Assembly (NCBI GenBank): GCA_020853525.1
Contig: JADYYS010000029.1
Span: forward strand, 1 to 64,000
Length of the DNA stretch: 64,000 bases
Direction of reading: 5' to 3'
Source of the DNA: Ardenticatenales bacterium
GTDB taxonomy: Bacteria; Chloroflexota; Anaerolineae; Epilineales; Epilineaceae
In this document: in pieces, positions 1 through 64,000 of the stretch
Layout of the letters: the number at the start of each line of letters is the position of its first letter
Position numbering within the stretch: position 1 is the stretch's first letter
Made by a program: the position numbers and the translations under genes
The notes under the pieces: generated by a model
Databases searched by the model: none
Told to the model about the DNA's origin: nothing
Seen by the model: the letters and a program-made list of their open reading frames with translations, nothing else

Positions 1-52
1 CCCGCCGGAGGATCGCCACGATCTGCTCCTCGGTAAATCGTCGCCTGCGCAT
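1..52 (-). CDS. IS3-family transposase OrfA, N-terminal fragment
   Basis: The minus strand from the ATG at 52 reads MRRRRFTEEQIVAILRR before the window ends. This is the typical start of the OrfA helix-turn-helix protein of IS3/IS911-type elements, which binds the element ends and, after frameshifting with OrfB, forms the DDE transposase. A purine-rich GGAGAC stretch lies just upstream as a possible ribosome site. Only 17 residues are visible, so whether the element is intact cannot be judged. Confidence 0.75.
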   Translation of the reverse strand, partial: MRRRRFTEEQIVAILRR

Positions 53-126
53 CTGAGGTCTCCTTTCCTACCCAGTGTAGGCCGAGACCCTCTTATCCGC
101 TGGACCAGTTCTTGGGGGGCACGTCA
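1..126 (-). mobile_element. End of an IS3-family insertion sequence, cut by the window edge
   Basis: Read on the minus strand, the element begins at position 126 with TGACGTGCCCCCCAAGAACT and continues through CTGGTCCA. This matches the usual IS3-family terminal repeat, which starts with TG and carries a C-run followed by an ACTGGACC-like block. The transposase start codon follows about 75 bases further in, at 52. Only the upstream end is visible; the body, the other repeat and any target duplication lie outside the window. Bases 127 onward look like host DNA. Confidence 0.75.
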
Positions 127-344
127 CTGCGCCCCTCTGGACACCCCGCATCGGAGTGTCCAGGCGCTGGAAGGACGGGGTGCCGCAGCCTGATGCGGTC
201 GGGCGGATCAAAGAGACATGCCCGGGTAGTGCCGCGTCTCTACCGTGATTTGTTGCCTCGTTCGACAGGTCCCTGGCATTGGCTCCAACATACGCGGCGA
301 CAAGAATCCCCGGCTTGATAAGAGTGAAACCTGGTGCGGGGGGT

Positions 345-397
345 CCAGGGGGGCGCCGCACCCCCTGGCCGGGGTGCAGGGGCCAGGCGGCCCCTGC
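345..397. repeat. Two adjacent GC-rich hairpins
   Basis: Two perfect inverted repeats sit side by side: an 8 bp stem (CCAGGGGG, 345-352 with 361-368) and a 9 bp stem (GCAGGGGCC, 376-384 with 389-397, loop AGGC). Neither is followed by a T-tract on either strand, so they are not classic terminators. They could end the ybeY transcript in a Rho-dependent way or belong to a dispersed repeat. The rest of 127-459 shows no gene I can support. A shorter palindrome, GGACACCCC with GGAGTGTCC, lies near 138-161. Confidence 0.5.
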
Positions 398-459
398 GAA
401 CAAAATGCACGAACCCAGCAGTCCCGAGCCCAACCATACCCACCCGCCGGCTCTGCACC

Positions 460-996
460 TCAGCTCACCTCACGGAACCCAGGTCCCACGTCCCCTTCAT
501 CCCCTTCAACCCGCACCCCCAACCGCACCTCCTCCGCCCGCATCCCCGCCGCCCCCGCCTCATCCGCATCGTCGTGCCCCAGCAAGTGCAGCAGCCCGTG
601 CACCGCCAGCAGCCGCAGCTCGTCGACGACCGGCGCACTTCGCGCGGCTGCGCTGCGGGCCGCATACGGCAACGAGATCACGATATCGCCGAGCTCCGTG
701 CCGTCGCCCGCATCACCCGCCCCGTCGTCGGCGTCCGCATCGACCGCGCCCCCACCCGGCCACCTGTCGGCGTCGCCGCCCGCCCGGAAGCTCAGCACAT
801 CCGTCGGCTTGTCGTACCCGCGGTACGCCAGATTCAGCCGATGCAGGTAGACATCGTCGGCAATCACGACGGCCACTTCGGCGTCGGCGGCGACAGCGAG
901 CCGATCCATCGCCCCGGCCACCGCATCGACCGCCGCATCCACCAGCGCCTCGTCCATGTCGACGAGCACGTGGAGATGGATCGCTCGCCCGCTCAC
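460..996 (-). CDS. ybeY: Endoribonuclease YbeY (rRNA maturation factor)
   Basis: YbeY is a zinc endoribonuclease for 16S rRNA 3'-end maturation and ribosome quality control. This 178-residue protein has the family's YDKPTDVLSF block (about 61-70), the LGDIVIS strand (about 102-108) and the signature HGLLHLLGHDD (133-143). The family consensus is HGxLHLxGYDH. The first two zinc histidines (H133, H137) are present, but the third ligand position is Asp143, with a His at 141 where Tyr is usual. An acidic Gly/Ala/Asp-rich insert of about 30 residues (73-102) lengthens the protein. The ATG overlaps the pgpH stop by 4 bases, so translation is probably coupled. Confidence 0.9.
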   Translation of the reverse strand: MSGRAIHLHVLVDMDEALVDAAVDAVAGAMDRLAVAADAEVAVVIADDVYLHRLNLAYRGYDKPTDVLSFRAGGDADRWPGGGAVDADADDGAGDAGDGTELGDIVISLPYAARSAAARSAPVVDELRLLAVHGLLHLLGHDDADEAGAAGMRAEEVRLGVRVEGDEGDVGPGFREVS

Positions 997-3188
997 GGCG
1001 ACGCCGCGCCGCCCGCCCCGCCCGCCCGGCTGCGCCGCCGCACGATCTCGCCGTCCACCGCCTTCGGGTAGCGGATCCGCGGGTGGTACATGCTCTTCAG
1101 CGTCGCCACGAAGCTGCTGGCGATCCGCTGGATGTCGCGCAGCGTCAGGTCGCAGTCGTCGAGCTCACCTTCGGAGAGGCGGCGGTCGACGATGCCTTGG
1201 ACGATCTGCTCGATCTCCTCGTCGGACTGCGGCGCGGCGGCGCGGACGCTGGCTTCGGCGCTGTCCGCCAGCATGACGAGGGCGATCTCACGGCTCTGCG
1301 GGCGTGGACCGGGGTAGCGGAAGGCGGCGTCGTCGACGCCGTCGATGCCGAGCTCGGCGACGGCTTGGCGGTAGAAGTACTCGACCCGCGTCGTGCCGTG
1401 GTGCTGCCAGATGAAGTCGATCACGCTGTCCGGCAGCCCGGCCAGCCGCGCCATCTCCGCGCCGGCCGTCACGTGCTCCACGATGATCCGCGCGCTGGCC
1501 GTCGGCTCGAGGTCGTCGTGCGGGTTCGTCGTGCCCGGCACCTGGTTCTCGACGAAGAAGTAGGGCCGCCGGACCTTGCCGATGTCATGGTAGTACGTCC
1601 CGACGCGGACCAGGATCGGGTCGGCGCCGATCAGGTCGGCCGCCCGCTCGGCGAGGTTCGACAGCACCACGGAGTGCTGGTAGGTCCCCGGCGCCTCCAT
1701 CTGCAGCCGGCGCAGGAGCGCGTTGTCCGGCCGCGCCAACTCCAGGAGCTGGAGCGGCGTCGCCAGCTGCAGCAGGATGCCGGCGGCGATGACGTTCAGC
1801 GCCGTCAGCGCGCTGGACAAGGTGGCATTGGCCACCGTCGCCCCGCCAAGCTCGACCACGCCCCGCAGGTCGATCGACGCGTCCGACAGTCGGAACAGGA
1901 TGAGCACGGCCACGTTGGCTGCCAGAACCGCCACCGTGGCCACGAGGAAGGACTTCACCTTCTCGGCCCGGCCGATGCTCACCGCGCCCGCGAGGCTGGC
2001 CACGGCCACGTAGAGCGCCACCTCGAGCGGGTCCCCCGTCGCGCCCGTCATGATCGCCACGACCGCCGCCATCAGGACGCCGGACAGGACGCCGGTTTCG
2101 ATACCGGCCACCACGGACAACGTCATCGCCACCGTCGCCGTGGGGAACGCCAGCGAGAGCACCCGCTGGCCGACGAAGAACCGCGCGCCGAGGGCGTACA
2201 CCAGGATGACGACGACCGCCACCAGGACGTGGCGCGGCCGGAGCAGCGCCTTCGGCGCGAGCCGCCACAGCGTGCCGGCCGTCGTCGCCACGAGCGTCAG
2301 GCTGCCGACGAAGAGCGCCAGCACATCGAGCCAGTTCGTCGCCTGTCCGACGACGCCGAGCGCCTGCAGCACCTCAAAGTCGTTTTCGTCGATGATCTCG
2401 CCCACGGCCATGATGCTCTCGCCGCGCGCGATCGCGACCTCGACCGGAGCGACCTCCTCGCGGGCCCGCGTCCGCGCCGCCGCGGTGGCGGCCTCGTCCA
2501 ACAGGCTGTTGGGCACCACGAATCGGCCGGCCAGGTCGGCGATGAGCTCGGCATTCGCCTGGCCGACCTCGCGTTTGACGTTGGCGATCGTGCTGCCGCG
2601 CGCGGCGGGGAGGCTGTCGGCGCGAACCGGCAGGCGAAGCGTGGCGTTGACCACCGCCGGCACCTCCGCCCGGACCTCGTCGAAGGCGACGTCGTCCAGC
2701 CCGAGCAACGTGTCGCCCAGATCGGACGGCCCGGCGCCCGGCACCTGCAGCTCGGGCACCGCCGCCAGCTCCAGGAGGGCGGCGGCGCGCGTGACGTCCG
2801 TCGCGACGCGCAGCGCGGCCACCCGGTCGAGAACGGCGCGCGCTCGGCCCACCTGGGCGGCGGTGATCGCCATGTCCTTGGGCTTGTAGACCGGCGCGAC
2901 GGCCGCCTCGGCATCGGCCCGCCGGCGCTCCGTCTGCAGCCGGCTGCTGAAGCGGAGGTCGCGGGACGCGAAGATGGCACGCGGGCTCGGGCCACCGGCG
3001 ATCAGGCCCGTTTCGGCCACCGCGAGCGGCAGGGCCAGCACGGCCGTCAAGCCGGTGACGAGCGCAACGCCGAGCGCGAGGACGAAGCGGCGCGGGCGAC
3101 GCTTCACCCATGCGCGAAGCCGCGCCGCCGACTCGGCCAGGCCGGGACGGAGCGCGAAGTGCGCCGGGGACGGGGCGGTCGGGTGCAT
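993..3188 (-). CDS. pgpH: 7TM-HD family phosphohydrolase (PgpH-type c-di-AMP phosphodiesterase)
   Basis: This 731-residue membrane protein matches the YqfF/PgpH family, which degrades cyclic di-AMP. An N-terminal hydrophobic segment (about 36-56) is followed by an extracytoplasmic region, a block of roughly seven membrane helices (about 290-490) and a C-terminal HD domain. Visible HD features are the TYQHSV helix, YYHDIGK (near 528-534) with the metal-binding HD pair, and IWQHHGT further on. The neighbours yqeY and ybeY match the yqeY-(phoH)-yqfF-ybeY order known from Firmicutes; phoH itself is not between them here. Substrate is inferred from the family only. Confidence 0.88.
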   Translation of the reverse strand: MHPTAPSPAHFALRPGLAESAARLRAWVKRRPRRFVLALGVALVTGLTAVLALPLAVAETGLIAGGPSPRAIFASRDLRFSSRLQTERRRADAEAAVAPVYKPKDMAITAAQVGRARAVLDRVAALRVATDVTRAAALLELAAVPELQVPGAGPSDLGDTLLGLDDVAFDEVRAEVPAVVNATLRLPVRADSLPAARGSTIANVKREVGQANAELIADLAGRFVVPNSLLDEAATAAARTRAREEVAPVEVAIARGESIMAVGEIIDENDFEVLQALGVVGQATNWLDVLALFVGSLTLVATTAGTLWRLAPKALLRPRHVLVAVVVILVYALGARFFVGQRVLSLAFPTATVAMTLSVVAGIETGVLSGVLMAAVVAIMTGATGDPLEVALYVAVASLAGAVSIGRAEKVKSFLVATVAVLAANVAVLILFRLSDASIDLRGVVELGGATVANATLSSALTALNVIAAGILLQLATPLQLLELARPDNALLRRLQMEAPGTYQHSVVLSNLAERAADLIGADPILVRVGTYYHDIGKVRRPYFFVENQVPGTTNPHDDLEPTASARIIVEHVTAGAEMARLAGLPDSVIDFIWQHHGTTRVEYFYRQAVAELGIDGVDDAAFRYPGPRPQSREIALVMLADSAEASVRAAAPQSDEEIEQIVQGIVDRRLSEGELDDCDLTLRDIQRIASSFVATLKSMYHPRIRYPKAVDGEIVRRRSRAGGAGGAASP

Positions 3189-3221
3189 GGTTGGGGGCGC
3201 GAGGGGCGTGCGCCGGCCGGG

Positions 3222-3668
3222 CTAGCCGGCCAACAGCTGCCGAACGATCTCGTTGACCCGGCGTCCGTCGGCGCGGCCCTGCAACGCCTTCATCAGCGGG
3301 CCCATGAACTTGGCGATGTCGGCAGCCGTCGTCGCACCGGCGGCGGCGATGTGCTCGCGGGCGATGGCCTCGATGTCCGCATCGCTCAGCTGGGTCGGCA
3401 GGTAGCTCTCGATGATCGTCAACTCGGCCGACTCGGACGCCGCGAGGTCGCTCCTGCCCCCCTGCTCGAACAGCGCGATGCTGTCGCGGCGTTGCTTGGC
3501 CTGAGCTTGGAGCACGCGCAGCACGCCGTCGTCGTCCAGCGGGCGGCGCGCCTCGATCTCGGCGTTCTTGATGGCGGCACGGAGCAGCCGCAGCGTGTTG
3601 CGGCGCACCTCGTCTCCGGCACGCATTGCGGTCATGTAGTCTTCGTTCAGGCGCTCTGCAAGGGCCAT
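3222..3668 (-). CDS. yqeY: GatB/YqeY family protein
   Basis: This is a 148-residue protein of the usual YqeY length, homologous to the tRNA-binding tail of GatB. It shows the helical RRNTLRLLRAAIKNAEIE block near residues 21-39 and the LPTQLSDADIEAIAREHI segment near 90-107, ending in a KALQGRADGRRVNEIVRQLL helix typical of the family. The precise role is unknown; it is often found beside rpsU or dnaG. GGAG lies 9 bases before the ATG. It sits between the M23 hydrolase and pgpH on the same strand with small gaps. Confidence 0.9.
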   Translation of the reverse strand: MALAERLNEDYMTAMRAGDEVRRNTLRLLRAAIKNAEIEARRPLDDDGVLRVLQAQAKQRRDSIALFEQGGRSDLAASESAELTIIESYLPTQLSDADIEAIAREHIAAAGATTAADIAKFMGPLMKALQGRADGRRVNEIVRQLLAG

Positions 3669-3701
3669 GTCAATGCACTCCGAAGGCCGTGCGTCGGGCC
3701 A

Positions 3702-4886
3702 CTAATAACAGGCGCCGAGGCTGCATGGGTTGACGTGCTGGCCGTTGAACATCACCTCGAGATGCAGATGCGGTCCGGTGCAACGACCGCCGCGGCCACG
3801 CGTGCAGCCGATCGTGCCGATGATCTGACCGCGCTGCACCTGCTGGCCCTGGCTCACGGCAATGGAGTTCATGTGCGCGTACAACGAGACGTAGCCGTTG
3901 CCATGGTCGATGAACACGGCGTTGCCCGCCCACGACCACCAGCCGGCCAACGTCACGGTGCCGCTGTCGATCCCGTAGATCGGCGTGCCGGTGCGGTTCG
4001 CGAGATCGGCGGCCCAGTGGCCGCGATGGTAGCCGTTCGTCATCCGCCCGAAGGCGGCGATGTGGAACGACCCGGTGCCCTGCAACGACCCGGGCGGCGC
4101 CGAGGCCCAGCCGGCCGATGCCGTCTCGTCCATCTGCGCCTGCTGGAAGTACGACGGAACCTCGATCTCCATCTGGCCGCCCGGCACGACGACGCGGCTG
4201 CCGGCGACAACGGCATCGCCCGCACGGAGCGCATTGCCGTCGAAGGCGAGGATGGCGTCCGGACCCACTTTGTAAGTCTCGGCGATCGAATCGATCGTAT
4301 CGCCCTCCTTGGCCACGTGCACGACGCCGTCGAACGGGAGCACCGTCAGCTCGGTGCCGATCGGCACGTTGTGCGGGTCCTTGCGGATGTCGGGGTTGAA
4401 GAGGAGGAGGCGCACGATGTCGATGCCGAACGCCGCAGCGATACCGGAGATCGTCTCGCCGTTCTGGAGGACGTGCGTCTGGGTGGTGTCCCACGGCAGC
4501 AAGTTGGGATCGGCCTCGGCGACGACGCCCGGGGCCATGAAGCCGAATTCGGATGCCTCGACACGGGCGGGCGCGCTCGAAGTCGTGACGGTATCCGGCA
4601 TGAAGCCGGGCGTGATCCACCACTGTCGCGCCTCGTCGCCGATGCGGGATGCCCAGCCGACCTCACCGGCCCCGGCTTGCGGCAGGACCTCCGCGGCGCT
4701 GGCCGCCACCTGCGACCACCGGCTCGAGACGAAGATACCGGTGGACAGCACGAGGACCGCGAAGTGGGACACCATCCGCCAGCGGGTCGGGGCGTCGACG
4801 CGCATGAGCCGCATGCTGGCGCGCCAGCGGCGGCGGAGCTGATGGGCTGTGTCGTGCGCGCGCGTTCGAAGTCGGGTCATCCACAT
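3702..4886 (-). CDS. LysM-domain M23 metallopeptidase (cell-wall hydrolase)
   Basis: From the chosen start the protein has about 394 residues: a basic N-terminus, a membrane-spanning signal anchor (HFAVLVLSTGIFVSSRW), two LysM modules (HVLQNGETISGIAAAFGI and HVAKEGDTIDSIAETYKV) that bind glycan strands, and a C-terminal M23 domain. The lysostaphin-type zinc motifs are present: HWAAD (H-x3-D) and PHLHLE (HxH). It should cleave peptide cross-links in the wall, or act as an activator. The reading frame is open further upstream to 5078, but ATG 4886 or 4880 gives a sensible N-terminus; neither has a strong ribosome site. A promoter lies at 5156-5184. Confidence 0.87.
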   Translation of the reverse strand: MWMTRLRTRAHDTAHQLRRRWRASMRLMRVDAPTRWRMVSHFAVLVLSTGIFVSSRWSQVAASAAEVLPQAGAGEVGWASRIGDEARQWWITPGFMPDTVTTSSAPARVEASEFGFMAPGVVAEADPNLLPWDTTQTHVLQNGETISGIAAAFGIDIVRLLLFNPDIRKDPHNVPIGTELTVLPFDGVVHVAKEGDTIDSIAETYKVGPDAILAFDGNALRAGDAVVAGSRVVVPGGQMEIEVPSYFQQAQMDETASAGWASAPPGSLQGTGSFHIAAFGRMTNGYHRGHWAADLANRTGTPIYGIDSGTVTLAGWWSWAGNAVFIDHGNGYVSLYAHMNSIAVSQGQQVQRGQIIGTIGCTRGRGGRCTGPHLHLEVMFNGQHVNPCSLGACY

Positions 4887-5148
4887 ACCTGGCGTACTGC
4901 GCTGGCCGGTAGGCACGTCCGCGCGCCCGTCGCCCGCGGCCGCTTCGGCGGCGGCTCGGCGTCGGCCATCTTGCAGATCCGCTAACAAAGGTCTTCTCGC
5001 TGTGCATGCCCAAGGGCGCGCAACCGGGGAGCGATGACGAGAACGGCGCGGGCCGAAGGGAGGAACCGGCGCAATCAAACACCGCGGCGCCGTGCCGACC
5101 GAAGTCCGGTCGTGGAAGCGATCGGCAGCTCGTTGGCAGCGACCGACC

Positions 5149-5184
5149 GGGCCGAAGAGTATCGGCCCGCCACAGCCAAGTCAA
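5149..5184 (-). promoter_or_regulatory. Sigma70-type promoter with palindrome centred on the -10
   Basis: On the minus strand, TTGACT (5179-5184) is followed after 17 bases by TACTCT (5156-5161). The -10 is flanked by a perfect 7 bp palindrome, GGGCCGA (5149-5155) and TCGGCCC (5162-5168), so a repressor bound there would cover it exactly. The promoter points at the LysM/M23 gene, leaving a leader of about 260 bases. Confidence 0.55.
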
Positions 5185-5223
5185 GCGAAATGGTGCGAAT
5201 TACCGGCGATTTCACCGCCGCGC

Positions 5224-5246
5224 AACCGTCGATCCGACCGACGGTT
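5224..5246 (-). terminator. Hairpin downstream of rho
   Basis: AACCGTCG (5224-5231) pairs with CGACGGTT (5239-5246) around a 7-base loop, 20 bases past the rho stop codon. There is no T-tract on the minus strand, so it is a weak or Rho-assisted terminator candidate. Confidence 0.4.
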
Positions 5247-5265
5247 TCCTTAACAAACCGTCGCG

Positions 5266-6519
5266 TCAGGCCAAGTCCTGGTGGATCGTGCTGAGGAATT
5301 CCTCGTTGGATTTCGTACGCTGCAGCCGGTCGATGATGGCTTCGGCGCCCTCGTTGCCGCCACCGATCATGTCGATCATCCGCCGCATCAGCCAGACGCG
5401 GGCCAGCGTGTCGGGGGGCAGGAGCAGTTCCTCGCGCCGCGTGCTGGAGCGCTCGATGTCCAGTGCCGGATAGATCCGCCGCTCGGCCAGCCGACGCGAC
5501 AGGACGAGCTCCATGTTGCCCGTGCCCTTGAACTCCTCGTAGATCGAATCGTCCATCCGGCTGCCGGTGTCGACGAGGCATGTGGCGATGATCGTCAGGC
5601 TGCCGCCCTCCTCGGTGTTGCGCGCGGCGCCGAAGAAGCGCTTGGGCGGGTAGAGCGCGGCCGGGTCGAGGCCGCCGGAGAGCGTGCGCCCGCTCTGGGG
5701 CACGACGAGGTTGTATGCCCGCGCAAGCCGGGTGATGGAGTCGAGGAGGATCACGACGGACTTGCCGTGCTCGACCAGCCGCTTGCCGCGCTGGAGGGAC
5801 ATCTCGGCGACGCGCACGTGATCCGTCACGGGCTCGTCGAACGTCGAGCTGTAGACTTCGGCATCGACGGAGCGGTCCATGTCCGTCACCTCTTCGGGCC
5901 GCTCGCCGATCAGGACGACCATGAGCGACACGTCGGGGTGGTTCGCGCTCACGCCGTTCGCGATCTGCTTGAGGATCGTCGTCTTGCCGGTCTTGGCCGG
6001 CGAGACGATCAGCCCGCGCTGCCCGCGGCCGATCGGCGACAGGAGGTCGATCAGGCGCGTCGCGGTGATGTTCGGCGCGGTCTCGAGGCCGAGTCGCACG
6101 GTCGGGAAGATGGCGGTGAGCTCCTCGAAGCGCGGCCGATCCAGCGCCTTCGCGGGCGGCTCGCCGTTGATCGCGTCCACCCGGAGCAAGCCCTGGAACT
6201 TCTCGTTGTCCTTCGGCGCCCGCACCTCGCCGATGACGAGGTCACCCGTCCGGAGCCCGAACCGCCGGATCTGGGTCTGCGAGACGTAAACATCCTCTGG
6301 CCCGGGCTTCAGATTGTGCGCCCGCAGGAATCCGATCCCGTCCTGGACGATCTCAAGAATGCCGCCGCCGAAGAGCTGCCCACGGCTCTCGGTCTCGGCC
6401 TTGAGGATGCCGAAGATGAGGTCGGTCTTCTTCAGGTGTTCCGCGCCGTGCACTTCGTGTTCGCGCGCGACGGCACGCAGCGCATCCACGGTCATCCCGT
6501 CCAGTTCGGCGATCTCCAC
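5266..6519 (-). CDS. rho: Transcription termination factor Rho
   Basis: Rho is the hexameric RNA helicase that ends transcripts at non-intrinsic sites. From GTG 6519 the protein has 417 residues and starts with the canonical [20 protein letters not shown] helix (Rho_N). A cold-shock-like RNA-binding domain follows ([33 protein letters not shown]), then the RecA-type ATPase with Walker [10 protein letters not shown], the [13 protein letters not shown] segment, and [16 protein letters not shown] (Walker B, Q-loop side). GGAG lies 9 bases before GTG 6519. A GTG at 6582 is also in frame but has no ribosome site. No long N-terminal insertion is present. Confidence 0.95.
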
Positions 6520-6616
6520 GCGGCGATGCTCCGGTGCGGCGACGCGGGCGTGCGCCCCGTCGCGGTGGCGGGCCTCACCCACGGATGGGGCACGGCCCGA
6601 TATGTGCTCGCTTGGC

Positions 6617-7624
6617 TCAGCGCATCGCGCTGTTCGTGCCGTCGTAGTCCACCTGGCTGATGACCATCAGCTTGTCCCAACGGTGCTGGCTCTCGATCCG
6701 CCGAACCGTCCCCGACAGGCTGCGCATGACCACGGAGTACGTGGCGGCGCCGTGCCCGAAGAACTGGACGCCCTTCAGCAGCTCGCCGTCCGTGATCCCG
6801 GTGGCGGCGAAGAAGACGTTGTCGCCGGCCACGAGGTCGTCCGTCGTGAGCACGCGGTCAAGGTCCATGCCGGCGGCGACGGCGCGCGCCCGTTCCGCGT
6901 CGTCGCGCGCGATCATCCGGCCGTGGATGGCGCCGCCGAGACACTTGAGCGCGCACGCGGCGATGATCCCTTCCGGCGTGCCCCCGACGCCCATGAGCAC
7001 GTCGACGCCCGTTCCGTCCACCGCCGCCATGATCGCACCCGCCACGTCGCCGTCCGTAATGAACCGGATGCGGGCGCCCGTGGCGCGGATCCGGGCCACC
7101 AAATCGGTGTGACGCGGCCGGTCCAGGACGACGACCGTCAGGTCGTCGAGGTCCTTGCGATAGGCCCGGGCGATGGCGCGCAGGTTCGTTTCCACCGGCG
7201 CCGTGATGTCGATCGCACCGGCCGCTGCAGGACCGACGGCGATCTTGTCCATGTAGACGATCGGTCCGGGATTGTACATCGTGCCGCGCTCGCTCACGGC
7301 GACGACGGACAGCGCGTTCGAGCGCCCCATGGCCAGCAGCCGCGTGCCGTCCACGGGGTCGACGGCGACGTCCACCCGCGGCCCGCTGCCCGTTCCGACG
7401 GCCTCGCCGTTGTAGAGCATCGGGGCTTCGTCCTTCTCGCCCTCGCCGATGACGACGACGCCGTCCATCTGAATCGTGCGCAGCAGCAGGCGCATCGCGT
7501 CGACGGCGGCCTGGTCGCCGGCCTCCTTGTCGCCCCGCCCCATGTGTCGCGAGGCGGCAAGGGCGGCCGCCTCGGTCACGCGGACGAGGTCGAGGGCGAT
7601 GTTGCGGTCGGGTTCGTTCGACAC
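6617..7624 (-). CDS. glpX: Class II fructose-1,6-bisphosphatase
   Basis: GlpX hydrolyses fructose-1,6-bisphosphate to fructose-6-phosphate in gluconeogenesis. The protein has about 335 residues. Motifs visible are [15 protein letters not shown] near residues 62-76, the metal site DPVDGT, and [22 protein letters not shown] 7624 is preferred because AGGGAG (7634-7639) lies 9 bases upstream; GTG 7633 would place that site too close. An extended -10 (TGATATACT, 7661-7669) precedes it. It lies just upstream of rho on the same strand, though the two functions look unrelated. Confidence 0.94.
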
Positions 7625-7660
7625 GGATGGCACTCCCTATCGGGCAGCGAGCGGGGGACG

Positions 7661-7669
7661 AGTATATCA
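7661..7669 (-). promoter_or_regulatory. Extended -10 promoter for glpX
   Basis: The minus strand reads TGATATACT, an extended -10 (TGnTATACT). A start about 7 bases downstream gives a short leader of about 30 nt to the glpX start. No clear -35 is seen. Confidence 0.6.
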
Positions 7670-7793
7670 GGGAGGGTCGGCGGCGCGGCAAGTCGGACGG
7701 GGAACCCGCGATGGACGGACCGTCCCCGGCACGGTGTCGGCCGGCCCGCCGGAGGCGCAATCGCCGGCGGCGATCTCCACGACGGCCCGGCCC

Positions 7794-9035
7794 CTACAAC
7801 CGGCCGCTCAACTCCCCCGCCATGTCCGAGCCGTTCTTCAACAGCCGTGTCGGCACGTTCATCGCCGCCAGTTCGGCCACGATGCCGAGGCTCGAGCCCG
7901 CCGCGCCGAACGTGCTCGGCTCGACGAGCACGGCCAGCGTGCGCACGCCGCGCATCGCCAGCGTCCGGGCGTTCTCGGTCCAGCGCAGCGTCATCGCCGG
8001 CGTGATCACGACGACGGTCGTGTGCCGGGTGAACTCGGCGTTCTCGGTCGACAGGACCTGCGAGAGGCCGGTCCGGCCCGTCGCACGCAACACGGCCAGG
8101 CTCGAGAGGATCTTGTGGAGCTGCCGCTCGCCGCGGTCCGGGCGATGGACCACGCGGCGCTGGCCGTACGCCACGAGGCCGACGGACCGGCCGCCGTCCA
8201 GGAAGTGGCGGGCTAGGCTGGCGGCGGCCGAGACGGCGTACTCCTCCGTCGTCGGCGGCAGGAGCTCGTCGCGGAGGACCCAGTCGGCCAGGTCCGGTCC
8301 GTCGGCCGGCACTTCGCCCACATGGACGTCGCGGTCGAGGTCGAGGACGATCCAGAAGTCGGCGATCGGATCGAGCTCGAACTCCTTCGTGAACAGCTGG
8401 TTGCGGCGCGCCGTCGTCGGCCAGTGGATGCGGCTCAGCGCGTCGCCGGGCTGGTAGGCCCGCACGGACCGTACGTTGGTGGTGGCGAACTGGGCGCGGC
8501 GACGGATCACCTGGCCGCCCGTCAGGTAGCCGGTCGGAAGGTCGACGGCATCCAGCGGGACGGTGCGCGGGTAGACGGTGAAGCTCTGCGTGGCGTCGAG
8601 GTGCCGCACCGCCTGAAAGAGCCCGAGCGGGTCGCCGCCGATGAGCGTCACCGGGCCGAGCGTGAACTGGCCGCGGCGCACGCACATCGTGCGGACCGTC
8701 CAGGTGCGCATGACGCCCGGCGGCAGCGTGCTCACGACGCGGCTGGCGCGGTGGCCGGGCAGATCGCTCTCGTCCCGCACCTCGATCCAGAGCTTCGGCA
8801 GCCAGCCTCGATTCGTCAGCCGGAAGACCTCCTCGCAGTAGCCGCCGACCTCGGCCCGGCGGGCGCGCGTGGTCCGGCTGATGCCGATCCATCGCACGCT
8901 GCCCCACGTGATGAACCGCGCCACGCCGACGGCCGCCAGCAGGATGTAGCACACCCGCATGAGCAGCGGGCTGCCGGTGGCGATGCCGATCAGGCCGACG
9001 ACGAGGCCGAGTCCGAGCAGCGCATAGCCGAGCAC
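7794..9035 (-). CDS. DUF58 domain protein (von Willebrand A-like), MoxR partner
   Basis: This 413-residue protein has two N-terminal membrane helices (about 2-18 and 25-42), a beta-rich middle, and the DUF58 signature RAYQPGDALSRIHWPTTAR near 218-236. A vWA-like fold follows (DFWIVLDLDRDV). DUF58 proteins are usually encoded beside MoxR AAA+ ATPases, as here, and are thought to act with them in chaperone-like maturation or envelope stress; the exact role is unknown. It starts with GTG 10 bases after the MoxR stop, preceded by AGGCGG. No transglutaminase gene, often the third member, follows. Confidence 0.86.
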   Translation of the reverse strand: MLGYALLGLGLVVGLIGIATGSPLLMRVCYILLAAVGVARFITWGSVRWIGISRTTRARRAEVGGYCEEVFRLTNRGWLPKLWIEVRDESDLPGHRASRVVSTLPPGVMRTWTVRTMCVRRGQFTLGPVTLIGGDPLGLFQAVRHLDATQSFTVYPRTVPLDAVDLPTGYLTGGQVIRRRAQFATTNVRSVRAYQPGDALSRIHWPTTARRNQLFTKEFELDPIADFWIVLDLDRDVHVGEVPADGPDLADWVLRDELLPPTTEEYAVSAAASLARHFLDGGRSVGLVAYGQRRVVHRPDRGERQLHKILSSLAVLRATGRTGLSQVLSTENAEFTRHTTVVVITPAMTLRWTENARTLAMRGVRTLAVLVEPSTFGAAGSSLGIVAELAAMNVPTRLLKNGSDMAGELSGRL

Positions 9036-9045
9036 GCAGCGCCGC

Positions 9046-9999
9046 CTAGGCGCGGGCGCGGACGGCGGCGCCCGGCACCGTCGCCGCGCCGACGATCTCG
9101 GCGACGATCGCTTCGGCCTCGACGTGGCGGATCCGGGCGGACGGGCTGACGATGATCCGGTGGCCGAGCACGGCCGCGCTCATCGCCTTCACGTCGTCCG
9201 GCACGACGAACGCACGGCCGAGAATGGCGGCGGTGGCCTGGCTGGTGCGCATGAGCGCCAGCGTGCCGCGCGGGCTGGCGCCGAGGTAGATGTCCGGGTG
9301 CGCGCGGGTGGCGGTGACGAGGTCGAGGACGTACTGCTTGATGAGCGGGTCGACATACACGTCCTGCAGCGCCTTCTGCGCCGCGATCAGCTCGGCCGTC
9401 GAGACGACCTGCGCCAACTGCTCGATCGGATGGCCGCCGCGCTGGCTCTCGACCATCGCGAGCTCGGCCGCCGCGTCCGGATAGCCGAGCCGCAGACGGA
9501 GGAGGAATCGGTCGAGCTGCGCCTCCGGCAACGGAAACGTGCCCTCGTATTCGATCGGGTTCTGGGTGGCCAGGACGATGAACGGCTCCGGCAGCGCGCG
9601 CGTCACGCCGTCGACCGTCACCTGCCGCTCCTCCATCGCCTCGAGCAGCGCCGACTGCGTCTTGGGCGTGGCGCGGTTGATCTCATCCGCCAGCACGATC
9701 TGCGCGACGATCGGCCCGGCGCGGTACTCGAACGTGCTGGACTGCTGGTTGAAGATCGAGATGCCGGTGATGTCGCTCGGAAGGAGGTCCGGCGTGCACT
9801 GGATGCGGCTGAAACTGCACCCGAGGCTGCGCGCCACGCCCTTTGCCAGCGTCGTCTTCCCAACGCCCGGCACGTCCTCGATGAGCACGTGGCCCCGGCA
9901 GAGGATCGCCACCAGCAGGCGTTCGACCTCCGGACGCTTGCCCATGATGACGTGCTCGACGTTGTCCGCCACGCGGGCGGCGAGGGTGGCGATGTCCAT
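9046..9999 (-). CDS. MoxR-family AAA+ ATPase
   Basis: The protein has 317 residues, normal for MoxR. Walker [14 protein letters not shown] lies near residues 44-56, Walker [10 protein letters not shown] near 105-113, followed by [14 protein letters not shown] and the sensor segment [18 protein letters not shown] typical of the MoxR/RavA clade. It is predicted to remodel protein complexes using ATP, with the adjacent DUF58 protein as partner. It is the first gene of the minus-strand pair, with a candidate promoter at 10116-10124. Confidence 0.93.
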
Positions 10000-10115
10000 G
10001 CGTGTGCTCCATCTCTCTCGTCGGCGGTGGGGGCTGTCGGCGTTCGGGTTTCATCGGTGACGATGTAACCGTGCGGCGCCCAAGGTCGTTCAGTGGGGGC
10101 GCGGACGACCGGGCA

Positions 10116-10124
10116 ACTATACCA
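10116..10124 (-). promoter_or_regulatory. Extended -10 promoter for the moxR-DUF58 pair
   Basis: The minus strand reads TGGTATAGT, an extended -10 element, about 115 bases before the moxR ATG. No convincing -35 is visible. Nothing else is seen in 10000-10270. Confidence 0.55.
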
Positions 10125-10275
10125 TCCGAGGTGGAGCGGCGGATGAACGGGTGGTGAGGGTTGGCGGGCGGGGCGGACAGGCGTGATTCCGCCGATTCGT
10201 CGGCGCTCCCGGTCGTCGATCGGACCGCCGCGCAGAGACGTCGCGCGGCGCGATGCGTCGGCGGAAGCGTCCGCC

Positions 10276-10288
10276 TATAATCGCCCCC
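10276..10288 (+). promoter_or_regulatory. -10 element of a probable leaderless rlmN transcript
   Basis: TATAAT (10276-10281) is separated from the rlmN ATG (10289) by only 7 bases and no ribosome site. Transcription would begin at or next to the start codon. Confidence 0.55.
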
Positions 10289-11569
10289 ATGTCCCGCCCC
10301 ACCCATCCGATGCGCTCCGACGCTGCCCTCGCGCCCGCCCCGCTGGCCGACGCGCACGGCACCGACCCGCGCGTCGACGTCTACGACCTCGACCCCGCCG
10401 CCCTCACCGACCTCGTCGCCCGCCTCGGTGCCCCGGCCTACCGCGCCCGCCAGATCCGCCGGTGGCTCTACCGCGGCCTCGCGACATCGTTCGCGTCGAT
10501 GACCGACCTGCCGGCCGAGCTGCGGTCGCAGCTCGAGGATGTCGCCCGCATCGGCGTCCTGGAGACCGTGGCGCAGACCACGAGCGACGACGGGATGGCT
10601 GTCAAGTTCCTGTTCCGACTGAGCGACGGCCAGTTGATCGAGACCGTCCTCATGCATTATGTCGACCCGGCCGATGACGCAGAGCTGGATTCGTCGGTGG
10701 ATTCGCCGGAAGATGCGTCCGAGGCAGCGAGCGAGGCCGCCACCGCACCGTCCTCCACCCGCACCCTGCCCCCCGGCCGCCACACCGTCTGCCTCTCCAC
10801 CCAGGCCGGTTGCGCCATGGGCTGCGTCTTCTGCGCCACCGGCCAGATGGGCCTCATGCGCAACCTCACCCGCGGCGAGTGCATCGCGCAGGTGATCCAC
10901 TGCGCGCGGCTGGCCGCGGCTGACGGCGAGCGGATCGGCAACATCGTCTTCATGGGCATGGGCGAGCCGCTGGCGAACTGGGACGCCACCTGGGGCGCCG
11001 TCCAGACGTTTGTCGATCCGGAGGGCCTAGGGCTGAGCCCGCGCCGGCTCACGATCTCGACGGTCGGCATCGTCCCCGGGATCCTGCGCCTGGCCGACGA
11101 GCGATTGCCGGTCCGCTTGGCCGTCTCGATCCACGCCGCCGACGACGCGCTCCGCGGCCGCCTCGTCGCGGTGAACGAGACCTATCCGCTTCAAGCCATC
11201 CTCGACGCCTGCCGCGCCTACCAGGCGGCCGGCCATCGCCGGATCACGTTCGAGGTCGTGCTCATCCACGGCGTGAACGACGCGCCCGCCCATGCGGCGC
11301 TGCTGGCCCTGAAGCTGAAGGGCCTGCGCGGCCACGTCAACCTTATCCCGTTGAACCCGACGCCCGGCAGCGATCTCCAGCCGAGCCGCTATGACGATGC
11401 CGTCCGCTTCCAGAACGTCCTGCGGGACGCCGGCATCCCGACGACACTGCGGATGCGGCGCGGCATCGAGATCTCCGCCGGCTGCGGCCAGCTCCGCTCC
11501 CGCGCCGCCGAGGGCCGGATGGGGCGCACGATCCCGCGTCCGGCGGTCGTCGCGGCCGGCGCGCCATGA
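10289..11569 (+). CDS. rlmN: Dual-specificity RNA methyltransferase RlmN
   Basis: RlmN is a radical-SAM enzyme methylating C2 of an adenosine in 23S rRNA and in some tRNAs. The protein has 426 residues from ATG 10289. It has an N-terminal helical domain (AYRARQIRRWLYRG), the radical-SAM cluster motif CAMGCVFC, MGMGEPLANW, and the C-terminal catalytic cysteine in ISAGCGQL. An Asp/Ser/Ala-rich insert of about 35 residues separates the N-terminal and radical-SAM domains and makes it longer than the usual 350-380. The ATG is 7 bases after a TATAAT hexamer. The stop overlaps the rpe start (ATGA). Confidence 0.95.
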   Translation: MSRPTHPMRSDAALAPAPLADAHGTDPRVDVYDLDPAALTDLVARLGAPAYRARQIRRWLYRGLATSFASMTDLPAELRSQLEDVARIGVLETVAQTTSDDGMAVKFLFRLSDGQLIETVLMHYVDPADDAELDSSVDSPEDASEAASEAATAPSSTRTLPPGRHTVCLSTQAGCAMGCVFCATGQMGLMRNLTRGECIAQVIHCARLAAADGERIGNIVFMGMGEPLANWDATWGAVQTFVDPEGLGLSPRRLTISTVGIVPGILRLADERLPVRLAVSIHAADDALRGRLVAVNETYPLQAILDACRAYQAAGHRRITFEVVLIHGVNDAPAHAALLALKLKGLRGHVNLIPLNPTPGSDLQPSRYDDAVRFQNVLRDAGIPTTLRMRRGIEISAGCGQLRSRAAEGRMGRTIPRPAVVAAGAP

Positions 11570-12300
11570 GCCGGCCGCGCACGCTCGCGGATGCCGCGGC
11601 CAACCGCGCTGCGGCGCCCGACACCGTCGAGATCCTGCCCTCGATCCTCTCTGCCGACTTCGCGCACCTCGCCGACGCCATCGACGCCGTGCGCACCGCC
11701 GGCATCCGGACCGTCCAGGTCGACGTGATGGACGGCGTCTTCGTGCCGAACATCTCCGTCGGCCTGCCGGTCGTCGCCGCGCTGAAGGCCCTTGGGACGG
11801 TCCGCCTGGACGTCCACCTGATGATCACGGCACCGGAACGCTACATCGACGCCTTCGTCGACGCCGGCGCCGACGTCCTGACCGTCCACGCCGAGGCGAC
11901 GCCCCACCTGCATCGGGCACTGGAAGCGATCCGCGCCCGCGGCGTGCTCGCCGGCGCGGCGATCAACCCGGCCACGCCGACCGCGGCGATCGAGGACGTC
12001 CTCGAGATCGTCGACGTCGCGCTCGTCATGACGGTGAATCCCGGGTTCGGTGGACAGCGCTTCATCCGGCTGTGCCTGCCCAAGATTGCGCGCCTCCACG
12101 GACTCGCCCGAGAGCGCGGGCTGGCGACGGTGGTGCAGGTCGACGGCGGGATCGACGCCACGACGATCGGCGTCGCCGTGGCCGCTGGAGCGCGGCAGTG
12201 CGTCGCCGGATCGGCCGTCTACAGCGCGGGCCTCCCGGTGGCCGAAGCGGTCGCCCGCTTGCGCCGGGCCGCAGCTGCGGGGCTCGACCACGCGACGTGA
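11566..12300 (+). CDS. rpe: Ribulose-phosphate 3-epimerase
   Basis: Rpe interconverts ribulose-5-phosphate and xylulose-5-phosphate in the pentose phosphate pathway. The 244-residue TIM-barrel protein shows PSILSADF, VDVMDGVFVPN, DVHLM, the phosphate loop VNPGFGGQRFI and VDGGID, with the expected metal and acid residues. About 20 extra residues precede the first barrel strand. It is translationally coupled to rlmN. Its last 82 bases overlap, on the opposite strand, the end of the patatin-like gene. Confidence 0.94.
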   Translation: MSRPRTLADAAANRAAAPDTVEILPSILSADFAHLADAIDAVRTAGIRTVQVDVMDGVFVPNISVGLPVVAALKALGTVRLDVHLMITAPERYIDAFVDAGADVLTVHAEATPHLHRALEAIRARGVLAGAAINPATPTAAIEDVLEIVDVALVMTVNPGFGGQRFIRLCLPKIARLHGLARERGLATVVQVDGGIDATTIGVAVAAGARQCVAGSAVYSAGLPVAEAVARLRRAAAAGLDHAT

Positions 12301-13118
12301 CGGGCCTCGTCCCGCAGCACCGCTGCTGCAGCCCGCTCGCCCTCGGCCACGACCGCCAGCGCGTCCACGCGGCCGAAGAGATCGAGGTGCGCCACGTTCG
12401 GGCGGACGATGATCTCGGGTTGATCGAGGGTCAGGCGGCTCTCCAGCAGGGCGCGATGGCTGATGTCGGCGGCCCGGACGAAGACCTCGAACGCGCGCAC
12501 CAGGCGGAGTCGCCGGAACAGCCGCGCCGCGGGCAGGCCGTCCAGGCGGGCGGCCGCGGGGTGCCGCGCGTTGCCGGCCGGCCGCGGCGTCAGCACGACG
12601 GCCACGACGGGCAGGCCGGGGGCGAGCCGGCGCGCAGCACGCACCGGGACCGGATCGATCGCGCCGCCGTCGATCAGTCGCCGGCCGTGCAGCGTCTCGG
12701 GCGGAAAGAGCCCCGGGATGGCGATCGCAGCCCGCAACGCCGGCGCAACGGCGCCCGAATGCAGGACGTGCCGCGCGCCGGAGTCGAGGTCGACCGCGGT
12801 CAGCGCCAGCGGCACTTCCAGTTCCGCGAACGTCCGCATCCCGACGAGCGTGTGGATCACGTGGTGCGCGGCGCGCGCATCCAGCAGGGCCTCGCCGCGC
12901 CGGGCGCGCCGGAAGCGGGCGGACAGCTGCGTCGCCGCCAATTCGTCGATCAGGCTCGGCACATCGTGGCCGGCCGCGAAACCGGCGCCTACCAGCCCGC
13001 CGGCGCTCGTGGCCGCCACCGCCCGCACGCGCAGGCCGGCGCGCTCGAACGCCAGCAGCGCGCCGAGCTGCGCGAAACACTTCACCCCACCACCCCCGAG
13101 CGCCAACACGACGTCCAC
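12219..13118 (-). CDS. Patatin-like phospholipase family protein
   Basis: This 299-residue protein carries the patatin Ser-Asp dyad: an oxyanion loop LALGGGGVKCFAQLGAL at residues 5-21, a nucleophile elbow ATSAG (Ser38, with Ala where GxSxG has Gly) and the DGGAIDPVP motif near 150 with the catalytic Asp. It resembles bacterial NTE/RssA-type lipid hydrolases; the substrate is unknown. GTG 13118 follows GGAGG by 5 bases. The C-terminal 27 codons are antisense to rpe and look low-complexity (basic, Ala-rich), so the tail is probably not functional. Confidence 0.85.
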   Translation of the reverse strand: MDVVLALGGGGVKCFAQLGALLAFERAGLRVRAVAATSAGGLVGAGFAAGHDVPSLIDELAATQLSARFRRARRGEALLDARAAHHVIHTLVGMRTFAELEVPLALTAVDLDSGARHVLHSGAVAPALRAAIAIPGLFPPETLHGRRLIDGGAIDPVPVRAARRLAPGLPVVAVVLTPRPAGNARHPAAARLDGLPAARLFRRLRLVRAFEVFVRAADISHRALLESRLTLDQPEIIVRPNVAHLDLFGRVDALAVVAEGERAAAAVLRDEARHVAWSSPAAAARRKRATASATGRPAL

Positions 13119-13140
13119 TGCTTCCTCCCGGTGCCGGCGC

Positions 13141-13147
13141 TATGATA
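13141..13147. promoter_or_regulatory. Symmetric -10 shared by divergent patatin and recG genes
   Basis: TATGAT (13141-13146) on the plus strand and TATCAT (13147-13142) on the minus strand overlap in the same seven base pairs. The patatin GTG lies 24 bases one way and the recG ATG 41 bases the other. One element could serve as the -10 for both directions. Confidence 0.5.
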
Positions 13148-13186
13148 CCGGACCGCCCCGCCCCGAATCGCCCCGAACCACCCGCC

Positions 13187-15661
13187 ATGCACCCCGCTGT
13201 GCTCCAGCTGACCCGTATCCTCGCCCTCGAGGCGGCCCAGGGCTGCCGCGATCACGCTGTGATCGGCGGGCTCGAGGCGTACGTCGACCATTGGCGGGCG
13301 GTCGCCGCGGCGGCGCTGCCGGCGGCGACGCTGGCGACCGTGGTCGGCAGCCTCGAAGGCTATGCCCGCCTCTCGCCTGCCGACCGCGCCGAGCGGATCG
13401 CGCGCGTGCAGGCGGAGATCGGCGAAGCGCCCGAGGCGGTGTCGACGGCACCACGTTCGCCGGCACCGCATTCGCCATCACCGCGTTCGCCGGCACCGCC
13501 CTCGACGGCGGCGGCCGCCCGCCGCCCTTCGTTCACGCACCACCCGCTGGACGACCCTCGCCTGGACGATCCGGTCACGGCGCTCGCGGGCGTCGGCCCC
13601 AAGCTGGCCCGCGACCTGGCGCGGCTCGAGCTCCGAACGGTGCGCGACGTCCTGTTCCATGCGCCGCTGCGCCACCAGGACTTCAGCGTGCGCGTGCCCA
13701 TCGCCCGCGTCCGGCCGGGCGACGAGGTGACGGTCGCCGGCCGGGTCGTCGAGGTGCGACGCGCGCCCGGGAAGGCGGTCCGCGAGATCTTGACGGTGGT
13801 GATCGCCGACGACAGCGGCCGGATCGGACTGACGTTCTTCAACCAGCCTTACCTGGCGAAGACGATGGCCGTCGGTCGAGCGATCGTGGCCAGCGGACAG
13901 GCTACGGCCGTCGGCGGACGGGTCGGGCTCGCGAGCCCGGAGTGGGAGCCGACGGCCGGCGCCGGCACACACACCGGACGCCTCGTGCCCGTCTACCCCC
14001 TCGTCGCCGGCCTCGGCCAGCGCACGCTGCGCCGGGTGATCGCCGACGCCGCCGATGCGTTCGCGCCGTGCGTCGGCGATGCGCTGCCGGACGACGTGCG
14101 CGTCGCAGAAGGGCTGATGGGCCGCGCCGAGGCCGTCTGGACGCTTCACCGGGCGACCGACAGGGCCGACTATGCGCGAGCCCGCGCCAGACTGGCGTTC
14201 GACGAGCTGTTGACGCTGCAGTTGTGGGCGCGTCGGCGCCGGTTGGAGCGCGCCCAGCTGCCCGGTGTCGACCTGTCGGGCGGTCGGGCGTTGCAGCAGC
14301 GTTTCGTGACGGCCCTGTCGTTCCGGTTGACCGGGGCGCAGGCGCGCTGTGTGGCCGAGATCACGGGCGACCTCTGCCGCCCGACGCCGATGAGCCGCCT
14401 CCTGCAAGGCGACGTCGGCAGCGGCAAGACCGCCGTCGCGGGCGCCGCAGTTGCCCTTTGCGCCGGCGCCGGCCTGCAGGCGGCGGTGATGGCGCCGACC
14501 GAGATCCTGGCCGACCAGCACCACCGCGGCCTCGGGCGACTGCTCGAGGCGATCGGGTTCGCGCCGTTCGACCCGACCACCGGCGCAACGTCGTCGGGCG
14601 TCGCGGTGAAGTGCTACGCGCGGCTCGTCGGTGGCATGAAGCCGGCCGAGAAGGCGGCTGTCGCCGCAGGGCTGGCCGACGGGTCGATCGACGTCGTGTT
14701 CGGCACGCACGCGCTGATCCAGACAACCGTCCGGTTCGCGCGGCTCGGCCTGTCCGTGATCGACGAGCAGCACCGCTTCGGGGTGCTCCAGCGGTCGACG
14801 CTGGCCGCGGCGCCCGGTGGGCCCGCGCCGCACGTGCTGATCATGACCGCCACCCCGATCCCGCGCACGCTGGCCCACGTCCTGAACGCAGATCTGGAAC
14901 AGAGCGTGATCGACACGCTGCCGCCGGGCCGGCAGCCGATCCGGACGCTCTGGCTCAAGCCGGACGAGCGGGCCAAGGCGTACGGCTTCCTCCGCCAGCG
15001 CGTCGAGCGCGGCGAGCAGGCGTTCGTCGTCTGCCCGCTCGTCGAGGAGAGCGAGACGATCGACTCCCCGGCGGCGACGACGCTGTTCGAGCGGCTCCAG
15101 GGCGGCGTGTTCCACGACGTGTCGCTCGGACTCCTGCACGGGCGGATGCGGCCGGCCGAGAAGGACGCCGTCATGCGCGCGTTCCACGCCGGCGAGATCC
15201 GGATCCTGGTGGCCACCACCGTCATCGAGGTCGGCATCGACGTGCCGAACGCGACGGTCATGCTGATCGACGGCGCCGACCGGTTCGGGCTGGCGCAGCT
15301 GCACCAGTTGCGCGGCCGCGTCGGCCGCGGCCAAGCCGAGAGCTTCTGCCTGCTGTTGGCCGCCGACCCGTCGCGCGGTGCGGCCGAGCGACTGCAGGCA
15401 GTGGCCGCCACATCGGACGGCCTCGCCCTGGCGGAGCGCGACCTGCAACTCCGCGGCCCGGGCGACTACTTTGGGACGCAGCAGGCCGGCATCGTGGACC
15501 GGTTCCGGTTCGCCCGTCTCGTCGGCGACCCGGCGCCGCTGGTGGAGGCGGCCCGTGTGGCCGGGGCGATCATCGCCCGCGACCCGGCGCTCGGCGAGAC
15601 GGCACACGCGGCGCTGTCGAAGGCGGTGGCGGCGTTCTCTGCGGGGGCCGACCGTGCATAA
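13187..15661 (+). CDS. recG: ATP-dependent DNA helicase RecG
   Basis: RecG remodels stalled replication forks and Holliday junctions. The protein has 824 residues: an extra N-terminal region (1-110) with a Pro/Ser-rich linker encoded by near-repeats of TTCGCCGGCACC, then LAGVGPKLARDL, the OB-fold wedge domain, and the two helicase domains. Visible motifs are Walker A GDVGSGKT near 407-414, DEQHRFG near 525, TATPIPRT near 554, and the C-terminal VIEVGIDVPNA, QLRGRVGRG and DLQLRGPGDYFGTQQ blocks. ATG 13187 is chosen because the earlier ATG at 13142 lies inside the -10 element. Confidence 0.94.
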   Translation: MHPAVLQLTRILALEAAQGCRDHAVIGGLEAYVDHWRAVAAAALPAATLATVVGSLEGYARLSPADRAERIARVQAEIGEAPEAVSTAPRSPAPHSPSPRSPAPPSTAAAARRPSFTHHPLDDPRLDDPVTALAGVGPKLARDLARLELRTVRDVLFHAPLRHQDFSVRVPIARVRPGDEVTVAGRVVEVRRAPGKAVREILTVVIADDSGRIGLTFFNQPYLAKTMAVGRAIVASGQATAVGGRVGLASPEWEPTAGAGTHTGRLVPVYPLVAGLGQRTLRRVIADAADAFAPCVGDALPDDVRVAEGLMGRAEAVWTLHRATDRADYARARARLAFDELLTLQLWARRRRLERAQLPGVDLSGGRALQQRFVTALSFRLTGAQARCVAEITGDLCRPTPMSRLLQGDVGSGKTAVAGAAVALCAGAGLQAAVMAPTEILADQHHRGLGRLLEAIGFAPFDPTTGATSSGVAVKCYARLVGGMKPAEKAAVAAGLADGSIDVVFGTHALIQTTVRFARLGLSVIDEQHRFGVLQRSTLAAAPGGPAPHVLIMTATPIPRTLAHVLNADLEQSVIDTLPPGRQPIRTLWLKPDERAKAYGFLRQRVERGEQAFVVCPLVEESETIDSPAATTLFERLQGGVFHDVSLGLLHGRMRPAEKDAVMRAFHAGEIRILVATTVIEVGIDVPNATVMLIDGADRFGLAQLHQLRGRVGRGQAESFCLLLAADPSRGAAERLQAVAATSDGLALAERDLQLRGPGDYFGTQQAGIVDRFRFARLVGDPAPLVEAARVAGAIIARDPALGETAHAALSKAVAAFSAGADRA

Positions 15662-15723
15662 TGCGGTTCCACTGCCCCGTTGGGCGGCGTTCGCTGGAAA
15701 CACATGTGGCTACGGAGGTCCCG

Positions 15724-16302
15724 ATGCGCCCGACAACCGGTGAGCACAGCCCAGATGACCGGCGCACCGACTACAGCGCCGCGGTCTTCCCGGCGACGTT
15801 CGATCCCGTCACCCGCGGCCACGTCGCCATCGCCGAGCGGGCGGCGCGGGTGTTTCCGCGGCTCGTGCTCGGCGTGTACGCCCATCCGGACGGCAGCGCG
15901 AAGTCACCGCTGTTCACGACCGCCGAGCGGGTCGCGCTCGTGCGGGAGGCGGTGGTGCACATCCCCGGCGCCGAGGTAACGTCGTTCGCCGGGCTGTCCA
16001 TCGAGTTCGCGCGCGGCCAGGGAGCCGGTGTGATCGTCCGCGGGCTGCGCGTGGCGGACGACTTCGAGTTCGAGCGGAAGATGGCGATGATGAACCGACA
16101 CTTGGCGCCATCCATCGAGACGATGCTTCTGATCAGCGATCCCGACCATGCCTATGTGAGCGCGTCGATCGTCCGGGAGGTGGCGCGCATGGGCGGCGAC
16201 GTGAGCAGCCTCGTCCCACCGGGCGTCCAAGCGGCGCTGATGGCCAAACGAAACGCGGGCTTGCTTGCCGTCGAAGCGGGGGACGGGTATGCTGCCCGGT
16301 GA
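15724..16302 (+). CDS. coaD: Phosphopantetheine adenylyltransferase
   Basis: CoaD transfers AMP to 4'-phosphopantetheine, the penultimate step of coenzyme A synthesis; coaBC and coaX, for other steps, lie elsewhere in this window. The 192-residue protein has the nucleotidyltransferase motif TFDPVTRGH near residues 26-34, RGLRVADDFEFE with the conserved RGLR, and the C-terminal YVSASIVRE motif. Extra residues at both ends make it longer than the usual 160. GGAGGT precedes the ATG. A possible -10 (CATAAT, 15656-15661) overlaps the recG stop. Confidence 0.94.
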   Translation: MRPTTGEHSPDDRRTDYSAAVFPATFDPVTRGHVAIAERAARVFPRLVLGVYAHPDGSAKSPLFTTAERVALVREAVVHIPGAEVTSFAGLSIEFARGQGAGVIVRGLRVADDFEFERKMAMMNRHLAPSIETMLLISDPDHAYVSASIVREVARMGGDVSSLVPPGVQAALMAKRNAGLLAVEAGDGYAAR

Positions 16303-16365
16303 TGCCGTGCGCCGGCCCGCCCGACGGGTCGTGATGCGCCGGTCCCGCGGTGAAGGAGGTGCACG

Positions 16366-16881
16366 ATCGACATCGACTACCTGATCGACCGGCTCGAGGA
16401 ATTGCTCGACCGCTCGGCGCGCATCCCTTACACCTCGCGCGTGATCATCGATGAGGGCGAGTATCTTCGGCTCGTCGATCAGATGCGGATCAGCGTGCCG
16501 CAAGAGATCAAGAACGCCCGCCAGATCGAGGCCGAGCGCGAGGCCCGGCTCGGTGCGGCGCAGGAACAGGTCGAGGCGATGATCCAGGCGGCCGGTGAGA
16601 AGGCAGACACGCTGACGGCCGAGCATGCCGTCCGGCTCAAGGCACAGGCGCAGGCGGAGGAGATCATCGCTTCGGCCATCGAGGAAGCGAGCGCGATCCG
16701 TTCCGATGCCGACGCCTATGCCCTCGAGGTCCTGCAGCGAATCGCCACGCAGCTTGAGGGCTTCGGGCGCACCGTACAGAACGGGATTCGCCATCTGCAG
16801 GTCGGCGGTCGGGTCGAGGCCGGTCCCGACGGCTTGCGGCCGCCCGAGCCGGTCGTCGTCCCGTCGGAGGCGAGCGGCTGA
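16366..16881 (+). CDS. Coiled-coil protein with probable ATC start codon
   Basis: From position 16366 the frame reads (I/M)DIDYLIDRLEELLDRSAR, followed by a long charged helix rich in Ala, Glu and Gln (about residues 50-125), like DivIVA- or ATPase-b-subunit-type coiled coils. As I recall, similar proteins beside coaD in Chloroflexota start MDIDYLIDRLE, which would make the ATC at 16366 the start codon. AAGGAGGT (16353-16360) is ideally placed. The nearest conventional in-frame start, TTG 16402, has no ribosome site and would cut conserved residues. Function is unknown; a link to cell division or envelope is only a guess. Confidence 0.72.
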   Translation: MDIDYLIDRLEELLDRSARIPYTSRVIIDEGEYLRLVDQMRISVPQEIKNARQIEAEREARLGAAQEQVEAMIQAAGEKADTLTAEHAVRLKAQAQAEEIIASAIEEASAIRSDADAYALEVLQRIATQLEGFGRTVQNGIRHLQVGGRVEAGPDGLRPPEPVVVPSEASG

Positions 16882-16925
16882 CCGGATCGGATCCGCGGTC
16901 GGCAGTTGTACCGGCGCACGATATC

Positions 16926-16954
16926 TTGACGGCTGCCCTGCCCCGGGTTAGACT
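16926..16954 (+). promoter_or_regulatory. Promoter of the DUF177-rpmF-fab-nusB operon
   Basis: TTGACG (16926-16931), a 17 bp spacer and TAGACT (16949-16954) form a good sigma70-like promoter. A small hairpin, CCAGG-GTCA-CCTGG (970-983 of the same kilobase), sits in the short leader just before the GGAGAGG ribosome site. Confidence 0.6.
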
Positions 16955-16995
16955 CCGGCGGTTGTGAATCCAGGGTCACCTGGAGAGGTCTTGAC

Positions 16996-17550
16996 ATGCG
17001 GTACATCGTGGCCGATCTCCTCATGCGGCCGACGGGCGCGTCCCGATTCGTCGATTTGGCTGAGCCGTTCGAACTGTCCGACGCCTCCGCGACGCTCGTT
17101 GCGCCGGTTTCGGGCCGGCTTCGATTCGTGCGCGACCACGCCGGCGTCCTGGTTCAGGGACACGTGTCGACCCAGGTGGAGATGGAATGCGCCCGTTGCC
17201 TCGCGCCCACCACGGTGGCCGTCGACTTCGAGCTCGTTGAGCACTTTCGGCCGACGATCCAGTTGCCGGAGGGGCCGCCGATCCTAACCGATCCGGACGA
17301 GGAGGACGAGCCGGCCACGGAGATCGATGCACATCACGTGTTGGACCTGTCCGCTGTGATCGAACAGAACATGCTGCTGAACATCCCGCTCCATCCACTG
17401 TGTCGCACCGACTGTCGCGGCCTTTGCCCGATCTGCGGACACGATCAGAACGAGGGGCGCTGTGGCTGTGAGGCCCCGACCGACCCGCGGTGGGACACCT
17501 TGCGTGCGATGCTCGCATCACCGAATGGTGCGGGTGAAACGAACCGTTGA
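16996..17550 (+). CDS. DUF177 (YceD-family) protein
   Basis: This 184-residue DUF177 protein is encoded directly before rpmF, as is usual across bacteria. The middle part has the ECARCL-type motif (MECARCLAPT near 64-73). The C-terminus has the cysteine cluster CRTDCRGLCPICG, followed by further cysteines (RCGC), ending PRWDTLRAML, which is characteristic of the family. It is thought to influence 23S rRNA or ribosome levels, but the mechanism is not settled. GGAGAGG precedes the ATG; the promoter is at 16926-16954. Confidence 0.9.
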   Translation: MRYIVADLLMRPTGASRFVDLAEPFELSDASATLVAPVSGRLRFVRDHAGVLVQGHVSTQVEMECARCLAPTTVAVDFELVEHFRPTIQLPEGPPILTDPDEEDEPATEIDAHHVLDLSAVIEQNMLLNIPLHPLCRTDCRGLCPICGHDQNEGRCGCEAPTDPRWDTLRAMLASPNGAGETNR

Positions 17551-17562
17551 AGGAGTCAGACG

Positions 17563-17751
17563 ATGGGCGCCGCCCCAAAGAGCCGTATCGGACCGCGCCG
17601 CCGGCGCCTGCGCCGAACGCACTACAAGCTCTTCAAGCTCAACCTCGTCCCGTGCGAGACATGCGACTCGCTGATGATGCCGCACGTGGTCTGCCAGACC
17701 TGCGGCAGCTTCCGCGGCGTGCGGTACATCGGCGCGGTCGAAGAGGCATAG
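17563..17751 (+). CDS. rpmF: 50S ribosomal protein L32
   Basis: This is a 62-residue L32 with the basic N-terminus (PKSRIGPRRRRLRRTHYKL) and an intact zinc ribbon of two CxxC pairs, CETC near residues 31-34 and CQTC near 44-47. Zinc-ribbon L32 is the non-starvation form, so zinc-dependent replacement is possible but unproven here. It follows DUF177 by 12 bases in the same operon. Confidence 0.96.
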   Translation: MGAAPKSRIGPRRRRLRRTHYKLFKLNLVPCETCDSLMMPHVVCQTCGSFRGVRYIGAVEEA

Positions 17752-17788
17752 GTCCGATCCTCGGGCCCGCCCGCGCGCCGGATCGGCG

Positions 17789-18700
17789 ATGAGCACCGCC
17801 TGGCTGTTTCCCGGGCAGGGATCCCACTACGTCGGCATGGGCATGGCCTGGGCGGCCCGGTCGGCGCGCGCGCGCGCTGCGCTGGACGAGGCGTCGGACG
17901 TGCTCGGTGCGGAGCTGGTCGGTCTCATGGCCGACGGGCCGATCGACCGGCTCGAGGAGACGTCGCGTCAGCAGCCCGCCCTGCTCATCGCGTCCGTTGC
18001 TGCGCTGCGTGCCGTGGCCGATGACCTCGAGCCGCCGGCGTTCGTGGCCGGCCACAGCGTGGGCGAGTACGCGGCGCTCGTGGCAGCCGGTGCGCTGCAG
18101 TATGCGGATGCGCTGTCGTTGGTGGGTGCGCGGTCGGCGCTCATGCGCGATGCGGGTACGACCCACCCGGGTGGGATGGCGGCCATCCTCGGTCTCGAAG
18201 ACGCGGTTGTTGAAGCTGCTTGCGCGTCGATCGACGGCGTGATGGTCGGCAACTACAATGCGCCGGGTCAAGTTGTCATCTCCGGCACGGTCGGGGGCGT
18301 CGAAGCGGCCTGTGCCGCATTGACCCAGGCCGGCGCCAAGCGGATCGTCCCGATTCGGATTACCGTCGCGGCGCATTCGCATCTGATGGCAGAGGCCGCG
18401 TCCGCGTTCGGCGCCCTCGTCGATGCCGTGTCCGTCGCCGATGCCGGCGTTCCGGTGATGGCGAACGTCTCGGCGCGCCCGATCACTTCGAGCGCCGAGG
18501 TGCGCACGGAAATGCGAGATCAGCTGACACACGCCGTGCGATGGACCGCGGGCATCGAGGCGATGCTGGCCGCCGGCGTCACCACCTTCTACGAGATCGG
18601 CCCCGGGGCCGTGCTCGGCGGGCTTGTGAAGCGAACGGCGCGCGGCTTTCCCGACGCCGCCATCACCGTGCACGCGCTCGGCGAGCCGCCGTCCGCGTAG
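17789..18700 (+). CDS. fabD: Malonyl-CoA:ACP transacylase
   Basis: FabD loads malonyl groups onto acyl carrier protein for fatty-acid chain extension. The 303-residue protein shows FPGQGSHYVGMG at the start, the nucleophile motif AGHSVGEYAAL (Ser near 90), GNYNAPGQVVISG, and the catalytic-His segment VAAHSHLM near 197. FabG follows directly; no fabH, acpP or fabF gene is in this operon, so those must lie elsewhere. Confidence 0.95.
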   Translation: MSTAWLFPGQGSHYVGMGMAWAARSARARAALDEASDVLGAELVGLMADGPIDRLEETSRQQPALLIASVAALRAVADDLEPPAFVAGHSVGEYAALVAAGALQYADALSLVGARSALMRDAGTTHPGGMAAILGLEDAVVEAACASIDGVMVGNYNAPGQVVISGTVGGVEAACAALTQAGAKRIVPIRITVAAHSHLMAEAASAFGALVDAVSVADAGVPVMANVSARPITSSAEVRTEMRDQLTHAVRWTAGIEAMLAAGVTTFYEIGPGAVLGGLVKRTARGFPDAAITVHALGEPPSA

Positions 18701-18738
18701 CCGGCCGTGCCGTGCACGGTCAACAGGAGTCCCTCCGC

Positions 18739-19485
18739 ATGAGTGCTCTCTCGGGGCGCGTCGCGCTCGTCACCGGCAGCTCGCGCGGCATCGGCCGTGC
18801 CGTGGCGCAGCGCTTGGCGCGCGACGGCGCGACCGTGGCCGTTCATTACCGCACCCGTGTCGACGAGGCGGACGCCGTCGTCGAGCACATCGCCGCGACG
18901 GGCGGCACGGCGCGCGCGTTCGGCGGCGACGTGGCGGATCGAGCGGCGGCCGCCGGGCTCGTCGAGGCCGTTGTCGACGCGTTCGGGCGGCTGGACGTCT
19001 TGGTCTTGAACGCCGGCATCACGCGCGACGGCCTGCTCATGCGGATGAAGGACGACGACTGGGACGCCGTCCTCGCCACCAACCTCACGAGCGCATTCGC
19101 CCTTGCCCGCGCTGCCATCAAGCCGATGATGCGCCAGCGCTCGGGTCGGATCATCGGCATGACCTCGATCTCGGGTCTCGACGGCAACGCCGGTCAGACG
19201 AACTACGCGGCCGCCAAGGCTGGCCTCGTCGGCTTCATCAAGAGCCTGGCCAAGGAGGTCGGCAGCCGTGGGATCACCGCCAACGCCGTGGCGCCCGGGT
19301 TCGTCTCGACCGATCTGACGGCCGATCTGCCCGAGTCGGCGCTGGCACAGGCCGTCGCCCACACGTCCCTCGGCCGACTCGGCACCGTGGACGACGTGGC
19401 CGGTGCCGTCGCGTTCCTGGCGTCGGACGACGCGGCGTTCATGACCGGCCAGGTGCTGCGCGTCGACGGCGGACTGTCGCTGTGA
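18739..19485 (+). CDS. fabG: 3-oxoacyl-ACP reductase
   Basis: FabG is the NADPH-dependent ketoreductase of fatty-acid synthesis. The 248-residue short-chain dehydrogenase has the cofactor loop TGSSRGIG, NAG followed by ITRDGLLMRM (typical of FabG rather than other SDRs), the catalytic Ser in TSISG, YAAAK, and the C-terminal GQVLRVDGGLS. AGGAGT lies 11 bases before the ATG. It is co-transcribed with fabD. Confidence 0.95.
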   Translation: MSALSGRVALVTGSSRGIGRAVAQRLARDGATVAVHYRTRVDEADAVVEHIAATGGTARAFGGDVADRAAAAGLVEAVVDAFGRLDVLVLNAGITRDGLLMRMKDDDWDAVLATNLTSAFALARAAIKPMMRQRSGRIIGMTSISGLDGNAGQTNYAAAKAGLVGFIKSLAKEVGSRGITANAVAPGFVSTDLTADLPESALAQAVAHTSLGRLGTVDDVAGAVAFLASDDAAFMTGQVLRVDGGLSL

Positions 19486-19555
19486 CGCCGATCGATCGGC
19501 CGACGACCGCTGCCGTCCCGTCGCCCGGCCGACGGCGCACCCCCTTGCGCGCGTC

Positions 19556-20209
19556 GTGAAGGGCCGCCGCCGCGCCCGACGTCTGGCGCTCGAGTGTCTG
19601 TACGAGCTCGATCAGAGCACCCACCCGCTCGACCTCGTCGTCCGGCACCGGGCGCTGGCCGTGCTCGAAGACGTGCTCGGCACGCTCGGCGACCGCGTCC
19701 CGAAGGCCCTCGTGACCGCGCTGGCCCAGCCGGCGGCGCGCGCAAGCCTGACCGAGGCCGCAGGGGACGCGTCGGACGCCGGTGACCCACCGGACGGCTG
19801 GTCGGACACGTTGTCCGACGCGGCCGCCGGCGCTTTGGCCTCCGCGACAGGGGCGAGCGTCGAGACCGTGACCGAGGCGCATGCCAAGCTCGTCGGCTTT
19901 CGACAGCAGGTCGTCTATGGTGCGCGCATCGTGTACGGCGTCGGCCGGGCGCTGGGCAGGATCGACGGGGTGATCGCCCAGATCGCGCCCGAGTGGCCGG
20001 TGCCGCAGATGGCGCCGATCGACCGCAACGTGTTGCGGATCGCGCTCTGGGAGCTCGGGACGGGATCGGCCCCGCTGCGCGTCGTCATCAACGAGGCCGT
20101 CGAGCTGGCGCGTGAGTACGTCGGCGAGAGCTCGCGGCGGATGGTGAACGGGGCGCTCGGGACGTATGCCGCCGGCGCGCATGCCCTCCATCTGGATCCG
20201 GGTTCGTGA
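19556..20209 (+). CDS. nusB: Transcription antitermination protein NusB
   Basis: NusB pairs with NusE (S10) in antitermination on rRNA operons. The N-terminal RRRARRLALECLYELDQ helix and the C-terminal APIDRNVLRIALWEL and INEAVELAREYVGESSRRMVNGAL segments are diagnostic. At 217 residues it is longer than the usual 130-160, owing to an Ala/Asp/Thr-rich insert at about residues 55-105 between the helical halves. The start is GTG, and the stop overlaps the yggS start. Confidence 0.92.
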   Translation: MKGRRRARRLALECLYELDQSTHPLDLVVRHRALAVLEDVLGTLGDRVPKALVTALAQPAARASLTEAAGDASDAGDPPDGWSDTLSDAAAGALASATGASVETVTEAHAKLVGFRQQVVYGARIVYGVGRALGRIDGVIAQIAPEWPVPQMAPIDRNVLRIALWELGTGSAPLRVVINEAVELAREYVGESSRRMVNGALGTYAAGAHALHLDPGS

Positions 20210-20946
20210 CCACCGCCGACAGCTTCGCCGCCTGCCGCGTCGCCGAACGCATCGCGGCGGCGCGCGCCCGGATCGCCGCTGCCGCGATGCGCGCCGGGCG
20301 CGATCCTGGCTCGGTGACGTTGCTGGCCGTGACGAAGGCGGCCGGCGCCGCCCAGATCGTCGCGGCGCTGGCGTCCGGGGTGACGGACTTCGGCGAGAAC
20401 CGGGTCGCGGATGCCGAAGCGCGGATCGCCGACGTTGCGGCGCTTGTTGCCGGCAGTGACGCGCCGGAGGCCCGCCCGTGCTGGCACTTCATCGGCCATC
20501 TGCAGTCGAACAAGGCGCGGCGGGCCGTGGCGCTGTTCGATCGCATCGACACGGTTCATTCGGTGCCGGCGGCCGATCGGCTGAGCGCGCTGGCCGGCGA
20601 GGCCGGGCGGACGCTGCCGGTGCTCCTCGAGGTGAACATCGCCCGCGATCCGGCACGCAGCGGCTTCGCGCCCGAGGCGGTGGCCGAGGCTGCCGGGGCG
20701 GTCTTGGCATTACCCCATCTGCGCGTAGACGGGCTGATGGGCATCGCACCGCTGACGCGCGACGCGGCCGAGCAGCGCGGGGCATTCGCGCTGCTGCGCA
20801 CGTTGCGTCGGGCGGTGTCGGAGCGATATCCTATGCAGCCGTTGCCGACCCTGTCCATGGGCATGAGCGACGACTTCGAGGTGGCGATCGACGAGGGTTC
20901 GACGGAGGTGCGCCTCGGGCGTGCCCTCTTTGCCGCGGAGGGATAG
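20206..20946 (+). CDS. yggS: PLP homeostasis protein YggS (PROSC family)
   Basis: YggS-type proteins bind pyridoxal phosphate without a known enzymatic activity and keep B6 vitamers and amino-acid pools balanced. The 246-residue barrel has the PLP lysine in LLAVTKA, FGENRV, HFIGHLQSNK, GLMGIAP and LSMGMSDDFEVAI. It has a GTG start overlapping nusB. The neighbour yggT is a common partner of yggS. Confidence 0.94.
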   Translation: MTTADSFAACRVAERIAAARARIAAAAMRAGRDPGSVTLLAVTKAAGAAQIVAALASGVTDFGENRVADAEARIADVAALVAGSDAPEARPCWHFIGHLQSNKARRAVALFDRIDTVHSVPAADRLSALAGEAGRTLPVLLEVNIARDPARSGFAPEAVAEAAGAVLALPHLRVDGLMGIAPLTRDAAEQRGAFALLRTLRRAVSERYPMQPLPTLSMGMSDDFEVAIDEGSTEVRLGRALFAAEG

Positions 20947-20952
20947 GCCAGC

Positions 20953-21243
20953 GTGGACATATGGTGCCCCATCGCCAATGCCGTTCAGGCTGTCGGCTCG
21001 CTGATGACGCTGGCCATTTTGGTGCGCGTGTTGTACGGCTGGGTCGACCCCTCGCCGTTTCCGACGAATGCGTTCAAGGGCCTTCTGTGGCAGCTGACCG
21101 ATCCCATCCTCGAGCCCATCCGCCGCCTGCTTCCGGCGGCCGGCCCGCTTGACCTCTCGCCGATCGTGGCGACGGTGGTCATCCAACTCGTCGCCCGAGC
21201 CGTGGCGGTCGGGATCGGCGGCGACTTCTGCGGGCCGGTGTGA
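20953..21243 (+). CDS. YggT family membrane protein
   Basis: This 96-residue protein has two hydrophobic helices (about 8-28 and 67-87) flanking the signature DPILEPIRRLLPAAGPLDLSP. It is a single YGGT unit; E. coli YggT has two. The role is unclear; links to cell shape, division or osmotic stress are reported for relatives. It starts with GTG 6 bases after yggS and is the last gene before the terminator. Confidence 0.9.
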   Translation: MDIWCPIANAVQAVGSLMTLAILVRVLYGWVDPSPFPTNAFKGLLWQLTDPILEPIRRLLPAAGPLDLSPIVATVVIQLVARAVAVGIGGDFCGPV

Positions 21244-21279
21244 CGGATCGCGGCTTCATCGCCGCACCGACAACGACAG

Positions 21280-21311
21280 AAGGGCCGCCCCGACATCACG
21301 GGGCGGCCCTT
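21280..21311. terminator. Bidirectional hairpin terminator
   Basis: AAGGGCCGCCCCG (21280-21292) pairs perfectly with CGGGGCGGCCCTT (21299-21311), a 13 bp stem with a 6-base loop. It lies between the convergent ends of yggT and the subtilase gene and can serve both. The plus strand continues CACGTTTCC. Confidence 0.75.
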
Positions 21312-21361
21312 CACGTTTCCTGTGCTGAGAGCAAGGCGCCGCAGGACGCGGCAACCCGGCG

Positions 21362-24300
21362 CTACGGCGCCAAGGTCGGCGACGGCGGCTCCGCGGTCGG
21401 CGGCGTCGGCACCATCGTCGCCAGCGACGGATCGGCGGTCGGCACTTCGGTCGGCGGGGCGTCGGACGTCGGCTCGGGCGTGGCCGTCGGCACCTCGTAC
21501 CCTTCGAGCACGTGCAGGCTGCTGACGTAGGGCAGGTAGATCGCCGATGAGCCGGACGTGATCCGGACCTCACGCGTCTGCCAGCCGGCGTGATCGGGTT
21601 TGTTGGCGCGGTAGACCGAGAGGATCCCGGTGTCGATTGCGCCTTCAAGGTCCGTGCAGACGTTCTTGAGCTGGGTTCTCGCGGCGGCATTCGGCGGGAA
21701 GTTCAAGCCGGCCGTGGGCGCGAAGAGGTCGGCGGTCTGGGTGACGGTCTCCTCCATGACGAGGCAGCCGTCCGTCGCCAGATCGAACGTGTAGCCGTCG
21801 CCGTCGACCAGCGTGTCCGGCGCCATGTCGTCGCCGAGGAATCTCGAAGTCTGGGCGAAGTCCTCGAACGCGTCGCTGACGGCCGCCGCGTAGCGGAAGC
21901 TCAGCGTTCCGGCCGCCACGTCGCTGCCGGGGAACACGTCCGCCGCCGGCACCGCCAGGATCGTGACGGACTCACCGATGTCATACGACTGCAGGAACGC
22001 GGCCGTCACCTGTGCGAAGTTGGGCTCCAGGGTCGTTTGGTCCACGTTCGCCCAAGCCACGAGGTGGCGGCCCGCCGGCGCGCCGGCCGCGAAGGCGCCC
22101 TCCGGGAACGGGAAGATCACGCGGTCCCACGTGCCGTCCATGTCGCCATCGACATAGATCTTGTAGCCGACCGGTGCCGGCGAGCGTCGGGCGCCGTACG
22201 TCGTAAGGCTGAACTGCACGATCGGCACGTCGCGCATCCCACCCATCCCGTCACCCACCTGAACGACGCCGGTGCTCACGCCGAGCGCCCCGATGTCGAT
22301 CGGCGCCGGCATGCCGCTGCCTTCCACGGCCGACTCCTCCGCGTCGACGCCGCCGAGGTGGGAAACGTTGAGCGGTCCGGGCTGCTGGCACGCGTGCTGG
22401 AAGAGATGCTCGACCGAAGAGCCGTCGATCGGCACTTCGACCGGATCGTTCGTCGTCGACTGGACGCAGCTGCGCCGGTGGGGCATCGCATGGAACGGTA
22501 CGTGGAGAACCTCGCCGTCCGCGACGGGCTCGCCCGATGCGTTCGTCTCGGTGAGGATCACATAGCCATCGATCTCGTGCGCACGGAAGATGGGCTCCTT
22601 GGCTGCCGCCATCCCATCCAGCCCGAGGAGTTCCCAGGCGCGGATCTTGGCGGGCGTCAGGTTGAAGTGCACGCTCACCGTCTGCTCGTCCCGACTGTGG
22701 AGCGTGATCAACTCATCCGGGAACGAGACCGCGATGCCCTTGTCGTCGTCCTCCTCGGGGAACGCCAGCATGCTGGAGAGCTTGTAGGTCTTCTGGGACT
22801 CGGTGAGGTTGCGCACCGTCAGCTCGCGCTCGATCGTCGCGGCCTCGCCGGCCTCGCCGGTCAGGTTGAGGTCGTTGAGGCTGATCTCCGCCAGCCCGCG
22901 GTCCGATCGGACGATAACGCTGCCGGTGGCCGACTCGAACGCGTTCGCGCGCCCGGCGCCCTGACGGGTCACCCCCACCTGCGGTCCGGTGTCGTTGCGG
23001 CCCATCCGAATGACGGGCCGCGCGTAGTTCATCGCCAGCGCCGCCAGGTCCGGCGCCGACAAGCCAAGCTCCTGTTCCCGGTTCCGCTGCGCCAGCAGCG
23101 CCACGATACCGGCAACGGCGGGGCCGGACATCGAGGTGCCGCTGAAGCTGATGCCGTTCGTCCCCGAGCCGGCGAGAGCGCTGAACGTGTTCTCGCCGGG
23201 CGCCGTGATGTTCGGCTTGATCCCGCCCGACGCGCGGCTCGGCCCGCGGCTGCTCGAATTCGAGATCGTGTCGGTCAGCCACGGCAGCTGGACGAACTTC
23301 GTCGGGTCGATCGTGGCCTTGACCGGCGTGCCGTTCTGGAGGAGGTCCCTGATCTGGAGGCCCTTGTCCCGGTCGATCATCACGGCAGGGATCGTCGGGT
23401 AGGGGCCCGGGGGCGTCGGGCCCATCGGAACCTTGGCCGTCGGGCCGGTGAAGACCACGACGCCGATCGCGCCCTTGGCCTGCGCGTTCTTGACCTTCTC
23501 CGTGAACGAGCACGTACCGCGCTCGATCAGGGCGAACTTCTCGTTCACGTCCTGGAACGGTTCGGTGGCGATGTTGTTGCACGCCGACCCGAAAAACGCG
23601 AGCGGCTTGTCCGTCAGCACGGTGTTGATCGGGGGAAGCCAGCCGCTGTCGCCCACATAGCCCGTCTCGAAGTTCATGGCCTGCCCGCCCTCGGTCCAGT
23701 TCGCGCGGAACAGCTGCTCGGTCTCGCCGTTGGCGTAGGAATTGGCGACGGACAGGATCATCTCGGTCGCTGCGGGCGAGCCGGCGATGTAGTGCACGTT
23801 GCCGTTGTTGCCGGCGGACGCCACGACGGTCACGCCCGCCTGATGCAGGGCCGCCGTCATCTCGGCGTACTCGGCCGTGCCGGGTCCGTACTCCGAGCCG
23901 AGGCTCAGGTTCACGACATCGATCACGACTTCCGGCCGGTGGCCGGGCACGTCCGCGTCGGGGTCGTCCAGATTCGTGTTGTGGTTGAAGATCCACTCGA
24001 GGGCCTCGAGCGCCAGATTCGTCGTGTTGGCGGCGCCGACCGGTGAACCGAACACCTTGATCGCCACGAGGTTGGCGCCGGGCGCCATGCCGGGCGCCAC
24101 CTTGTCCGTGCCGATGCCGCCGGCCGTTCCCGCGACGTGCGTGCCGTGGTTCGCACCGCTGCCCTTGTCGAGCGGGTCATCGTCGGGCACCGGCGAGCGC
24201 GAGCACGTCGGTGTGTCCTGCTGGCAGCCCGGGCTGTAGAACTCGCCGGCCAAGTCGACGCCGCCGATGACCTTGGCGGTCGGGAACGAGGCCTTGCCCT

Positions 24301-24958
24301 GCCACATGTCGTCCGTCGTGTTCGGGTCGTTCGCGCCGAACTCGGCGGTGTCACCCGAGCCGCCGAAGTCCAGGTGCGTGTAATCGAGCCCGGTGTCGAT
24401 GACGGCGATCGTCACGTCCTTGCCGTCCCAGCCGAGGTCCTGCTTGACGCGGGTTGCGCCCGTCCACGGCCCGACGTCCTTGTTGTCCACGGAGTGAACC
24501 GGCGCCTTGCTGACGGACACGACGCCGGCCAGTGCCGCAATCCGCTTCAGCTCGGCCGCCGTGCAGTCCACGTGCAACGCGTTCATGCCGCCCGTGAAGC
24601 GCCCGATCACGCGTCCGCCGATCGCCTCGACGGCGCGCACGGTCGGGAGCTGGCGGCGGGTGATATCGCGCCGCGCGGCGCGCAAGCGGTCCTTGGAGAG
24701 CGGCCGACCGCTCTTGGCCGCCGCATCCACGACGCGCCAGACGGGATCGCCCTTCAGGTGGACGATGACGCTGAGCCGGCCGGGAGCCAGCCCGGCGCTC
24801 GACCAGGCATCCGGGCTGATCGTCACCGTGGTGCCCGCCCCGACGACGGCCTGCGGTGCCGGGGGCTGCGCGGCCGCGGCCGGGTTCGCCCCGGCGGTCA
24901 CGGCACACGTGGCGATGAGCACGGCAAGCACGGTCAGGGCATTGAGCGGTCGCTTCAT
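21362..24958 (-). CDS. Large secreted subtilisin-like serine protease (S8) with PA domain
   Basis: This 1198-residue exported protease has a signal peptide (residues 1-31, ending ANPAAAAQ), an I9-type propeptide region, and the S8 catalytic domain with Asp in VIDTGLDYTHLDF, His in NHGTHVAGTAGG and Ser in SFSGTSMSGPAVAG. A protease-associated domain (NEKFALIERGTCSF region) is inserted between His and Ser. A long beta-rich C-terminal half follows, including DMDGTWDRVIFPFPEG, then a Pro/Thr/Glu-rich tail of about 45 residues. It probably degrades extracellular protein for nutrition. ATG 24958 follows GGAGGA. A strong hairpin sits in its leader. Confidence 0.93.
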   Translation of the reverse strand: MKRPLNALTVLAVLIATCAVTAGANPAAAAQPPAPQAVVGAGTTVTISPDAWSSAGLAPGRLSVIVHLKGDPVWRVVDAAAKSGRPLSKDRLRAARRDITRRQLPTVRAVEAIGGRVIGRFTGGMNALHVDCTAAELKRIAALAGVVSVSKAPVHSVDNKDVGPWTGATRVKQDLGWDGKDVTIAVIDTGLDYTHLDFGGSGDTAEFGANDPNTTDDMWQGKASFPTAKVIGGVDLAGEFYSPGCQQDTPTCSRSPVPDDDPLDKGSGANHGTHVAGTAGGIGTDKVAPGMAPGANLVAIKVFGSPVGAANTTNLALEALEWIFNHNTNLDDPDADVPGHRPEVVIDVVNLSLGSEYGPGTAEYAEMTAALHQAGVTVVASAGNNGNVHYIAGSPAATEMILSVANSYANGETEQLFRANWTEGGQAMNFETGYVGDSGWLPPINTVLTDKPLAFFGSACNNIATEPFQDVNEKFALIERGTCSFTEKVKNAQAKGAIGVVVFTGPTAKVPMGPTPPGPYPTIPAVMIDRDKGLQIRDLLQNGTPVKATIDPTKFVQLPWLTDTISNSSSRGPSRASGGIKPNITAPGENTFSALAGSGTNGISFSGTSMSGPAVAGIVALLAQRNREQELGLSAPDLAALAMNYARPVIRMGRNDTGPQVGVTRQGAGRANAFESATGSVIVRSDRGLAEISLNDLNLTGEAGEAATIERELTVRNLTESQKTYKLSSMLAFPEEDDDKGIAVSFPDELITLHSRDEQTVSVHFNLTPAKIRAWELLGLDGMAAAKEPIFRAHEIDGYVILTETNASGEPVADGEVLHVPFHAMPHRRSCVQSTTNDPVEVPIDGSSVEHLFQHACQQPGPLNVSHLGGVDAEESAVEGSGMPAPIDIGALGVSTGVVQVGDGMGGMRDVPIVQFSLTTYGARRSPAPVGYKIYVDGDMDGTWDRVIFPFPEGAFAAGAPAGRHLVAWANVDQTTLEPNFAQVTAAFLQSYDIGESVTILAVPAADVFPGSDVAAGTLSFRYAAAVSDAFEDFAQTSRFLGDDMAPDTLVDGDGYTFDLATDGCLVMEETVTQTADLFAPTAGLNFPPNAAARTQLKNVCTDLEGAIDTGILSVYRANKPDHAGWQTREVRITSGSSAIYLPYVSSLHVLEGYEVPTATPEPTSDAPPTEVPTADPSLATMVPTPPTAEPPSPTLAP

Positions 24959-24997
24959 GGATCGTTCCTCCGTCAAGTAGTTCAGCGTGTAACGACC

Positions 24998-25046
24998 GGA
25001 GAAGCGACAGCGTGACCCCAGATCGGGGACCCGTTGTCGCTTCTCC
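24998..25046 (-). promoter_or_regulatory. Hairpin in the leader of the subtilase gene
   Basis: GGAGAAGCGACA (24998-25009) and TGTCGCTTCTCC (25035-25046) form a perfect 12 bp stem, with a nested CCCC/GGGG pairing inside the loop. It ends 40 bases before the subtilase ATG. It has no T-tract and could stabilise or attenuate the transcript. Confidence 0.5.
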
Positions 25047-25080
25047 TGCGGATGGCTGGAAAGGGTGGCGGCGGGCTCGC

Positions 25081-25149
25081 ACCCTGCCAATGGACACGCT
25101 CGGGGCGGCCACCTGCGTACGGAACCCGGAGATTCTGCAGTGGCAGGGT
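25081..25149 (-). repeat. 9 bp inverted repeat directly after the pnp stop
   Basis: ACCCTGCCA (25081-25089) and TGGCAGGGT (25141-25149) are perfect inverted copies 51 bases apart, the second starting next to the pnp stop codon. The RNA could fold into a domain at the pnp 3' end or in the subtilase leader. I do not recognise it as a known riboswitch. Confidence 0.4.
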
Positions 25150-25150
25150 A

Positions 25151-27547
25151 CTAGTTGCTGCGGCCCGGGCCATCGTATCGCGGACGATCGCCGCCGCGAT
25201 CCCCGCCGCCCCCGCCGTAGCGCGGGCGGTCGCCGCCGCGATCCCCGCCGCGGTCACCGTAACCGCCGCCGCGCGGCGGGCCGCCTCGACCGCCGCCGCC
25301 GCCACGGCTGCCGCCGCCCGCATCGTTCGCCCGAGCCTCCTCGAGCGTCCAGCCCTCGATGACCGCGCGCCGCGAGAGGCGCACCTTGCCGTCGGCGATG
25401 TCCGTGACCATCACGGTGACCTCGTCGCCCAGCTGTACTTCGTCGGCCACCGTCGCCACACGCTCGTTGGAGAGCTGCGAGATGTGGACCATCCCGTCGA
25501 CGCCCGGCATGAGCTCCACGAAGCAGCCGAAGTCCGTGATCCGGTTCACCGAACCGGTGTAGACCGCCCCGAGCTGCGGCCCGGCCGTCAGCCCCTCGAT
25601 GATCCCGCGCGCCTTCTCGGCCGCCGCGCCGTCCGTCGAGGCCACGTACACCGTGCCGTCGTTCTGGATGTCCACCTTGACGCCGGTCTGTTCCTCGATC
25701 ATCCGGACGTTCTTACCGCCCGGCCCGATGAGCTTGCCGATCGAGTCGGCCGGGATCTTGAGGGTCATGATCCGCGGCGCGTACTGCGACATCTCGGACC
25801 GCGGCGCGGGCAGCGTGTCCGTCATGAGGCCGAGGATGAGGAGGCGTGCCTCGCGGGCCTGCGCCAGCGCCTGGGTCAGCACCGCGTCCGGGATCCCGCC
25901 GATCTTGATGTCCATCTGCAGCGCCGTGATCCCGGCGGCCGTGCCCGCGACCTTGAAGTCCATGTCGCCCAGATGGTCTTCCATACCCTGGATGTCCGTC
26001 AGGACGACGTGCCGCCCGGCACCCGGATCGCTGATCAAGCCCATCGCGATGCCGGCGACGGGCGCCTTGATCGGCACGCCGGCGTCCATCAGGGCCAGGG
26101 TCGAGGCGCAGATCGACGCCTGCGACGTCGAGCCGTTGGACGCCAGGCACTCGCTGACGACGCGGATCGTGTACGGGAACACGTCGTCGGCGGGCAGAAC
26201 ATACTTCAGCGCCGTCTCGACGAGCGCGCCGTGCCCGATCTCGCGCCGGCGCGGGCCGCGCATGGGCCATGTCTCGCCGGTCGAGAACGGCGGGAAGTTG
26301 TAGTGGTGCATCCAGCGCTTGAGCGTCTCGGGCCGCAGCGAGTCCAGCTTCTGGCCCTCGCCGACCGTGCCGAGCGTCGCCAGCGACATGACCTGGGTCT
26401 CGCCGCGCTGGAACAACGCCGAGCCGTGCGTCCGCGGCACGAGCCCGACCTCGGCGCTCAGGCCGCGGATCTCACGCGGGCGCCGGCCGTCGGGGCGAAT
26501 GCCCTCGGCCAGGATCCGTTCGCGCACGGCCGCGGCGGTCACGTGCTTGGCGACGGCCTTGATGTGCTTGAGCATGTAGGGCTTGCCGTCGGCGCCCAGT
26601 TTGGCCGGCGGCGCGCCGTCTTCGCCCGGCAGGTACGCCGCCTGCCACTTCGCCAGCACCTCGTCGATGCGGGCATTGCGTTCGTCCTTGAGCAGGCCGG
26701 CGTCGGCGACGATCACGTCGAGGGCGGCGCGACAGCCGGCCTGCGCGTCCGACTCGAGCGCCTCGGGCGGCGCATCGATATGAACGTCGACCTTGGGCTT
26801 GCCGACCTCGGCGCGCATCCGGTTCTGCAGCTCGAACAACGGCTGGATGGCGACGTGGCCGGCGCGGATCGCGTCGAGCATCGTCGCCTCGTCCACTTCG
26901 GCCGCGCCGCACTCGACCATCAGGATGGCGCCGGCGGTGGCGGCCAGGCGGAGATCGAGCGTGCTCGTCTCCATCTCCGCGGTCGTCGGGTTCATGACGA
27001 ACGCGCCGTCGACCATGCCGACGCGGACGCCCGCGATCGGCTCAGGGAAGGGCACGTCGCTGACCATCAGCGCTGCGGACGCGGCGTTCATGGCCGGGAT
27101 GTCCAGGTAGTGCACGCCGTCGCTCGAAAGCGAAGAGGTGATGATCTGGACGTCGTTGCGCATGCCCTCGGGGAACAGCGGGCGGAGCGGGCGATCGATC
27201 AGCCGGGCGGTAAGGATTGCGGTCTCGCTCGGGCGACCTTCGCGCTTGAAGAACGAGCCCGGGATCCGGCCGGCGGCATACATCTTCTCGTCGAACTCGA
27301 CCGAGAGCGGCATGAAGTCGATGTCGCGCACGCCCTTGCTCGTCGTGGCCGTCGCCAGGACGATCGAATCGCCGAGCTGGCACGTGACGGCGCCGCCGGC
27401 CAGGAGTGCCAGCTTGCCCGTGCGGAACGTGAACGTCTTGCCGCCGACATCGCACGTGTAGACGCGCTCCTGGGACTCGATGCGACGGAGGACGGGAGCT
27501 GGGCCGGCGAGATCGTCCGGCGACATGGGGAGACGGGGTTCAGACAT
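25151..27547 (-). CDS. pnp: Polyribonucleotide nucleotidyltransferase (PNPase)
   Basis: PNPase is a trimeric phosphorolytic 3'-5' exoribonuclease central to mRNA decay. The 798-residue protein has two RNase PH domains (FFKREGRPSETAIL in the first; TRTHGSALFQRGETQ and MDFKVAGTAAGITALQMD in the second), a KH domain (KLIGPGGKNVRMIEEQTG) and an S1 domain (GSVNRITDFGCFVEL, GMVHISQL). The last 55 residues are an unusual Gly/Arg/Asp repeat tail with RGG, DRGGDR and RYGGGGG elements. Gene order rpsO-pnp is conserved. A long stem-loop lies in its leader. Confidence 0.95.
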   Translation of the reverse strand: MSEPRLPMSPDDLAGPAPVLRRIESQERVYTCDVGGKTFTFRTGKLALLAGGAVTCQLGDSIVLATATTSKGVRDIDFMPLSVEFDEKMYAAGRIPGSFFKREGRPSETAILTARLIDRPLRPLFPEGMRNDVQIITSSLSSDGVHYLDIPAMNAASAALMVSDVPFPEPIAGVRVGMVDGAFVMNPTTAEMETSTLDLRLAATAGAILMVECGAAEVDEATMLDAIRAGHVAIQPLFELQNRMRAEVGKPKVDVHIDAPPEALESDAQAGCRAALDVIVADAGLLKDERNARIDEVLAKWQAAYLPGEDGAPPAKLGADGKPYMLKHIKAVAKHVTAAAVRERILAEGIRPDGRRPREIRGLSAEVGLVPRTHGSALFQRGETQVMSLATLGTVGEGQKLDSLRPETLKRWMHHYNFPPFSTGETWPMRGPRRREIGHGALVETALKYVLPADDVFPYTIRVVSECLASNGSTSQASICASTLALMDAGVPIKAPVAGIAMGLISDPGAGRHVVLTDIQGMEDHLGDMDFKVAGTAAGITALQMDIKIGGIPDAVLTQALAQAREARLLILGLMTDTLPAPRSEMSQYAPRIMTLKIPADSIGKLIGPGGKNVRMIEEQTGVKVDIQNDGTVYVASTDGAAAEKARGIIEGLTAGPQLGAVYTGSVNRITDFGCFVELMPGVDGMVHISQLSNERVATVADEVQLGDEVTVMVTDIADGKVRLSRRAVIEGWTLEEARANDAGGGSRGGGGGRGGPPRGGGYGDRGGDRGGDRPRYGGGGGDRGGDRPRYDGPGRSN

Positions 27548-27571
27548 CGTTCGGGATTCCTTCCCAATGAC

Positions 27572-27669
27572 CGAGGGCGCCCGGGATCAGGAGCTGGGGG
27601 CTGCCCCGTCCGACGCCGGCGGAGCGGCGGGCGGAGCAGCCCCCAAGTCCTGAACGCGTGACGCCCTCG
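27572..27669 (-). promoter_or_regulatory. Long imperfect stem-loop in the pnp leader
   Basis: Three nested inverted repeats line up in order: CGAGGGCG (27572-27579) with CGCCCTCG (27662-27669), TCAGGA (27587-27592) with TCCTGA (27648-27653), and GGGGGCTGC (27596-27604) with GCAGCCCCC (27636-27644). Together they give about 23 paired bases just upstream of pnp. In E. coli, pnp is autoregulated through RNase III cutting of a leader stem, and this could be an analogous site. The rest of 27670-27784 holds a possible rpsO-end hairpin (CCGCACCCC with GGGTGTTGCGG) and no gene. Confidence 0.55.
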
Positions 27670-27784
27670 CGGTTCACAGACTGGTTGAAAGCGATACGGG
27701 ATCGCGACCGCCGGAGGGCAGGCGGTGGCCGCAACACCCGGCCAGGGGTGCGGTCCATCGCCGTGCGCTCACTCGAGCGGACGA

Positions 27785-28054
27785 CTACCCGCGAATGCCG
27801 AGACGGCCGATCAGCTCACGGTAGGCAGCGTGATCCGTGCGGTTCATGTAGCGCATCATGCGCTTGCGCTGACCCACCAGGCGCAGCAGGCCGCGCTTCG
27901 AGTGCTGGTCATGCTTGTTCGCTTTGGCGTGCTCGGTCAGGTTGCGGATGCGCTCGGTCATGATCGCGATCTGCACCGGCGGCGAGCCGACATCGTTCTC
28001 GTCGCGGCGGTAGTCCGCGATCAGCGACTGCTTCTTCTCTTGCGTGATCGACAT
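27785..28054 (-). CDS. rpsO: 30S ribosomal protein S15
   Basis: This is an 89-residue S15 of standard length with the four-helix pattern: KKQSLIADYRRDENDVGS, PPVQIAIMTERIRNLTEHAK, NKHDQHSKRGLLRLVGQRKR and MMRYMNRTDHAAYRELIGRL. It binds 16S rRNA and often represses its own translation. GGTGGAGG lies upstream of the ATG, and a GCCGGC-GCGT-GCCGGC hairpin in the leader could take part in autoregulation. Its promoter is inside the end of the upstream M42 gene. Confidence 0.97.
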   Translation of the reverse strand: MSITQEKKQSLIADYRRDENDVGSPPVQIAIMTERIRNLTEHAKANKHDQHSKRGLLRLVGQRKRMMRYMNRTDHAAYRELIGRLGIRG

Positions 28055-28126
28055 GGCCTTGAATGGTCCTCCACCGGAACGTCGCCGGCACGCGCCGGCC
28101 CTGCGATTGCTTCGTCTGGTCGGTTA

Positions 28127-29302
28127 TCAATCTTGCGGAGTATACCACGCCTCGCCGGACGGGCCAATCCGCGTCGCAGCCAGCAGCGCTGCCGCCGCTT
28201 CGAGATCGCCGATGTCGATCACCTGGCCCGGCCGATGGGCATGGCGCGTCGGAATGCTGACCGCGCCGGCCGGCACGCCCGCCCCCGTGAGCTGCAGCGC
28301 CGCGGCATCCGTCGTCCCGCCCGGCAGCACCTCCGGCTGGACGGGGATGTGCCCGTCCGCGGCCAGCCGCTCGAGCCACCCCACGACGCCGCGATGGCTG
28401 ATCATCCCCCCGTCGCTGATCTTGACGGCCGCCCCGCCGCCGAGCGCCAGCGCGAGCGGCGCCGCCCCCGGCAGATCGCCCGCCCCCGTGATGTCCACGG
28501 CGATCGCGACGTCGCACGGCACATCGAAACCCGCCGTCCGCGCGCCGCGCAGGCCGATCTCTTCCTGTACCGTGAACACGCCCCAGACCTCGGCCGCGCC
28601 CGGCGCCGCCGCCGCCCGTCGCAGCGCCTCGGCCAGCGCCGCGCACCCTGCCCGGTTGTCCATGTTGTGCGCCATCGCCCGCCGGCCGCCGTCCTGCCAC
28701 ACCAAGCCGCCCGCATACGCCGCCGCGTCGCCGACGCGTACCGGACAGGCTGCGCGGTCGGGCGCGCCGACGTCGATGTAGAGCATGTCCAGCGTGGCCG
28801 TCTGGCCTGCGGCCGCCTTGCGGGCGATCGCTTCGGCGTCGATCACGCCTTCGAGTCCGCTCTCGAAGCGCACCCGGCAGCCGACGAGGTCGGCGATCGG
28901 CACGCCGCCGACGGCGCTGCACCGCACGAAGCCGGTCGCGTCGACGTGGGTGGCGATGACGCCGATCTCGTCCATGTGGGCGGCGATCAGGATGCGCGCG
29001 GGACGGCTGGGCGCGGTTCGATCGTCTGCCGGAGCACCCGCCGGAGCACCCGCGGCGGCACCGCCGGCCGCACGGACGCGCGTGAAAAGGTTGCCCAGCG
29101 CGTCGATCCGCACGATGTCGACGGTCGGCGCATGCGCGGCCAGCCAAGCGATGATCGCGTCGCGCACGGCGCCCTCGCGGCCGCTCGGGCCCCAGGCGGC
29201 GGTGAACGTTGCAAGGGCGTCGAGCAGCGGAGCGGATGGGGCGTTGGTGACGGTGCTCGGAGAGGCGGTGCTCGGAGATGCGGATGCCGTCTGCGGGTTC
29301 AT
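28127..29302 (-). CDS. M42-family metallo-aminopeptidase (paralogue 1, intact)
   Basis: M42 enzymes (TET/PepA-like glutamyl or leucyl aminopeptidases) are dinuclear metal peptidases that form hollow dodecamers and trim short peptides in the cytoplasm. This 391-residue member keeps the full set: AAHMDEIG (His109), the bridging Asp in HNMDNRAG, the catalytic Glu pair in VQEEIGLRGA, the Asp in VDITGAGD and the terminal His in RHAHRPGQV. An Ala/Gly/Pro-rich loop is inserted near 79-100. GAGAGG precedes the ATG, which overlaps the stop of paralogue 2 by 4 bases. Confidence 0.9.
   Translation of the reverse strand: MNPQTASASPSTASPSTVTNAPSAPLLDALATFTAAWGPSGREGAVRDAIIAWLAAHAPTVDIVRIDALGNLFTRVRAAGGAAAGAPAGAPADDRTAPSRPARILIAAHMDEIGVIATHVDATGFVRCSAVGGVPIADLVGCRVRFESGLEGVIDAEAIARKAAAGQTATLDMLYIDVGAPDRAACPVRVGDAAAYAGGLVWQDGGRRAMAHNMDNRAGCAALAEALRRAAAAPGAAEVWGVFTVQEEIGLRGARTAGFDVPCDVAIAVDITGAGDLPGAAPLALALGGGAAVKISDGGMISHRGVVGWLERLAADGHIPVQPEVLPGGTTDAAALQLTGAGVPAGAVSIPTRHAHRPGQVIDIGDLEAAAALLAATRIGPSGEAWYTPQD
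28139..28147 (-). promoter_or_regulatory. Extended -10 promoter for rpsO
   Basis: The minus strand reads TGGTATACT, an extended -10 within the last codons of the M42 peptidase gene, about 85 bases before rpsO. This uncouples rpsO-pnp from the peptidase operon. Confidence 0.6.
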
Positions 29303-30537
29303 GGGGCAACCTCTCGGTTCAGCGAATGCGGCGATCCGGGACGATCGAACGGGATCGGCGCGACGATGTCGGGCGACCACGATTCGAGCGCGGCGCGGAC
29401 GAGGGCGACCATGCCCGCCAGATCGTGCTTGGACACGAGCGCCTGCGGCCCATGCAGGTAGCGGCACGGCGCCGAAACGACGGCCGTCGGCACGCCCCGG
29501 CGCGCCAGGTGGATCTTGCCGCCGTCCGTGCCGCCGCCCTTGGGCGCCCGGATCTGATGGCGGATGGCGGCACTTTCGGCGGCGGCGACGAGATGGCGGA
29601 CGAGCCGCGGATCGGCGACCATCGAGCTGTCCATGACGGTGACCGCCGGCCCGTCGCCGACGCGCATGACCGGCGTGTCGTCGCGGTCCTTGGGCGTGTC
29701 GTCCGTCGTGCCGCACTCCAGGACGAACGCGGCGGACGGGGCGAGGCGATGTGCGGCCGGGCCGGCGCCGCGCGTGCCGGCCTCTTCCTGCACCGAGAAC
29801 ACGCCGACGATGTCCATTGGATAGCGCGAGCGAAGAAGCATCGCCAGCGCCCAGCAGCCCGCTCGATCGTCCATCGCCTTGCCGAGGAGCGTCGGGCCGA
29901 GATCGACGGTTGCGGTGTCCCAGACCGCGCCATCCCCCGGCTGCACCAGCGCCAGCGCCGCGTCGCGCGTCGTCACGCCGAGGTCGATCCGCAGCTCCTC
30001 CAGCGCCGGCAAGCGTGCGCGCACCGCATCGGTCGTCGCGTGTGCCGGCGGCAGCCCGACGACGCCGACAACGCCGTCCGCACCGATCCGCACGCGCTGG
30101 CCGACGACCGCCGCGCCGAGCACGCCGCCGACCGCGGCCAGCCGCGCCATGCCGTCGCCGTCGACGTCGACGACCATCAGGCCGACCTCGTCGAGGTGGG
30201 CGCAGACCATGAGCGGCGGCACTGCGGGTTCGGATGATCGGGCGGCGGGCGAACCCGGCTCGTTCGCACCGGCGTCGGGTCCACCGACGCCGCGCCGAAC
30301 CGTGGTCGCGACCGCCGCGACGCGCTCGCCGCGCTTGCGCGCGTACAGGTTCCCGATCGCATCCGTCCAGAGCTCGTCGACGTGCGGTGCGACGGCGGCC
30401 GCGACGATGTCACGCACACGGCCCTCGTCGCCGCTGACGCCGCGCGCGTCGGACAGCGCGGCCAGCAACGCCCAGTCGAGCCCGTCGCCACCGTACGGCA
30501 GGGCCGACTCGACGTCGTTGACGTTGCGTCCGCTCAC
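29299..30537 (-). CDS. M42-family metallo-aminopeptidase (paralogue 2, intact)
   Basis: This 412-residue paralogue retains the active-site residues: CAHLDEVG, KAMDDRAG, the Glu pair in VQEEAGTRGA, the Glu ligand in LECGTTDD, and the His in RYLHGPQAL. KGGGTDGGKIHL is also typical. It starts with GTG 30537, preceded by GGGAGAG, and the start overlaps the stop of paralogue 3 by 4 bases. A variable Pro/Ala/Ser-rich loop lies near 95-112. It is likely a subunit of the same or a mixed TET-type complex with its neighbours. Confidence 0.9.
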   Translation of the reverse strand: MSGRNVNDVESALPYGGDGLDWALLAALSDARGVSGDEGRVRDIVAAAVAPHVDELWTDAIGNLYARKRGERVAAVATTVRRGVGGPDAGANEPGSPAARSSEPAVPPLMVCAHLDEVGLMVVDVDGDGMARLAAVGGVLGAAVVGQRVRIGADGVVGVVGLPPAHATTDAVRARLPALEELRIDLGVTTRDAALALVQPGDGAVWDTATVDLGPTLLGKAMDDRAGCWALAMLLRSRYPMDIVGVFSVQEEAGTRGAGPAAHRLAPSAAFVLECGTTDDTPKDRDDTPVMRVGDGPAVTVMDSSMVADPRLVRHLVAAAESAAIRHQIRAPKGGGTDGGKIHLARRGVPTAVVSAPCRYLHGPQALVSKHDLAGMVALVRAALESWSPDIVAPIPFDRPGSPHSLNREVAP

Positions 30538-31727
30538 GACGTGACTCTCCCTGCCGCCCGGTCGTCGGCTGCCGTGGAGCCGACCGCGATCAGCGCCGGC
30601 TGCAGCGCGGCGACGATCTCGCCATCCAACCCGGCAGCGAACGCTGCGACGAGGCGCGCCAGCCGCGACACGTCGACCTCGGCCACGGTCTCGACCGCGG
30701 TTCCCCCGTATCGTGCAGGCAGTTGGACGACGGCGCATGCGATCCCGGCGCCCGCCACCTGCAGCACGCTCGCTGCGGTCCGGGTCATGCCAGGCGCGGC
30801 CTCCAACTGGTGGGGGATCTCATGCCGCTTCGCTGCGCCGACGAGCGCTTGCTGCACCCGCGGATGGACGTTCGGCCCGCGCACGATCGTAGGCCCGGCG
30901 CCGAGCGCGATCGTCGAGTCGACGCCCCGCTGGCCGGCGCTCGCCGCACCGAGCACGACCGCGACGGTGCGCGCCGCGTCCGTGGAGTCGGCAGCCAGTG
31001 ACGCGCCGAACGCGGCGGCGCCGCGGTGCCCGAACGCACCCTGCGCGGCGCCCGCCAGGACGATGTCGCACGGATGCGGCGTCTCCGCCAGGCGCCGCGC
31101 GATCTCGACGAGCGCAGCCAGGAGCGATCCGCCGGCCGCGGCCTTGCCGGTCAGGCGCCCGCCCGCCATCCGCTCCGGCGGGCGCCGGAGCGTCACGGCA
31201 TCGCCGATCGCCACCGCCGCCCGCACGTCCGCCTCGCCCAGGCCGACGTCGACGAAGAGCGCGTCGATGTCCGGCGTCACGTCGCGCACCGCCGCCTCGA
31301 GCACGTGCGGCGGCCGCGTGCCGATGGCGCCCGCGAGCGGACGGCGGCCGTGAACGGTCACCGGCTGACCGAGCCACGCACGGACGTCGACGCCCGCCGC
31401 CGGGCCGATCGGGCGAAAGCGCAGGAACCCGCCGGGATCGATTCGGGCGACGATCATGCTCGGCTCGTCGAGCGGGGCGACGATGAGCAGGCGCGGGGCA
31501 GCGACGACATCGGGGCCGAAGGCGGTGGTGACACCCGCTCCGGTCGCGTTCCCGATCCGCGCACGGCGGTGGGCGATGACGTTGCCCAAAGCGTCTCTCT
31601 CGACGCGGTCGACGAACGGGGCGAGGGCAGCCGACAAGGCGTCCGCAACGACCCCTTCGGCGCCTGTCGGGCCGTCGAGGGCGGCGAAGCGGATGCTGTC
31701 GACGGACAGGTCGCCGGCTGCGGTCAT
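30534..31727 (-). CDS. Degenerate M42 paralogue (probable pseudo-peptidase subunit)
   Basis: This 397-residue protein aligns end to end with paralogues 1 and 2 (DALGNVIAH, VDVGLGEADVRAA, RMAGGRLTGKAAAGGSL, FGHRGAAAFG, YGGTAVETV), but every catalytic feature is replaced. AHxDE has become APLDE, the bridging Asp segment reads GKAAAG, the QEE pair reads QGA, the Asp/Glu ligand segment reads VLGAAS, and the RYxH histidine is Gly. The frame is open and uninterrupted with neighbour-like codon use, so it is a maintained inactive protein rather than a decaying gene. It overlaps the genes on both sides by 4 bases. Confidence 0.82.
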   Translation of the reverse strand: MTAAGDLSVDSIRFAALDGPTGAEGVVADALSAALAPFVDRVERDALGNVIAHRRARIGNATGAGVTTAFGPDVVAAPRLLIVAPLDEPSMIVARIDPGGFLRFRPIGPAAGVDVRAWLGQPVTVHGRRPLAGAIGTRPPHVLEAAVRDVTPDIDALFVDVGLGEADVRAAVAIGDAVTLRRPPERMAGGRLTGKAAAGGSLLAALVEIARRLAETPHPCDIVLAGAAQGAFGHRGAAAFGASLAADSTDAARTVAVVLGAASAGQRGVDSTIALGAGPTIVRGPNVHPRVQQALVGAAKRHEIPHQLEAAPGMTRTAASVLQVAGAGIACAVVQLPARYGGTAVETVAEVDVSRLARLVAAFAAGLDGEIVAALQPALIAVGSTAADDRAAGRVTS

Positions 31728-32314
31728 GCCGGGTTCGCCGCGCCGGGGTCCAAGGGGGCGGGAACGCCGCTCGTCGGTTCGGCCGTCGGGTCGACCGGGG
31801 CGGACGTCGGCTCGGGCGGCGATGTCGGGGCCGATGTCGGGGCATCCGTCGGGGCGACCGTCGGCGGCGCGTCCGTCGGGGGCGGCGACGTGGCCGTCTC
31901 GACGGCCGCGACGGTCGGCGCCGGCGTGGGCGCGTCCGTCGGCGGCGGCGTGGCGGAGGGCGCGAACGGGGTGGCGACGGGCGTGTCCGAGGGCGCAGCC
32001 GGGGGCAGGACGGGACCGGACGTGATCGTGGCCCGCCGGACGACGGTCGGGACGACCGGGGCGTCCTCGTCGGCGTCGGTCGGCGGCGGTGCGTCCGTCG
32101 CCGTCGGGACGCCGTCGACCTCGCTGGCGGCGACCGTCGGCGTCGCGCCGTCTGCCGCAGGACCGCCGGGCACGGGCGGCGCGGACATGAGGTACACGGC
32201 ACCGCCGACGCCGTAGCACGGGAGCGTGAGCAGGATGATGCCCAGCAGCGCGGCGCTGAGGCGGCGGCGGTTGGGGGGCTGGGCGTCCAGCCAATCGCCA
32301 AAGGCGTCGAACAC
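31724..32314 (-). CDS. Single-pass membrane protein with Pro/Thr-rich exported region
   Basis: I do not recognise this 196-residue protein. A short basic N-terminus (DAQPPNRRR) precedes one membrane helix (about 21-43, LLGIILLTLPCYGVGGAVYL). The remainder is low-complexity Pro/Thr/Ala/Asp sequence with repeated PPPTDAP and PTSAP units, like a surface stalk. It is the first gene of the M42 operon, and its stop overlaps the M42 paralogue 3 start (ATGA). The start codon is GTG. No enzymatic domain is visible. Confidence 0.7.
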   Translation of the reverse strand: MFDAFGDWLDAQPPNRRRLSAALLGIILLTLPCYGVGGAVYLMSAPPVPGGPAADGATPTVAASEVDGVPTATDAPPPTDADEDAPVVPTVVRRATITSGPVLPPAAPSDTPVATPFAPSATPPPTDAPTPAPTVAAVETATSPPPTDAPPTVAPTDAPTSAPTSPPEPTSAPVDPTAEPTSGVPAPLDPGAANPA

Positions 32315-32513
32315 GGCGGCCTCATGGGAGCGGCGCGGGCGGGAGTGCGGGACGGGCGATGGTAGGGCGCGGGGATCGGAATGTCAACGACTGGCCGAGA
32401 GCTGCGAAGGAATCCGGACGCCGTCCGAATCGACCCGATGATCACGGGGGTTCGCCGCAGGCTTCGATGGGCCGACGACGTTCGCGTCCGCGCCGACCCG
32501 ACGTATACTCCCC

Positions 32514-32519
32514 GCCCGT
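32514..32519 (+). promoter_or_regulatory. -10 element upstream of tdh-kbl
   Basis: TATACT lies about 100 bases before the tdh start, in the divergent gap 32315-32618. No clear -35 is present. No other feature is evident in that gap apart from a GAGAGG ribosome site just before tdh. Confidence 0.45.
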
Positions 32520-32618
32520 CCGCACCCCACGCGGGAACGGACACCGTCTGGCCGCCCCAGGCCTGCCGTCCCACCGCCGTCCGACCATCACCGGACCCCA
32601 CCAGAGAGGCCGCACTCC

Positions 32619-33665
32619 GTGACGCTGCCCGCCACGATGCGCGCGATCCGCAAGCTCACCGCCGGCGAGGGCCTCGGCATCGCCGAGGTGCCGGTGCCCC
32701 GCCCCGGACCGGGCGAGGTGCTCCTGAAGGTGACCGCCGCGTCCATCTGCGGCACGGACGTCCACATCTACAACTGGGACGCCTGGAGCGCCGGCCGGAT
32801 CAAGCCGCCGGTAACCCTCGGCCACGAGTTCGCGGGCGACGTCGTCGCGCTCGGCGAGGGCGTCGTCGACGTGCCCCTGGGCGCACCCGCGTCGGGTGAG
32901 GGGCATATCCTCCTCGCCAATGCCCGCCACGTCGTGCCCGGTCAGGAGCACCTGGCCAAGGACATGGAGGTCATCGGCATCGACCGCGACGGCGCGTTCG
33001 CGGACTACGTGATCGTGCCCCGTGCGAACCTCTGGCTGAACGACGGGGCGCTCGCGCCCGAGATCGCCAGCCTGCAGGATCCGTTCGGCAATGCCGTGCA
33101 CACCGTCCACGCCCAGGACGTCGCCGGCAAGACCGTCCTCGTCACGGGCGGCGGCGGCCTGATCGGCCTGATGACGATCCCCGTCGCGCGCGTCGCCGGC
33201 GCGGCCGCCGTCTACGTGACCGACGTCAACCAGTCCCGCCTCGAGATCGCCCGCCAGCTGGGCGCCGATCTGGCCCTCGACGCCCGCGGCGACGTCGTCG
33301 GCGCCATCCTGGCCGCAACGGACGGCGCCGGCGTCGACGTCCTTCTCGAGATGAGCGGCAGCGCCAAGGCGATCGACCAGGGCTTCCAGGCGCTGCGCCC
33401 GGGCGGCGAGGTGGCCGTCCTCGGCCTGCCGAGCGGCGCGATCGAGCTGGAGTGGGGCAAGCACGTCGTGCTGAAGGGCGCGACGGTGCGCGGAATCTAC
33501 GGCCGCCGGATCTGGGAGACGTGGCACCGCATGCGCCGCCTGCTTCAGTCCGGCGCCGTCGACCTGAAGCCGCTGATCAGCCACCGCTTTGCCCTCGATG
33601 ACTTCCAGCAGGCGTTCGACGTCATGCGGTCGGGTCAGAGCTGCAAGGTCATCCTGCTCCCGTAG
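32619..33665 (+). CDS. tdh: L-threonine 3-dehydrogenase, lacking structural zinc site
   Basis: Tdh oxidises L-threonine to 2-amino-3-ketobutyrate, which the next gene's product (Kbl) converts to glycine and acetyl-CoA. The 348-residue zinc alcohol-dehydrogenase-type protein keeps the catalytic-zinc residues Cys44 ([13 protein letters not shown]) and His69/Glu70 (GHEFAGDVV), [11 protein letters not shown] and a GGGGLIGL nucleotide loop. The structural-zinc lobe, normally four cysteines after EGHI, here reads [20 protein letters not shown] with no cysteine. The start is GTG; ATG 32637 is an alternative. AGAGAGG lies upstream. Confidence 0.9.
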
Positions 33666-33754
33666 TCGATAGGCCGCCGATCGCTCGCGTGTTCCCGCCG
33701 ATATCGCCGATATCGCCCGCCATCTCTCAGATTGCGATGTCAGGAGTCCCGCGC

Positions 33755-34963
33755 ATGTCCGACCCCGTACCGACGTCCGACGCCCGCCTCGCCTACCTCG
33801 AAGCCGACCTCGCCGACCTCAAGGCCCGTGGCCTCTACACCACGATCCGCTCGCTCCAGAGCCCGCAGGGCGCGTGGTTGCAGATCGACGGCCGGCGCGT
33901 GTTGAACTTCTGCTCGAACAACTACCTCGGCTTCGCGAACGATTCCGCGCTGAAGGACGCCGCCAAGGCCGCGATCGACCGCTGGGGCGTCGGCCCCGGC
34001 GCGGTCCGCACGATCGCCGGCACGATGGACGTCCACGGCGAGCTCGAGCGCCGCCTGGCCGCGTTCAAAGGCGTCGACGACACCGTCAGCTTCCAGAGCG
34101 GCTTCGCGACGAACCTTGCCACGATCCCGGCTCTCGTCGGCGAAGCGGACTGCATCATCTCCGACGCGCTGAACCACGCCTCGATCATCGACGGCATCCG
34201 GCTGACGAAGGCCGCACGTTATGTCTATCGCCACTGCGACATGGACGACCTCGAGACGCAGCTCAAGGCCGCGAGCGGCAAGGGCTATCGGGCGATGCTC
34301 GTCATCACGGACGGCGTGTTCTCGATGGACGGCGACGTCGCGCCGCTGGATGCGATCTGCACCCTCGCCGAGCGCTACGGCGCGATCACGATGGTCGACG
34401 ACGCGCACGGCGAGGGCGTCCTCGGCCGCGGCGGGCGGGGTGCGGTGGACCACTTCGGCCTGCACGGCCGCTTCGACATCGAAACCGGCACGCTCTCCAA
34501 GGCCTTCGGCGTGATGGGCGGCTACACCGCCGCCAAGCAACCGATCGTCGACTGGCTCCGCCAGCGCGGACGACCGTTCCTCTTCTCCAGCGCGCTGACG
34601 CCGGCCGACGTGTCGGCCTGCATCGCCGCCGTCGACATCCTCGAGCGCTCCACGGAGCGCGTCGAACGGCTCTGGGCGAACGCGGCCGCGTTCCAGGGTG
34701 CGATGCGCTCCCTCGGCTTCGACCTCGGCGTCACCCGAACGCCGATCAGCCCGGTCATCGTCGGCGACGAGCAGAAGACGCAGGCGCTCAGCCGCGCCCT
34801 CTTCGAACGCGGCGTCTTCGCCACGGCGATCGCGTTCCCGACGGTGCCGCTCGGCAAGGCGCGCATCCGGGTGATGATCTCGGCGGCCCACAGCCCCGAG
34901 GACCTCGAGGTCGGGATCGGCGCGTTCGAGGAGGCCGGGCGGGCGCTGGGGATCGTCGGTTAG
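33755..34963 (+). CDS. kbl: 2-amino-3-ketobutyrate coenzyme A ligase
   Basis: Kbl is a PLP enzyme of the alpha-oxoamine synthase family, cleaving 2-amino-3-ketobutyrate with CoA to glycine and acetyl-CoA. The 402-residue protein shows [55 protein letters not shown] and the PLP lysine in [20 protein letters not shown] precedes ATG 33755. The short gap after tdh holds a 9 bp direct repeat (GCCGATATC twice, near 33698-33716). It is paired with tdh for threonine catabolism. Confidence 0.94.
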
Positions 34964-35000
34964 CTGGAGATCATCGCTAAGACCGGGTCACGACCGAGCC

Positions 35001-36338
35001 TCAGCTCGCGCCGTCCCCTTCGTCCCAAACCCAGGCGTCGCGGTCGACCTCGGACTCGTCGTCCCACTCGGTGACGTCCGCAATCCCCGCATCGTCCGGG
35101 TCGTCCGCCTCGAACTCGCCGGACGTGCGGGCCCGCGCGGCATTGGCCTCGGCCCGCCGCAAGACGCGGCCGAGGGAGATCACGTCATCCTCGTCGTCGT
35201 CGACTTCGGGCTCGTCGTCCTCGATGTCGTCCAGCCAGCCGTCGAGGTCGGCGGGGTCGGCGTTCGCTTCGAGCCACGACAGGATGTCGTCGTCGCCGTC
35301 CGCCGCGCCGACCGCCGGAGCGCCGGACTTCGCGGCGCCGTCGCCGCCGTCCAAGTCGAGATCGACGAGGATCTCGTCGAGCGACGCCGACTCCGTCGCG
35401 GAGTCGATCGCATCCAACAGGTCTTCGTCGGACTCCGATTCGGCCAGCAGCTCGAGCGCCAGCGTGGCGTTGTAGCCGCCGATCTCGCCCAGCGCCTCGA
35501 TCGCGGCCCGGCGCACGGCGATGGGGGCGTCCTGCGCCACGCGGGCCAGCGGCAGGATCGCGTCCTTCAGCCCAAGCTGGCCGGCGGCGAACGCGGCGCT
35601 CGCCTGCACGGCCGGCAGCGCGTCCTCGAGGAACGACAGAACCTCGTCCCGCCAGCGCGGATCGGCCGACCGGCCGATCGCCAGCAGCGCGGCGGAGGTC
35701 AGCACCGGCACGTTGGCGCCGATCGCCGCGGCGATGGCGGCGACCGCGGCGTCGCTCTCGGACCAGCCGACCGATGCAACGGCCTTGGCGCGCACGTCCG
35801 TCGGGCCGTCGTCGTCGCGGGCGGCCGCCAGCAGCACCGCCAGCGCCTCCGCGGCGCGCGTTCGATCGAGCTGGCCGAGCTCCGAGCGCTCGATGTACGG
35901 ACCGATCGCCTCGGCGGCCGCGCCGCGGACCATGGGATCCTCGTCCGTGGCCAGCAGCTCGGCGTACCGGTCGAGCAACCACGGCTCGGTGGCCTCCCAG
36001 AGTCCGGCGATCGCCGTCGCACGCACGATCGGGTCCGGGTCCTGGAGCAGGGCGACGAACACGCTCTTGAAGATCACGAAGAAGTCGTCGTCGGCGAGCG
36101 ACTTGAGCGCGGCGGTGATCGCCCGCCGCCGGGCGGGCGGTGCGGCGTTCCAGCGCGGCTGCAGGGACGCGACGTCGGCTGCGGTGGCATTGGAGAGCGC
36201 GCGCAGCCACTCGCGTTCGGCACCCGGATCGTCGGACTGCAGCAGGCCGTCGAGCGCAACGTCGAACGGGACGACGGCGCGCAGCGGGTCGCGCTCGGCG
36301 TCCGAGTCGTCCGTCGATGGGTCGAGCGAAGTCTCCAC
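35001..36338 (-). CDS. HEAT-repeat protein with acidic C-terminal tail
   Basis: This 445-residue protein is not a recognised enzyme. Residues about 90-310 contain HEAT-type helical repeats (DPIVRATAIAGLWEA, DPMVRGAAAEAIGPY, PTDVRAKAVASVGW, PIAVRRAAIEALGEIGG), a scaffold for protein binding. The last 140 residues are very acidic (runs of Asp/Glu such as DIEDDEPEVDDDEDD) and probably disordered. The GTG start at 36338 lies 8 bases after the rseP stop with GAGGCGG upstream, so it is co-transcribed with the site-2 protease and could act with it, though that is only contextual. Confidence 0.78.
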   Translation of the reverse strand: METSLDPSTDDSDAERDPLRAVVPFDVALDGLLQSDDPGAEREWLRALSNATAADVASLQPRWNAAPPARRRAITAALKSLADDDFFVIFKSVFVALLQDPDPIVRATAIAGLWEATEPWLLDRYAELLATDEDPMVRGAAAEAIGPYIERSELGQLDRTRAAEALAVLLAAARDDDGPTDVRAKAVASVGWSESDAAVAAIAAAIGANVPVLTSAALLAIGRSADPRWRDEVLSFLEDALPAVQASAAFAAGQLGLKDAILPLARVAQDAPIAVRRAAIEALGEIGGYNATLALELLAESESDEDLLDAIDSATESASLDEILVDLDLDGGDGAAKSGAPAVGAADGDDDILSWLEANADPADLDGWLDDIEDDEPEVDDDEDDVISLGRVLRRAEANAARARTSGEFEADDPDDAGIADVTEWDDESEVDRDAWVWDEGDGAS

Positions 36339-36346
36339 CGGCCGCC

Positions 36347-37702
36347 TCAGGGCTGCGCGAACGACACGGGATTCAGAACCTCCATCACCGTGATCGCCAG
36401 CATGAGGAGCAGCACGAACCCGATCCCGAGCGCGTTGACGAGCGCCTCCCGTGTCGGCTCGACCCGGGCGCCGCGCACGACCTCGGCTGCCACGAAGAGC
36501 AGCCGGCCGCCGTCGAGGCCGGGGATCGGGAACAGGTTGATCAGGCCGAGGTTGGCCGACAGGATCGCCGCGAAGCGCAGGAGCGTCATCAGGCCGCTCT
36601 CGCCCGCCTGGCGCGACAGCCGGGCGATGCCGACGGGACCGGCGAGCTGCACCTCGTCGGTGCCGCTCACCATCCGAGCCAGCCCCGTGACCATCATCTT
36701 CAGCATGTCGACCGTGCCCGTAACCCCATGCCACGGCGCCTTCCACCACGTCAGGGGCGCCTGATAGGCCACCGACCCGATCGCCACACCCATCCTCGCG
36801 CGCCCGGTGGCGGCGTCGGCCGCCGGCGTGACGTTGATCTCCAGCACCTCGGGCGCGGCGCCGCCGACCGCTCGCAGCGCGACCAGCGTTTCGCCCGGCC
36901 GCGGCTCACGCGAGCCGTCGGCCACTTCGAGCGGCGCAAGGACGATATCGTTCACCTGGAGCGAAGCGCCGCGGCCCGGCGAGCCGGCGGCTTCGATCGG
37001 GCGGGCGGCGAACGACGGCCACAATCCGCCGAGCACCATGCCTTCGGCCGCCTTGACCTCGATCGCATCGCCCGTCCCGCGCACCACGGACAGCTGCAGC
37101 GCACGACCGGCCGAATCGGCCGTCGCCTGGATCATCCCGTCCACGGCCGTGAACGGCAGCTCGGTGCCTGGATCGAGTACCTCGCTCATCGGCACGGCGG
37201 ATGCCGCAAACTCGGCCAGGGCTCGCCCGTCGATCGCGACGACGAGGTCGCCCGGCTGCAGGCCGCCGGCCGCGGCCGGCGAGCCGTCCTCGACGCCGGC
37301 GATCCGGACGACATCGTGCGCCCGAACCGCCTGTTCCACGCCCCAGAAGGCGGCGACGGCGGCCAGGATGACCACCGTCAGGGTGAAGTTCGCGAACGGC
37401 CCGGCAAGGAGCACCGCAGCACGGGACCGCGGTCGCGCTGCGGCGAAGGCGCCGGGCACCGTCGGGTCGTCCTCCCCGTGCAACCGGACGAAGCCGCCGA
37501 GCGGCAGCCAGTTGAGCGTGTAGTCCGTGCCGCCGGCGCTGAACAGCTTCACGATGCGCGGCGGGAAGCCGAGCCCGAACTCGTCGACGCGGATCTTGTT
37601 GAGCTTGGCCACCAGGAAGTGGCCGAGCTCGTGGACCAGCACCAACGGGTAGAGGGCGGCAAAGAAATAGAAGACCGTGATCAGCCAACCGGGAAGTTGC
37701 AT
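36347..37702 (-). CDS. rseP: RIP site-2 metalloprotease (RseP/MmpA type, M50)
   Basis: This membrane-embedded zinc protease cuts transmembrane substrates such as anti-sigma factors and signal peptides. The 451-residue protein has an N-terminal helix with HELGH near residues 23-27, the GGFVRLHGE loop, a PDZ domain (SPAAAGGLQPGDLVVAIDGR) with further extracytoplasmic sequence, and the C-terminal NLFPIPGLDGGRL motif providing the third metal ligand. ATG 37702 gives the usual N-terminus. The promoter is at 37769-37774, back to back with that of prfA. Confidence 0.93.
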   Translation of the reverse strand: MQLPGWLITVFYFFAALYPLVLVHELGHFLVAKLNKIRVDEFGLGFPPRIVKLFSAGGTDYTLNWLPLGGFVRLHGEDDPTVPGAFAAARPRSRAAVLLAGPFANFTLTVVILAAVAAFWGVEQAVRAHDVVRIAGVEDGSPAAAGGLQPGDLVVAIDGRALAEFAASAVPMSEVLDPGTELPFTAVDGMIQATADSAGRALQLSVVRGTGDAIEVKAAEGMVLGGLWPSFAARPIEAAGSPGRGASLQVNDIVLAPLEVADGSREPRPGETLVALRAVGGAAPEVLEINVTPAADAATGRARMGVAIGSVAYQAPLTWWKAPWHGVTGTVDMLKMMVTGLARMVSGTDEVQLAGPVGIARLSRQAGESGLMTLLRFAAILSANLGLINLFPIPGLDGGRLLFVAAEVVRGARVEPTREALVNALGIGFVLLLMLAITVMEVLNPVSFAQP

Positions 37703-37768
37703 CGCGCTGCTCTCGAGGAGGGACGGGAGGGCGATCGGCCATGCGGCACGTCGCCGAGATCGGCGCCA

Positions 37769-37774
37769 ATCATA
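37769..37774 (-). promoter_or_regulatory. -10 element for rseP
   Basis: The minus strand reads TATGAT about 67 bases before the rseP ATG, in the divergent gap with prfA. No obvious -35 is seen. Confidence 0.45.
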
Positions 37775-37811
37775 GCGGTCTGCGGCGCGAAAGTGCACGG
37801 AGCGCGCGTGC

Positions 37812-37817
37812 TACAAT
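37812..37817 (+). promoter_or_regulatory. -10 element for the prfA operon
   Basis: TACAAT lies 79 bases before the prfA ATG, divergent from the rseP -10 and only about 40 bases from it. Confidence 0.45.
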
Positions 37818-37896
37818 CGCCCGACGAGCACCTCCGCCGACGCCGACCGATCGCGGAGCCGCCGAGAACCAGTCACCAACGGAAGTCCGTGCCCCA

Positions 37897-38982
37897 ATGG
37901 TCCCCATCGATCAGCTGACGAACATCGAAGCGCGCTACGACGAGCTCGACGCCCAGTTCGGCGATCCCGACGTCACGTCGGACCCCGACCGGCTGCGCGC
38001 GATCGGCCGCGAGCAGGCCGCGCTGGCGCCGATCGTTGCCGCCTACCGAAGCTACCGCGCGCTGGTCGAGCAGATCGCCGACAACGAGGCGATGCGCACC
38101 GCCGACGACGCGGAGATGGCCGAGCTTGCCGCCGAGGAGCTTCCGACGCTCAACGCACGCCGGACGGCGCTCGAAGTGGAGATCCTCGAGCTCCTCCTGC
38201 CCAAGGACCCGCACGACGACCGCAACGTCATCGTCGAGATCCGAGCCGGCACCGGCGGCGATGAGGCCGCGTTGTTCGCCGCAGACCTGTTCCGGATCTA
38301 TCAGCGCTACGCCGAGTCCCGGCGCTGGAAGGTCGACGTGATCAGCGCCAGCGAGATCGGCATCGGTGGATTGAAAGAGGTCGTGTTCGAAGTGCAGGGC
38401 GACGGTGCGTACGCCCGGCTCAAGTGGGAGAGCGGCGTCCACCGCGTGCAGCGCGTGCCCGAGACCGAGGCGCAGGGCCGGATTCACACGAGCACCGCCA
38501 CCGTGGCCGTGCTGCCGGAGATGGACGAGATCGAGATCGAAGTGCCGGAGAGCGACATCCGGATCGACGTCTTCCGTTCGAGCGGACCCGGCGGCCAGTC
38601 CGTGAACACGACGGACAGCGCGGTCCGGCTGACCCATCTGCCGACCGGCATCGTCATCAGCTGCCAGGACGAGAAGTCGCAGCTCCAGAACCGCAAGAAG
38701 GCGCTGCAGGTTCTGCGCGCCCGCCTCTACCAGCTGGAAGAAGAGAAGCGCCTCTCCGAGCGCGGCGCCGAGCGCAAGAGCATGGTCGGCGGCGGCGAGC
38801 GCTCCGAGAAGATCCGAACCTACAACTACCCCCAGAGCCGGGTCACCGACCACCGTATCGGCCTGACCAGCCATCGCCTGCCCGAGATCATGGCCGGCGA
38901 CATCACCGACTTCCTCGACGCTCTCGCGGCCGCTGACCGTGCCCAGCGCCTCGAGGAGGCCCGCACCCTTTCGGCCGCGTGA
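37897..38982 (+). CDS. prfA: Peptide chain release factor 1
   Basis: RF1 reads UAA and UAG stop codons and triggers peptide release. The 361-residue protein has the coiled N-terminal domain, [38 protein letters not shown] with the tripeptide anticodon region (PET, RF1-type), and [19 protein letters not shown] with the catalytic GGQ. GGAAG lies 11 bases before ATG 37897. Its methylase PrmC follows with a 4-base overlap. Confidence 0.97.
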
Positions 38983-39839
38983 CGCTGGCCGAGGCCCTTG
39001 CCGCCGCGCGCGCCGCGCTCCGTCGCGAGCCGCAGCCCGACGTCGCCGCCCGCGCGCTCCTGTCGCATGCCCTCGCGACGACCACCGCCGGCCTCCTCGC
39101 CCACCGGAGCGACGTGCTGTCGGTGGCGGACCGGCGGGCCTTCGACGCCCTCGTCCGCCGCGTGGCCGACGGTGAGCCGCTGGCGTACGTCGTCGGTCAC
39201 CAGCCCTTTCTGGACTTCAGTGTCCGCGTGACGCCCGCCGTCCTCATCCCGCGCATCGAGACCGAAGGGCTGGCGGAGTGGGCCATTCGGTTTGCGCGCC
39301 TCCGTGCAGCGGCTGGCCCACCCATCCGGCGAATTCTGGACGTCGGCACCGGCTCCGGCGCGCTGGCGATCGCTCTAGCCCGCGCCTGCCCCGAGGCCGC
39401 CGTCACAGCCACCGACATCTCCGACGACGCCCTGTCCGTCGCCGCCGACAACGCCCGAAGCCTGGCCTGCACGGACCGCATCGCGTTCCTGTCCGCCGAC
39501 CTCTGGCCGCCGGATCCCCGCGCGCCCTTCGATCTCGTCGTCGCCAACCTGCCGTACGTCGGCACGGACGAGCACGACGACGTCGGGCGATCCGTGCTCG
39601 ACCACGAGCCGCATGGGGCGCTCTTCAGCGGCCGCGACGGCTTGGATCTGCTGCGGCGGTTCGTCCCGGAACTGCCGAGTCGGCTGGCGCCCGGCGGCGC
39701 CGCCGCGCTCGAGATCGGCTGGCGGCAGGGGGAGACCGTCGTCGCTCTGGCGCGGGAAGCGTTCCCATACGCGGTGGTCACGCTGCGGCATGATGTATTC
39801 GACCGGCCGCGGCTCGTGACGATCGAGCCGCCGACTTGA
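38979..39839 (+). CDS. prmC: Release factor glutamine methyltransferase
   Basis: PrmC methylates the GGQ glutamine of RF1 and RF2 using SAM. The 286-residue protein has the SAM loop DVGTGSGALAIALA near 115-128 and VVANLPYVG near 187-195; the family's NPPY reads NLPY here. PFLDFSVRVTPAVLIPRIET is typical of the N-terminal lobe. GTG overlaps the prfA stop, and the TGA stop overlaps the following TTG start, so three genes are translationally coupled. Confidence 0.93.
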   Translation: MTLAEALAAARAALRREPQPDVAARALLSHALATTTAGLLAHRSDVLSVADRRAFDALVRRVADGEPLAYVVGHQPFLDFSVRVTPAVLIPRIETEGLAEWAIRFARLRAAAGPPIRRILDVGTGSGALAIALARACPEAAVTATDISDDALSVAADNARSLACTDRIAFLSADLWPPDPRAPFDLVVANLPYVGTDEHDDVGRSVLDHEPHGALFSGRDGLDLLRRFVPELPSRLAPGGAAALEIGWRQGETVVALAREAFPYAVVTLRHDVFDRPRLVTIEPPT

Positions 39840-41008
39840 ACGGCGGGCGTCGCAGGGGGCCGAACGCGGCGCGGCCTCGACTCACGATCGCCGTCGACGC
39901 CAGCCGGGGATTCGATCCGCAGCCGACCGGCACGGAAACGTACGCCCGCGCCGTGATCCGAGGTCTGATCGAGGGCGGCGCCCACGATTACCGGCTGTAC
40001 ATGCGCGGCGCACCGGCAGCCGAGGCGGACGCCCTTCGCGCCGCCGGCGCGACGGTCGACGATCTCGGTGCCGGACGGCTCTGGACGCACGTCCGCCTCG
40101 GCCGCGCCGTCCGCCGGCGCGCGGCCGACGTCCTGTTCGTGCCGGCGCACGTCCTGCCGGTGTTCTGCCCGGCGCCCGGCGTCGTCACCGTCCACGATGT
40201 CGGCCACCGCCGCTTTCCCGAAGCGCACACCTTCGCCCAGCGCGCCTACCTCGAGCTTGCCGCCCGCCGCCACGTGCGCGTCGCCCGGGCCATGATCGCG
40301 GATTCGAAGTCGACGGCCGACGACCTCGTGGCCTTCGTCGGCGCCGCGCCGGAGCGGATCCATGTCGTCCACCTCGGCGTGGACGCCGACCTCGTCCCGG
40401 CCGCACCCGACGCCGTGCGCACGCTGCGCACCCGCCTCGGATTGCCGCTCAACGCCGAGGTCATCGTCCACGTCGGCACGCGGCAGCCCCGCAAGAACCT
40501 CGCCCGCCTCATCGAGGCACTGGCGCACATCCGGCGCGAGCGGCCGGACGCCGTGCTCGTCCTGGCCGGGCGTCGCGGCTGGGGCAACGAGGACCTTGGG
40601 GCCGTCGCGCGCCGGGCAGGCGTCGGCGATCGGGTGGCGATAATTGATTATGTCGACCGCGCCGACCTGCCCGCGCTGTTCGGCCTGGCACGCGTCGTCG
40701 CCGTGCCGAGCCTGCACGAGGGCTTCGGCCTGCCGCTGCTCGAAGCGATGGCGTGCGGCGCGCCGGTCGCCGCGGCGCGCGCCTCGAGCCTGCCCGAGGT
40801 CGGCGGCGATGCCGTCGCGTGGTTCGACCCGCACGACGTGACCGACATGGCGACCGTGATCGCCCGCCTGATGGGCGATGCGGACGACCGTGACCGTCTG
40901 ACGGCCGCCGGACGGGCGCGGGCGGCGACCTTCACGTGGCGGCGGTGCGTGGACGCCACGCGGTCCGTCCTCGAAGGCGCGGCCCAGCCGCTGCCGCGGC
41001 GCCGATGA
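39836..41008 (+). CDS. Glycosyltransferase family 4-like protein
   Basis: This 390-residue GT-B fold transferase has an N-terminal acceptor domain (IAVDASRGFDPQPTGTETYARAV, VTVHDVGHRRFPE) and a C-terminal nucleotide-sugar domain (VGTRQPRKNLARLIEAL, ADLPALFGLARVVAVPSLHEGFGLPLLEAMACG with the EGFGLPxLE signature). It uses an NDP-sugar of unknown identity, with retention of configuration. The start is TTG, overlapping the prmC stop by 4 bases. It probably builds a cell-surface glycan with the GT9 and heptose genes next to it. Confidence 0.88.
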   Translation: MNGGRRRGPNAARPRLTIAVDASRGFDPQPTGTETYARAVIRGLIEGGAHDYRLYMRGAPAAEADALRAAGATVDDLGAGRLWTHVRLGRAVRRRAADVLFVPAHVLPVFCPAPGVVTVHDVGHRRFPEAHTFAQRAYLELAARRHVRVARAMIADSKSTADDLVAFVGAAPERIHVVHLGVDADLVPAAPDAVRTLRTRLGLPLNAEVIVHVGTRQPRKNLARLIEALAHIRRERPDAVLVLAGRRGWGNEDLGAVARRAGVGDRVAIIDYVDRADLPALFGLARVVAVPSLHEGFGLPLLEAMACGAPVAAARASSLPEVGGDAVAWFDPHDVTDMATVIARLMGDADDRDRLTAAGRARAATFTWRRCVDATRSVLEGAAQPLPRRR

Positions 41009-41021
41009 TGCGGGCCGCCCG

Positions 41022-42290
41022 GTGAACGCCGCGACCCGGTCGCGCCGGTCGCCCCCGCGCGATCTGCGCCGCATCCTGGTGATCAAGCTCGCCGACCTCG
41101 GCGACGCGATCCTGACGACGCCGACGCTCGACGCGCTTCGACGCCGCTGGCCGGAAGCCGTGCTCGACGTCCTCACCACGCCGCAGGCCGCCGTCGCAAT
41201 CCACGCCAGCGGGCTCGTCGACACCGTCCATACCGTCGACGTCCACCGCCGCGCCCCCGGCCCTGTCCCCAACGCCATCCGCCGCGCCGGCGCCGTCCTC
41301 GGCCTCGTGCGCCGCCTCCGACGGACGCGATACGATGCGGTCGCGCTCTGTCATCCGCTCGTCACGCGCCGCGGCGCCGTCAAGCACGCGGCGCTCGTCC
41401 TCGCCATCGGCGCGCCGGTGCGGGCCGGCCTCGTCGCGCCCGGCAGCCGTCGCGGCTGGTTCCTCACCCACCGGGCCGTGGATCCTGGCTACGACCGGGG
41501 CCACGTCGTGGACGCGATGCTCGGCATCGCCGCCGCGATCGGCGCGCCACGCGGCCCTGCGCAGCTGCGATTCGTCGCCGGCGACGCGGCGGAGCGGGCT
41601 GCCGATGAGCTGCTGGCGACGGACGGACGCGCGGCGGCGGACGGTCGTCCGGCCGGCGGCGCCACGGCCCGGTCCGCCGACGCGGCCGTCGCCGGCGCCA
41701 CCGGGCGGCTCGACGGCCGCACGGTGGCCATCCACCCCGGCGCCGGCGTCTACAGCCCTGCCCGTCGCTGGTCGCCGGAGCGATTCGCCGACGTCGCCCG
41801 TGCCCTGTCGGCGGCCGGCGCCCGGATCGTCCTCGTCGGTACGGCGGCCGACGGCGGGGCGGACGTCCGCGCGTCCGGCGCGCCGATCGACCGCGACCTC
41901 ACCGGTGCGACGGACGTCCGGACGCTGGCGGCCGTGCTCCGGCGGTGCGACCTCGTCGTGGCCAACGACGGCGGCGTGGCGCACCTGGCGGCGGCGGTCG
42001 GAACGCCGGTCGTGGCGGTGTTCGGCCCGTCGAACGACGTGGCGTGGCGGCCCTGGCCGCCGGACCGTCCGGGCGCGCCGTCGCCGCACCGCGTCGTGGC
42101 GCTGGACGTGCCGTGCCGACCGTGCTTCTATGTCGGCCACCGCCTCGGCCGGCCGGCCGGCTGCGCCACGCGCGACTGCCTGCGCTGGCTGGGCGCCGAT
42201 CGGGTCGTCGCCGCCGCCTTCGACGCGCTCGCGGCGGCGAACTCCCGCCCGCCGACGCCGTCATCGCCCGAACGCCGAGAGGAACGATGA
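41022..42290 (+). CDS. Glycosyltransferase family 9 (heptosyltransferase-like)
   Basis: This 422-residue protein has the GT9 pattern: LRRILVIKLADLGDAILTTP near residues 15-34, and in the C-terminal half IHPGAGVYSPARRWSPERFA, DLVVANDGGVAHLAAAVGTPVVAVFG, and VPCRPCFYVGH. Family members transfer heptose from ADP-heptose onto LPS core or other glycans. The adjacent rfaE1/rfaE2 genes supply ADP-heptose, supporting a heptosyltransferase role. A variable Ala/Asp-rich loop is inserted near 200-230. GTG start; the stop overlaps rfaE1. Confidence 0.87.
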   Translation: MNAATRSRRSPPRDLRRILVIKLADLGDAILTTPTLDALRRRWPEAVLDVLTTPQAAVAIHASGLVDTVHTVDVHRRAPGPVPNAIRRAGAVLGLVRRLRRTRYDAVALCHPLVTRRGAVKHAALVLAIGAPVRAGLVAPGSRRGWFLTHRAVDPGYDRGHVVDAMLGIAAAIGAPRGPAQLRFVAGDAAERAADELLATDGRAAADGRPAGGATARSADAAVAGATGRLDGRTVAIHPGAGVYSPARRWSPERFADVARALSAAGARIVLVGTAADGGADVRASGAPIDRDLTGATDVRTLAAVLRRCDLVVANDGGVAHLAAAVGTPVVAVFGPSNDVAWRPWPPDRPGAPSPHRVVALDVPCRPCFYVGHRLGRPAGCATRDCLRWLGADRVVAAAFDALAAANSRPPTPSSPERREER

Positions 42291-43390
42291 CGACGACCAC
42301 CGGCTCCGCCGACCTCCAACGCGAAGACCGCCCAGGCGAAGACCGCCCCGGCCACGACCATCCGAGCCGCGAAGGCGGCGGCGCCCTCACCCTCTCGGCC
42401 GCAGCGCGGATCCTGGAGCGCTTCGCGCACCAGACCGTCGTCGTCGTGGGCGACGTCTGTCTCGACGAGTACGTGATCGGTCACGCCGAGCGGATGAGCC
42501 GTGAGGCGCCCGTGCCGGTGCTGGCTTGGCGCCGGCGCGTCTGCCTGCCCGGCGGCGCGGCGAACCCGGCGGTCAACGCCGCCGTCCTCGGCGCGCGCGT
42601 CCGCCAGGTCGGCGTCGTGGGCGACGACGCGGCGGCCGACGAGCTTCGCTCGGCGCTCGTCGCAGCCGGCATCGACCCGACCGGCCTGATCGTCGATCCC
42701 TTGCGGCCGACGACCGTCAAGATGCGCGTCGTCGCCGAGGGGCTCTCGGCACCGCAACAGGTCGCGCGGATCGACCGCCAGGAGCGGCGGCCGGTCGACG
42801 GCGCAGCGGGTCGGTCGCTCGGCGCAGCGCTCGCGCGCGCCGCCGATGGCGCGGCGGCGATCCTGGTCTCGCACTACCGCAGCGGCGTCGTGACCGCCGA
42901 GCTGTGCGATGCGGCGCGGTCCGCGGCGCGCACGAGCGGCGCGCTCCTCACCACCGACGGTCAGGGCGACCTCGGCTGGTTCGCCGGCTTCGACGTCGTC
43001 CGCGTCGGCCGCGCCGACGCGTCCGCCAGCCTCGGACGACCGCTGGACACCGAGGCCGACTTCGAGCCGGCGGCCCGCGAGCTGCGCGCCGCGCTCGGCG
43101 CGCGGGCTGTCCTCCTCGGCCGGGGCGCACAGGGCACCAGCGTCGCAGACGCCGAGGGCTACCGCGTCGTCCCGCCGGCCAACGTGAGCGAGGTCTTCGA
43201 CGTCACCGGCGCCGGCGACACCGTCATCGCCGTCGTCACGCTGGCGCTGTGTGCCGGGGCGACGCCGCGCGAAGCCGTCTTCCTCGCCAACGCCGCAGCC
43301 GGCCTCACCGTGCGGCGACTCGGCAATGCGGCCCCCCGCGCGGACGAGATCCTCACTGAGTTGGCGCGCCGCCCGAACGCCGAGGCTTGA
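42287..43390 (+). CDS. rfaE1: D-glycero-beta-D-manno-heptose-7-phosphate kinase (HldE N-domain type)
   Basis: This PfkB-family sugar kinase is predicted to phosphorylate C1 of heptose-7-phosphate in ADP-heptose synthesis. The 367-residue protein has VVVVGDVCLDEYVIG near 50-64, LPGGAANPAVNAAVLGARV, VVGDDAAADELR, TVKMRVVAE and the C-terminal anion-hole motif DVTGAGDT with the catalytic Asp. About 40 extra polar residues precede the fold. GAGAGGAA precedes the ATG, which overlaps the GT9 stop. In many Gram-negatives the kinase and nucleotidyltransferase are fused as HldE; here they are separate genes. Confidence 0.88.
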   Translation: MTTTTGSADLQREDRPGEDRPGHDHPSREGGGALTLSAAARILERFAHQTVVVVGDVCLDEYVIGHAERMSREAPVPVLAWRRRVCLPGGAANPAVNAAVLGARVRQVGVVGDDAAADELRSALVAAGIDPTGLIVDPLRPTTVKMRVVAEGLSAPQQVARIDRQERRPVDGAAGRSLGAALARAADGAAAILVSHYRSGVVTAELCDAARSAARTSGALLTTDGQGDLGWFAGFDVVRVGRADASASLGRPLDTEADFEPAARELRAALGARAVLLGRGAQGTSVADAEGYRVVPPANVSEVFDVTGAGDTVIAVVTLALCAGATPREAVFLANAAAGLTVRRLGNAAPRADEILTELARRPNAEA

Positions 43391-43409
43391 GCCGCGGGCG
43401 GCCGCCCTC

Positions 43410-43424
43410 TACAATCGCCCGCGC
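43410..43424 (+). promoter_or_regulatory. -10 element of a probable leaderless rfaE2 transcript
   Basis: TACAAT (43410-43415) is followed by nine bases and then the rfaE2 ATG at 43425. No ribosome site fits in between. It would let rfaE2-murJ be transcribed separately from the upstream genes. Confidence 0.5.
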
Positions 43425-43961
43425 ATGGACATCCCCCCCCTCGCGCCTCGCCGGACGGACGACGCACCGCCCGCGCCGCACGTCGCCGCCGACCTCGACG
43501 CAGCCGCACAGCTGTGCGCGCGCTGGCAGGCCGATGGCCGGCGTGTGGTCCTCACGAACGGCTGCTTCGATCTGATGCACGTCGGCCACACCCGCTACCT
43601 GGCGCAGGCCCGGGCCCTCGGCGACCGGCTCGTCGTCGCGCTGAACGGGGACGACGGCGTCCGCGCCCTGAAGGGCGAAGGGCGGCCGGTTGTGCCGGCC
43701 GCCGAACGCGCCGAGCTACTGGCGGCTCTCCGCGCGGTCGACCTCGTCGTCGTGTTCGAGTCGCCCACCGCCGTGGAGGTCCTGCGCGCCCTCCGGCCGG
43801 ACGTGTACGTCAAGGGGGGCGACTACGACGCGACCGCCCACCGCCCGCCGGAGGCGGATGCCGCCACGGCCGTCGGCACGGACGTCCGGTTCCTGCCATA
43901 TGTTGCCGGGCGGTCCACGCAAGCGCTGATCGCCGCGATCCGCGCCGGTCGGCGGCTGTGA
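43425..43961 (+). CDS. rfaE2: D-glycero-beta-D-manno-heptose 1-phosphate adenylyltransferase (HldE C-domain type)
   Basis: This 178-residue cytidylyltransferase-fold enzyme has VVLTNGCFDLMHVGHTRYL near residues 41-59 (HxGH), LVVALNGDDGVRALKGEGRP with the conserved RALKG, and DVYVKGGDY. It is predicted to form ADP-heptose from heptose-1-phosphate. About 35 Pro-rich residues precede the domain. Its stop overlaps the murJ GTG start by 4 bases. Confidence 0.9.
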   Translation: MDIPPLAPRRTDDAPPAPHVAADLDAAAQLCARWQADGRRVVLTNGCFDLMHVGHTRYLAQARALGDRLVVALNGDDGVRALKGEGRPVVPAAERAELLAALRAVDLVVVFESPTAVEVLRALRPDVYVKGGDYDATAHRPPEADAATAVGTDVRFLPYVAGRSTQALIAAIRAGRRL

Positions 43962-45703
43962 CCGACCTGCCGCCATCGGGCGATCTCGACGACGGCGATT
44001 CTGGCGCACCGCCGGACGATGTCGGCCTGATGTTCCCGGCCCCGGCGCCGGACGAGAGCGATCCCTCCGCCGGGCTGGCCGCCACGGAAGCGGCGGCGCA
44101 TGCGCGGGGCGCCGAGGCCGGCACGCGGCGGCTCGTCGGATCGGCCGCGCTGCTCGGAATCGGCAATGTCGCCAGCCGGGTGCTCGGCTTCATTAGGGAT
44201 GCCCAGATCGCGCAGGCGTACGGCGGCGGTGTCGCCACGGCGGCGTTCAGCATCGCCGAACGGGTCCCCAAGCAGATCTACGTGCTCCTCATCGGCGGTC
44301 AGCTCTCCGCCGCGCTCGTCCCGACGCTGGCGCACTACGGCGCTGCCAAGCGGGACGAGCTGACGCGCGCCGTCGCCGTCCTGCTCTCGGCGGCGGCGGC
44401 GGCCACCGGCCTCGTCGCGCTCGGCGTCTACGCATTCGCGACGCCGCTGGCGGAGGCGCTCGTGCTCCCCGAATCGCCCCTCCGGGCCCAGGGCGGCCTG
44501 CCGATCGTCGCGCAGGGCCTGCGGATCATGGCCCCGGCGTGCGTGCTGTTCGCCATCGGCGGCGTCGTGACCGGACTGCTGTATGCGCTCGAGCGGTTCT
44601 CGGCGGCCGTGCTGGCCGGTGCCGCCTACAACCTCGGGATGCTCCTTGCCGTCTTCCTGCTGCGCGACCGCCTCGGCCCCGCCGCGCTCCCGACCGGCGT
44701 CGTCCTCGGCTCCGCCATCCAGTTGGCGGTCTTGCTGTACGGTGCGCGCGGCCTCTCGCTGCACCTCACGCTTCGGCTGCGGCACTCCGTTCTCCGCCGC
44801 GTCCTCACGCTGTACGCACCGATCGCCGCCGGGCTCGTCATCACGGATGCCCTCGTTCCCTTCGTGGACGCCGGCTACTCGTCCCTCGGCGCCGACGCCG
44901 CGCCGGCCTGGCTGGCGTGGGCGACGCGCCTCGTGCAGTTCCCGCACGGCTTCATCAGTACGACGATCGCTCTTGCCATCCTGCCCGCGCTCGCCGCGGC
45001 GCACGCGCGGGGCGAAACGCAGACGTTCGCCCGAACGCTGGCGCGCGGCATGCGGCTCGTCGTCGCGCTCACGCTGCCGGCGGCCGTCGGCATGGCGGTG
45101 CTGGCCGGACCGATCGTGGCGCTGGCCTACGAGCGCGGCGCCTTTGTGGCCGCGGACCGGGTCGGCGTCGCGCTCGCGCTGCAGGGCTTCCTCATCGGGC
45201 TGCCGTTCGCGGCGATCGATCTGCCGCTGAACTATGCGTTCTACGCTCGCGGCAACACCTGGCTGCCGGCGTTGATCGGCGTGCTCAGCGTCGGCGTGTG
45301 GTGGCTGGTGGCGCGGTTCGTCGGTCCGCCGGCAGTGCACGGCCCGTTCCCGCAGGCCACATCGCACGTCGGCCTGGCGCTGGCGGACAGCGCCAAGCAC
45401 GCCGCGCATGCCGCGGCGCTGTTCTGGCTCGTCCGGCGATCGAGCGGCAGCGAGGTCGCCAGCGGCCTCGTCCGGACCGCCGCCGGTGCAGCCGCAGCGG
45501 CAGGCATCATGGGCGCCGTCGTCCTGGGTCTTGATCTGCGCCTGGCGCCGCTCGTGCCGGGGGGCCTGACGGGCTGGGCGATGCGCGGCGGCCTGGGCGC
45601 CGTCGTCGGCGTCGCGCTCTACGTCCCGCTGGCCGCACGCCTCGGCGTTCGTGAGATCGGTTGGATCGCGGGGATTGCGCGCAGCCGGCTGCGGCCGGGT
45701 TGA
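43958..45703 (+). CDS. murJ: Lipid II flippase MurJ
   Basis: MurJ moves lipid II across the membrane for peptidoglycan synthesis. The 581-residue MviN/MATE-like protein has a 60-residue acidic cytoplasmic N-terminus followed by about 14 membrane helices. Conserved blocks include GNVASRVLGFIRDAQIAQAYG, AFSIAERVPKQIYVLLIGGQLSAALVP, QFPHGFISTTIALAILPALA and LPLNYAFYARGNTW. GTG 43958 overlaps the rfaE2 stop. Short 13 bp tandem repeats start at its stop codon. Confidence 0.92.
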   Translation: MTDLPPSGDLDDGDSGAPPDDVGLMFPAPAPDESDPSAGLAATEAAAHARGAEAGTRRLVGSAALLGIGNVASRVLGFIRDAQIAQAYGGGVATAAFSIAERVPKQIYVLLIGGQLSAALVPTLAHYGAAKRDELTRAVAVLLSAAAAATGLVALGVYAFATPLAEALVLPESPLRAQGGLPIVAQGLRIMAPACVLFAIGGVVTGLLYALERFSAAVLAGAAYNLGMLLAVFLLRDRLGPAALPTGVVLGSAIQLAVLLYGARGLSLHLTLRLRHSVLRRVLTLYAPIAAGLVITDALVPFVDAGYSSLGADAAPAWLAWATRLVQFPHGFISTTIALAILPALAAAHARGETQTFARTLARGMRLVVALTLPAAVGMAVLAGPIVALAYERGAFVAADRVGVALALQGFLIGLPFAAIDLPLNYAFYARGNTWLPALIGVLSVGVWWLVARFVGPPAVHGPFPQATSHVGLALADSAKHAAHAAALFWLVRRSSGSEVASGLVRTAAGAAAAAGIMGAVVLGLDLRLAPLVPGGLTGWAMRGGLGAVVGVALYVPLAARLGVREIGWIAGIARSRLRPG

Positions 45704-45734
45704 GAGATCGGGTTGAGAGGTCGGGTTGAGCGGC
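45696..45734 (+). repeat. Three 13 bp tandem repeats at the murJ stop codon
   Basis: The unit CGGGTTGAGAGAT occurs three times in tandem with small changes (45696, 45709, 45722), followed by a degenerate fourth. The first unit contains the murJ TGA stop. Confidence 0.7.
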
Positions 45735-45838
45735 CGAGCCGGGTGACAGGGCTGAGCGGCCGCGGTCCGACACCGCCATGACCCCGGCGTGCGAGCGGGA
45801 CCACGTGGCCGCAACTCGACAGCCCGCCCCCCGCTCGC

Positions 45839-45844
45839 TATCAT
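45839..45844 (+). promoter_or_regulatory. -10 element for the small membrane protein gene
   Basis: TATCAT lies about 27 bases before ATG 45872, leaving a short leader that contains the AGGAG ribosome site. Confidence 0.4.
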
Positions 45845-45871
45845 CGCCGTCTCGCCGACAGGAGTATGCCG

Positions 45872-46150
45872 ATGGCCCGCAAGACGCCGCAACGCCCGCG
45901 CTCGCCCCAGGCGCCGCGCACACCCACCGCCGCACCGTCCGGGGACGCCCGTGCTCCGCGCGCACCGCGCATGCCGGCGACCAGCATGACGGCCGTCGTC
46001 GATTACGAGGCCGACCTCGCCGAGCGCTACCAGCACGTGAAGCGCGACCTCTTCCGAATCCTGATCATCGGCGGCTTGCTCTTCGGCCTGATCCTCGCCG
46101 CCAAGTTCTACGCCGACTCGACCGGTGGGCAGCTGTTCTTCTCGTTCTAG
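45872..46150 (+). CDS. Small single-pass membrane protein
   Basis: This 92-residue protein has a basic, Pro/Arg-rich N-terminus (about 1-38), an amphipathic segment (DYEADLAERYQHVKRDLFR) and one membrane helix near the C-terminus (ILIIGGLLFGLILAAKFY), ending FFSF. AGGAG is ideally spaced (7 bases) from ATG 45872; ATG 45866 is an alternative. I recognise no family function. It has its own -10 and lies downstream of murJ. Confidence 0.72.
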   Translation: MARKTPQRPRSPQAPRTPTAAPSGDARAPRAPRMPATSMTAVVDYEADLAERYQHVKRDLFRILIIGGLLFGLILAAKFYADSTGGQLFFSF

Positions 46151-46193
46151 CCCGCTGTCTTCCGGTACGCTGTCACTGTAGAGACCCGGAGCG

Positions 46194-46964
46194 TCAGCCG
46201 ACGATCGTGGGCTCGATGACCGCCATCGGCCGGTCCAGCGCGTCCGCGGGCGGGGCCGTCGTGCCGGCCGGCGGATAGCGGAGCGCCACGAGGGCCACGA
46301 CGACGTGTGCCGCCAGCCCGGCGCCGGCCGTGCCCGCGAGCATCCAGCCGAGATGGCTGGCCGCCGCCGCAACCCCGATCGCCGACGCGGCGCGAGCGCC
46401 GTCCGGAGCCATGGCGGCATGTCGGGCATACGGATGCACCCAGATCTCGGCGAACAACAGGCCGAGAACAAGGGCCTGGCCGAGCCCGACGTACGCGCCT
46501 CCCGGCACGGCGAACCAGCCGGGTGCGGCGGCCACCACGCCGGCGCGCACGAAGCCCCAATGCGCTTCGCGCAGCACGACGTCGGCGCAGCACGCGCCGA
46601 GCCGTTCGAACGACGATCGCCGGCGCCCTTCACCGGATCGGCCGTAGCTGCGTTCGGCCGGCGGCACGTCGGCGGCCACACGAAGGATCGCCGCCCCGAT
46701 GCCTGCCGCCAGCAGCGCACCCGTGACGGCCACCGGCCACGACGACGGCATCGTCCAGCCGGCCAGCCAAAGCGGCATGACGCCCATGCCGAGCGCCGCC
46801 AGCGGCAACACGCCGAGGTACAGCCAGCGGGACACGGCCAGGAAGGCGTCGATCCGCCTGCCACGCGAGGCCGGTGCGCGCTCGCCCGCCCACCACACGG
46901 CGTTCACCGCGACGGCGTAGGCGAGGAGCGCCGCCGCCAGCCAGACCGACGCATCGCGCACCAT
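46194..46964 (-). CDS. Polytopic membrane protein of unknown function
   Basis: This 256-residue protein has about six or seven hydrophobic helices (for example VWLAAALLAYAVAVNAVWW, WLYLGVLPLAALGMGVMPLW, ALVLGLLFAEIWVH, HVVVALVALRY). A polar loop, RSYGRSGEGRRRSSFERLG, lies between the first and second halves. It is the last gene of the coaX-coaBC-GH18 operon, starting 4 bases after the preceding stop. I cannot assign a family. Confidence 0.7.
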   Translation of the reverse strand: MVRDASVWLAAALLAYAVAVNAVWWAGERAPASRGRRIDAFLAVSRWLYLGVLPLAALGMGVMPLWLAGWTMPSSWPVAVTGALLAAGIGAAILRVAADVPPAERSYGRSGEGRRRSSFERLGACCADVVLREAHWGFVRAGVVAAAPGWFAVPGGAYVGLGQALVLGLLFAEIWVHPYARHAAMAPDGARAASAIGVAAAASHLGWMLAGTAGAGLAAHVVVALVALRYPPAGTTAPPADALDRPMAVIEPTIVG

Positions 46965-46968
46965 GGCG

Positions 46969-49437
46969 TCAGGGCGTCGGGCTGGGAGAAAGCGCGCCGG
47001 TCGCGGCCGGGGTCGCCGGACGAAGCGTGCGCGTGGGCCGCGGCAGGGCGCGCTGCGCCGTTGCGGTCGGCAGGGCGCCGGCCGGCGGCGTGGCCGGCGG
47101 CGTGGCCGGCGGAGCGCTCGGCGCGCCCGGGCGCAGCGTGCCGGATGGTGCCGACGTTGCGGTCTGCGGCGGCGTCGGCGTCGGGGTCACGAGGAAGCTG
47201 GCGAACACCCAGCCCTGCACGCCGGTGCTGCCGATCCGCACGAGCCACCAGCGTGCATCGTCCGAGACGTCGATGCGGATCAGCCGGTCGCCTTTGCGCA
47301 GCGTCGTGATCTCGCGCGCTTCGACGTTCGGCGCGGCGCGCAGCGCCGTGTCCGCGACGTCGAGCATCGCATCGAACGCCACGGCGGCCGCGTCCTCGCC
47401 GCCGTCGCCGCCGATCGTCACCGGCGCGCGCGCGCGGGTCTCGTCGTCGGGGGACGCCGCGGTCTCGATGGACTCCGGCGTCACCTCGATGACGATCGCA
47501 AACTGCGTGGGGGTCGGCGGCGGCGGCGGCGGCTCGGCCACGAGGACGACGGTCTCGGCGCCCGGCGCGGCCAGCTCGCCGTCGCCGGTCATCAGGTTGA
47601 CGCTCAAGCGGTAATCGCCGACCGTCCGAGGGGCATCGAAGCGGAACGTCGGGGCGTCCAGCGGCTGGTCGGCCTGCATGACGATCCGGCCGGCGGCGTC
47701 GAGCAGCTGCCAGCGCAGCCGGTAGCTCGACTGTCCGGTGCGCGCCTCCCCTTCGCGGAGGTACGTTCGGACCATCCGCCACAGGAACGGATCGACGCCG
47801 TTGGATACGCCGTCCAGGACGATCGAGCCGATCCGATAGTAGGCCGCCGTGTCGAAGACGGGCCGCAGCCCTTCGACGTCCGTCAGCCAGACGGTGTGTT
47901 GGCGGCGGTTCGCGTCCCAGTAGAAGAAGCGCCAGCGCTGCGTCGCGTCGTCCTTGCCGAGCTCGGACGCCCGGATCGTCGGCAGCTCGATCGTCGTCTC
48001 CCGGCCGGGCGTGATCCGGTCGGGCGCGTCGGAACGGGCGATGTCCAGGATCCGACCCAGCGCCTCGCCGTACCTGATCGGAGTCACGATGTTGTCGACG
48101 ATGTCCTGCCCCTGTACCGGGATCGCCAACTGGAGCTTGCGTCGATCGACGGCGGTCAGGCACCACTGCACCAGGCTGTCCAACGCGGCCGTGCTGAGCG
48201 GCGCGCCGCCGGGCAGCCTGACGCGCACCCCGTCGGCGCCGTCCCCGATCCGCCGCCACTCCACGTTGCCGCCGCTCCACTCGCCGGCGGCCAGCCGCGG
48301 CATCGGCACGTTGACGATCAGTCGCTTGCCGACGCGTCGAAGGTCGGCGCCGAGCAGTGCGACGAATCCGGCCCACGCGTCGTTCAGCCCCTCGTCGATA
48401 TCATCGTAGTCCAGCACGATGCCGGCCAGATGGTCCGCTTGCGCTGCGCGGACGAGCTCGGAGCGATGGCGCAGGCGCGTCTCGGGGCGGGTGAGGATGT
48501 TGTTGATCAGATCCCCGCGGACCCGCCCCTCCTCGCGGTTGTCCGCCACGCCGTACACCTGCGCCTGCGGGTTCACCGGAACGACGGGCCGGCGCGCGAT
48601 CAGCCCATCGTCTCGCTCGAGGGTGAACGCGCGCACCTCGAGGATCGGCAGCTCGGCCGCGGCGGCGGGCAGTGCGCTCGGCGGCGGCAGGAGAACGGCC
48701 GAGACCGCAGGGCGCCCGGTCTCGGCGCGTGCGACGACGAGGGTGTCCGGCACGTAGTCGCCGGTCGGAACGAGAACCTTCAGCCGCCCGGCGATGATCC
48801 ATTGCGACTGCAGCCAGCGCCATCGCGCCCCGTCCCAGCCGAAGGCGTCCACGAACGGCTGGTCTTCGGTCGAAACCGGCACGTCGACGTGGAGGTAGGC
48901 CTCGCGCGGCGCCGGGCCGCGGATGCGCAGGCGGAAGAAATCCGTCAGCGCGGTCGCATCGTCCGGCAGCGCTTCCGTACCGGCCGGCAGGTCGTTCTGT
49001 GCCTCCAAGTCCGCCCGCGCCGCCCGACCGATGCTGTAGCGATACACGAGCAGCTCGGCCCCCGGCGCGCCGCGCGCCTGCACGGTCGCGTCCACGCCCG
49101 GCCGCAGTCGGTGATACGTGAGCGACCACAGCCGCGTGCCCAGGGAAACCGGCGGAGAGAGGAGGCCGATGGCCACGAGCGCCGGCAAGAGCACGTACAG
49201 CACGCGCCGCAGGTGGAGCGGGTTCGCCAGCCACGTGCCGAGCCGCTGCAGCGCCCGTCCCGCGACGTGCGCGGCGCGCGCCGCGCGGGCGGCCGCCGCG
49301 CCAACCCCGGTCCGAACGCGCCGCGCGGCGGACTCGACGCCGAGCCAGCGCTCGAAGAGCGGCGTCGGAGCGTCATCGCCCTCGGGCGGCGGAGGCGATA
49401 GCGGGGTCGGATCGAGGCCGTCGGGCGGTGTCGTCAC
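46969..49437 (-). CDS. Membrane-anchored GH18-like glycosidase with SH3 domain
   Basis: The 822-residue protein has a cytoplasmic N-terminus, a membrane anchor (VLYVLLPALVAIGLL near 80-95), a beta-rich exported region, and a domain near residues 300-560 resembling GH18 spore-cortex-type hydrolases. AGIVLDYDDIDEGLNDAWAG recalls the DxxDxDxE strand, followed by RVGKRLIVNVP. A bacterial SH3-like module near 690-745 (LRKGDRLIRIDVSDDARWWLVR, GVQGWVFASFL) and a Pro/Thr/Ala tail follow. It could bind or cut wall glycan; activity is uncertain because the catalytic motif is loose. GTG overlaps the coaBC stop. Confidence 0.68.
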   Translation of the reverse strand: MTTPPDGLDPTPLSPPPPEGDDAPTPLFERWLGVESAARRVRTGVGAAAARAARAAHVAGRALQRLGTWLANPLHLRRVLYVLLPALVAIGLLSPPVSLGTRLWSLTYHRLRPGVDATVQARGAPGAELLVYRYSIGRAARADLEAQNDLPAGTEALPDDATALTDFFRLRIRGPAPREAYLHVDVPVSTEDQPFVDAFGWDGARWRWLQSQWIIAGRLKVLVPTGDYVPDTLVVARAETGRPAVSAVLLPPPSALPAAAAELPILEVRAFTLERDDGLIARRPVVPVNPQAQVYGVADNREEGRVRGDLINNILTRPETRLRHRSELVRAAQADHLAGIVLDYDDIDEGLNDAWAGFVALLGADLRRVGKRLIVNVPMPRLAAGEWSGGNVEWRRIGDGADGVRVRLPGGAPLSTAALDSLVQWCLTAVDRRKLQLAIPVQGQDIVDNIVTPIRYGEALGRILDIARSDAPDRITPGRETTIELPTIRASELGKDDATQRWRFFYWDANRRQHTVWLTDVEGLRPVFDTAAYYRIGSIVLDGVSNGVDPFLWRMVRTYLREGEARTGQSSYRLRWQLLDAAGRIVMQADQPLDAPTFRFDAPRTVGDYRLSVNLMTGDGELAAPGAETVVLVAEPPPPPPTPTQFAIVIEVTPESIETAASPDDETRARAPVTIGGDGGEDAAAVAFDAMLDVADTALRAAPNVEAREITTLRKGDRLIRIDVSDDARWWLVRIGSTGVQGWVFASFLVTPTPTPPQTATSAPSGTLRPGAPSAPPATPPATPPAGALPTATAQRALPRPTRTLRPATPAATGALSPSPTP

Positions 49438-50723
49438 GAGCGGGTCCGTCCGAGGATCCGCGCGTCGCGCTCCTGGAGGAGACCGTGCACGCGGCGCATG
49501 ATCTCTCCGGCCAGGTCGGCCTTGGCGCCGAGCGGCCGGGCATCGACGGTGGTGCGATCGATGAGCAGTGCCTCCGAGTCATCCGCGCCGAACGACGCCG
49601 GCACGGGGTTGGCGATGATCAGGTCCAGGTTCTTGCCCTCGAGCTTGGCGCGCGCATGACCGATGAGATCGGACGTCTCGGCCGCAAAGCCGACCCGGAC
49701 GGGGGCGTCGCACCGCTCGCGCACCACTTCGTCCAGGGCGACGAGGATGTCCGGCGTGCGGTCGAGGACCAGCGTCATGTCGCCCGGCTGCTTCTTTACC
49801 TTTTCGGCTGAATAGCGGACGGGCTTGTAGTCGGCCACGGCCGCCGTCATGACGATCGCGTCGGCCGTTGGCGCGACGTCCAGCACCGCCGCGCACATCG
49901 CTTCGGCGCTTTCGACGCCGACGAACGTCAAGGCGGCAGGCGGTGGCAGGGCCACCGGCCCACTGATCAGCGTGACGTCGGCGCCCAGGTCGCGCGCCCG
50001 GCGCGCGATCGCGTAGCCCATCCGGCCCGTCGAGCCGTTCGAAAGGAACCGAACCGGATCGATCCCCTCGCGCGTCGGACCGGCGCTGACGACGATTCGA
50101 CGGCCGTGGAGCGGGCCGCCTTGCCCGAGCGCGGCCGCCAAATGCTCGAGGAGCGTGTCGGGCTCGACCATCCGGCCCACCCCGTGCTCGCCGGACGCCA
50201 TGCGGCCGCCGACCGGCCCGACGATGACGACGCCGCGCTCAAGGAGCGTGCGGACGTGCCCTTGGGTAGCCGGGTGGTCCCACATCCGCGGCTCCATCGC
50301 CGGCGCGACGACGATCGGACAGCGAACGGCCAGCGCCGTGGTGCCGAGCGCGTCGCCGGCGAGGCCGAGCGCCAGGCGGGCGACCGCGTCGGCAGTGGCC
50401 GGGGCGACGATGAACAGCTCGGCCCGGTGGGCGATCGCCACATGGTCCATCGCGATCGCGCCGGCCGGGTCCCACAGGTCGAGCGCCACCGGGCGGTGCG
50501 TCAGCGCCTGGAACGCCAGCGGCCGCACGAGCTCGCCGGCGGCGCGGGTCAGGATCACGTCGACGTGCGCGCCGCGTTGGACAAGGGCGCTCGTCAGGCC
50601 GAGAGCCTTGTAGGCCGCGATCGAGCCCGTCACACCGAGCGCGACGGCGCGGCCGTCGAACGTCCGCCGGGTGAAGACGGCGGCATCGACCGAGGGGTCG
50701 GCCGAACGGGCTCGTCCGGTCAT
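49434..50723 (-). CDS. coaBC: Bifunctional phosphopantothenoylcysteine decarboxylase/synthetase
   Basis: CoaBC joins cysteine to 4'-phosphopantothenate and decarboxylates the product in coenzyme A synthesis. The 429-residue protein has the flavoprotein CoaC half (GVTGSIAAYKA, active His in MDHVAIAHR, VAPAMEPRMW) and the CoaB half (SAGPTREGIDPVRFLSNGSTGRMGYAIA, AAVADYKPV, LDLIIANPV). Two CoaC motifs differ from the E. coli-type pattern: PAMN reads PAME (Glu144) and the active-site ACG reads ASG (Ser177). It lies 4 bases after coaX, giving two CoA genes in one operon. Confidence 0.93.
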   Translation of the reverse strand: MTGRARSADPSVDAAVFTRRTFDGRAVALGVTGSIAAYKALGLTSALVQRGAHVDVILTRAAGELVRPLAFQALTHRPVALDLWDPAGAIAMDHVAIAHRAELFIVAPATADAVARLALGLAGDALGTTALAVRCPIVVAPAMEPRMWDHPATQGHVRTLLERGVVIVGPVGGRMASGEHGVGRMVEPDTLLEHLAAALGQGGPLHGRRIVVSAGPTREGIDPVRFLSNGSTGRMGYAIARRARDLGADVTLISGPVALPPPAALTFVGVESAEAMCAAVLDVAPTADAIVMTAAVADYKPVRYSAEKVKKQPGDMTLVLDRTPDILVALDEVVRERCDAPVRVGFAAETSDLIGHARAKLEGKNLDLIIANPVPASFGADDSEALLIDRTTVDARPLGAKADLAGEIMRRVHGLLQERDARILGRTRS

Positions 50724-50727
50724 CGAC

Positions 50728-51582
50728 TCACGCTGCCCGGCGGGCGTCGGCGCGCCGCTGCCAGACGAGCCGAAGGCCGTCGTGGATCAGACCGGCGTGG
50801 ACATGGGCGATCCGCGGCACGTGCGGTGCCATGACCGCCGCCCAGCCGCCGGTGGCGACGATCGGAACCGTGAACGGCGTCGCGGTGACGGCCGGCGGGT
50901 CGTCCGCCAGTTCGGACGGCGGCACGGCCGGGCCGGGGTCGAGCGCTGCGACGATCTGTCCGAGGAGCCCGTCGACGAGAGCGGCATGCCCGTGGATCAG
51001 GCCGCTCTGTACCGCCGACTCGGTCGTGCGCCCGACGAGCGGCGGCGTCGGCCCCTCGACATCCACGCGCACCAGGCGCGCGCCCGCGGCGGCCAACGCC
51101 TCGGCGGCGATCCCGATGCCCGGCGCGATCGCGCCGCCGACGAACGCGCCGGCGGCATCGACGACGTTGATCGTCGTGGCCGTGCCGAAGTCCACGACGA
51201 TCACCGGCGATCCGTACGCAGCCTTCGCGGCGACGGCATCGACGAATCGGTCGGCGCCGAGGGAGGTGGCAGGGCGGTAGCGCACCGGCAGGCCGGAGCG
51301 CACCCCGGGCCGGACGACGAGCGGTGCCACACCGAACGCGGCGCGGCAGAGGCCGACGACGGTCTCCGTGGCACCGGGGACGACGCTGCAGATGCAGGCC
51401 GCGTGGACGTCGCGCGGCGCGAGCCCGTCCCGCGCCAGCAGGTCGGTCACCCACAGCCCGAGCTCGTCGACGGTGCGGCGCGGGTCCGTCTGCAGTCGGA
51501 AGCCGGACCGCCGGCCCGGTCCACTGGACGGGTGGACGGCGAACGCGGTGTGGCTGTTCCCGATGCTGACGGTGAGGAGCAT
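50728..51582 (-). CDS. coaX: Type III pantothenate kinase
   Basis: CoaX phosphorylates pantothenate, the first step of CoA synthesis, and is insensitive to CoA feedback. The 284-residue ASKHA-fold protein has the N-terminal phosphate motif, LGADRFVDAVAAK (Asp111), VVDFGTATTINVVD (Asp131), GGAIAPGIGIAAEALAA, and GRTTESAVQSGLIHG. The usual DxGN at residues 6-9 reads SIGN, with Ser6 replacing a conserved Asp. It is the first gene of a four-gene minus-strand operon. Its promoter is at 51652-51657. Confidence 0.9.
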   Translation of the reverse strand: MLLTVSIGNSHTAFAVHPSSGPGRRSGFRLQTDPRRTVDELGLWVTDLLARDGLAPRDVHAACICSVVPGATETVVGLCRAAFGVAPLVVRPGVRSGLPVRYRPATSLGADRFVDAVAAKAAYGSPVIVVDFGTATTINVVDAAGAFVGGAIAPGIGIAAEALAAAGARLVRVDVEGPTPPLVGRTTESAVQSGLIHGHAALVDGLLGQIVAALDPGPAVPPSELADDPPAVTATPFTVPIVATGGWAAVMAPHVPRIAHVHAGLIHDGLRLVWQRRADARRAA

Positions 51583-51651
51583 TCAGGCTGACCGAGGGGG
51601 TGGGCGGCCACGCCGAAGGGCCAGCCGCGGGCCGGTGGGGAGATCGGCGCG

Positions 51652-51657
51652 ATTATA
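51652..51657 (-). promoter_or_regulatory. -10 element for the coaX operon
   Basis: The minus strand reads a consensus TATAAT about 70 bases before the coaX ATG. No convincing -35 is present. Confidence 0.5.
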
Positions 51658-51762
51658 GCCGAGTCGCCGACGGGCGCCGCCGTCGGGCGGTCGAAGGCCG
51701 GAATCGGGAGCCAGGCGGCACCGGTGCGGTTGTGGCGACGGCGGTCGGCGAACGACGCGACC

Positions 51763-51800
51763 TTAACACTCGTTCCGCAGCGCTTCACACGGCCTTAAGG
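51763..51800 (+). promoter_or_regulatory. Pho-box-like direct repeats upstream of the kelch gene
   Basis: Hexamers TTAACA (51763), TTCCGC (51773), TTCACA (51784) and TTAAGG (51795) recur with 10, 11 and 11 bp spacing. This is the layout of PhoP-type boxes (TT(A/T)ACA-like repeats about 11 bp apart). A weak -10 (TAGCCT, 51833-51838) follows, about 110 bases before the kelch ATG. Confidence 0.5.
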
Positions 51801-51950
51801 CGAAGGCGCCCGGGCGTTCACGCGGCCCGGTTAGCCTCATCGCAGGGATGGCGCCACGCCCGCCCGGCGCGCTGGCGGTCGCGCGTCGAGCACGTTTCAG
51901 GGAGTGCGCCGCCCATGCGCAATCGACCCACCCTTTCCGAGGAGAAGAGC

Positions 51951-53645
51951 ATGCATCGCAGATTCGTCAGCGGCCTCGCGGTCGCTGCAGCAGCCGCCAC
52001 GCTTGGCGGCTTGATCTTCGGCGCGCCGGCGGCCCCCGACGCGCGCGCCCAGGGCACGGCGCCCGAGCGGATCGACACGGGCAAGGCGTGCTACGTCCAG
52101 CTGCCCGACATGCCCGCGGAGCGTTACGGCGGCTTCGGGGGCTACAACCCCGAGACGGGCGTGCTGGTGTACGCCGGCGGCGCGACGAAGTTCGGCGCCA
52201 ACGAGACCCGAGTGTTTGCCGACATGTACGCGCTCAAGCTAGACGGCGTAAAGGATGCCTGGCAAAAAGTGACGTACAGCGCCGGCGTTGGGTACGCCTC
52301 CGAGAAGAGCGACCAGGGCTGCCGCGAAATGTCTTCGGTCTCGCTGAACGGGTCGAACTGGCTGTCCGTCATGGGCAAGGACGGCTGCGACAACGGCAAC
52401 ACGGACACCTCCAAGAAGGGCGGCGACATCAAGGAACTGGCGATCGGCGACAGCGCCTCGTCCTCCGGTGTCCGTTGGATTCCCAACAGCGGCGTGAGCT
52501 CACTTCCAGCGGGCACCGAGCTGTTGAAGAACGAGGGCAAGCTGACGCGCCTCATGGCCGCGTACGACACGCAGCGCAGCCGGCTGATCTTCGGCCAAGG
52601 CAGCTACAACGACGAGATCCCGACGGAGTCGCAGGACGTCGTCTACTCGGCCAAGAAGTCCGGCTCGAAGTGGAACGTCCAGCAGCTGAACATCGGCGGC
52701 TCCAAGCCGGTTCGCCGGATGGGCACGTGCGCAGCGTACGTCTACGACAAGGACACCGGGGTGGACGGCGCGATCGTCCTCGGCGGCAACTCCGGCGGTC
52801 AGACGAGCACGACGTACAACGAGGTGTGGTGGATCGACTTCAAGTCCGGCACCAACGGTGTCTGGCAGGAGATCACGGATCGCTTCGCGAATCAGAAGAC
52901 GGCCGACGCCGAAGGCCTGAGCTTCGGCGGCCGGCGCGAGGGCGCGTGCGCTTACGACCCCGAGACGAAGATGTTCTACAGCTGGTTCGGCCGCGCGAGC
53001 TCGAGCATCAAGGACGGCGCGAGCCACTCCGCCGGGCTGTGGCGCGCGAACCTGTCGCAGCTGGGCGATGCGGCGGCGAGCTTGACGTGGGAGCGCCTCG
53101 GCGCCGACAACATCGAGTCGACGTCGGCCAAGAAGGTCCGCGCAGTGCGGGCGATCCCGAGCGTGTGGGACCCAAAGCACAAGCGCTTCTTCGTGCTCGG
53201 CGGCCGCGCCTCGGGCAGTGACGGCAACGAGGCCGTCGACCAGGCGTGGGTGCTCTATCCCGACGTGACCGGCGAGGCCTGCGCCACGCTCGACCCGTAC
53301 GCGCCGTTCCGGCCGGGCACGCTGCCGACGACATCGCCGCCTACAGCGACGACCCCGACCGGCGGCACGCCGGCGACACCGCGGCCGACGAACACGCCGG
53401 GCGTCTTTCCGACGGCCGACACGTCGGTGAGCGCCTGCCCGCAGGTGGAGAGCAAGGCCCCGGCGGCAGCACTTGCCCAGGCCCTCTCCAACCCGGCCAG
53501 CCTGAGCGGCTACAACGCGCCGTGCAACCCGAACGTGCCGCAGAGCCCGGTGAACCCGATCCGGCGCCACGTCACGCTTCGGAACGTCAACCTGCCCTAT
53601 CACCCGCTCTACAACGGCTTCGTCTTGCGCTGCGGCTGCCAGTAA
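51951..53645 (+). CDS. Secreted kelch/beta-propeller-like protein
   Basis: This 564-residue protein starts at ATG 51951 after GAGGAGAAG. A signal peptide (1-33, ending DARAQG) is followed by a propeller-like domain with repeated kelch-style segments: YGGFGGYNPETGVLVYAGG, AAYDTQRSRLIFGQGS, GAIVLGGNSGG, GACAYDPETKMFYSWFG and SVWDPKHKRFFVLGGRA. A Pro/Thr spacer (PTTSPPTATTPTGGTPATP) and a C-terminal segment with cysteines (ending FVLRCGCQ) complete it. No catalytic motif is recognised. Its Pho-box-like upstream repeats and position before pstS suggest induction by phosphate limitation. Confidence 0.82.
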   Translation: MHRRFVSGLAVAAAAATLGGLIFGAPAAPDARAQGTAPERIDTGKACYVQLPDMPAERYGGFGGYNPETGVLVYAGGATKFGANETRVFADMYALKLDGVKDAWQKVTYSAGVGYASEKSDQGCREMSSVSLNGSNWLSVMGKDGCDNGNTDTSKKGGDIKELAIGDSASSSGVRWIPNSGVSSLPAGTELLKNEGKLTRLMAAYDTQRSRLIFGQGSYNDEIPTESQDVVYSAKKSGSKWNVQQLNIGGSKPVRRMGTCAAYVYDKDTGVDGAIVLGGNSGGQTSTTYNEVWWIDFKSGTNGVWQEITDRFANQKTADAEGLSFGGRREGACAYDPETKMFYSWFGRASSSIKDGASHSAGLWRANLSQLGDAAASLTWERLGADNIESTSAKKVRAVRAIPSVWDPKHKRFFVLGGRASGSDGNEAVDQAWVLYPDVTGEACATLDPYAPFRPGTLPTTSPPTATTPTGGTPATPRPTNTPGVFPTADTSVSACPQVESKAPAAALAQALSNPASLSGYNAPCNPNVPQSPVNPIRRHVTLRNVNLPYHPLYNGFVLRCGCQ

Positions 53646-53709
53646 CGGGACGATCGCACTCGACCCTGTTATCGCCCGTCCGCCACGGGCCGGCTTGCTG
53701 CCTGCTTTC

Positions 53710-53748
53710 GGCCCACCGGGTCCGGGTTCGCCCCGGACCCGGTGGGCC
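53710..53748 (+). terminator. 17 bp hairpin terminator after the kelch gene
   Basis: GGCCCACCGGGTCCGGG (53710-53726) pairs perfectly with its inverse copy (53732-53748) around the loop TTCGC. The plus strand then reads GGTCCTTTCC, a weak T-rich end. This separates the kelch and pst transcripts. Confidence 0.75.
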
Positions 53749-53818
53749 GGTCCTTTCCGGCGCCCATCGTCGACGGTCCGGTCATCCCGATCGCCGATGC
53801 GCGAGCCGATGCGCCAGA

Positions 53819-53871
53819 TTAACGCGACTTAACGCCATCGTGCGACGGGTTTAAGGCCCGATTGATCTAAT
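53819..53871 (+). promoter_or_regulatory. Pho-box-like direct repeats and promoter of the pst operon
   Basis: TTAACG (53819), TTAACG (53829), a degenerate site near 53840, TTAAGG (53851) and TTGATC (53862) are spaced by about 10-11 bp. A possible -10, TCTAAT (53866-53871), follows at once. The array resembles PhoP binding sites and shares its TTAAC/TTAAGG elements with the region upstream of the kelch gene. Confidence 0.55.
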
Positions 53872-53983
53872 GGAGTGGTTGCCGCTGCTACGCTGGCCCC
53901 GATGCGGCGCCCCACGTCGCTGCTCCGCCGCAGTTCGAAGCGGCGGTCCGGCCCGAAACGTCCAACGAGGAGAACACGCACAC

Positions 53984-55042
53984 ATGTCCACCCCCACGCG
54001 CTCGAGCTTCATGCGGTTCGGTTTCATCGCCGTCGCCGCCCTGACCATGGCCGCCTGCGGTCCGGAGGACGCTCCGCCGGCCGCCGAGCCGACGGCGGCG
54101 ACGGTCGCCGAGATGCCGACGACCGCCCCGGCCGAGATGCCCACCGATGCGCCCGCCCCGTCGGCCGACGCCGGCGCCGTGCAACTCGCCCCCGTCGACC
54201 CGTCCGCCGTCACCGGCGACATCGTCACCGCCGGCAGCTCGACCGTGTTCCCGCTCTCCGAGCGCATCGCCGCCCGCTTCAAGGACGAGGGCTACGCCGG
54301 CAACGTCACGATCGACAGCGTCGGCACCGGCGCCGGCTTCGAGCGCTTTTGCACGGCCGGCGAGACCGACATCGCCAACGCCAGCCGCGCGATCAAGGAT
54401 GAGGAGAAGGCGAACTGCGCGAAGATCAACCGCGAGGTCGTCGAGTTTCGCGTCGGCACGGACGCGCTGGCGATCGTCGTGAACCCGGAGAACACCTGGG
54501 CGGAGGACATCACGGTCGAAGAGCTTAAGACGATGTTCTCGGGCGCCAAGACGTGGCAGGACGTGCGGGCCGACTGGCCGGCCGAGCCCGTGAAGCTCTT
54601 CAGCCCCGGCACGGACAGCGGCACGTTCGACTACTTCGTCGAGGCGGTGTTCGAGAAGGACGAGGCCCCGCTCCTGGCCGCCAACCCGCAGATGTCCGAG
54701 GACGACAACATCCTGGCGCAGGGCGTCGAGGGGGACAAGGGCGCGATCGGCTACTTCGGCTATGCGTACTATGCCGAGAGCGGCGGGAAGCTCAAGATCC
54801 TGAAGGTGGATGGCGTCGAGGCAGGCGGGACGACGGTCGAGGACGGCACGTATCCGCTGTCGCGACCGCTGTTCATCTACTCATCGAAGGACGTCCTCAC
54901 GGCCAAGCCGCAGGTGGCGAGCTTCGTCAGCTACTACTTGTCGACGGTGAACGAGGAGATCGTCGAGGCGGGCTACTTCCCAGCCAGCGCCGAGGCGCTC
55001 GACGAGGCGGAGACGGCTTGGACGACGGCGGCCGGTCAGTAG
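53984..55042 (+). CDS. pstS: Phosphate ABC transporter substrate-binding lipoprotein PstS
   Basis: This protein binds phosphate outside the membrane and delivers it to PstCA. The 352-residue precursor has a lipoprotein signal with lipobox LTMAAC (Cys near residue 23), a Pro/Thr/Ala linker, then the binding domain: VTAGSSTVFPLSERIAARF, SVGTGAGFERFCTAGETDIANASR, and FSPGTDSGTFDYFVEAVF (phosphate-contacting Ser/Gly/Asp segments). GAGGAG lies about 12 bases upstream of the ATG. It is the first gene of pstS-C-A-B-phoU and is preceded by Pho-box-like repeats. Confidence 0.95.
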   Translation: MSTPTRSSFMRFGFIAVAALTMAACGPEDAPPAAEPTAATVAEMPTTAPAEMPTDAPAPSADAGAVQLAPVDPSAVTGDIVTAGSSTVFPLSERIAARFKDEGYAGNVTIDSVGTGAGFERFCTAGETDIANASRAIKDEEKANCAKINREVVEFRVGTDALAIVVNPENTWAEDITVEELKTMFSGAKTWQDVRADWPAEPVKLFSPGTDSGTFDYFVEAVFEKDEAPLLAANPQMSEDDNILAQGVEGDKGAIGYFGYAYYAESGGKLKILKVDGVEAGGTTVEDGTYPLSRPLFIYSSKDVLTAKPQVASFVSYYLSTVNEEIVEAGYFPASAEALDEAETAWTTAAGQ

Positions 55043-55054
55043 GCCGACCCGTTG

Positions 55055-55137
55055 GGGAGCGCCTGTGCCGCTGTCGCGGCGGGCGTCGATGGGCGGTACA
55101 ATCCCATCGGCGCTTCGCGACAGCGGCAGGCGCTCCC
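55055..55137 (+). promoter_or_regulatory. Long inverted repeat between pstS and pstC
   Basis: The left arm (55055-55078) and right arm (55116-55137) are inverse copies over 22 bp apart from a 2-base bulge. Inside the loop a second stem, GATGGG (55088-55093) with CCCATC (55103-55108), encloses TACAAT (55097-55102). It starts 13 bases after the pstS stop. It could act as an RNA stability or attenuation element that keeps pstS expression above that of pstCAB, or hold an internal promoter. Confidence 0.65.
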
Positions 55138-55193
55138 GCGCGCGGCAACAACCGGTCGCCGCAGGTGACGCGACGGATGGGTGGCCATACTCG

Positions 55194-56168
55194 ATGGACG
55201 AGGCGGAAACGATGGCGATTGCAGCCGAAACGGTGAGCGCCTCTGGGCGCGCACGGGCCGAAGTTCGCGCGAGTCTTCGCCGGCGGTCGCGGCCGACGGA
55301 GAGCGTCATCCAGGGTCTCCTGTTCCTGTGCGGCGCGATCTCGATCCTGACGACGATCGGCATCGTGTTCGTCCTGACCCGTGAGAGCCTGCGGTTCTTT
55401 GCCGACCCCGACGTCTCCGTCTGGAAGTTCCTGACCGGCACCACCTGGCAGCCGCACCTGAAGCAGTTCGGCATCCTGCCGCTGGTCAACGCCACCCTCG
55501 GAACGTCCGCCATCGCGATGGTCGTGGCCCTTCCGCTCGGGCTGGCGGTGGCCATCTACTTGAGCGAATACGCATCGTCGCCGATGCGCAACGCGCTCAA
55601 GCCGGTGCTCGAAGTGCTCGCCGGCATTCCGACCGTCGTCTTCGGCTATTTCGCCCTCATGTTCATGACGCCGCTGCTGCGGCTCGTCCTCGGCGCCGAT
55701 CTCGTCTCCGGCTACAACATGGCGTCGGCAGGCATCGTCATCGGCATCCTCATCCTGCCGCTCGTCACTTCCATGAGCGAGGACGCGCTCCACGCCGTGC
55801 CGCGCAGCCTGCGCGAGGCCAGTTTCGCCCTGGGTGCGACACGGCTGGAGACGAGCATGCATGTCGTCCTGCCGGCCGCGCTCTCCGGGATCGCCGCTGC
55901 GTTCATCCTGGCGATCTCGCGCGCCATCGGCGAAACGATGGTCGTCGCGATCGCGTCCGGCGCCAGCCCGAACCTCACGTTCAATCCGTTCCAGCCGGCG
56001 GAGACGATGACCGGGCACATCGCCCGCATCTCGTCGGGCGACCTCAGCTTCAACACGATCGACTACGACAGCATCTTCGCGATCGGCCTGATGCTCTTCC
56101 TCATGACGCTCGGCCTGAACGCCGTCAGCCAGCGGATCGTGCGGCGCTTCCGGGAGCAGTACGAATGA
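55194..56168 (+). CDS. pstC: Phosphate ABC transporter permease PstC
   Basis: PstC is a membrane subunit of the high-affinity phosphate importer. About 324 residues from ATG 55194 (55212 is also plausible, with GAGG 8 bases upstream). About six membrane helices are visible, with the BPD permease motif EASFALGATRLETSMHVVLPAALSG (EAA loop) and ISRAIGETMVVAIASG. LAGIPTVVFGYFALMFM is typical of PstC. The frame is open further upstream but runs through the inverted repeat. The stop overlaps the pstA ATG. Confidence 0.93.
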   Translation: MDEAETMAIAAETVSASGRARAEVRASLRRRSRPTESVIQGLLFLCGAISILTTIGIVFVLTRESLRFFADPDVSVWKFLTGTTWQPHLKQFGILPLVNATLGTSAIAMVVALPLGLAVAIYLSEYASSPMRNALKPVLEVLAGIPTVVFGYFALMFMTPLLRLVLGADLVSGYNMASAGIVIGILILPLVTSMSEDALHAVPRSLREASFALGATRLETSMHVVLPAALSGIAAAFILAISRAIGETMVVAIASGASPNLTFNPFQPAETMTGHIARISSGDLSFNTIDYDSIFAIGLMLFLMTLGLNAVSQRIVRRFREQYE

Positions 56169-57454
56169 TCGACGCCAGGTCATCCGCCGGTCGGAACGAT
56201 GTCCAGCCGCCGCCGTCGCTCGGTGCAACCGAGGGCTTCGAGCCACGGGTCGACGCGCGGCGCCGCCGCGCCGATCTCTGGCGGCAGGGATTCCGCGCAT
56301 CGACGCTCGTGGCGATCCTCGTGCTCGCCGCGCTGCTCCTGAACGTCGCCAACAGCGCGTTCGGTTACACGGCCGTCCAGGTGAAGCGCGACCCGGCGAC
56401 GGTCCTCTATCACGGGGTGGCGCTCGACCAACTCGACGCAGCCGGACTCGTCGGGCTGTTGGAAAGCGAGCTGAAGCCGGGCGTCGTGCGGAGACTGAAC
56501 GGCGAGGCGCCGCTTGTGTCGCGGTCCGTACGCGATCTGCACGCCCTCGCCACGGAGCGGATCGTCCAACCCAAGGTCGTCCGCACGTGGTCGCTGCTCG
56601 ACTCGGTGTTCCGCCGGGGCGCCGTCAGGCGCGCGCACGCAGCCGAGTTCCCGAACACGGCGCTCGTGTTCCGGTCCTGGCTGACCGCCGACTTCCTCCT
56701 GTCGCCGCAGGATCCCGATCCCGAGAAGTCCGGCGTGAGCACCGCCATCAAGGGCTCGCTGTGGATGATCCTCATCACGATCTTGTTCGCGTTCCCGGTC
56801 GGTGTGGGCGCGGCGATCTACCTCGAGGAGTACGCGGACAAGCGCAGCCGGATCAATCAGTTGATCCAGACGAACATCAACAACCTGGCCGGCGTGCCGT
56901 CCATCATCTACGGCATGCTCGGCCTGGCGATCCTCGTGCGATTCCTCCAACCCTTCACCAGCGGCGCCATCTTCGGCATGGCCGGCGGCGACTCGCCCAA
57001 CGGCAGGACGATCCTCTCGGGCGGCCTCACGCTCGGACTCCTCATCCTGCCCGTGCTCATCATCAACGGCCAGGAGGCGATCCGCGCCGTGCCGCAGAGC
57101 CTGCGCCAGGCCAGCTTCGGGCTCGGCGGGACGAAATGGCAGACGATCTGGCACCACGTCCTGCCCGGCGCGCTGCCGGGGATCCTCACCGGCGCAATCC
57201 TGGCGGTCTCGCGCGCGATCGGTGAGACCGCGCCGATCCTCGTCATCGGTGCGAGCACGTACGTGGCGCTCGATCCGTCGGGGCCGTTCTCGAAGTTCAC
57301 GGCGCTGCCGATCCAGATCTACCAATGGACGAGCCGCCCGTCGGACGTCTTCCGCAACATCGCCGCCGCCGCGATCCTGGCCCTGCTCATCCTGCTCCTC
57401 ACACTGAACGCCTCAGCGATCTTCCTCCGCAACCGCTACCGCGCCAAGGGGTGA
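56165..57454 (+). CDS. pstA: Phosphate ABC transporter permease PstA
   Basis: This is the second membrane subunit. The 429-residue protein is long for PstA (usually 280-300). After the first helix (about 45-62) an extracytoplasmic region of about 130 residues (70-195) precedes the conserved core. The core shows [21 protein letters not shown], the EAA loop [21 protein letters not shown] and [16 protein letters not shown]. It is coupled to pstC by a 4-base overlap, and pstB follows after 5 bases. Confidence 0.93.
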
Positions 57455-57459
57455 TCCCG

Positions 57460-58335
57460 ATGACCGTACAGACGCGCCCGCCGCGCCTGCAGTCAGCCGA
57501 AGGAGAAGTGCAGCAGCCGCGCGTCTTCGACAGCACGACGAACCCGGAAGCGCTGCGCGCACCGCAGGGCATGCCGATGGCGATGGCCACCCGCGACCTC
57601 GCCGTGCACTACGCCGCCTTCCTCGCCGTGCGCGGCGTCGACCTGGCCGTGGCGCGCAACAAGATCACGGCGCTCATCGGCCCGTCCGGCTGCGGCAAGA
57701 GCACCGTGCTCCGGTGCTTCAACCGGATGAACGACCTGATCCCGACGGCGCAGGTGAGCGGCAAGGTCGAGCTCGACGGCGTGGACATCTACGCGCCGGA
57801 CATCGACCCGGTCGAGGTGCGGCGCAAGGTCGGGATGGTGTTCCAGAAGCCCAACCCGTTCCCGAAGACGATCTACGAGAACGTCGCCTGGGGCGCGCGG
57901 ATCAACGGCTACCGCGGGCGGATGGACGACCTCGTGGAAGATGCGCTGCAGCGCGCCGCCTTGTGGGACGAGGTGAAGGACAAGCTGCAGGCCAGCGGCC
58001 TCTCCTTGTCCGGCGGCCAGCAACAGCGGCTGTGCATCGCCCGGGCGATCGCCGTGCGGCCCGAGATCATCCTGATGGACGAGCCGTGCTCCGCCCTCGA
58101 CCCGATCGCGACGCTGCGGATCGAGGAGCTCATGCAGACGCTCAAGAGCGACTACACGATCGTCATCGTGACGCACAACATGCAGCAGGCGGCCCGCGCT
58201 TCGGACTACACGGCCTTCTTCTCGGTGGGCAGCCAGCGAGACGGCTACTTGGTGGAGTTCGGCCCGACGGCCGAGCTCTTCACGAACCCGGTCGATCCAC
58301 GGACCGAGGACTACATCACCGGCCGCTTCGGCTGA
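57460..58335 (+). CDS. pstB: Phosphate ABC transporter ATP-binding protein PstB
   Basis: PstB is the ATPase of the importer. The 291-residue protein shows Walker [21 protein letters not shown] (PstB-typical), the Q-loop [19 protein letters not shown], the signature [15 protein letters not shown], Walker [17 protein letters not shown] and the switch His in [10 protein letters not shown]. About 40 polar residues precede the domain. It sits between pstA and phoU with very short gaps. Confidence 0.97.
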
Positions 58336-58350
58336 GTAGGAGCGTCGCCA

Positions 58351-59052
58351 ATGGCCCGCGCGCTGTACGACCGTGAACTCCACCGCCTCGAGAACGAGGT
58401 CCAGACCCTCGGCAACATGGTGCGCGACGCGCTGCGCCACAGCACGGACAACCTTCGCCGCGACGATCTTGCGGCGTCCGAGCGCCTGATGGCGTTCGAC
58501 CGCGACATCAACAGCCGACGTTACCGAGTCGAGAGCGAGATCATGACGCTCATCGCCACGCAGCAGCCGGTGGCGGGCGACATCCGCCTGCTGGCCGCGA
58601 TGCTCGAGGTCGTCGGCGAGCTCGAGCGGATGGGCGATTACGCCAAGGGCATCGCCACGATCCACGTCCGGCTGGCCGGCTGGCAGATGCCGTCCGACGT
58701 CCTCGACCGCCTCGAGCACATGGCCGACATCGCCGCCGACATGCTCGGCCGCGCCCTCGACGCCTTCGAGCGCCGCGATGCCGCCATCGCCCGCGCCGTC
58801 ATCGCCGACGACGACACGATCGACGCCGTGTTCAACGAGGTCTTCGCCGCCACGATCTCCGGTCCGGTGGACGACGCGCGCGCGATCGAGCGCGCCAACT
58901 ACATGCTCTGGGTCGCCCACAACCTCGAACGCGCCGCCGACCGCGTGACGAACATCTGCGAGCGCGTCATCTACACCGTCACGGGGCGCCAGGCCGTGGT
59001 CGAGGAGGACGAGGCGACCGATCGGGGCGACGCGGTCAGCGTCTTCGGATAG
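58351..59052 (+). CDS. phoU: Phosphate signalling protein PhoU
   Basis: PhoU links Pst transport to the PhoR-type kinase and restrains the Pho response under phosphate sufficiency. The 233-residue protein has two three-helix PhoU repeats with the metal-binding ExxxD motifs VVGELERMGDYAKGIA (near 88-103) and HNLERAADRVTNICE (near 190-204). No phoR/phoB genes are in the window. Tandem 11 bp repeats follow its stop. Confidence 0.95.
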   Translation: MARALYDRELHRLENEVQTLGNMVRDALRHSTDNLRRDDLAASERLMAFDRDINSRRYRVESEIMTLIATQQPVAGDIRLLAAMLEVVGELERMGDYAKGIATIHVRLAGWQMPSDVLDRLEHMADIAADMLGRALDAFERRDAAIARAVIADDDTIDAVFNEVFAATISGPVDDARAIERANYMLWVAHNLERAADRVTNICERVIYTVTGRQAVVEEDEATDRGDAVSVFG

Positions 59053-59069
59053 CGCCAGACGACCGTTCT

Positions 59070-59113
59070 GCGACGGTTGCGCGACGGTCGCGCGACGGCG
59101 GCGCGGCGGTTTC
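59070..59113 (+). repeat. Four 11 bp tandem repeats after phoU
   Basis: The unit GCGACGGTTGC is repeated at 59070, 59081, 59092 and 59103 with small changes, starting 18 bases after the phoU stop. A further partial unit follows. Confidence 0.65.
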
Positions 59114-59141
59114 GCGGCGCTCCAAGCGCCCAGACATGCGG

Positions 59142-59183
59142 TATCTTCGACTCCAGTCGTTCCCGTCGCTGAAACAACTGGAG
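59142..59183 (+). promoter_or_regulatory. Promoter and ribosome-site-masking stem of the propeller lipoprotein gene
   Basis: A -10-like TATCTT (59142-59147) is followed by CTCCAGT (59151-59157), inverted as ACTGGAG (59177-59183). The second arm contains the GGAG that would serve as ribosome site for ATG 59191, so the stem could mask it. Confidence 0.4.
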
Positions 59184-59190
59184 CCCACCG

Positions 59191-60855
59191 ATGTCCTCGC
59201 CGTTCCCGGTCCCGTCGTCCCGCACCCCCCTCGCCACCTCGTTCGCGCCGCTGTTCACGCTGATCGGCCTCGCCGCCGTGGCGACGACACAGGGCTGCCG
59301 ACTCCCGTCCACCGGCGACAAGACGGCGCCAGACGGCACCGCCGTCGAGACGCCCGACCCACGATCGGTCGCCGTTCCGCCGAACGCGGCACTGCTGCCC
59401 GCGCCGGGGCCGTACCTGCTCCATCGCATCCCAGGTGTCGTCGACAATGTCGACGGCGACACAACCGACCTCGCCGTCCGCCACGCCGACGGCGCCCTCG
59501 CCGCCACGTGGCGCGTGCCGGAGGGCGGCCGGGTGCGCAACGTAGGCACGGCGCTATCGCCCGACGGCCGCTGGCTGGCCTACGTCACGGGCGACGACCC
59601 GGACTGGCATCTGACGGCGCCGATGACGAAACCCCTCACGCTCCACGTTCTGGATCTCATGCGCGGCAGCGAGGCGTTCGCAACACGGCTGCTGCACGAC
59701 GACATCGAGCGCGACTTGCGCCGCCTGGCCGGCGACGTCGCCGTGCGCTACTTCGACGGCACGCCCACGCCGTCCGCCGCGGCGACTGATCCGCCGGGCG
59801 TCCCGACGCCGTGGCAGCCGGGCTGGGCCGCCGAAGACGTCCTCTGTGCCTTCCGATCCGGTCTTGGCGTCGTCGCATGGTCGCCGGCGAGCACGCACCT
59901 CGCGTTCGTCGGCGCACTGGACGGGCCGTCCGGTGACGTGTTCGTCGCGGACGTCGCCGGCTGGCAGGTGCGGCGCGTGTCCGACGAACCGACGCATGCG
60001 TTCCGGTTGGCGTGGTCGCCGGATGGGCAGTGGATCCTGCACGAGGGGGCCGCATGGTGCGGCCGCGCGGCCGGCGATGTGATGGCGGAGACCACCGACG
60101 TGTCGAGCGTCGACGGTTCCGTCCAGCGCCACGTCTGGGGCGGCAGCGGCATCGGAAGCTGGCTCGTCCGCTGGCCCGACGGATGGCTCGGCGACCACGA
60201 CGCGATCGTCCATCAGGAGTCCAATGGGGTCGGCTGCTGCGACGTCGTCCGGCTGGATGTGCGTACAGGGATCACCCGCTCGTTGGGGACTTGGGCAGGG
60301 GAGCCGTTCGTCATCGATCGACCGACGCGCCAGATCATCTTGAGCGGCAACTTCGCAGCATCCCCGCCGGCCGAGACAACGAAGCGTGGCGTGTTTGTCG
60401 TGGATGCCGACAGCGGGGCGCGCGAGCAGGTGCACGACCAGGCGTGCCGCGTCGATGCGTGGGGCGCGCCCGAACGGCCGTTCGTTCGCCTGCAGGGCGA
60501 CGGCGTTGAGCCGTGTGACGCGGCCGCGTTCGGCAAGGGCGTTGACGATGTGGCCATCGGCCCGTTCGGCCGATTCGCTCATACCTACGTGTCGATGGGC
60601 GGCGCATGGCGAGTGGTCGTCGACGAGCACGGTTGGACGGCCTTTGACCCTGACGGCGGTCCGCACGCCTACCACACGCAAGACGGGATCGCCGGCGTCA
60701 CGTTTCGGCCCGACGAGCGCGGGCTCTTCTGGGGCGCCAACGACCGGCTGTGGTATGCCGACGTGCCGGATGGCGAGGCTCGGGCGGTCGGGCCGCTGGC
60801 GGAGCATGCGTTGAACCCGTTCGATGTCGCGTGGCTGATGGTCGCCATGCAATAG
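59191..60855 (+). CDS. Putative lipoprotein with beta-propeller repeats
   Basis: This 554-residue exported protein has a hydrophobic signal ending in a lipobox-like TTQGC (Cys near 36), then repeated blades of the PD40/WD40-like type: TALSPDGRWLAYVTG, VAWSPASTHLAFVGAL, LAWSPDGQWILHEGAAW, GVTFRPDERGLFWGAND. Such TolB-like propellers mediate binding rather than catalysis. I cannot name the ligand. It is monocistronic as far as can be seen, between phoU and the DUF983 gene. Cys pairs (GVGCCD) occur mid-protein. Confidence 0.78.
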   Translation: MSSPFPVPSSRTPLATSFAPLFTLIGLAAVATTQGCRLPSTGDKTAPDGTAVETPDPRSVAVPPNAALLPAPGPYLLHRIPGVVDNVDGDTTDLAVRHADGALAATWRVPEGGRVRNVGTALSPDGRWLAYVTGDDPDWHLTAPMTKPLTLHVLDLMRGSEAFATRLLHDDIERDLRRLAGDVAVRYFDGTPTPSAAATDPPGVPTPWQPGWAAEDVLCAFRSGLGVVAWSPASTHLAFVGALDGPSGDVFVADVAGWQVRRVSDEPTHAFRLAWSPDGQWILHEGAAWCGRAAGDVMAETTDVSSVDGSVQRHVWGGSGIGSWLVRWPDGWLGDHDAIVHQESNGVGCCDVVRLDVRTGITRSLGTWAGEPFVIDRPTRQIILSGNFAASPPAETTKRGVFVVDADSGAREQVHDQACRVDAWGAPERPFVRLQGDGVEPCDAAAFGKGVDDVAIGPFGRFAHTYVSMGGAWRVVVDEHGWTAFDPDGGPHAYHTQDGIAGVTFRPDERGLFWGANDRLWYADVPDGEARAVGPLAEHALNPFDVAWLMVAMQ

Positions 60856-60858
60856 GGT

Positions 60859-60893
60859 GCGATCAACAGGGAGCGATCAACAGGGGGCGATCA
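60859..60893 (+). repeat. 14 bp tandem repeats after the lipoprotein gene
   Basis: GCGATCAACAGGGA (60859) and GCGATCAACAGGGG (60873), followed by a partial third copy (60887), lie 3 bases after the stop codon. Confidence 0.7.
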
Positions 60894-60986
60894 GGCGACC
60901 CTTTCGCGGGCGGAAGACGCGCGTTCAATGCCTTGGTCCGAGCTCTTCCAGACAGGAAACCGCTCGGATCAAGGCTTCACTTCACG

Positions 60987-60998
60987 TACAATCCCGCC
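60987..60998 (+). promoter_or_regulatory. -10 element of a probable leaderless DUF983 transcript
   Basis: TACAAT (60987-60992) is separated by six bases from the ATG at 60999. No ribosome site is possible in that gap. Confidence 0.55.
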
Positions 60999-61382
60999 AT
61001 GCCCCCGCCCCCGTCCCCCCACGATCCCCCCACCCGCCTCCGCGCCCTCGCCGCCGCCCTCCGCGGTCGCTGCCCGCACTGCGCCCGCGGCCGCCTCTTC
61101 CGCCGCCTGCTCGAGCTGGCCGACACGTGCGACGTTTGCAGCCTGCGGTTCGACGACGACGGCAGCGCCGTGACGGCAGGCATGGTCTTCGGCTTCGGCG
61201 TGCCGCTGCTCGTCGCGCTGCCGCTCGGGTTCGCGCTGATCGCCCGCGACGCTCCGCTGGCGATGTCGCTCGGCGCGCCGGCGGCCGTCGTGATCGGCGC
61301 CGTGCCGGCGGTCGTGCGGTTCTCGAAGGCCGTCTGGGTCTGGCTGATGGACGGACTCGGCTACCTGACGACGGGGACCTGA
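60999..61382 (+). CDS. DUF983 membrane protein
   Basis: This 127-residue protein has a zinc-ribbon-like N-terminus, GRCPHCARGRLF and CDVCSLRF (two CxxC pairs), typical of DUF983. Two membrane helices follow (VFGFGVPLLVALPLGFALI and LGAPAAVVIGAVPAVV). Family function is unknown; DUF983 is often encoded near cytochrome oxidase genes, but none is here. The ATG is six bases after TACAAT, indicating a leaderless message. Confidence 0.85.
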   Translation: MPPPPSPHDPPTRLRALAAALRGRCPHCARGRLFRRLLELADTCDVCSLRFDDDGSAVTAGMVFGFGVPLLVALPLGFALIARDAPLAMSLGAPAAVVIGAVPAVVRFSKAVWVWLMDGLGYLTTGT

Positions 61383-61474
61383 CGCCCGGTCGTTCGGCGA
61401 TCCGCCGGCAATGGCGCACCTCCCCCCTGCGCGCAGCCCACAGTGACGGGATTGGCCGCCGCCCGCCCGCCGCG

Positions 61475-61480
61475 TATCAT
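61475..61480 (+). promoter_or_regulatory. -10 element for the penicillin-acylase-family gene
   Basis: TATCAT lies about 97 bases upstream of the ATG at 61577. No clear -35 is seen. The remaining part of 61383-61576 shows no other feature. Confidence 0.4.
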
Positions 61481-61576
61481 GCCTGCCGTCGGCGCGGATG
61501 CCCGTCGCTGCGTGGCGCGACGACGGATCCGAGGCACGGCTGAATGCGCGGAAGCGCGCGCGGAAGGAACCGTTGA

Positions 61577-64000
61577 ATGCGCCTGTTCGGTCGAGCTTTC
61601 GCCGGCTTCGTCTTCGCCCTGGCGGTCGCCGCGGCCGGCATCTCGCTCTGGTTTCGGCGCAGCCTGCCGCAGACAAGCGGGACGCTCCGGGTCGCGGGGC
61701 TGAACGGCGCGGTCGATATCATCCGTGACGCATGGGGCGTACCGCACATCTATGCGACGACGGACCATGACGCCCACCTGGCCCTGGGCTACGTCCACGC
61801 GCAGGACCGACTGTGGCAGATGGAGTGGCAGCGCCGGATCGGCGCCGGGCGGCTCAGCGAGGTCGTCGGCATCGAGGCCGTCGGCACGGACAAGTTCCTG
61901 CGCACGCTCGGCGTGCGGCGCGCAGCCGAGGCGGTGATGGCTGAGCTGTCGCCCGACGCGCTGGGCGCGCTCGAAGCCTATGCGGCCGGCGTGAACGCGC
62001 TACTGGCCGAGAATCGCGCGCTGCCGCCCGAGTTCATCGCACTCGGCGTGGAGCCCGAGCCGTGGACGGTGCCGGACTCGCTCGTGTGGATGAAGATGAT
62101 GAGCTGGAACCTCGCCGGCAACTACGATCTCGAGCTGCTGCGCACCCGTTTGATCCAGGCCGTCGGGGTGGACGGCGCGAACGCCCTCATGCCCGGCGCG
62201 CCGCCCGGCCCGGACGCCGTCGGCGCCGCACGGAGCGTCGGCGCATCGCGGATCGATGCCCTGTTGACGCTCAACCGTGCCATCGACGGGCGCGTCGGCC
62301 AGCGCGGCCCGGACATCGGCTCGAACGGTTGGGTCGTCGCCGGCAAGCACACCGCCACCGGGGAGCCGATCCTGGCGAACGACCCGCATCTCGGGGCGCA
62401 GATCCCGTCGCAGTGGTACCTGGCCGAGATGAACGGCGACCGCCTGCACGTCACGGGCGCCACGTTGCCCGGCCTGCCGCTCGTCGTCATCGGCCGCAAC
62501 GCACGCGTGGCGTGGGGGCTGACGAACCTCGGGGCGGACGTGCAGGATCTGTACGTGGAACGCGTGAAGCCCGATGACCGCAACAGCGTGGCCGTGCCCG
62601 GCGGCTGGGCGCCGATGACCGTCGTCGACGCGCCGATCCGGGTGAAGGACAGGCCGGAGCCCGTCCCGTGGACGGCACGCAGCACGCGCCACGGCCCGGT
62701 CCTGTCCGACGTCGTCGACGAGCGCGCCGCGGCCGACGTCACGGGCGGCGCGGACACCGTCCTCGCGCTGCGCTGGACGGCGCTCGATCCCGGCGACACG
62801 ACGGTCGACGCCTTTCTGTCGCTGAACCACGCCGCGGACTGGGACGACTTCACGTCCGCCACGCGCCGCCTCGTCTCGCCGTGCCAGAACGTCTTGTACG
62901 CCGATGTCGACGGACACATCGGCCACATCGCGCCGTGCCGGATCCCGGTGCGCGCAGCCGGCGACGGCACATTGCCCGTGCCCGGCTGGAACGACTCGCA
63001 CGCTTGGACCACCGAAGTCCCGTTCGACGAGCTGCCACAGACCAAGGATCCCGCGCGCGGCTACATCGTCACCGCCAACCAGCGGATCGTGGCGAACGAC
63101 TATCCGCACTGGATCACCCACAATTGGGCACAGCCGTACCGCGCCCGGCGGATCACGTCGCTCCTGCAGGGCGCACTCGACGCCGGCGCGCAGCTCAAGG
63201 CCATCGACATGGTCCCCATCCAGGGCGATCAGACCAGCCTCTACGTACAGGCCATCCTCCCGCGCCTGCGCGCGATCGATCCGGCCGGCGACGAACGTCG
63301 CGTCGCCGCGCTCGGCCTGCTGGCGGATTGGGACGGCTTGCTCGATCGCAACTCGGCCGCGGCGGCGCTCGTCGAGGCCTGGCTCCACCACTTCGGCCGG
63401 CTCATCCTCGTGGACAACCTGCCCGGTCCGCTGTTGAACGACTACCTGCCGAACGACAACCTGCAGCAACAGCCGCGCCGCTTTCTGGCCGACGCCCTTG
63501 CCACCGAAGACTCGCCGTGGTGTGACGACACCCGCACGGCGGAGCACGAGACGTGCGACGACTTGGCGCGGCGGGCGCTGGACGGTGCGATCGGCGACCT
63601 CGACACGCGCCTCGGCGGGCGGACGTCTGCTTGGCGCTGGGGGCGCGTCCACCAAGCACGCTATCTCCACCAGCCGTTCGGCGAAGTCGCGTTGCTGCGG
63701 CGGATCTTCAACCGCCGGATCGCCAACGGCGGCGACGCGTTCACCGTAAACGCTGCGCCGTCGAACCCGGCCGAGCCCTACCGGCAGGAGAAGGCGCCCG
63801 GCTATCGACAGATCGTGACGCTGCGGGAGGAAGACGTCGGCCGCTTCAGCATCGCCACCGGCCAGTCCGGCCACCCGCTGTCGGGTCACTACGCCGACCG
63901 ACTCCGGCCGCACCGCGACGTCGAGTACGTGCCGATGACGATCGGGCGCAGCAACGTGTCCGGCAACGTGCTGCGACTCGAGCCGGGATCTCCGGACGCG
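61577..64000 (+). CDS. Penicillin acylase family protein (N-terminal Ser hydrolase), truncated at right edge
   Basis: The frame is open from ATG 61577 to the window end (808 codons, no stop). After a membrane-anchor or signal helix (about 9-25), the alpha part shows VDIIRDAWGVPHIYA and GYVHAQDRLWQMEWQRRIGAGRLSE. The autocatalytic cleavage site and nucleophile follow in GPDIGSNGWVV (Ser249), then LANDPHLG and GATLPGLPLVVIGRNARVAWG; the oxyanion Asn is probably in VNAAPSNPAEPY. Family members hydrolyse amides such as acyl-homoserine lactones, penicillins or cyclic imides; the substrate here is unknown. AAGGAAC precedes the ATG. Confidence 0.92.
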   Translation, partial: MRLFGRAFAGFVFALAVAAAGISLWFRRSLPQTSGTLRVAGLNGAVDIIRDAWGVPHIYATTDHDAHLALGYVHAQDRLWQMEWQRRIGAGRLSEVVGIEAVGTDKFLRTLGVRRAAEAVMAELSPDALGALEAYAAGVNALLAENRALPPEFIALGVEPEPWTVPDSLVWMKMMSWNLAGNYDLELLRTRLIQAVGVDGANALMPGAPPGPDAVGAARSVGASRIDALLTLNRAIDGRVGQRGPDIGSNGWVVAGKHTATGEPILANDPHLGAQIPSQWYLAEMNGDRLHVTGATLPGLPLVVIGRNARVAWGLTNLGADVQDLYVERVKPDDRNSVAVPGGWAPMTVVDAPIRVKDRPEPVPWTARSTRHGPVLSDVVDERAAADVTGGADTVLALRWTALDPGDTTVDAFLSLNHAADWDDFTSATRRLVSPCQNVLYADVDGHIGHIAPCRIPVRAAGDGTLPVPGWNDSHAWTTEVPFDELPQTKDPARGYIVTANQRIVANDYPHWITHNWAQPYRARRITSLLQGALDAGAQLKAIDMVPIQGDQTSLYVQAILPRLRAIDPAGDERRVAALGLLADWDGLLDRNSAAAALVEAWLHHFGRLILVDNLPGPLLNDYLPNDNLQQQPRRFLADALATEDSPWCDDTRTAEHETCDDLARRALDGAIGDLDTRLGGRTSAWRWGRVHQARYLHQPFGEVALLRRIFNRRIANGGDAFTVNAAPSNPAEPYRQEKAPGYRQIVTLREEDVGRFSIATGQSGHPLSGHYADRLRPHRDVEYVPMTIGRSNVSGNVLRLEPGSPDA

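Follow-up and report, generated by a model that had tools for sequence, protein, structure and literature searches.

Self-compartmentalised peptidases can include non-catalytic paralogues, as ClpR does in ClpP complexes and some beta subunits do in the proteasome, and work on M42/TET peptidases has dealt almost exclusively with homo-dodecamers in which every subunit is active. M42 chains dimerise via a PDZ-like domain, and the dimers build a tetrahedral particle (PMC4745047, PMC4220976). In PfTET3, the Gln and Arg flanking the Glu pair form inter-subunit hydrogen bonds, and the M1 metal stabilises the oligomer interface, such that metal removal dissociates the particle; M42 proteins that lack metal should form assemblies smaller than the dodecamer (PMC4745047). 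Mixed particles have been reconstituted in vitro from PhTET2 and PhTET3 of Pyrococcus horikoshii (PMC4220976), in line with the archaeal precedent invoked by a preliminary description of the locus reported here, and YtoP-YsdC heteromers have been cross-linked inside B. subtilis cells (PMC10090944; model 9a5r). MPP alpha is a pseudo-subunit of a dimeric peptidase, and the pseudometallopeptidase review that covers it does not mention M42 (PMC11266112). The literature we searched yielded no description of an inactive M42 subunit, an absence that does not prove that none exists.

The window, by which we mean the whole stretch of 64,000 nucleotides that was analysed, carries on its minus strand four genes in the order P0004 (32314-31724), P0001 (31727-30534), P0002 (30537-29299) and P0003 (29302-28127), each overlapping the next:

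31724-32314, minus strand: P0004, a small protein with a single N-terminal transmembrane segment, an LPCYGVG motif and a Pro/Thr-rich tail; 4-nt overlap with P0001
30534-31727, minus strand: P0001, a predicted catalytically dead M42 subunit of clade a (TM1048-like), 397 aa
29299-30537, minus strand: P0002, an intact M42 subunit of clade b (TM1049/YsdC-like), 412 aa, GTG start; 4-nt overlap with P0001
28127-29302, minus strand: P0003, an intact M42 subunit of clade c (TM1050/TmPep1050-like), 391 aa, ATG start; 4-nt overlap with P0002

P0001, P0002 and P0003 all match the Pfam profile of the M42 family, and P0001 scores 139.6 bits against a cut-off of 23.2 for PF05343, which makes it a member of the family by descent. 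By best match, Thermotoga maritima TM1048-TM1049-TM1050 (PDB 1vho, 2fvg, 3isx/4p6y) represents the same three M42 groups in the same order, with 1vho, which we take to be TM1048, closest to a, TM1049 (2fvg) to b and TM1050 (3isx/4p6y) to c. The window thus holds three adjacent M42 orthologues in the fixed order of a TM1048-1050 type triad, and differs from the Thermotoga locus in that its TM1048-like member appears to be catalytically dead.

P0001 starts with ATG and has an intact frame, and in the alignment it lacks all six of His68, Asp182, Glu212, Glu213, Asp235 and His323 (PhTET2 numbering), which sets it apart from active M42 aminopeptidases. Among these residues, His68 binds M2, His323 binds M1, Asp182 bridges the two metals and Glu212 is the general base (PMC8993905). 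The replacements map as follows:

31473-31475, minus strand: codon of P0001 residue 85, where His68 (M2 ligand) is replaced by Pro (APLDE)
31134-31136, minus strand: codon of P0001 residue 198, where the bridging Asp182 is replaced by Ala (KAMDDR to KAAAGG)
31035-31040, minus strand: codons of P0001 residues 230-231, where Glu212 (general base) and Glu213 (M1 ligand) are replaced by Gly-Ala (QEE to QGA)
30945-30962, minus strand: codons of P0001 residues 256-261, where the metal ligand Asp235 is lost (AIDVTF to VVLGAA)
30702-30704, minus strand: codon of P0001 residue 342, where His323 (M1 ligand) is replaced by Gly (RYxH to RYGG)

Because these six residues are lost, P0001 is not expected to bind two metals or to activate water. 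The losses are not due to chance or assembly noise, since all six residues are kept in every other complete orthologue of type a, about 130 in number; the Glu-Glu pair is present in 78/78 other a sequences. Gln229 and Arg235, which flank the former Glu pair, are retained. An AlphaFold2 model of P0001 displays a complete M42 fold (pLDDT 88, pTM 0.88), in which a predicted PDZ-like dimerisation domain interrupts the catalytic domain, and a Foldseek comparison of the model with TET/M42 structures gave target-normalised TM-scores of about 0.85-0.90, the closest being TET aminopeptidases.

The preliminary description had correctly placed the dead gene at 30534-31727 with an intact frame, but had called it the third paralogue, whereas on its own strand it is the first of the three. 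Its statement that all catalytic residues are gone is accurate for the six ligand and general-base residues and does not extend to the second-sphere Asp70 of AHxDE, which survives as Asp87. The complete active sites that it ascribed to the other two paralogues are indeed found in P0002 and P0003, except that P0002 carries Glu in place of Asp235, a conservative signature of clade b, and the 4-base overlaps that it reported among the M42 genes are joined by that of the upstream gene at 31724-32314 with the dead gene (ATGA/GTGA/ATGA along the series).

The M42 triad a-b-c is ancient. Its gene order is the same in about 30 related genomes, the named ones being Anaerolineae (Chloroflexota), and recurs in Clostridia, Frackibacter, Alicyclobacillus and others, across several phyla. 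A tree of 102 sequences recovered groups a, b and c (SH-aLRT 96 for b) and placed P0001 within group a, where its terminal branch, at 2.1 changes per site, is the longest in the tree. All a orthologues read from the window's order and class, including that of G002, a genome of the same family, keep the full catalytic set; since even this same-family orthologue is intact, the comparison indicates that the loss of the active site in P0001 is private to the window's lineage among the genomes examined. That the window's group might have inherited a dead a from early on as a conserved feature was also considered, and is ruled out by the order- and class-level orthologues, found all active. A scan of genome contigs with P0001 alone returned no closer relative. 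In G001, of the same family as the window, a single M42 gene was found whose best match lies outside the triad groups, so the triad has either been lost there or lies outside the 84% complete assembly. In the window's own order, Glu213 is replaced singly by Lys in the c gene of G003 (L064:5254-6246) and by Gly in the b gene of G005 (L081:3720-4742), replacements that may mark the same process at its beginning or may reflect errors of assembly.

Triads holding a dead subunit are widespread, and such subunits occur independently in Firmicutes. A scan of genome contigs with the b alignment, for which 80 named loci were fetched and in which more than 40 held two or more triad genes, returned a dead c in two loci, those of Alicyclobacillus fastidiosus and Clostridium hydrogenum. 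In the genus of A. fastidiosus, the a-b-c triad is present in 15/15 genomes examined, with overlaps of 10 nt (a/b) and 4 nt (b/c), and its c lacks Glu212, His323 and, nearly always, Glu213. Throughout the order of Alicyclobacillus, c is damaged (51/51) and these sequences group together in the tree with an SH-aLRT of 100; in the Clostridiaceae, c is damaged in 43/49, with losses ranging from Glu212 alone to nearly all ligands, and the tree requires more than one change inside the family. Over 59 regions from the Alicyclobacillus order and the Clostridiaceae, a is intact in 55/56 (the remaining one is truncated), b in 47/58 and c in 0/59, and damage to b accompanies that to c in 11 Clostridiaceae. 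The window triad is the reverse of these cases, with a dead and b and c intact.

Synonymous and non-synonymous changes (NG86) show that selection on the dead c genes is purifying, if somewhat relaxed, because dN/dS lies well below 1: over 20 unsaturated pairs from the order of Alicyclobacillus, the median is 0.072 for a, 0.053 for b and 0.178 (range 0.078-0.216) for dead c, and close clostridial pairs give 0.10-0.21 for damaged b and 0.05-0.14 for damaged c. Like P0001, dead c retains the Gln (93/100) and the Arg (89/100) that flank the lost Glu pair. Only a is intact in the Clostridiaceae loci L307, L308, L310, L312-L314 and L318, where close pairs give a dN/dS of about 0.13-0.21 for damaged b. 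Three Clostridiaceae genomes (L336, L337 and L338; G126, G235 and G195) carry an orphan c, without a or b and with a distantly related M42 alongside, and the one read for residues (G235) is dead (HDDQKDN). These three genomes rule out the generalisation that dead-clade c never occurs without a and b.

We think it reasonably probable that P0001 is a pseudo-enzyme subunit of a hetero-oligomeric, TET-like peptidase, in which we infer that it co-assembles with P0002 and P0003 and has a structural or guiding role. An ancestral a-b-c M42 operon, translationally coupled through overlapping start and stop codons, would encode three related aminopeptidase chains that assemble together through contacts of the PDZ-like dimerisation domain and of the QEExGxR interface loop. 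Subunit a of the window lineage, having lost the general base along with the two metal sites, would have become a non-catalytic building block that positions active b and c in the particle and that may also shape the chamber or guide peptides; a metal-free chain would need hetero contacts to stay in place, or the assembly would be smaller than a dodecamer. A mixed particle, with one chain providing structure and the others catalysis, fits the overlapping genes, the retained interfaces and the retained dimerisation domains, and M42 particles with non-catalytic subunits are suggested by the Firmicutes, where a dead member has been kept under selection in whole groups. Against a pseudo-subunit, the M1 site stabilises known TETs, so a metal-free chain may not enter a dodecamer; c occurs without a or b in the three Clostridiaceae genomes; and a dead a is common to no relative examined, the open frame being weak evidence at 72% GC.

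The earlier proposal of a maintained inactive subunit in a hetero-oligomer was therefore right in kind and is partly supported: the conserved triad, the active-site-confined losses, the preserved PDZ-like domain and the dead c and b of Firmicutes favour it, whereas no relative examined shares the dead state of P0001. Its expectation that the inactive copy would be conserved as a set with dN/dS below 1 fails for the window gene and is borne out only by the independent Firmicutes cases, so that the evidence that decides in its favour is drawn from a different subunit in other lineages. On a broader reading, bacterial M42 triads would be hetero-oligomeric peptidases from which catalysis has repeatedly been lost in one or two of three subunits, with at least one remaining active, and would thus contain overlooked pseudo-TET subunits; we regard the case for this as evenly poised. 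The repeated losses on that reading would be those of a in this Chloroflexota lineage, of c in the Alicyclobacillus order and the Clostridiaceae and of b too in some Clostridiaceae.

It is unlikely, in our judgement, that P0001 and the Firmicutes dead c are instead autonomous, acting as homodimers or homomers that bind peptides or another partner (as sink, sensor or adaptor) outside a b-c particle. A dimerisation domain preserved alongside a diverging catalytic domain would suit such proteins, as would the smaller size expected of M42 proteins without metal (PMC4745047) and the three genomes with c but neither a nor b, one of them read and found dead. In nearly all other genomes, however, the dead subunit directly adjoins b and often overlaps it, the interface Gln and Arg are kept, and mixed complexes of M42 paralogues are documented in archaea and Bacillus.

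We give still less credence to decay, on which P0001 would be a young pseudogene of a single lineage whose frame has stayed open through high GC and polar coupling to b and c. That the dead state is common to no relative examined and that P0001 has the longest branch in the tree are compatible with decay, and the open frame, which we considered as proof of selection on P0001, is ruled out as such by simulation: at the base composition of the window, neutral decay by substitutions only, with no indels, left the frame free of stops in 12-30% of runs for 0.2 changes per site and in 4-20% for 0.3. Very long spurious antisense open frames run across the window (for example, 279-4985 and 25034-27661, both on the plus strand), a product of its GC content of about 72%, and an open frame is correspondingly a poor sign of a gene in this DNA. 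Against decay, the losses are unevenly placed. Over columns at least 85% conserved among the other a sequences, P0001 keeps 6 and loses 13 in the active-site motifs and keeps 28 and loses 4 outside them (Fisher p=1e-4). Aligned with the orthologue from G002, it is 53% identical in the PDZ-like domain and 34% in the C-terminal catalytic part, compared with 59% and 55% for a pair of active orthologues. The PDZ-like dimerisation domain thus evolves almost normally, and losses cluster in the active-site motifs. Codon-position GC (0.80/0.57/0.88) matches that of the active P0002 and P0003, which excludes long decay only, P0001 has no frameshift, and purifying selection acts on parallel dead subunits elsewhere. 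Since the losses cluster in the active site, the PDZ-like domain is near-normal and the fold is predicted confidently, we infer that selection on P0001 itself is likely. That the old site has been re-purposed for a different, metal-independent catalytic or ligand-binding activity is highly improbable, for although the high divergence is confined to the catalytic domain, the single sequence offers no new conserved residue set and its replacements are mostly Gly and Ala.

As a candidate pseudo-subunit of a mixed M42 peptidase, P0001 can be set beside several known systems. PhTET2-PhTET3 heterododecamers resemble the proposed particle in that two M42 paralogues co-assemble in a TET, but both of their subunits are active and the mixed particles studied were reconstituted in vitro. 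YtoP and YsdC are bacterial M42 paralogues that form heteromers in the cell, and differ in that their genes lie apart and that no inactive partner has been reported there. ClpR, the non-catalytic proteasome beta subunits and MPP alpha follow the same logic, a dead paralogue partnering active ones, with folds unrelated to M42. A conserved dead subunit in an operon common to Chloroflexota, Clostridia, the Alicyclobacillus order and others would imply that the physiological particle is mixed, with a division of labour, and that numerous genes with an M42 aminopeptidase annotation do not encode enzymes; cultured carriers of such operons, Alicyclobacillus and Clostridium, make direct tests possible.

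The surroundings of the triad add two minor observations. Downstream of the M42 genes, at 27547-25151, lies what we take from its sequence to be a polynucleotide phosphorylase. In many further loci of Anaerolineae (L089, L096, L097, L105, L116 and L139 among them), the gene immediately upstream of a encodes a protein of the P0004 type, with a PCYC or PFYC motif, and a P0004-like protein is a possible membrane anchor of the peptidase.
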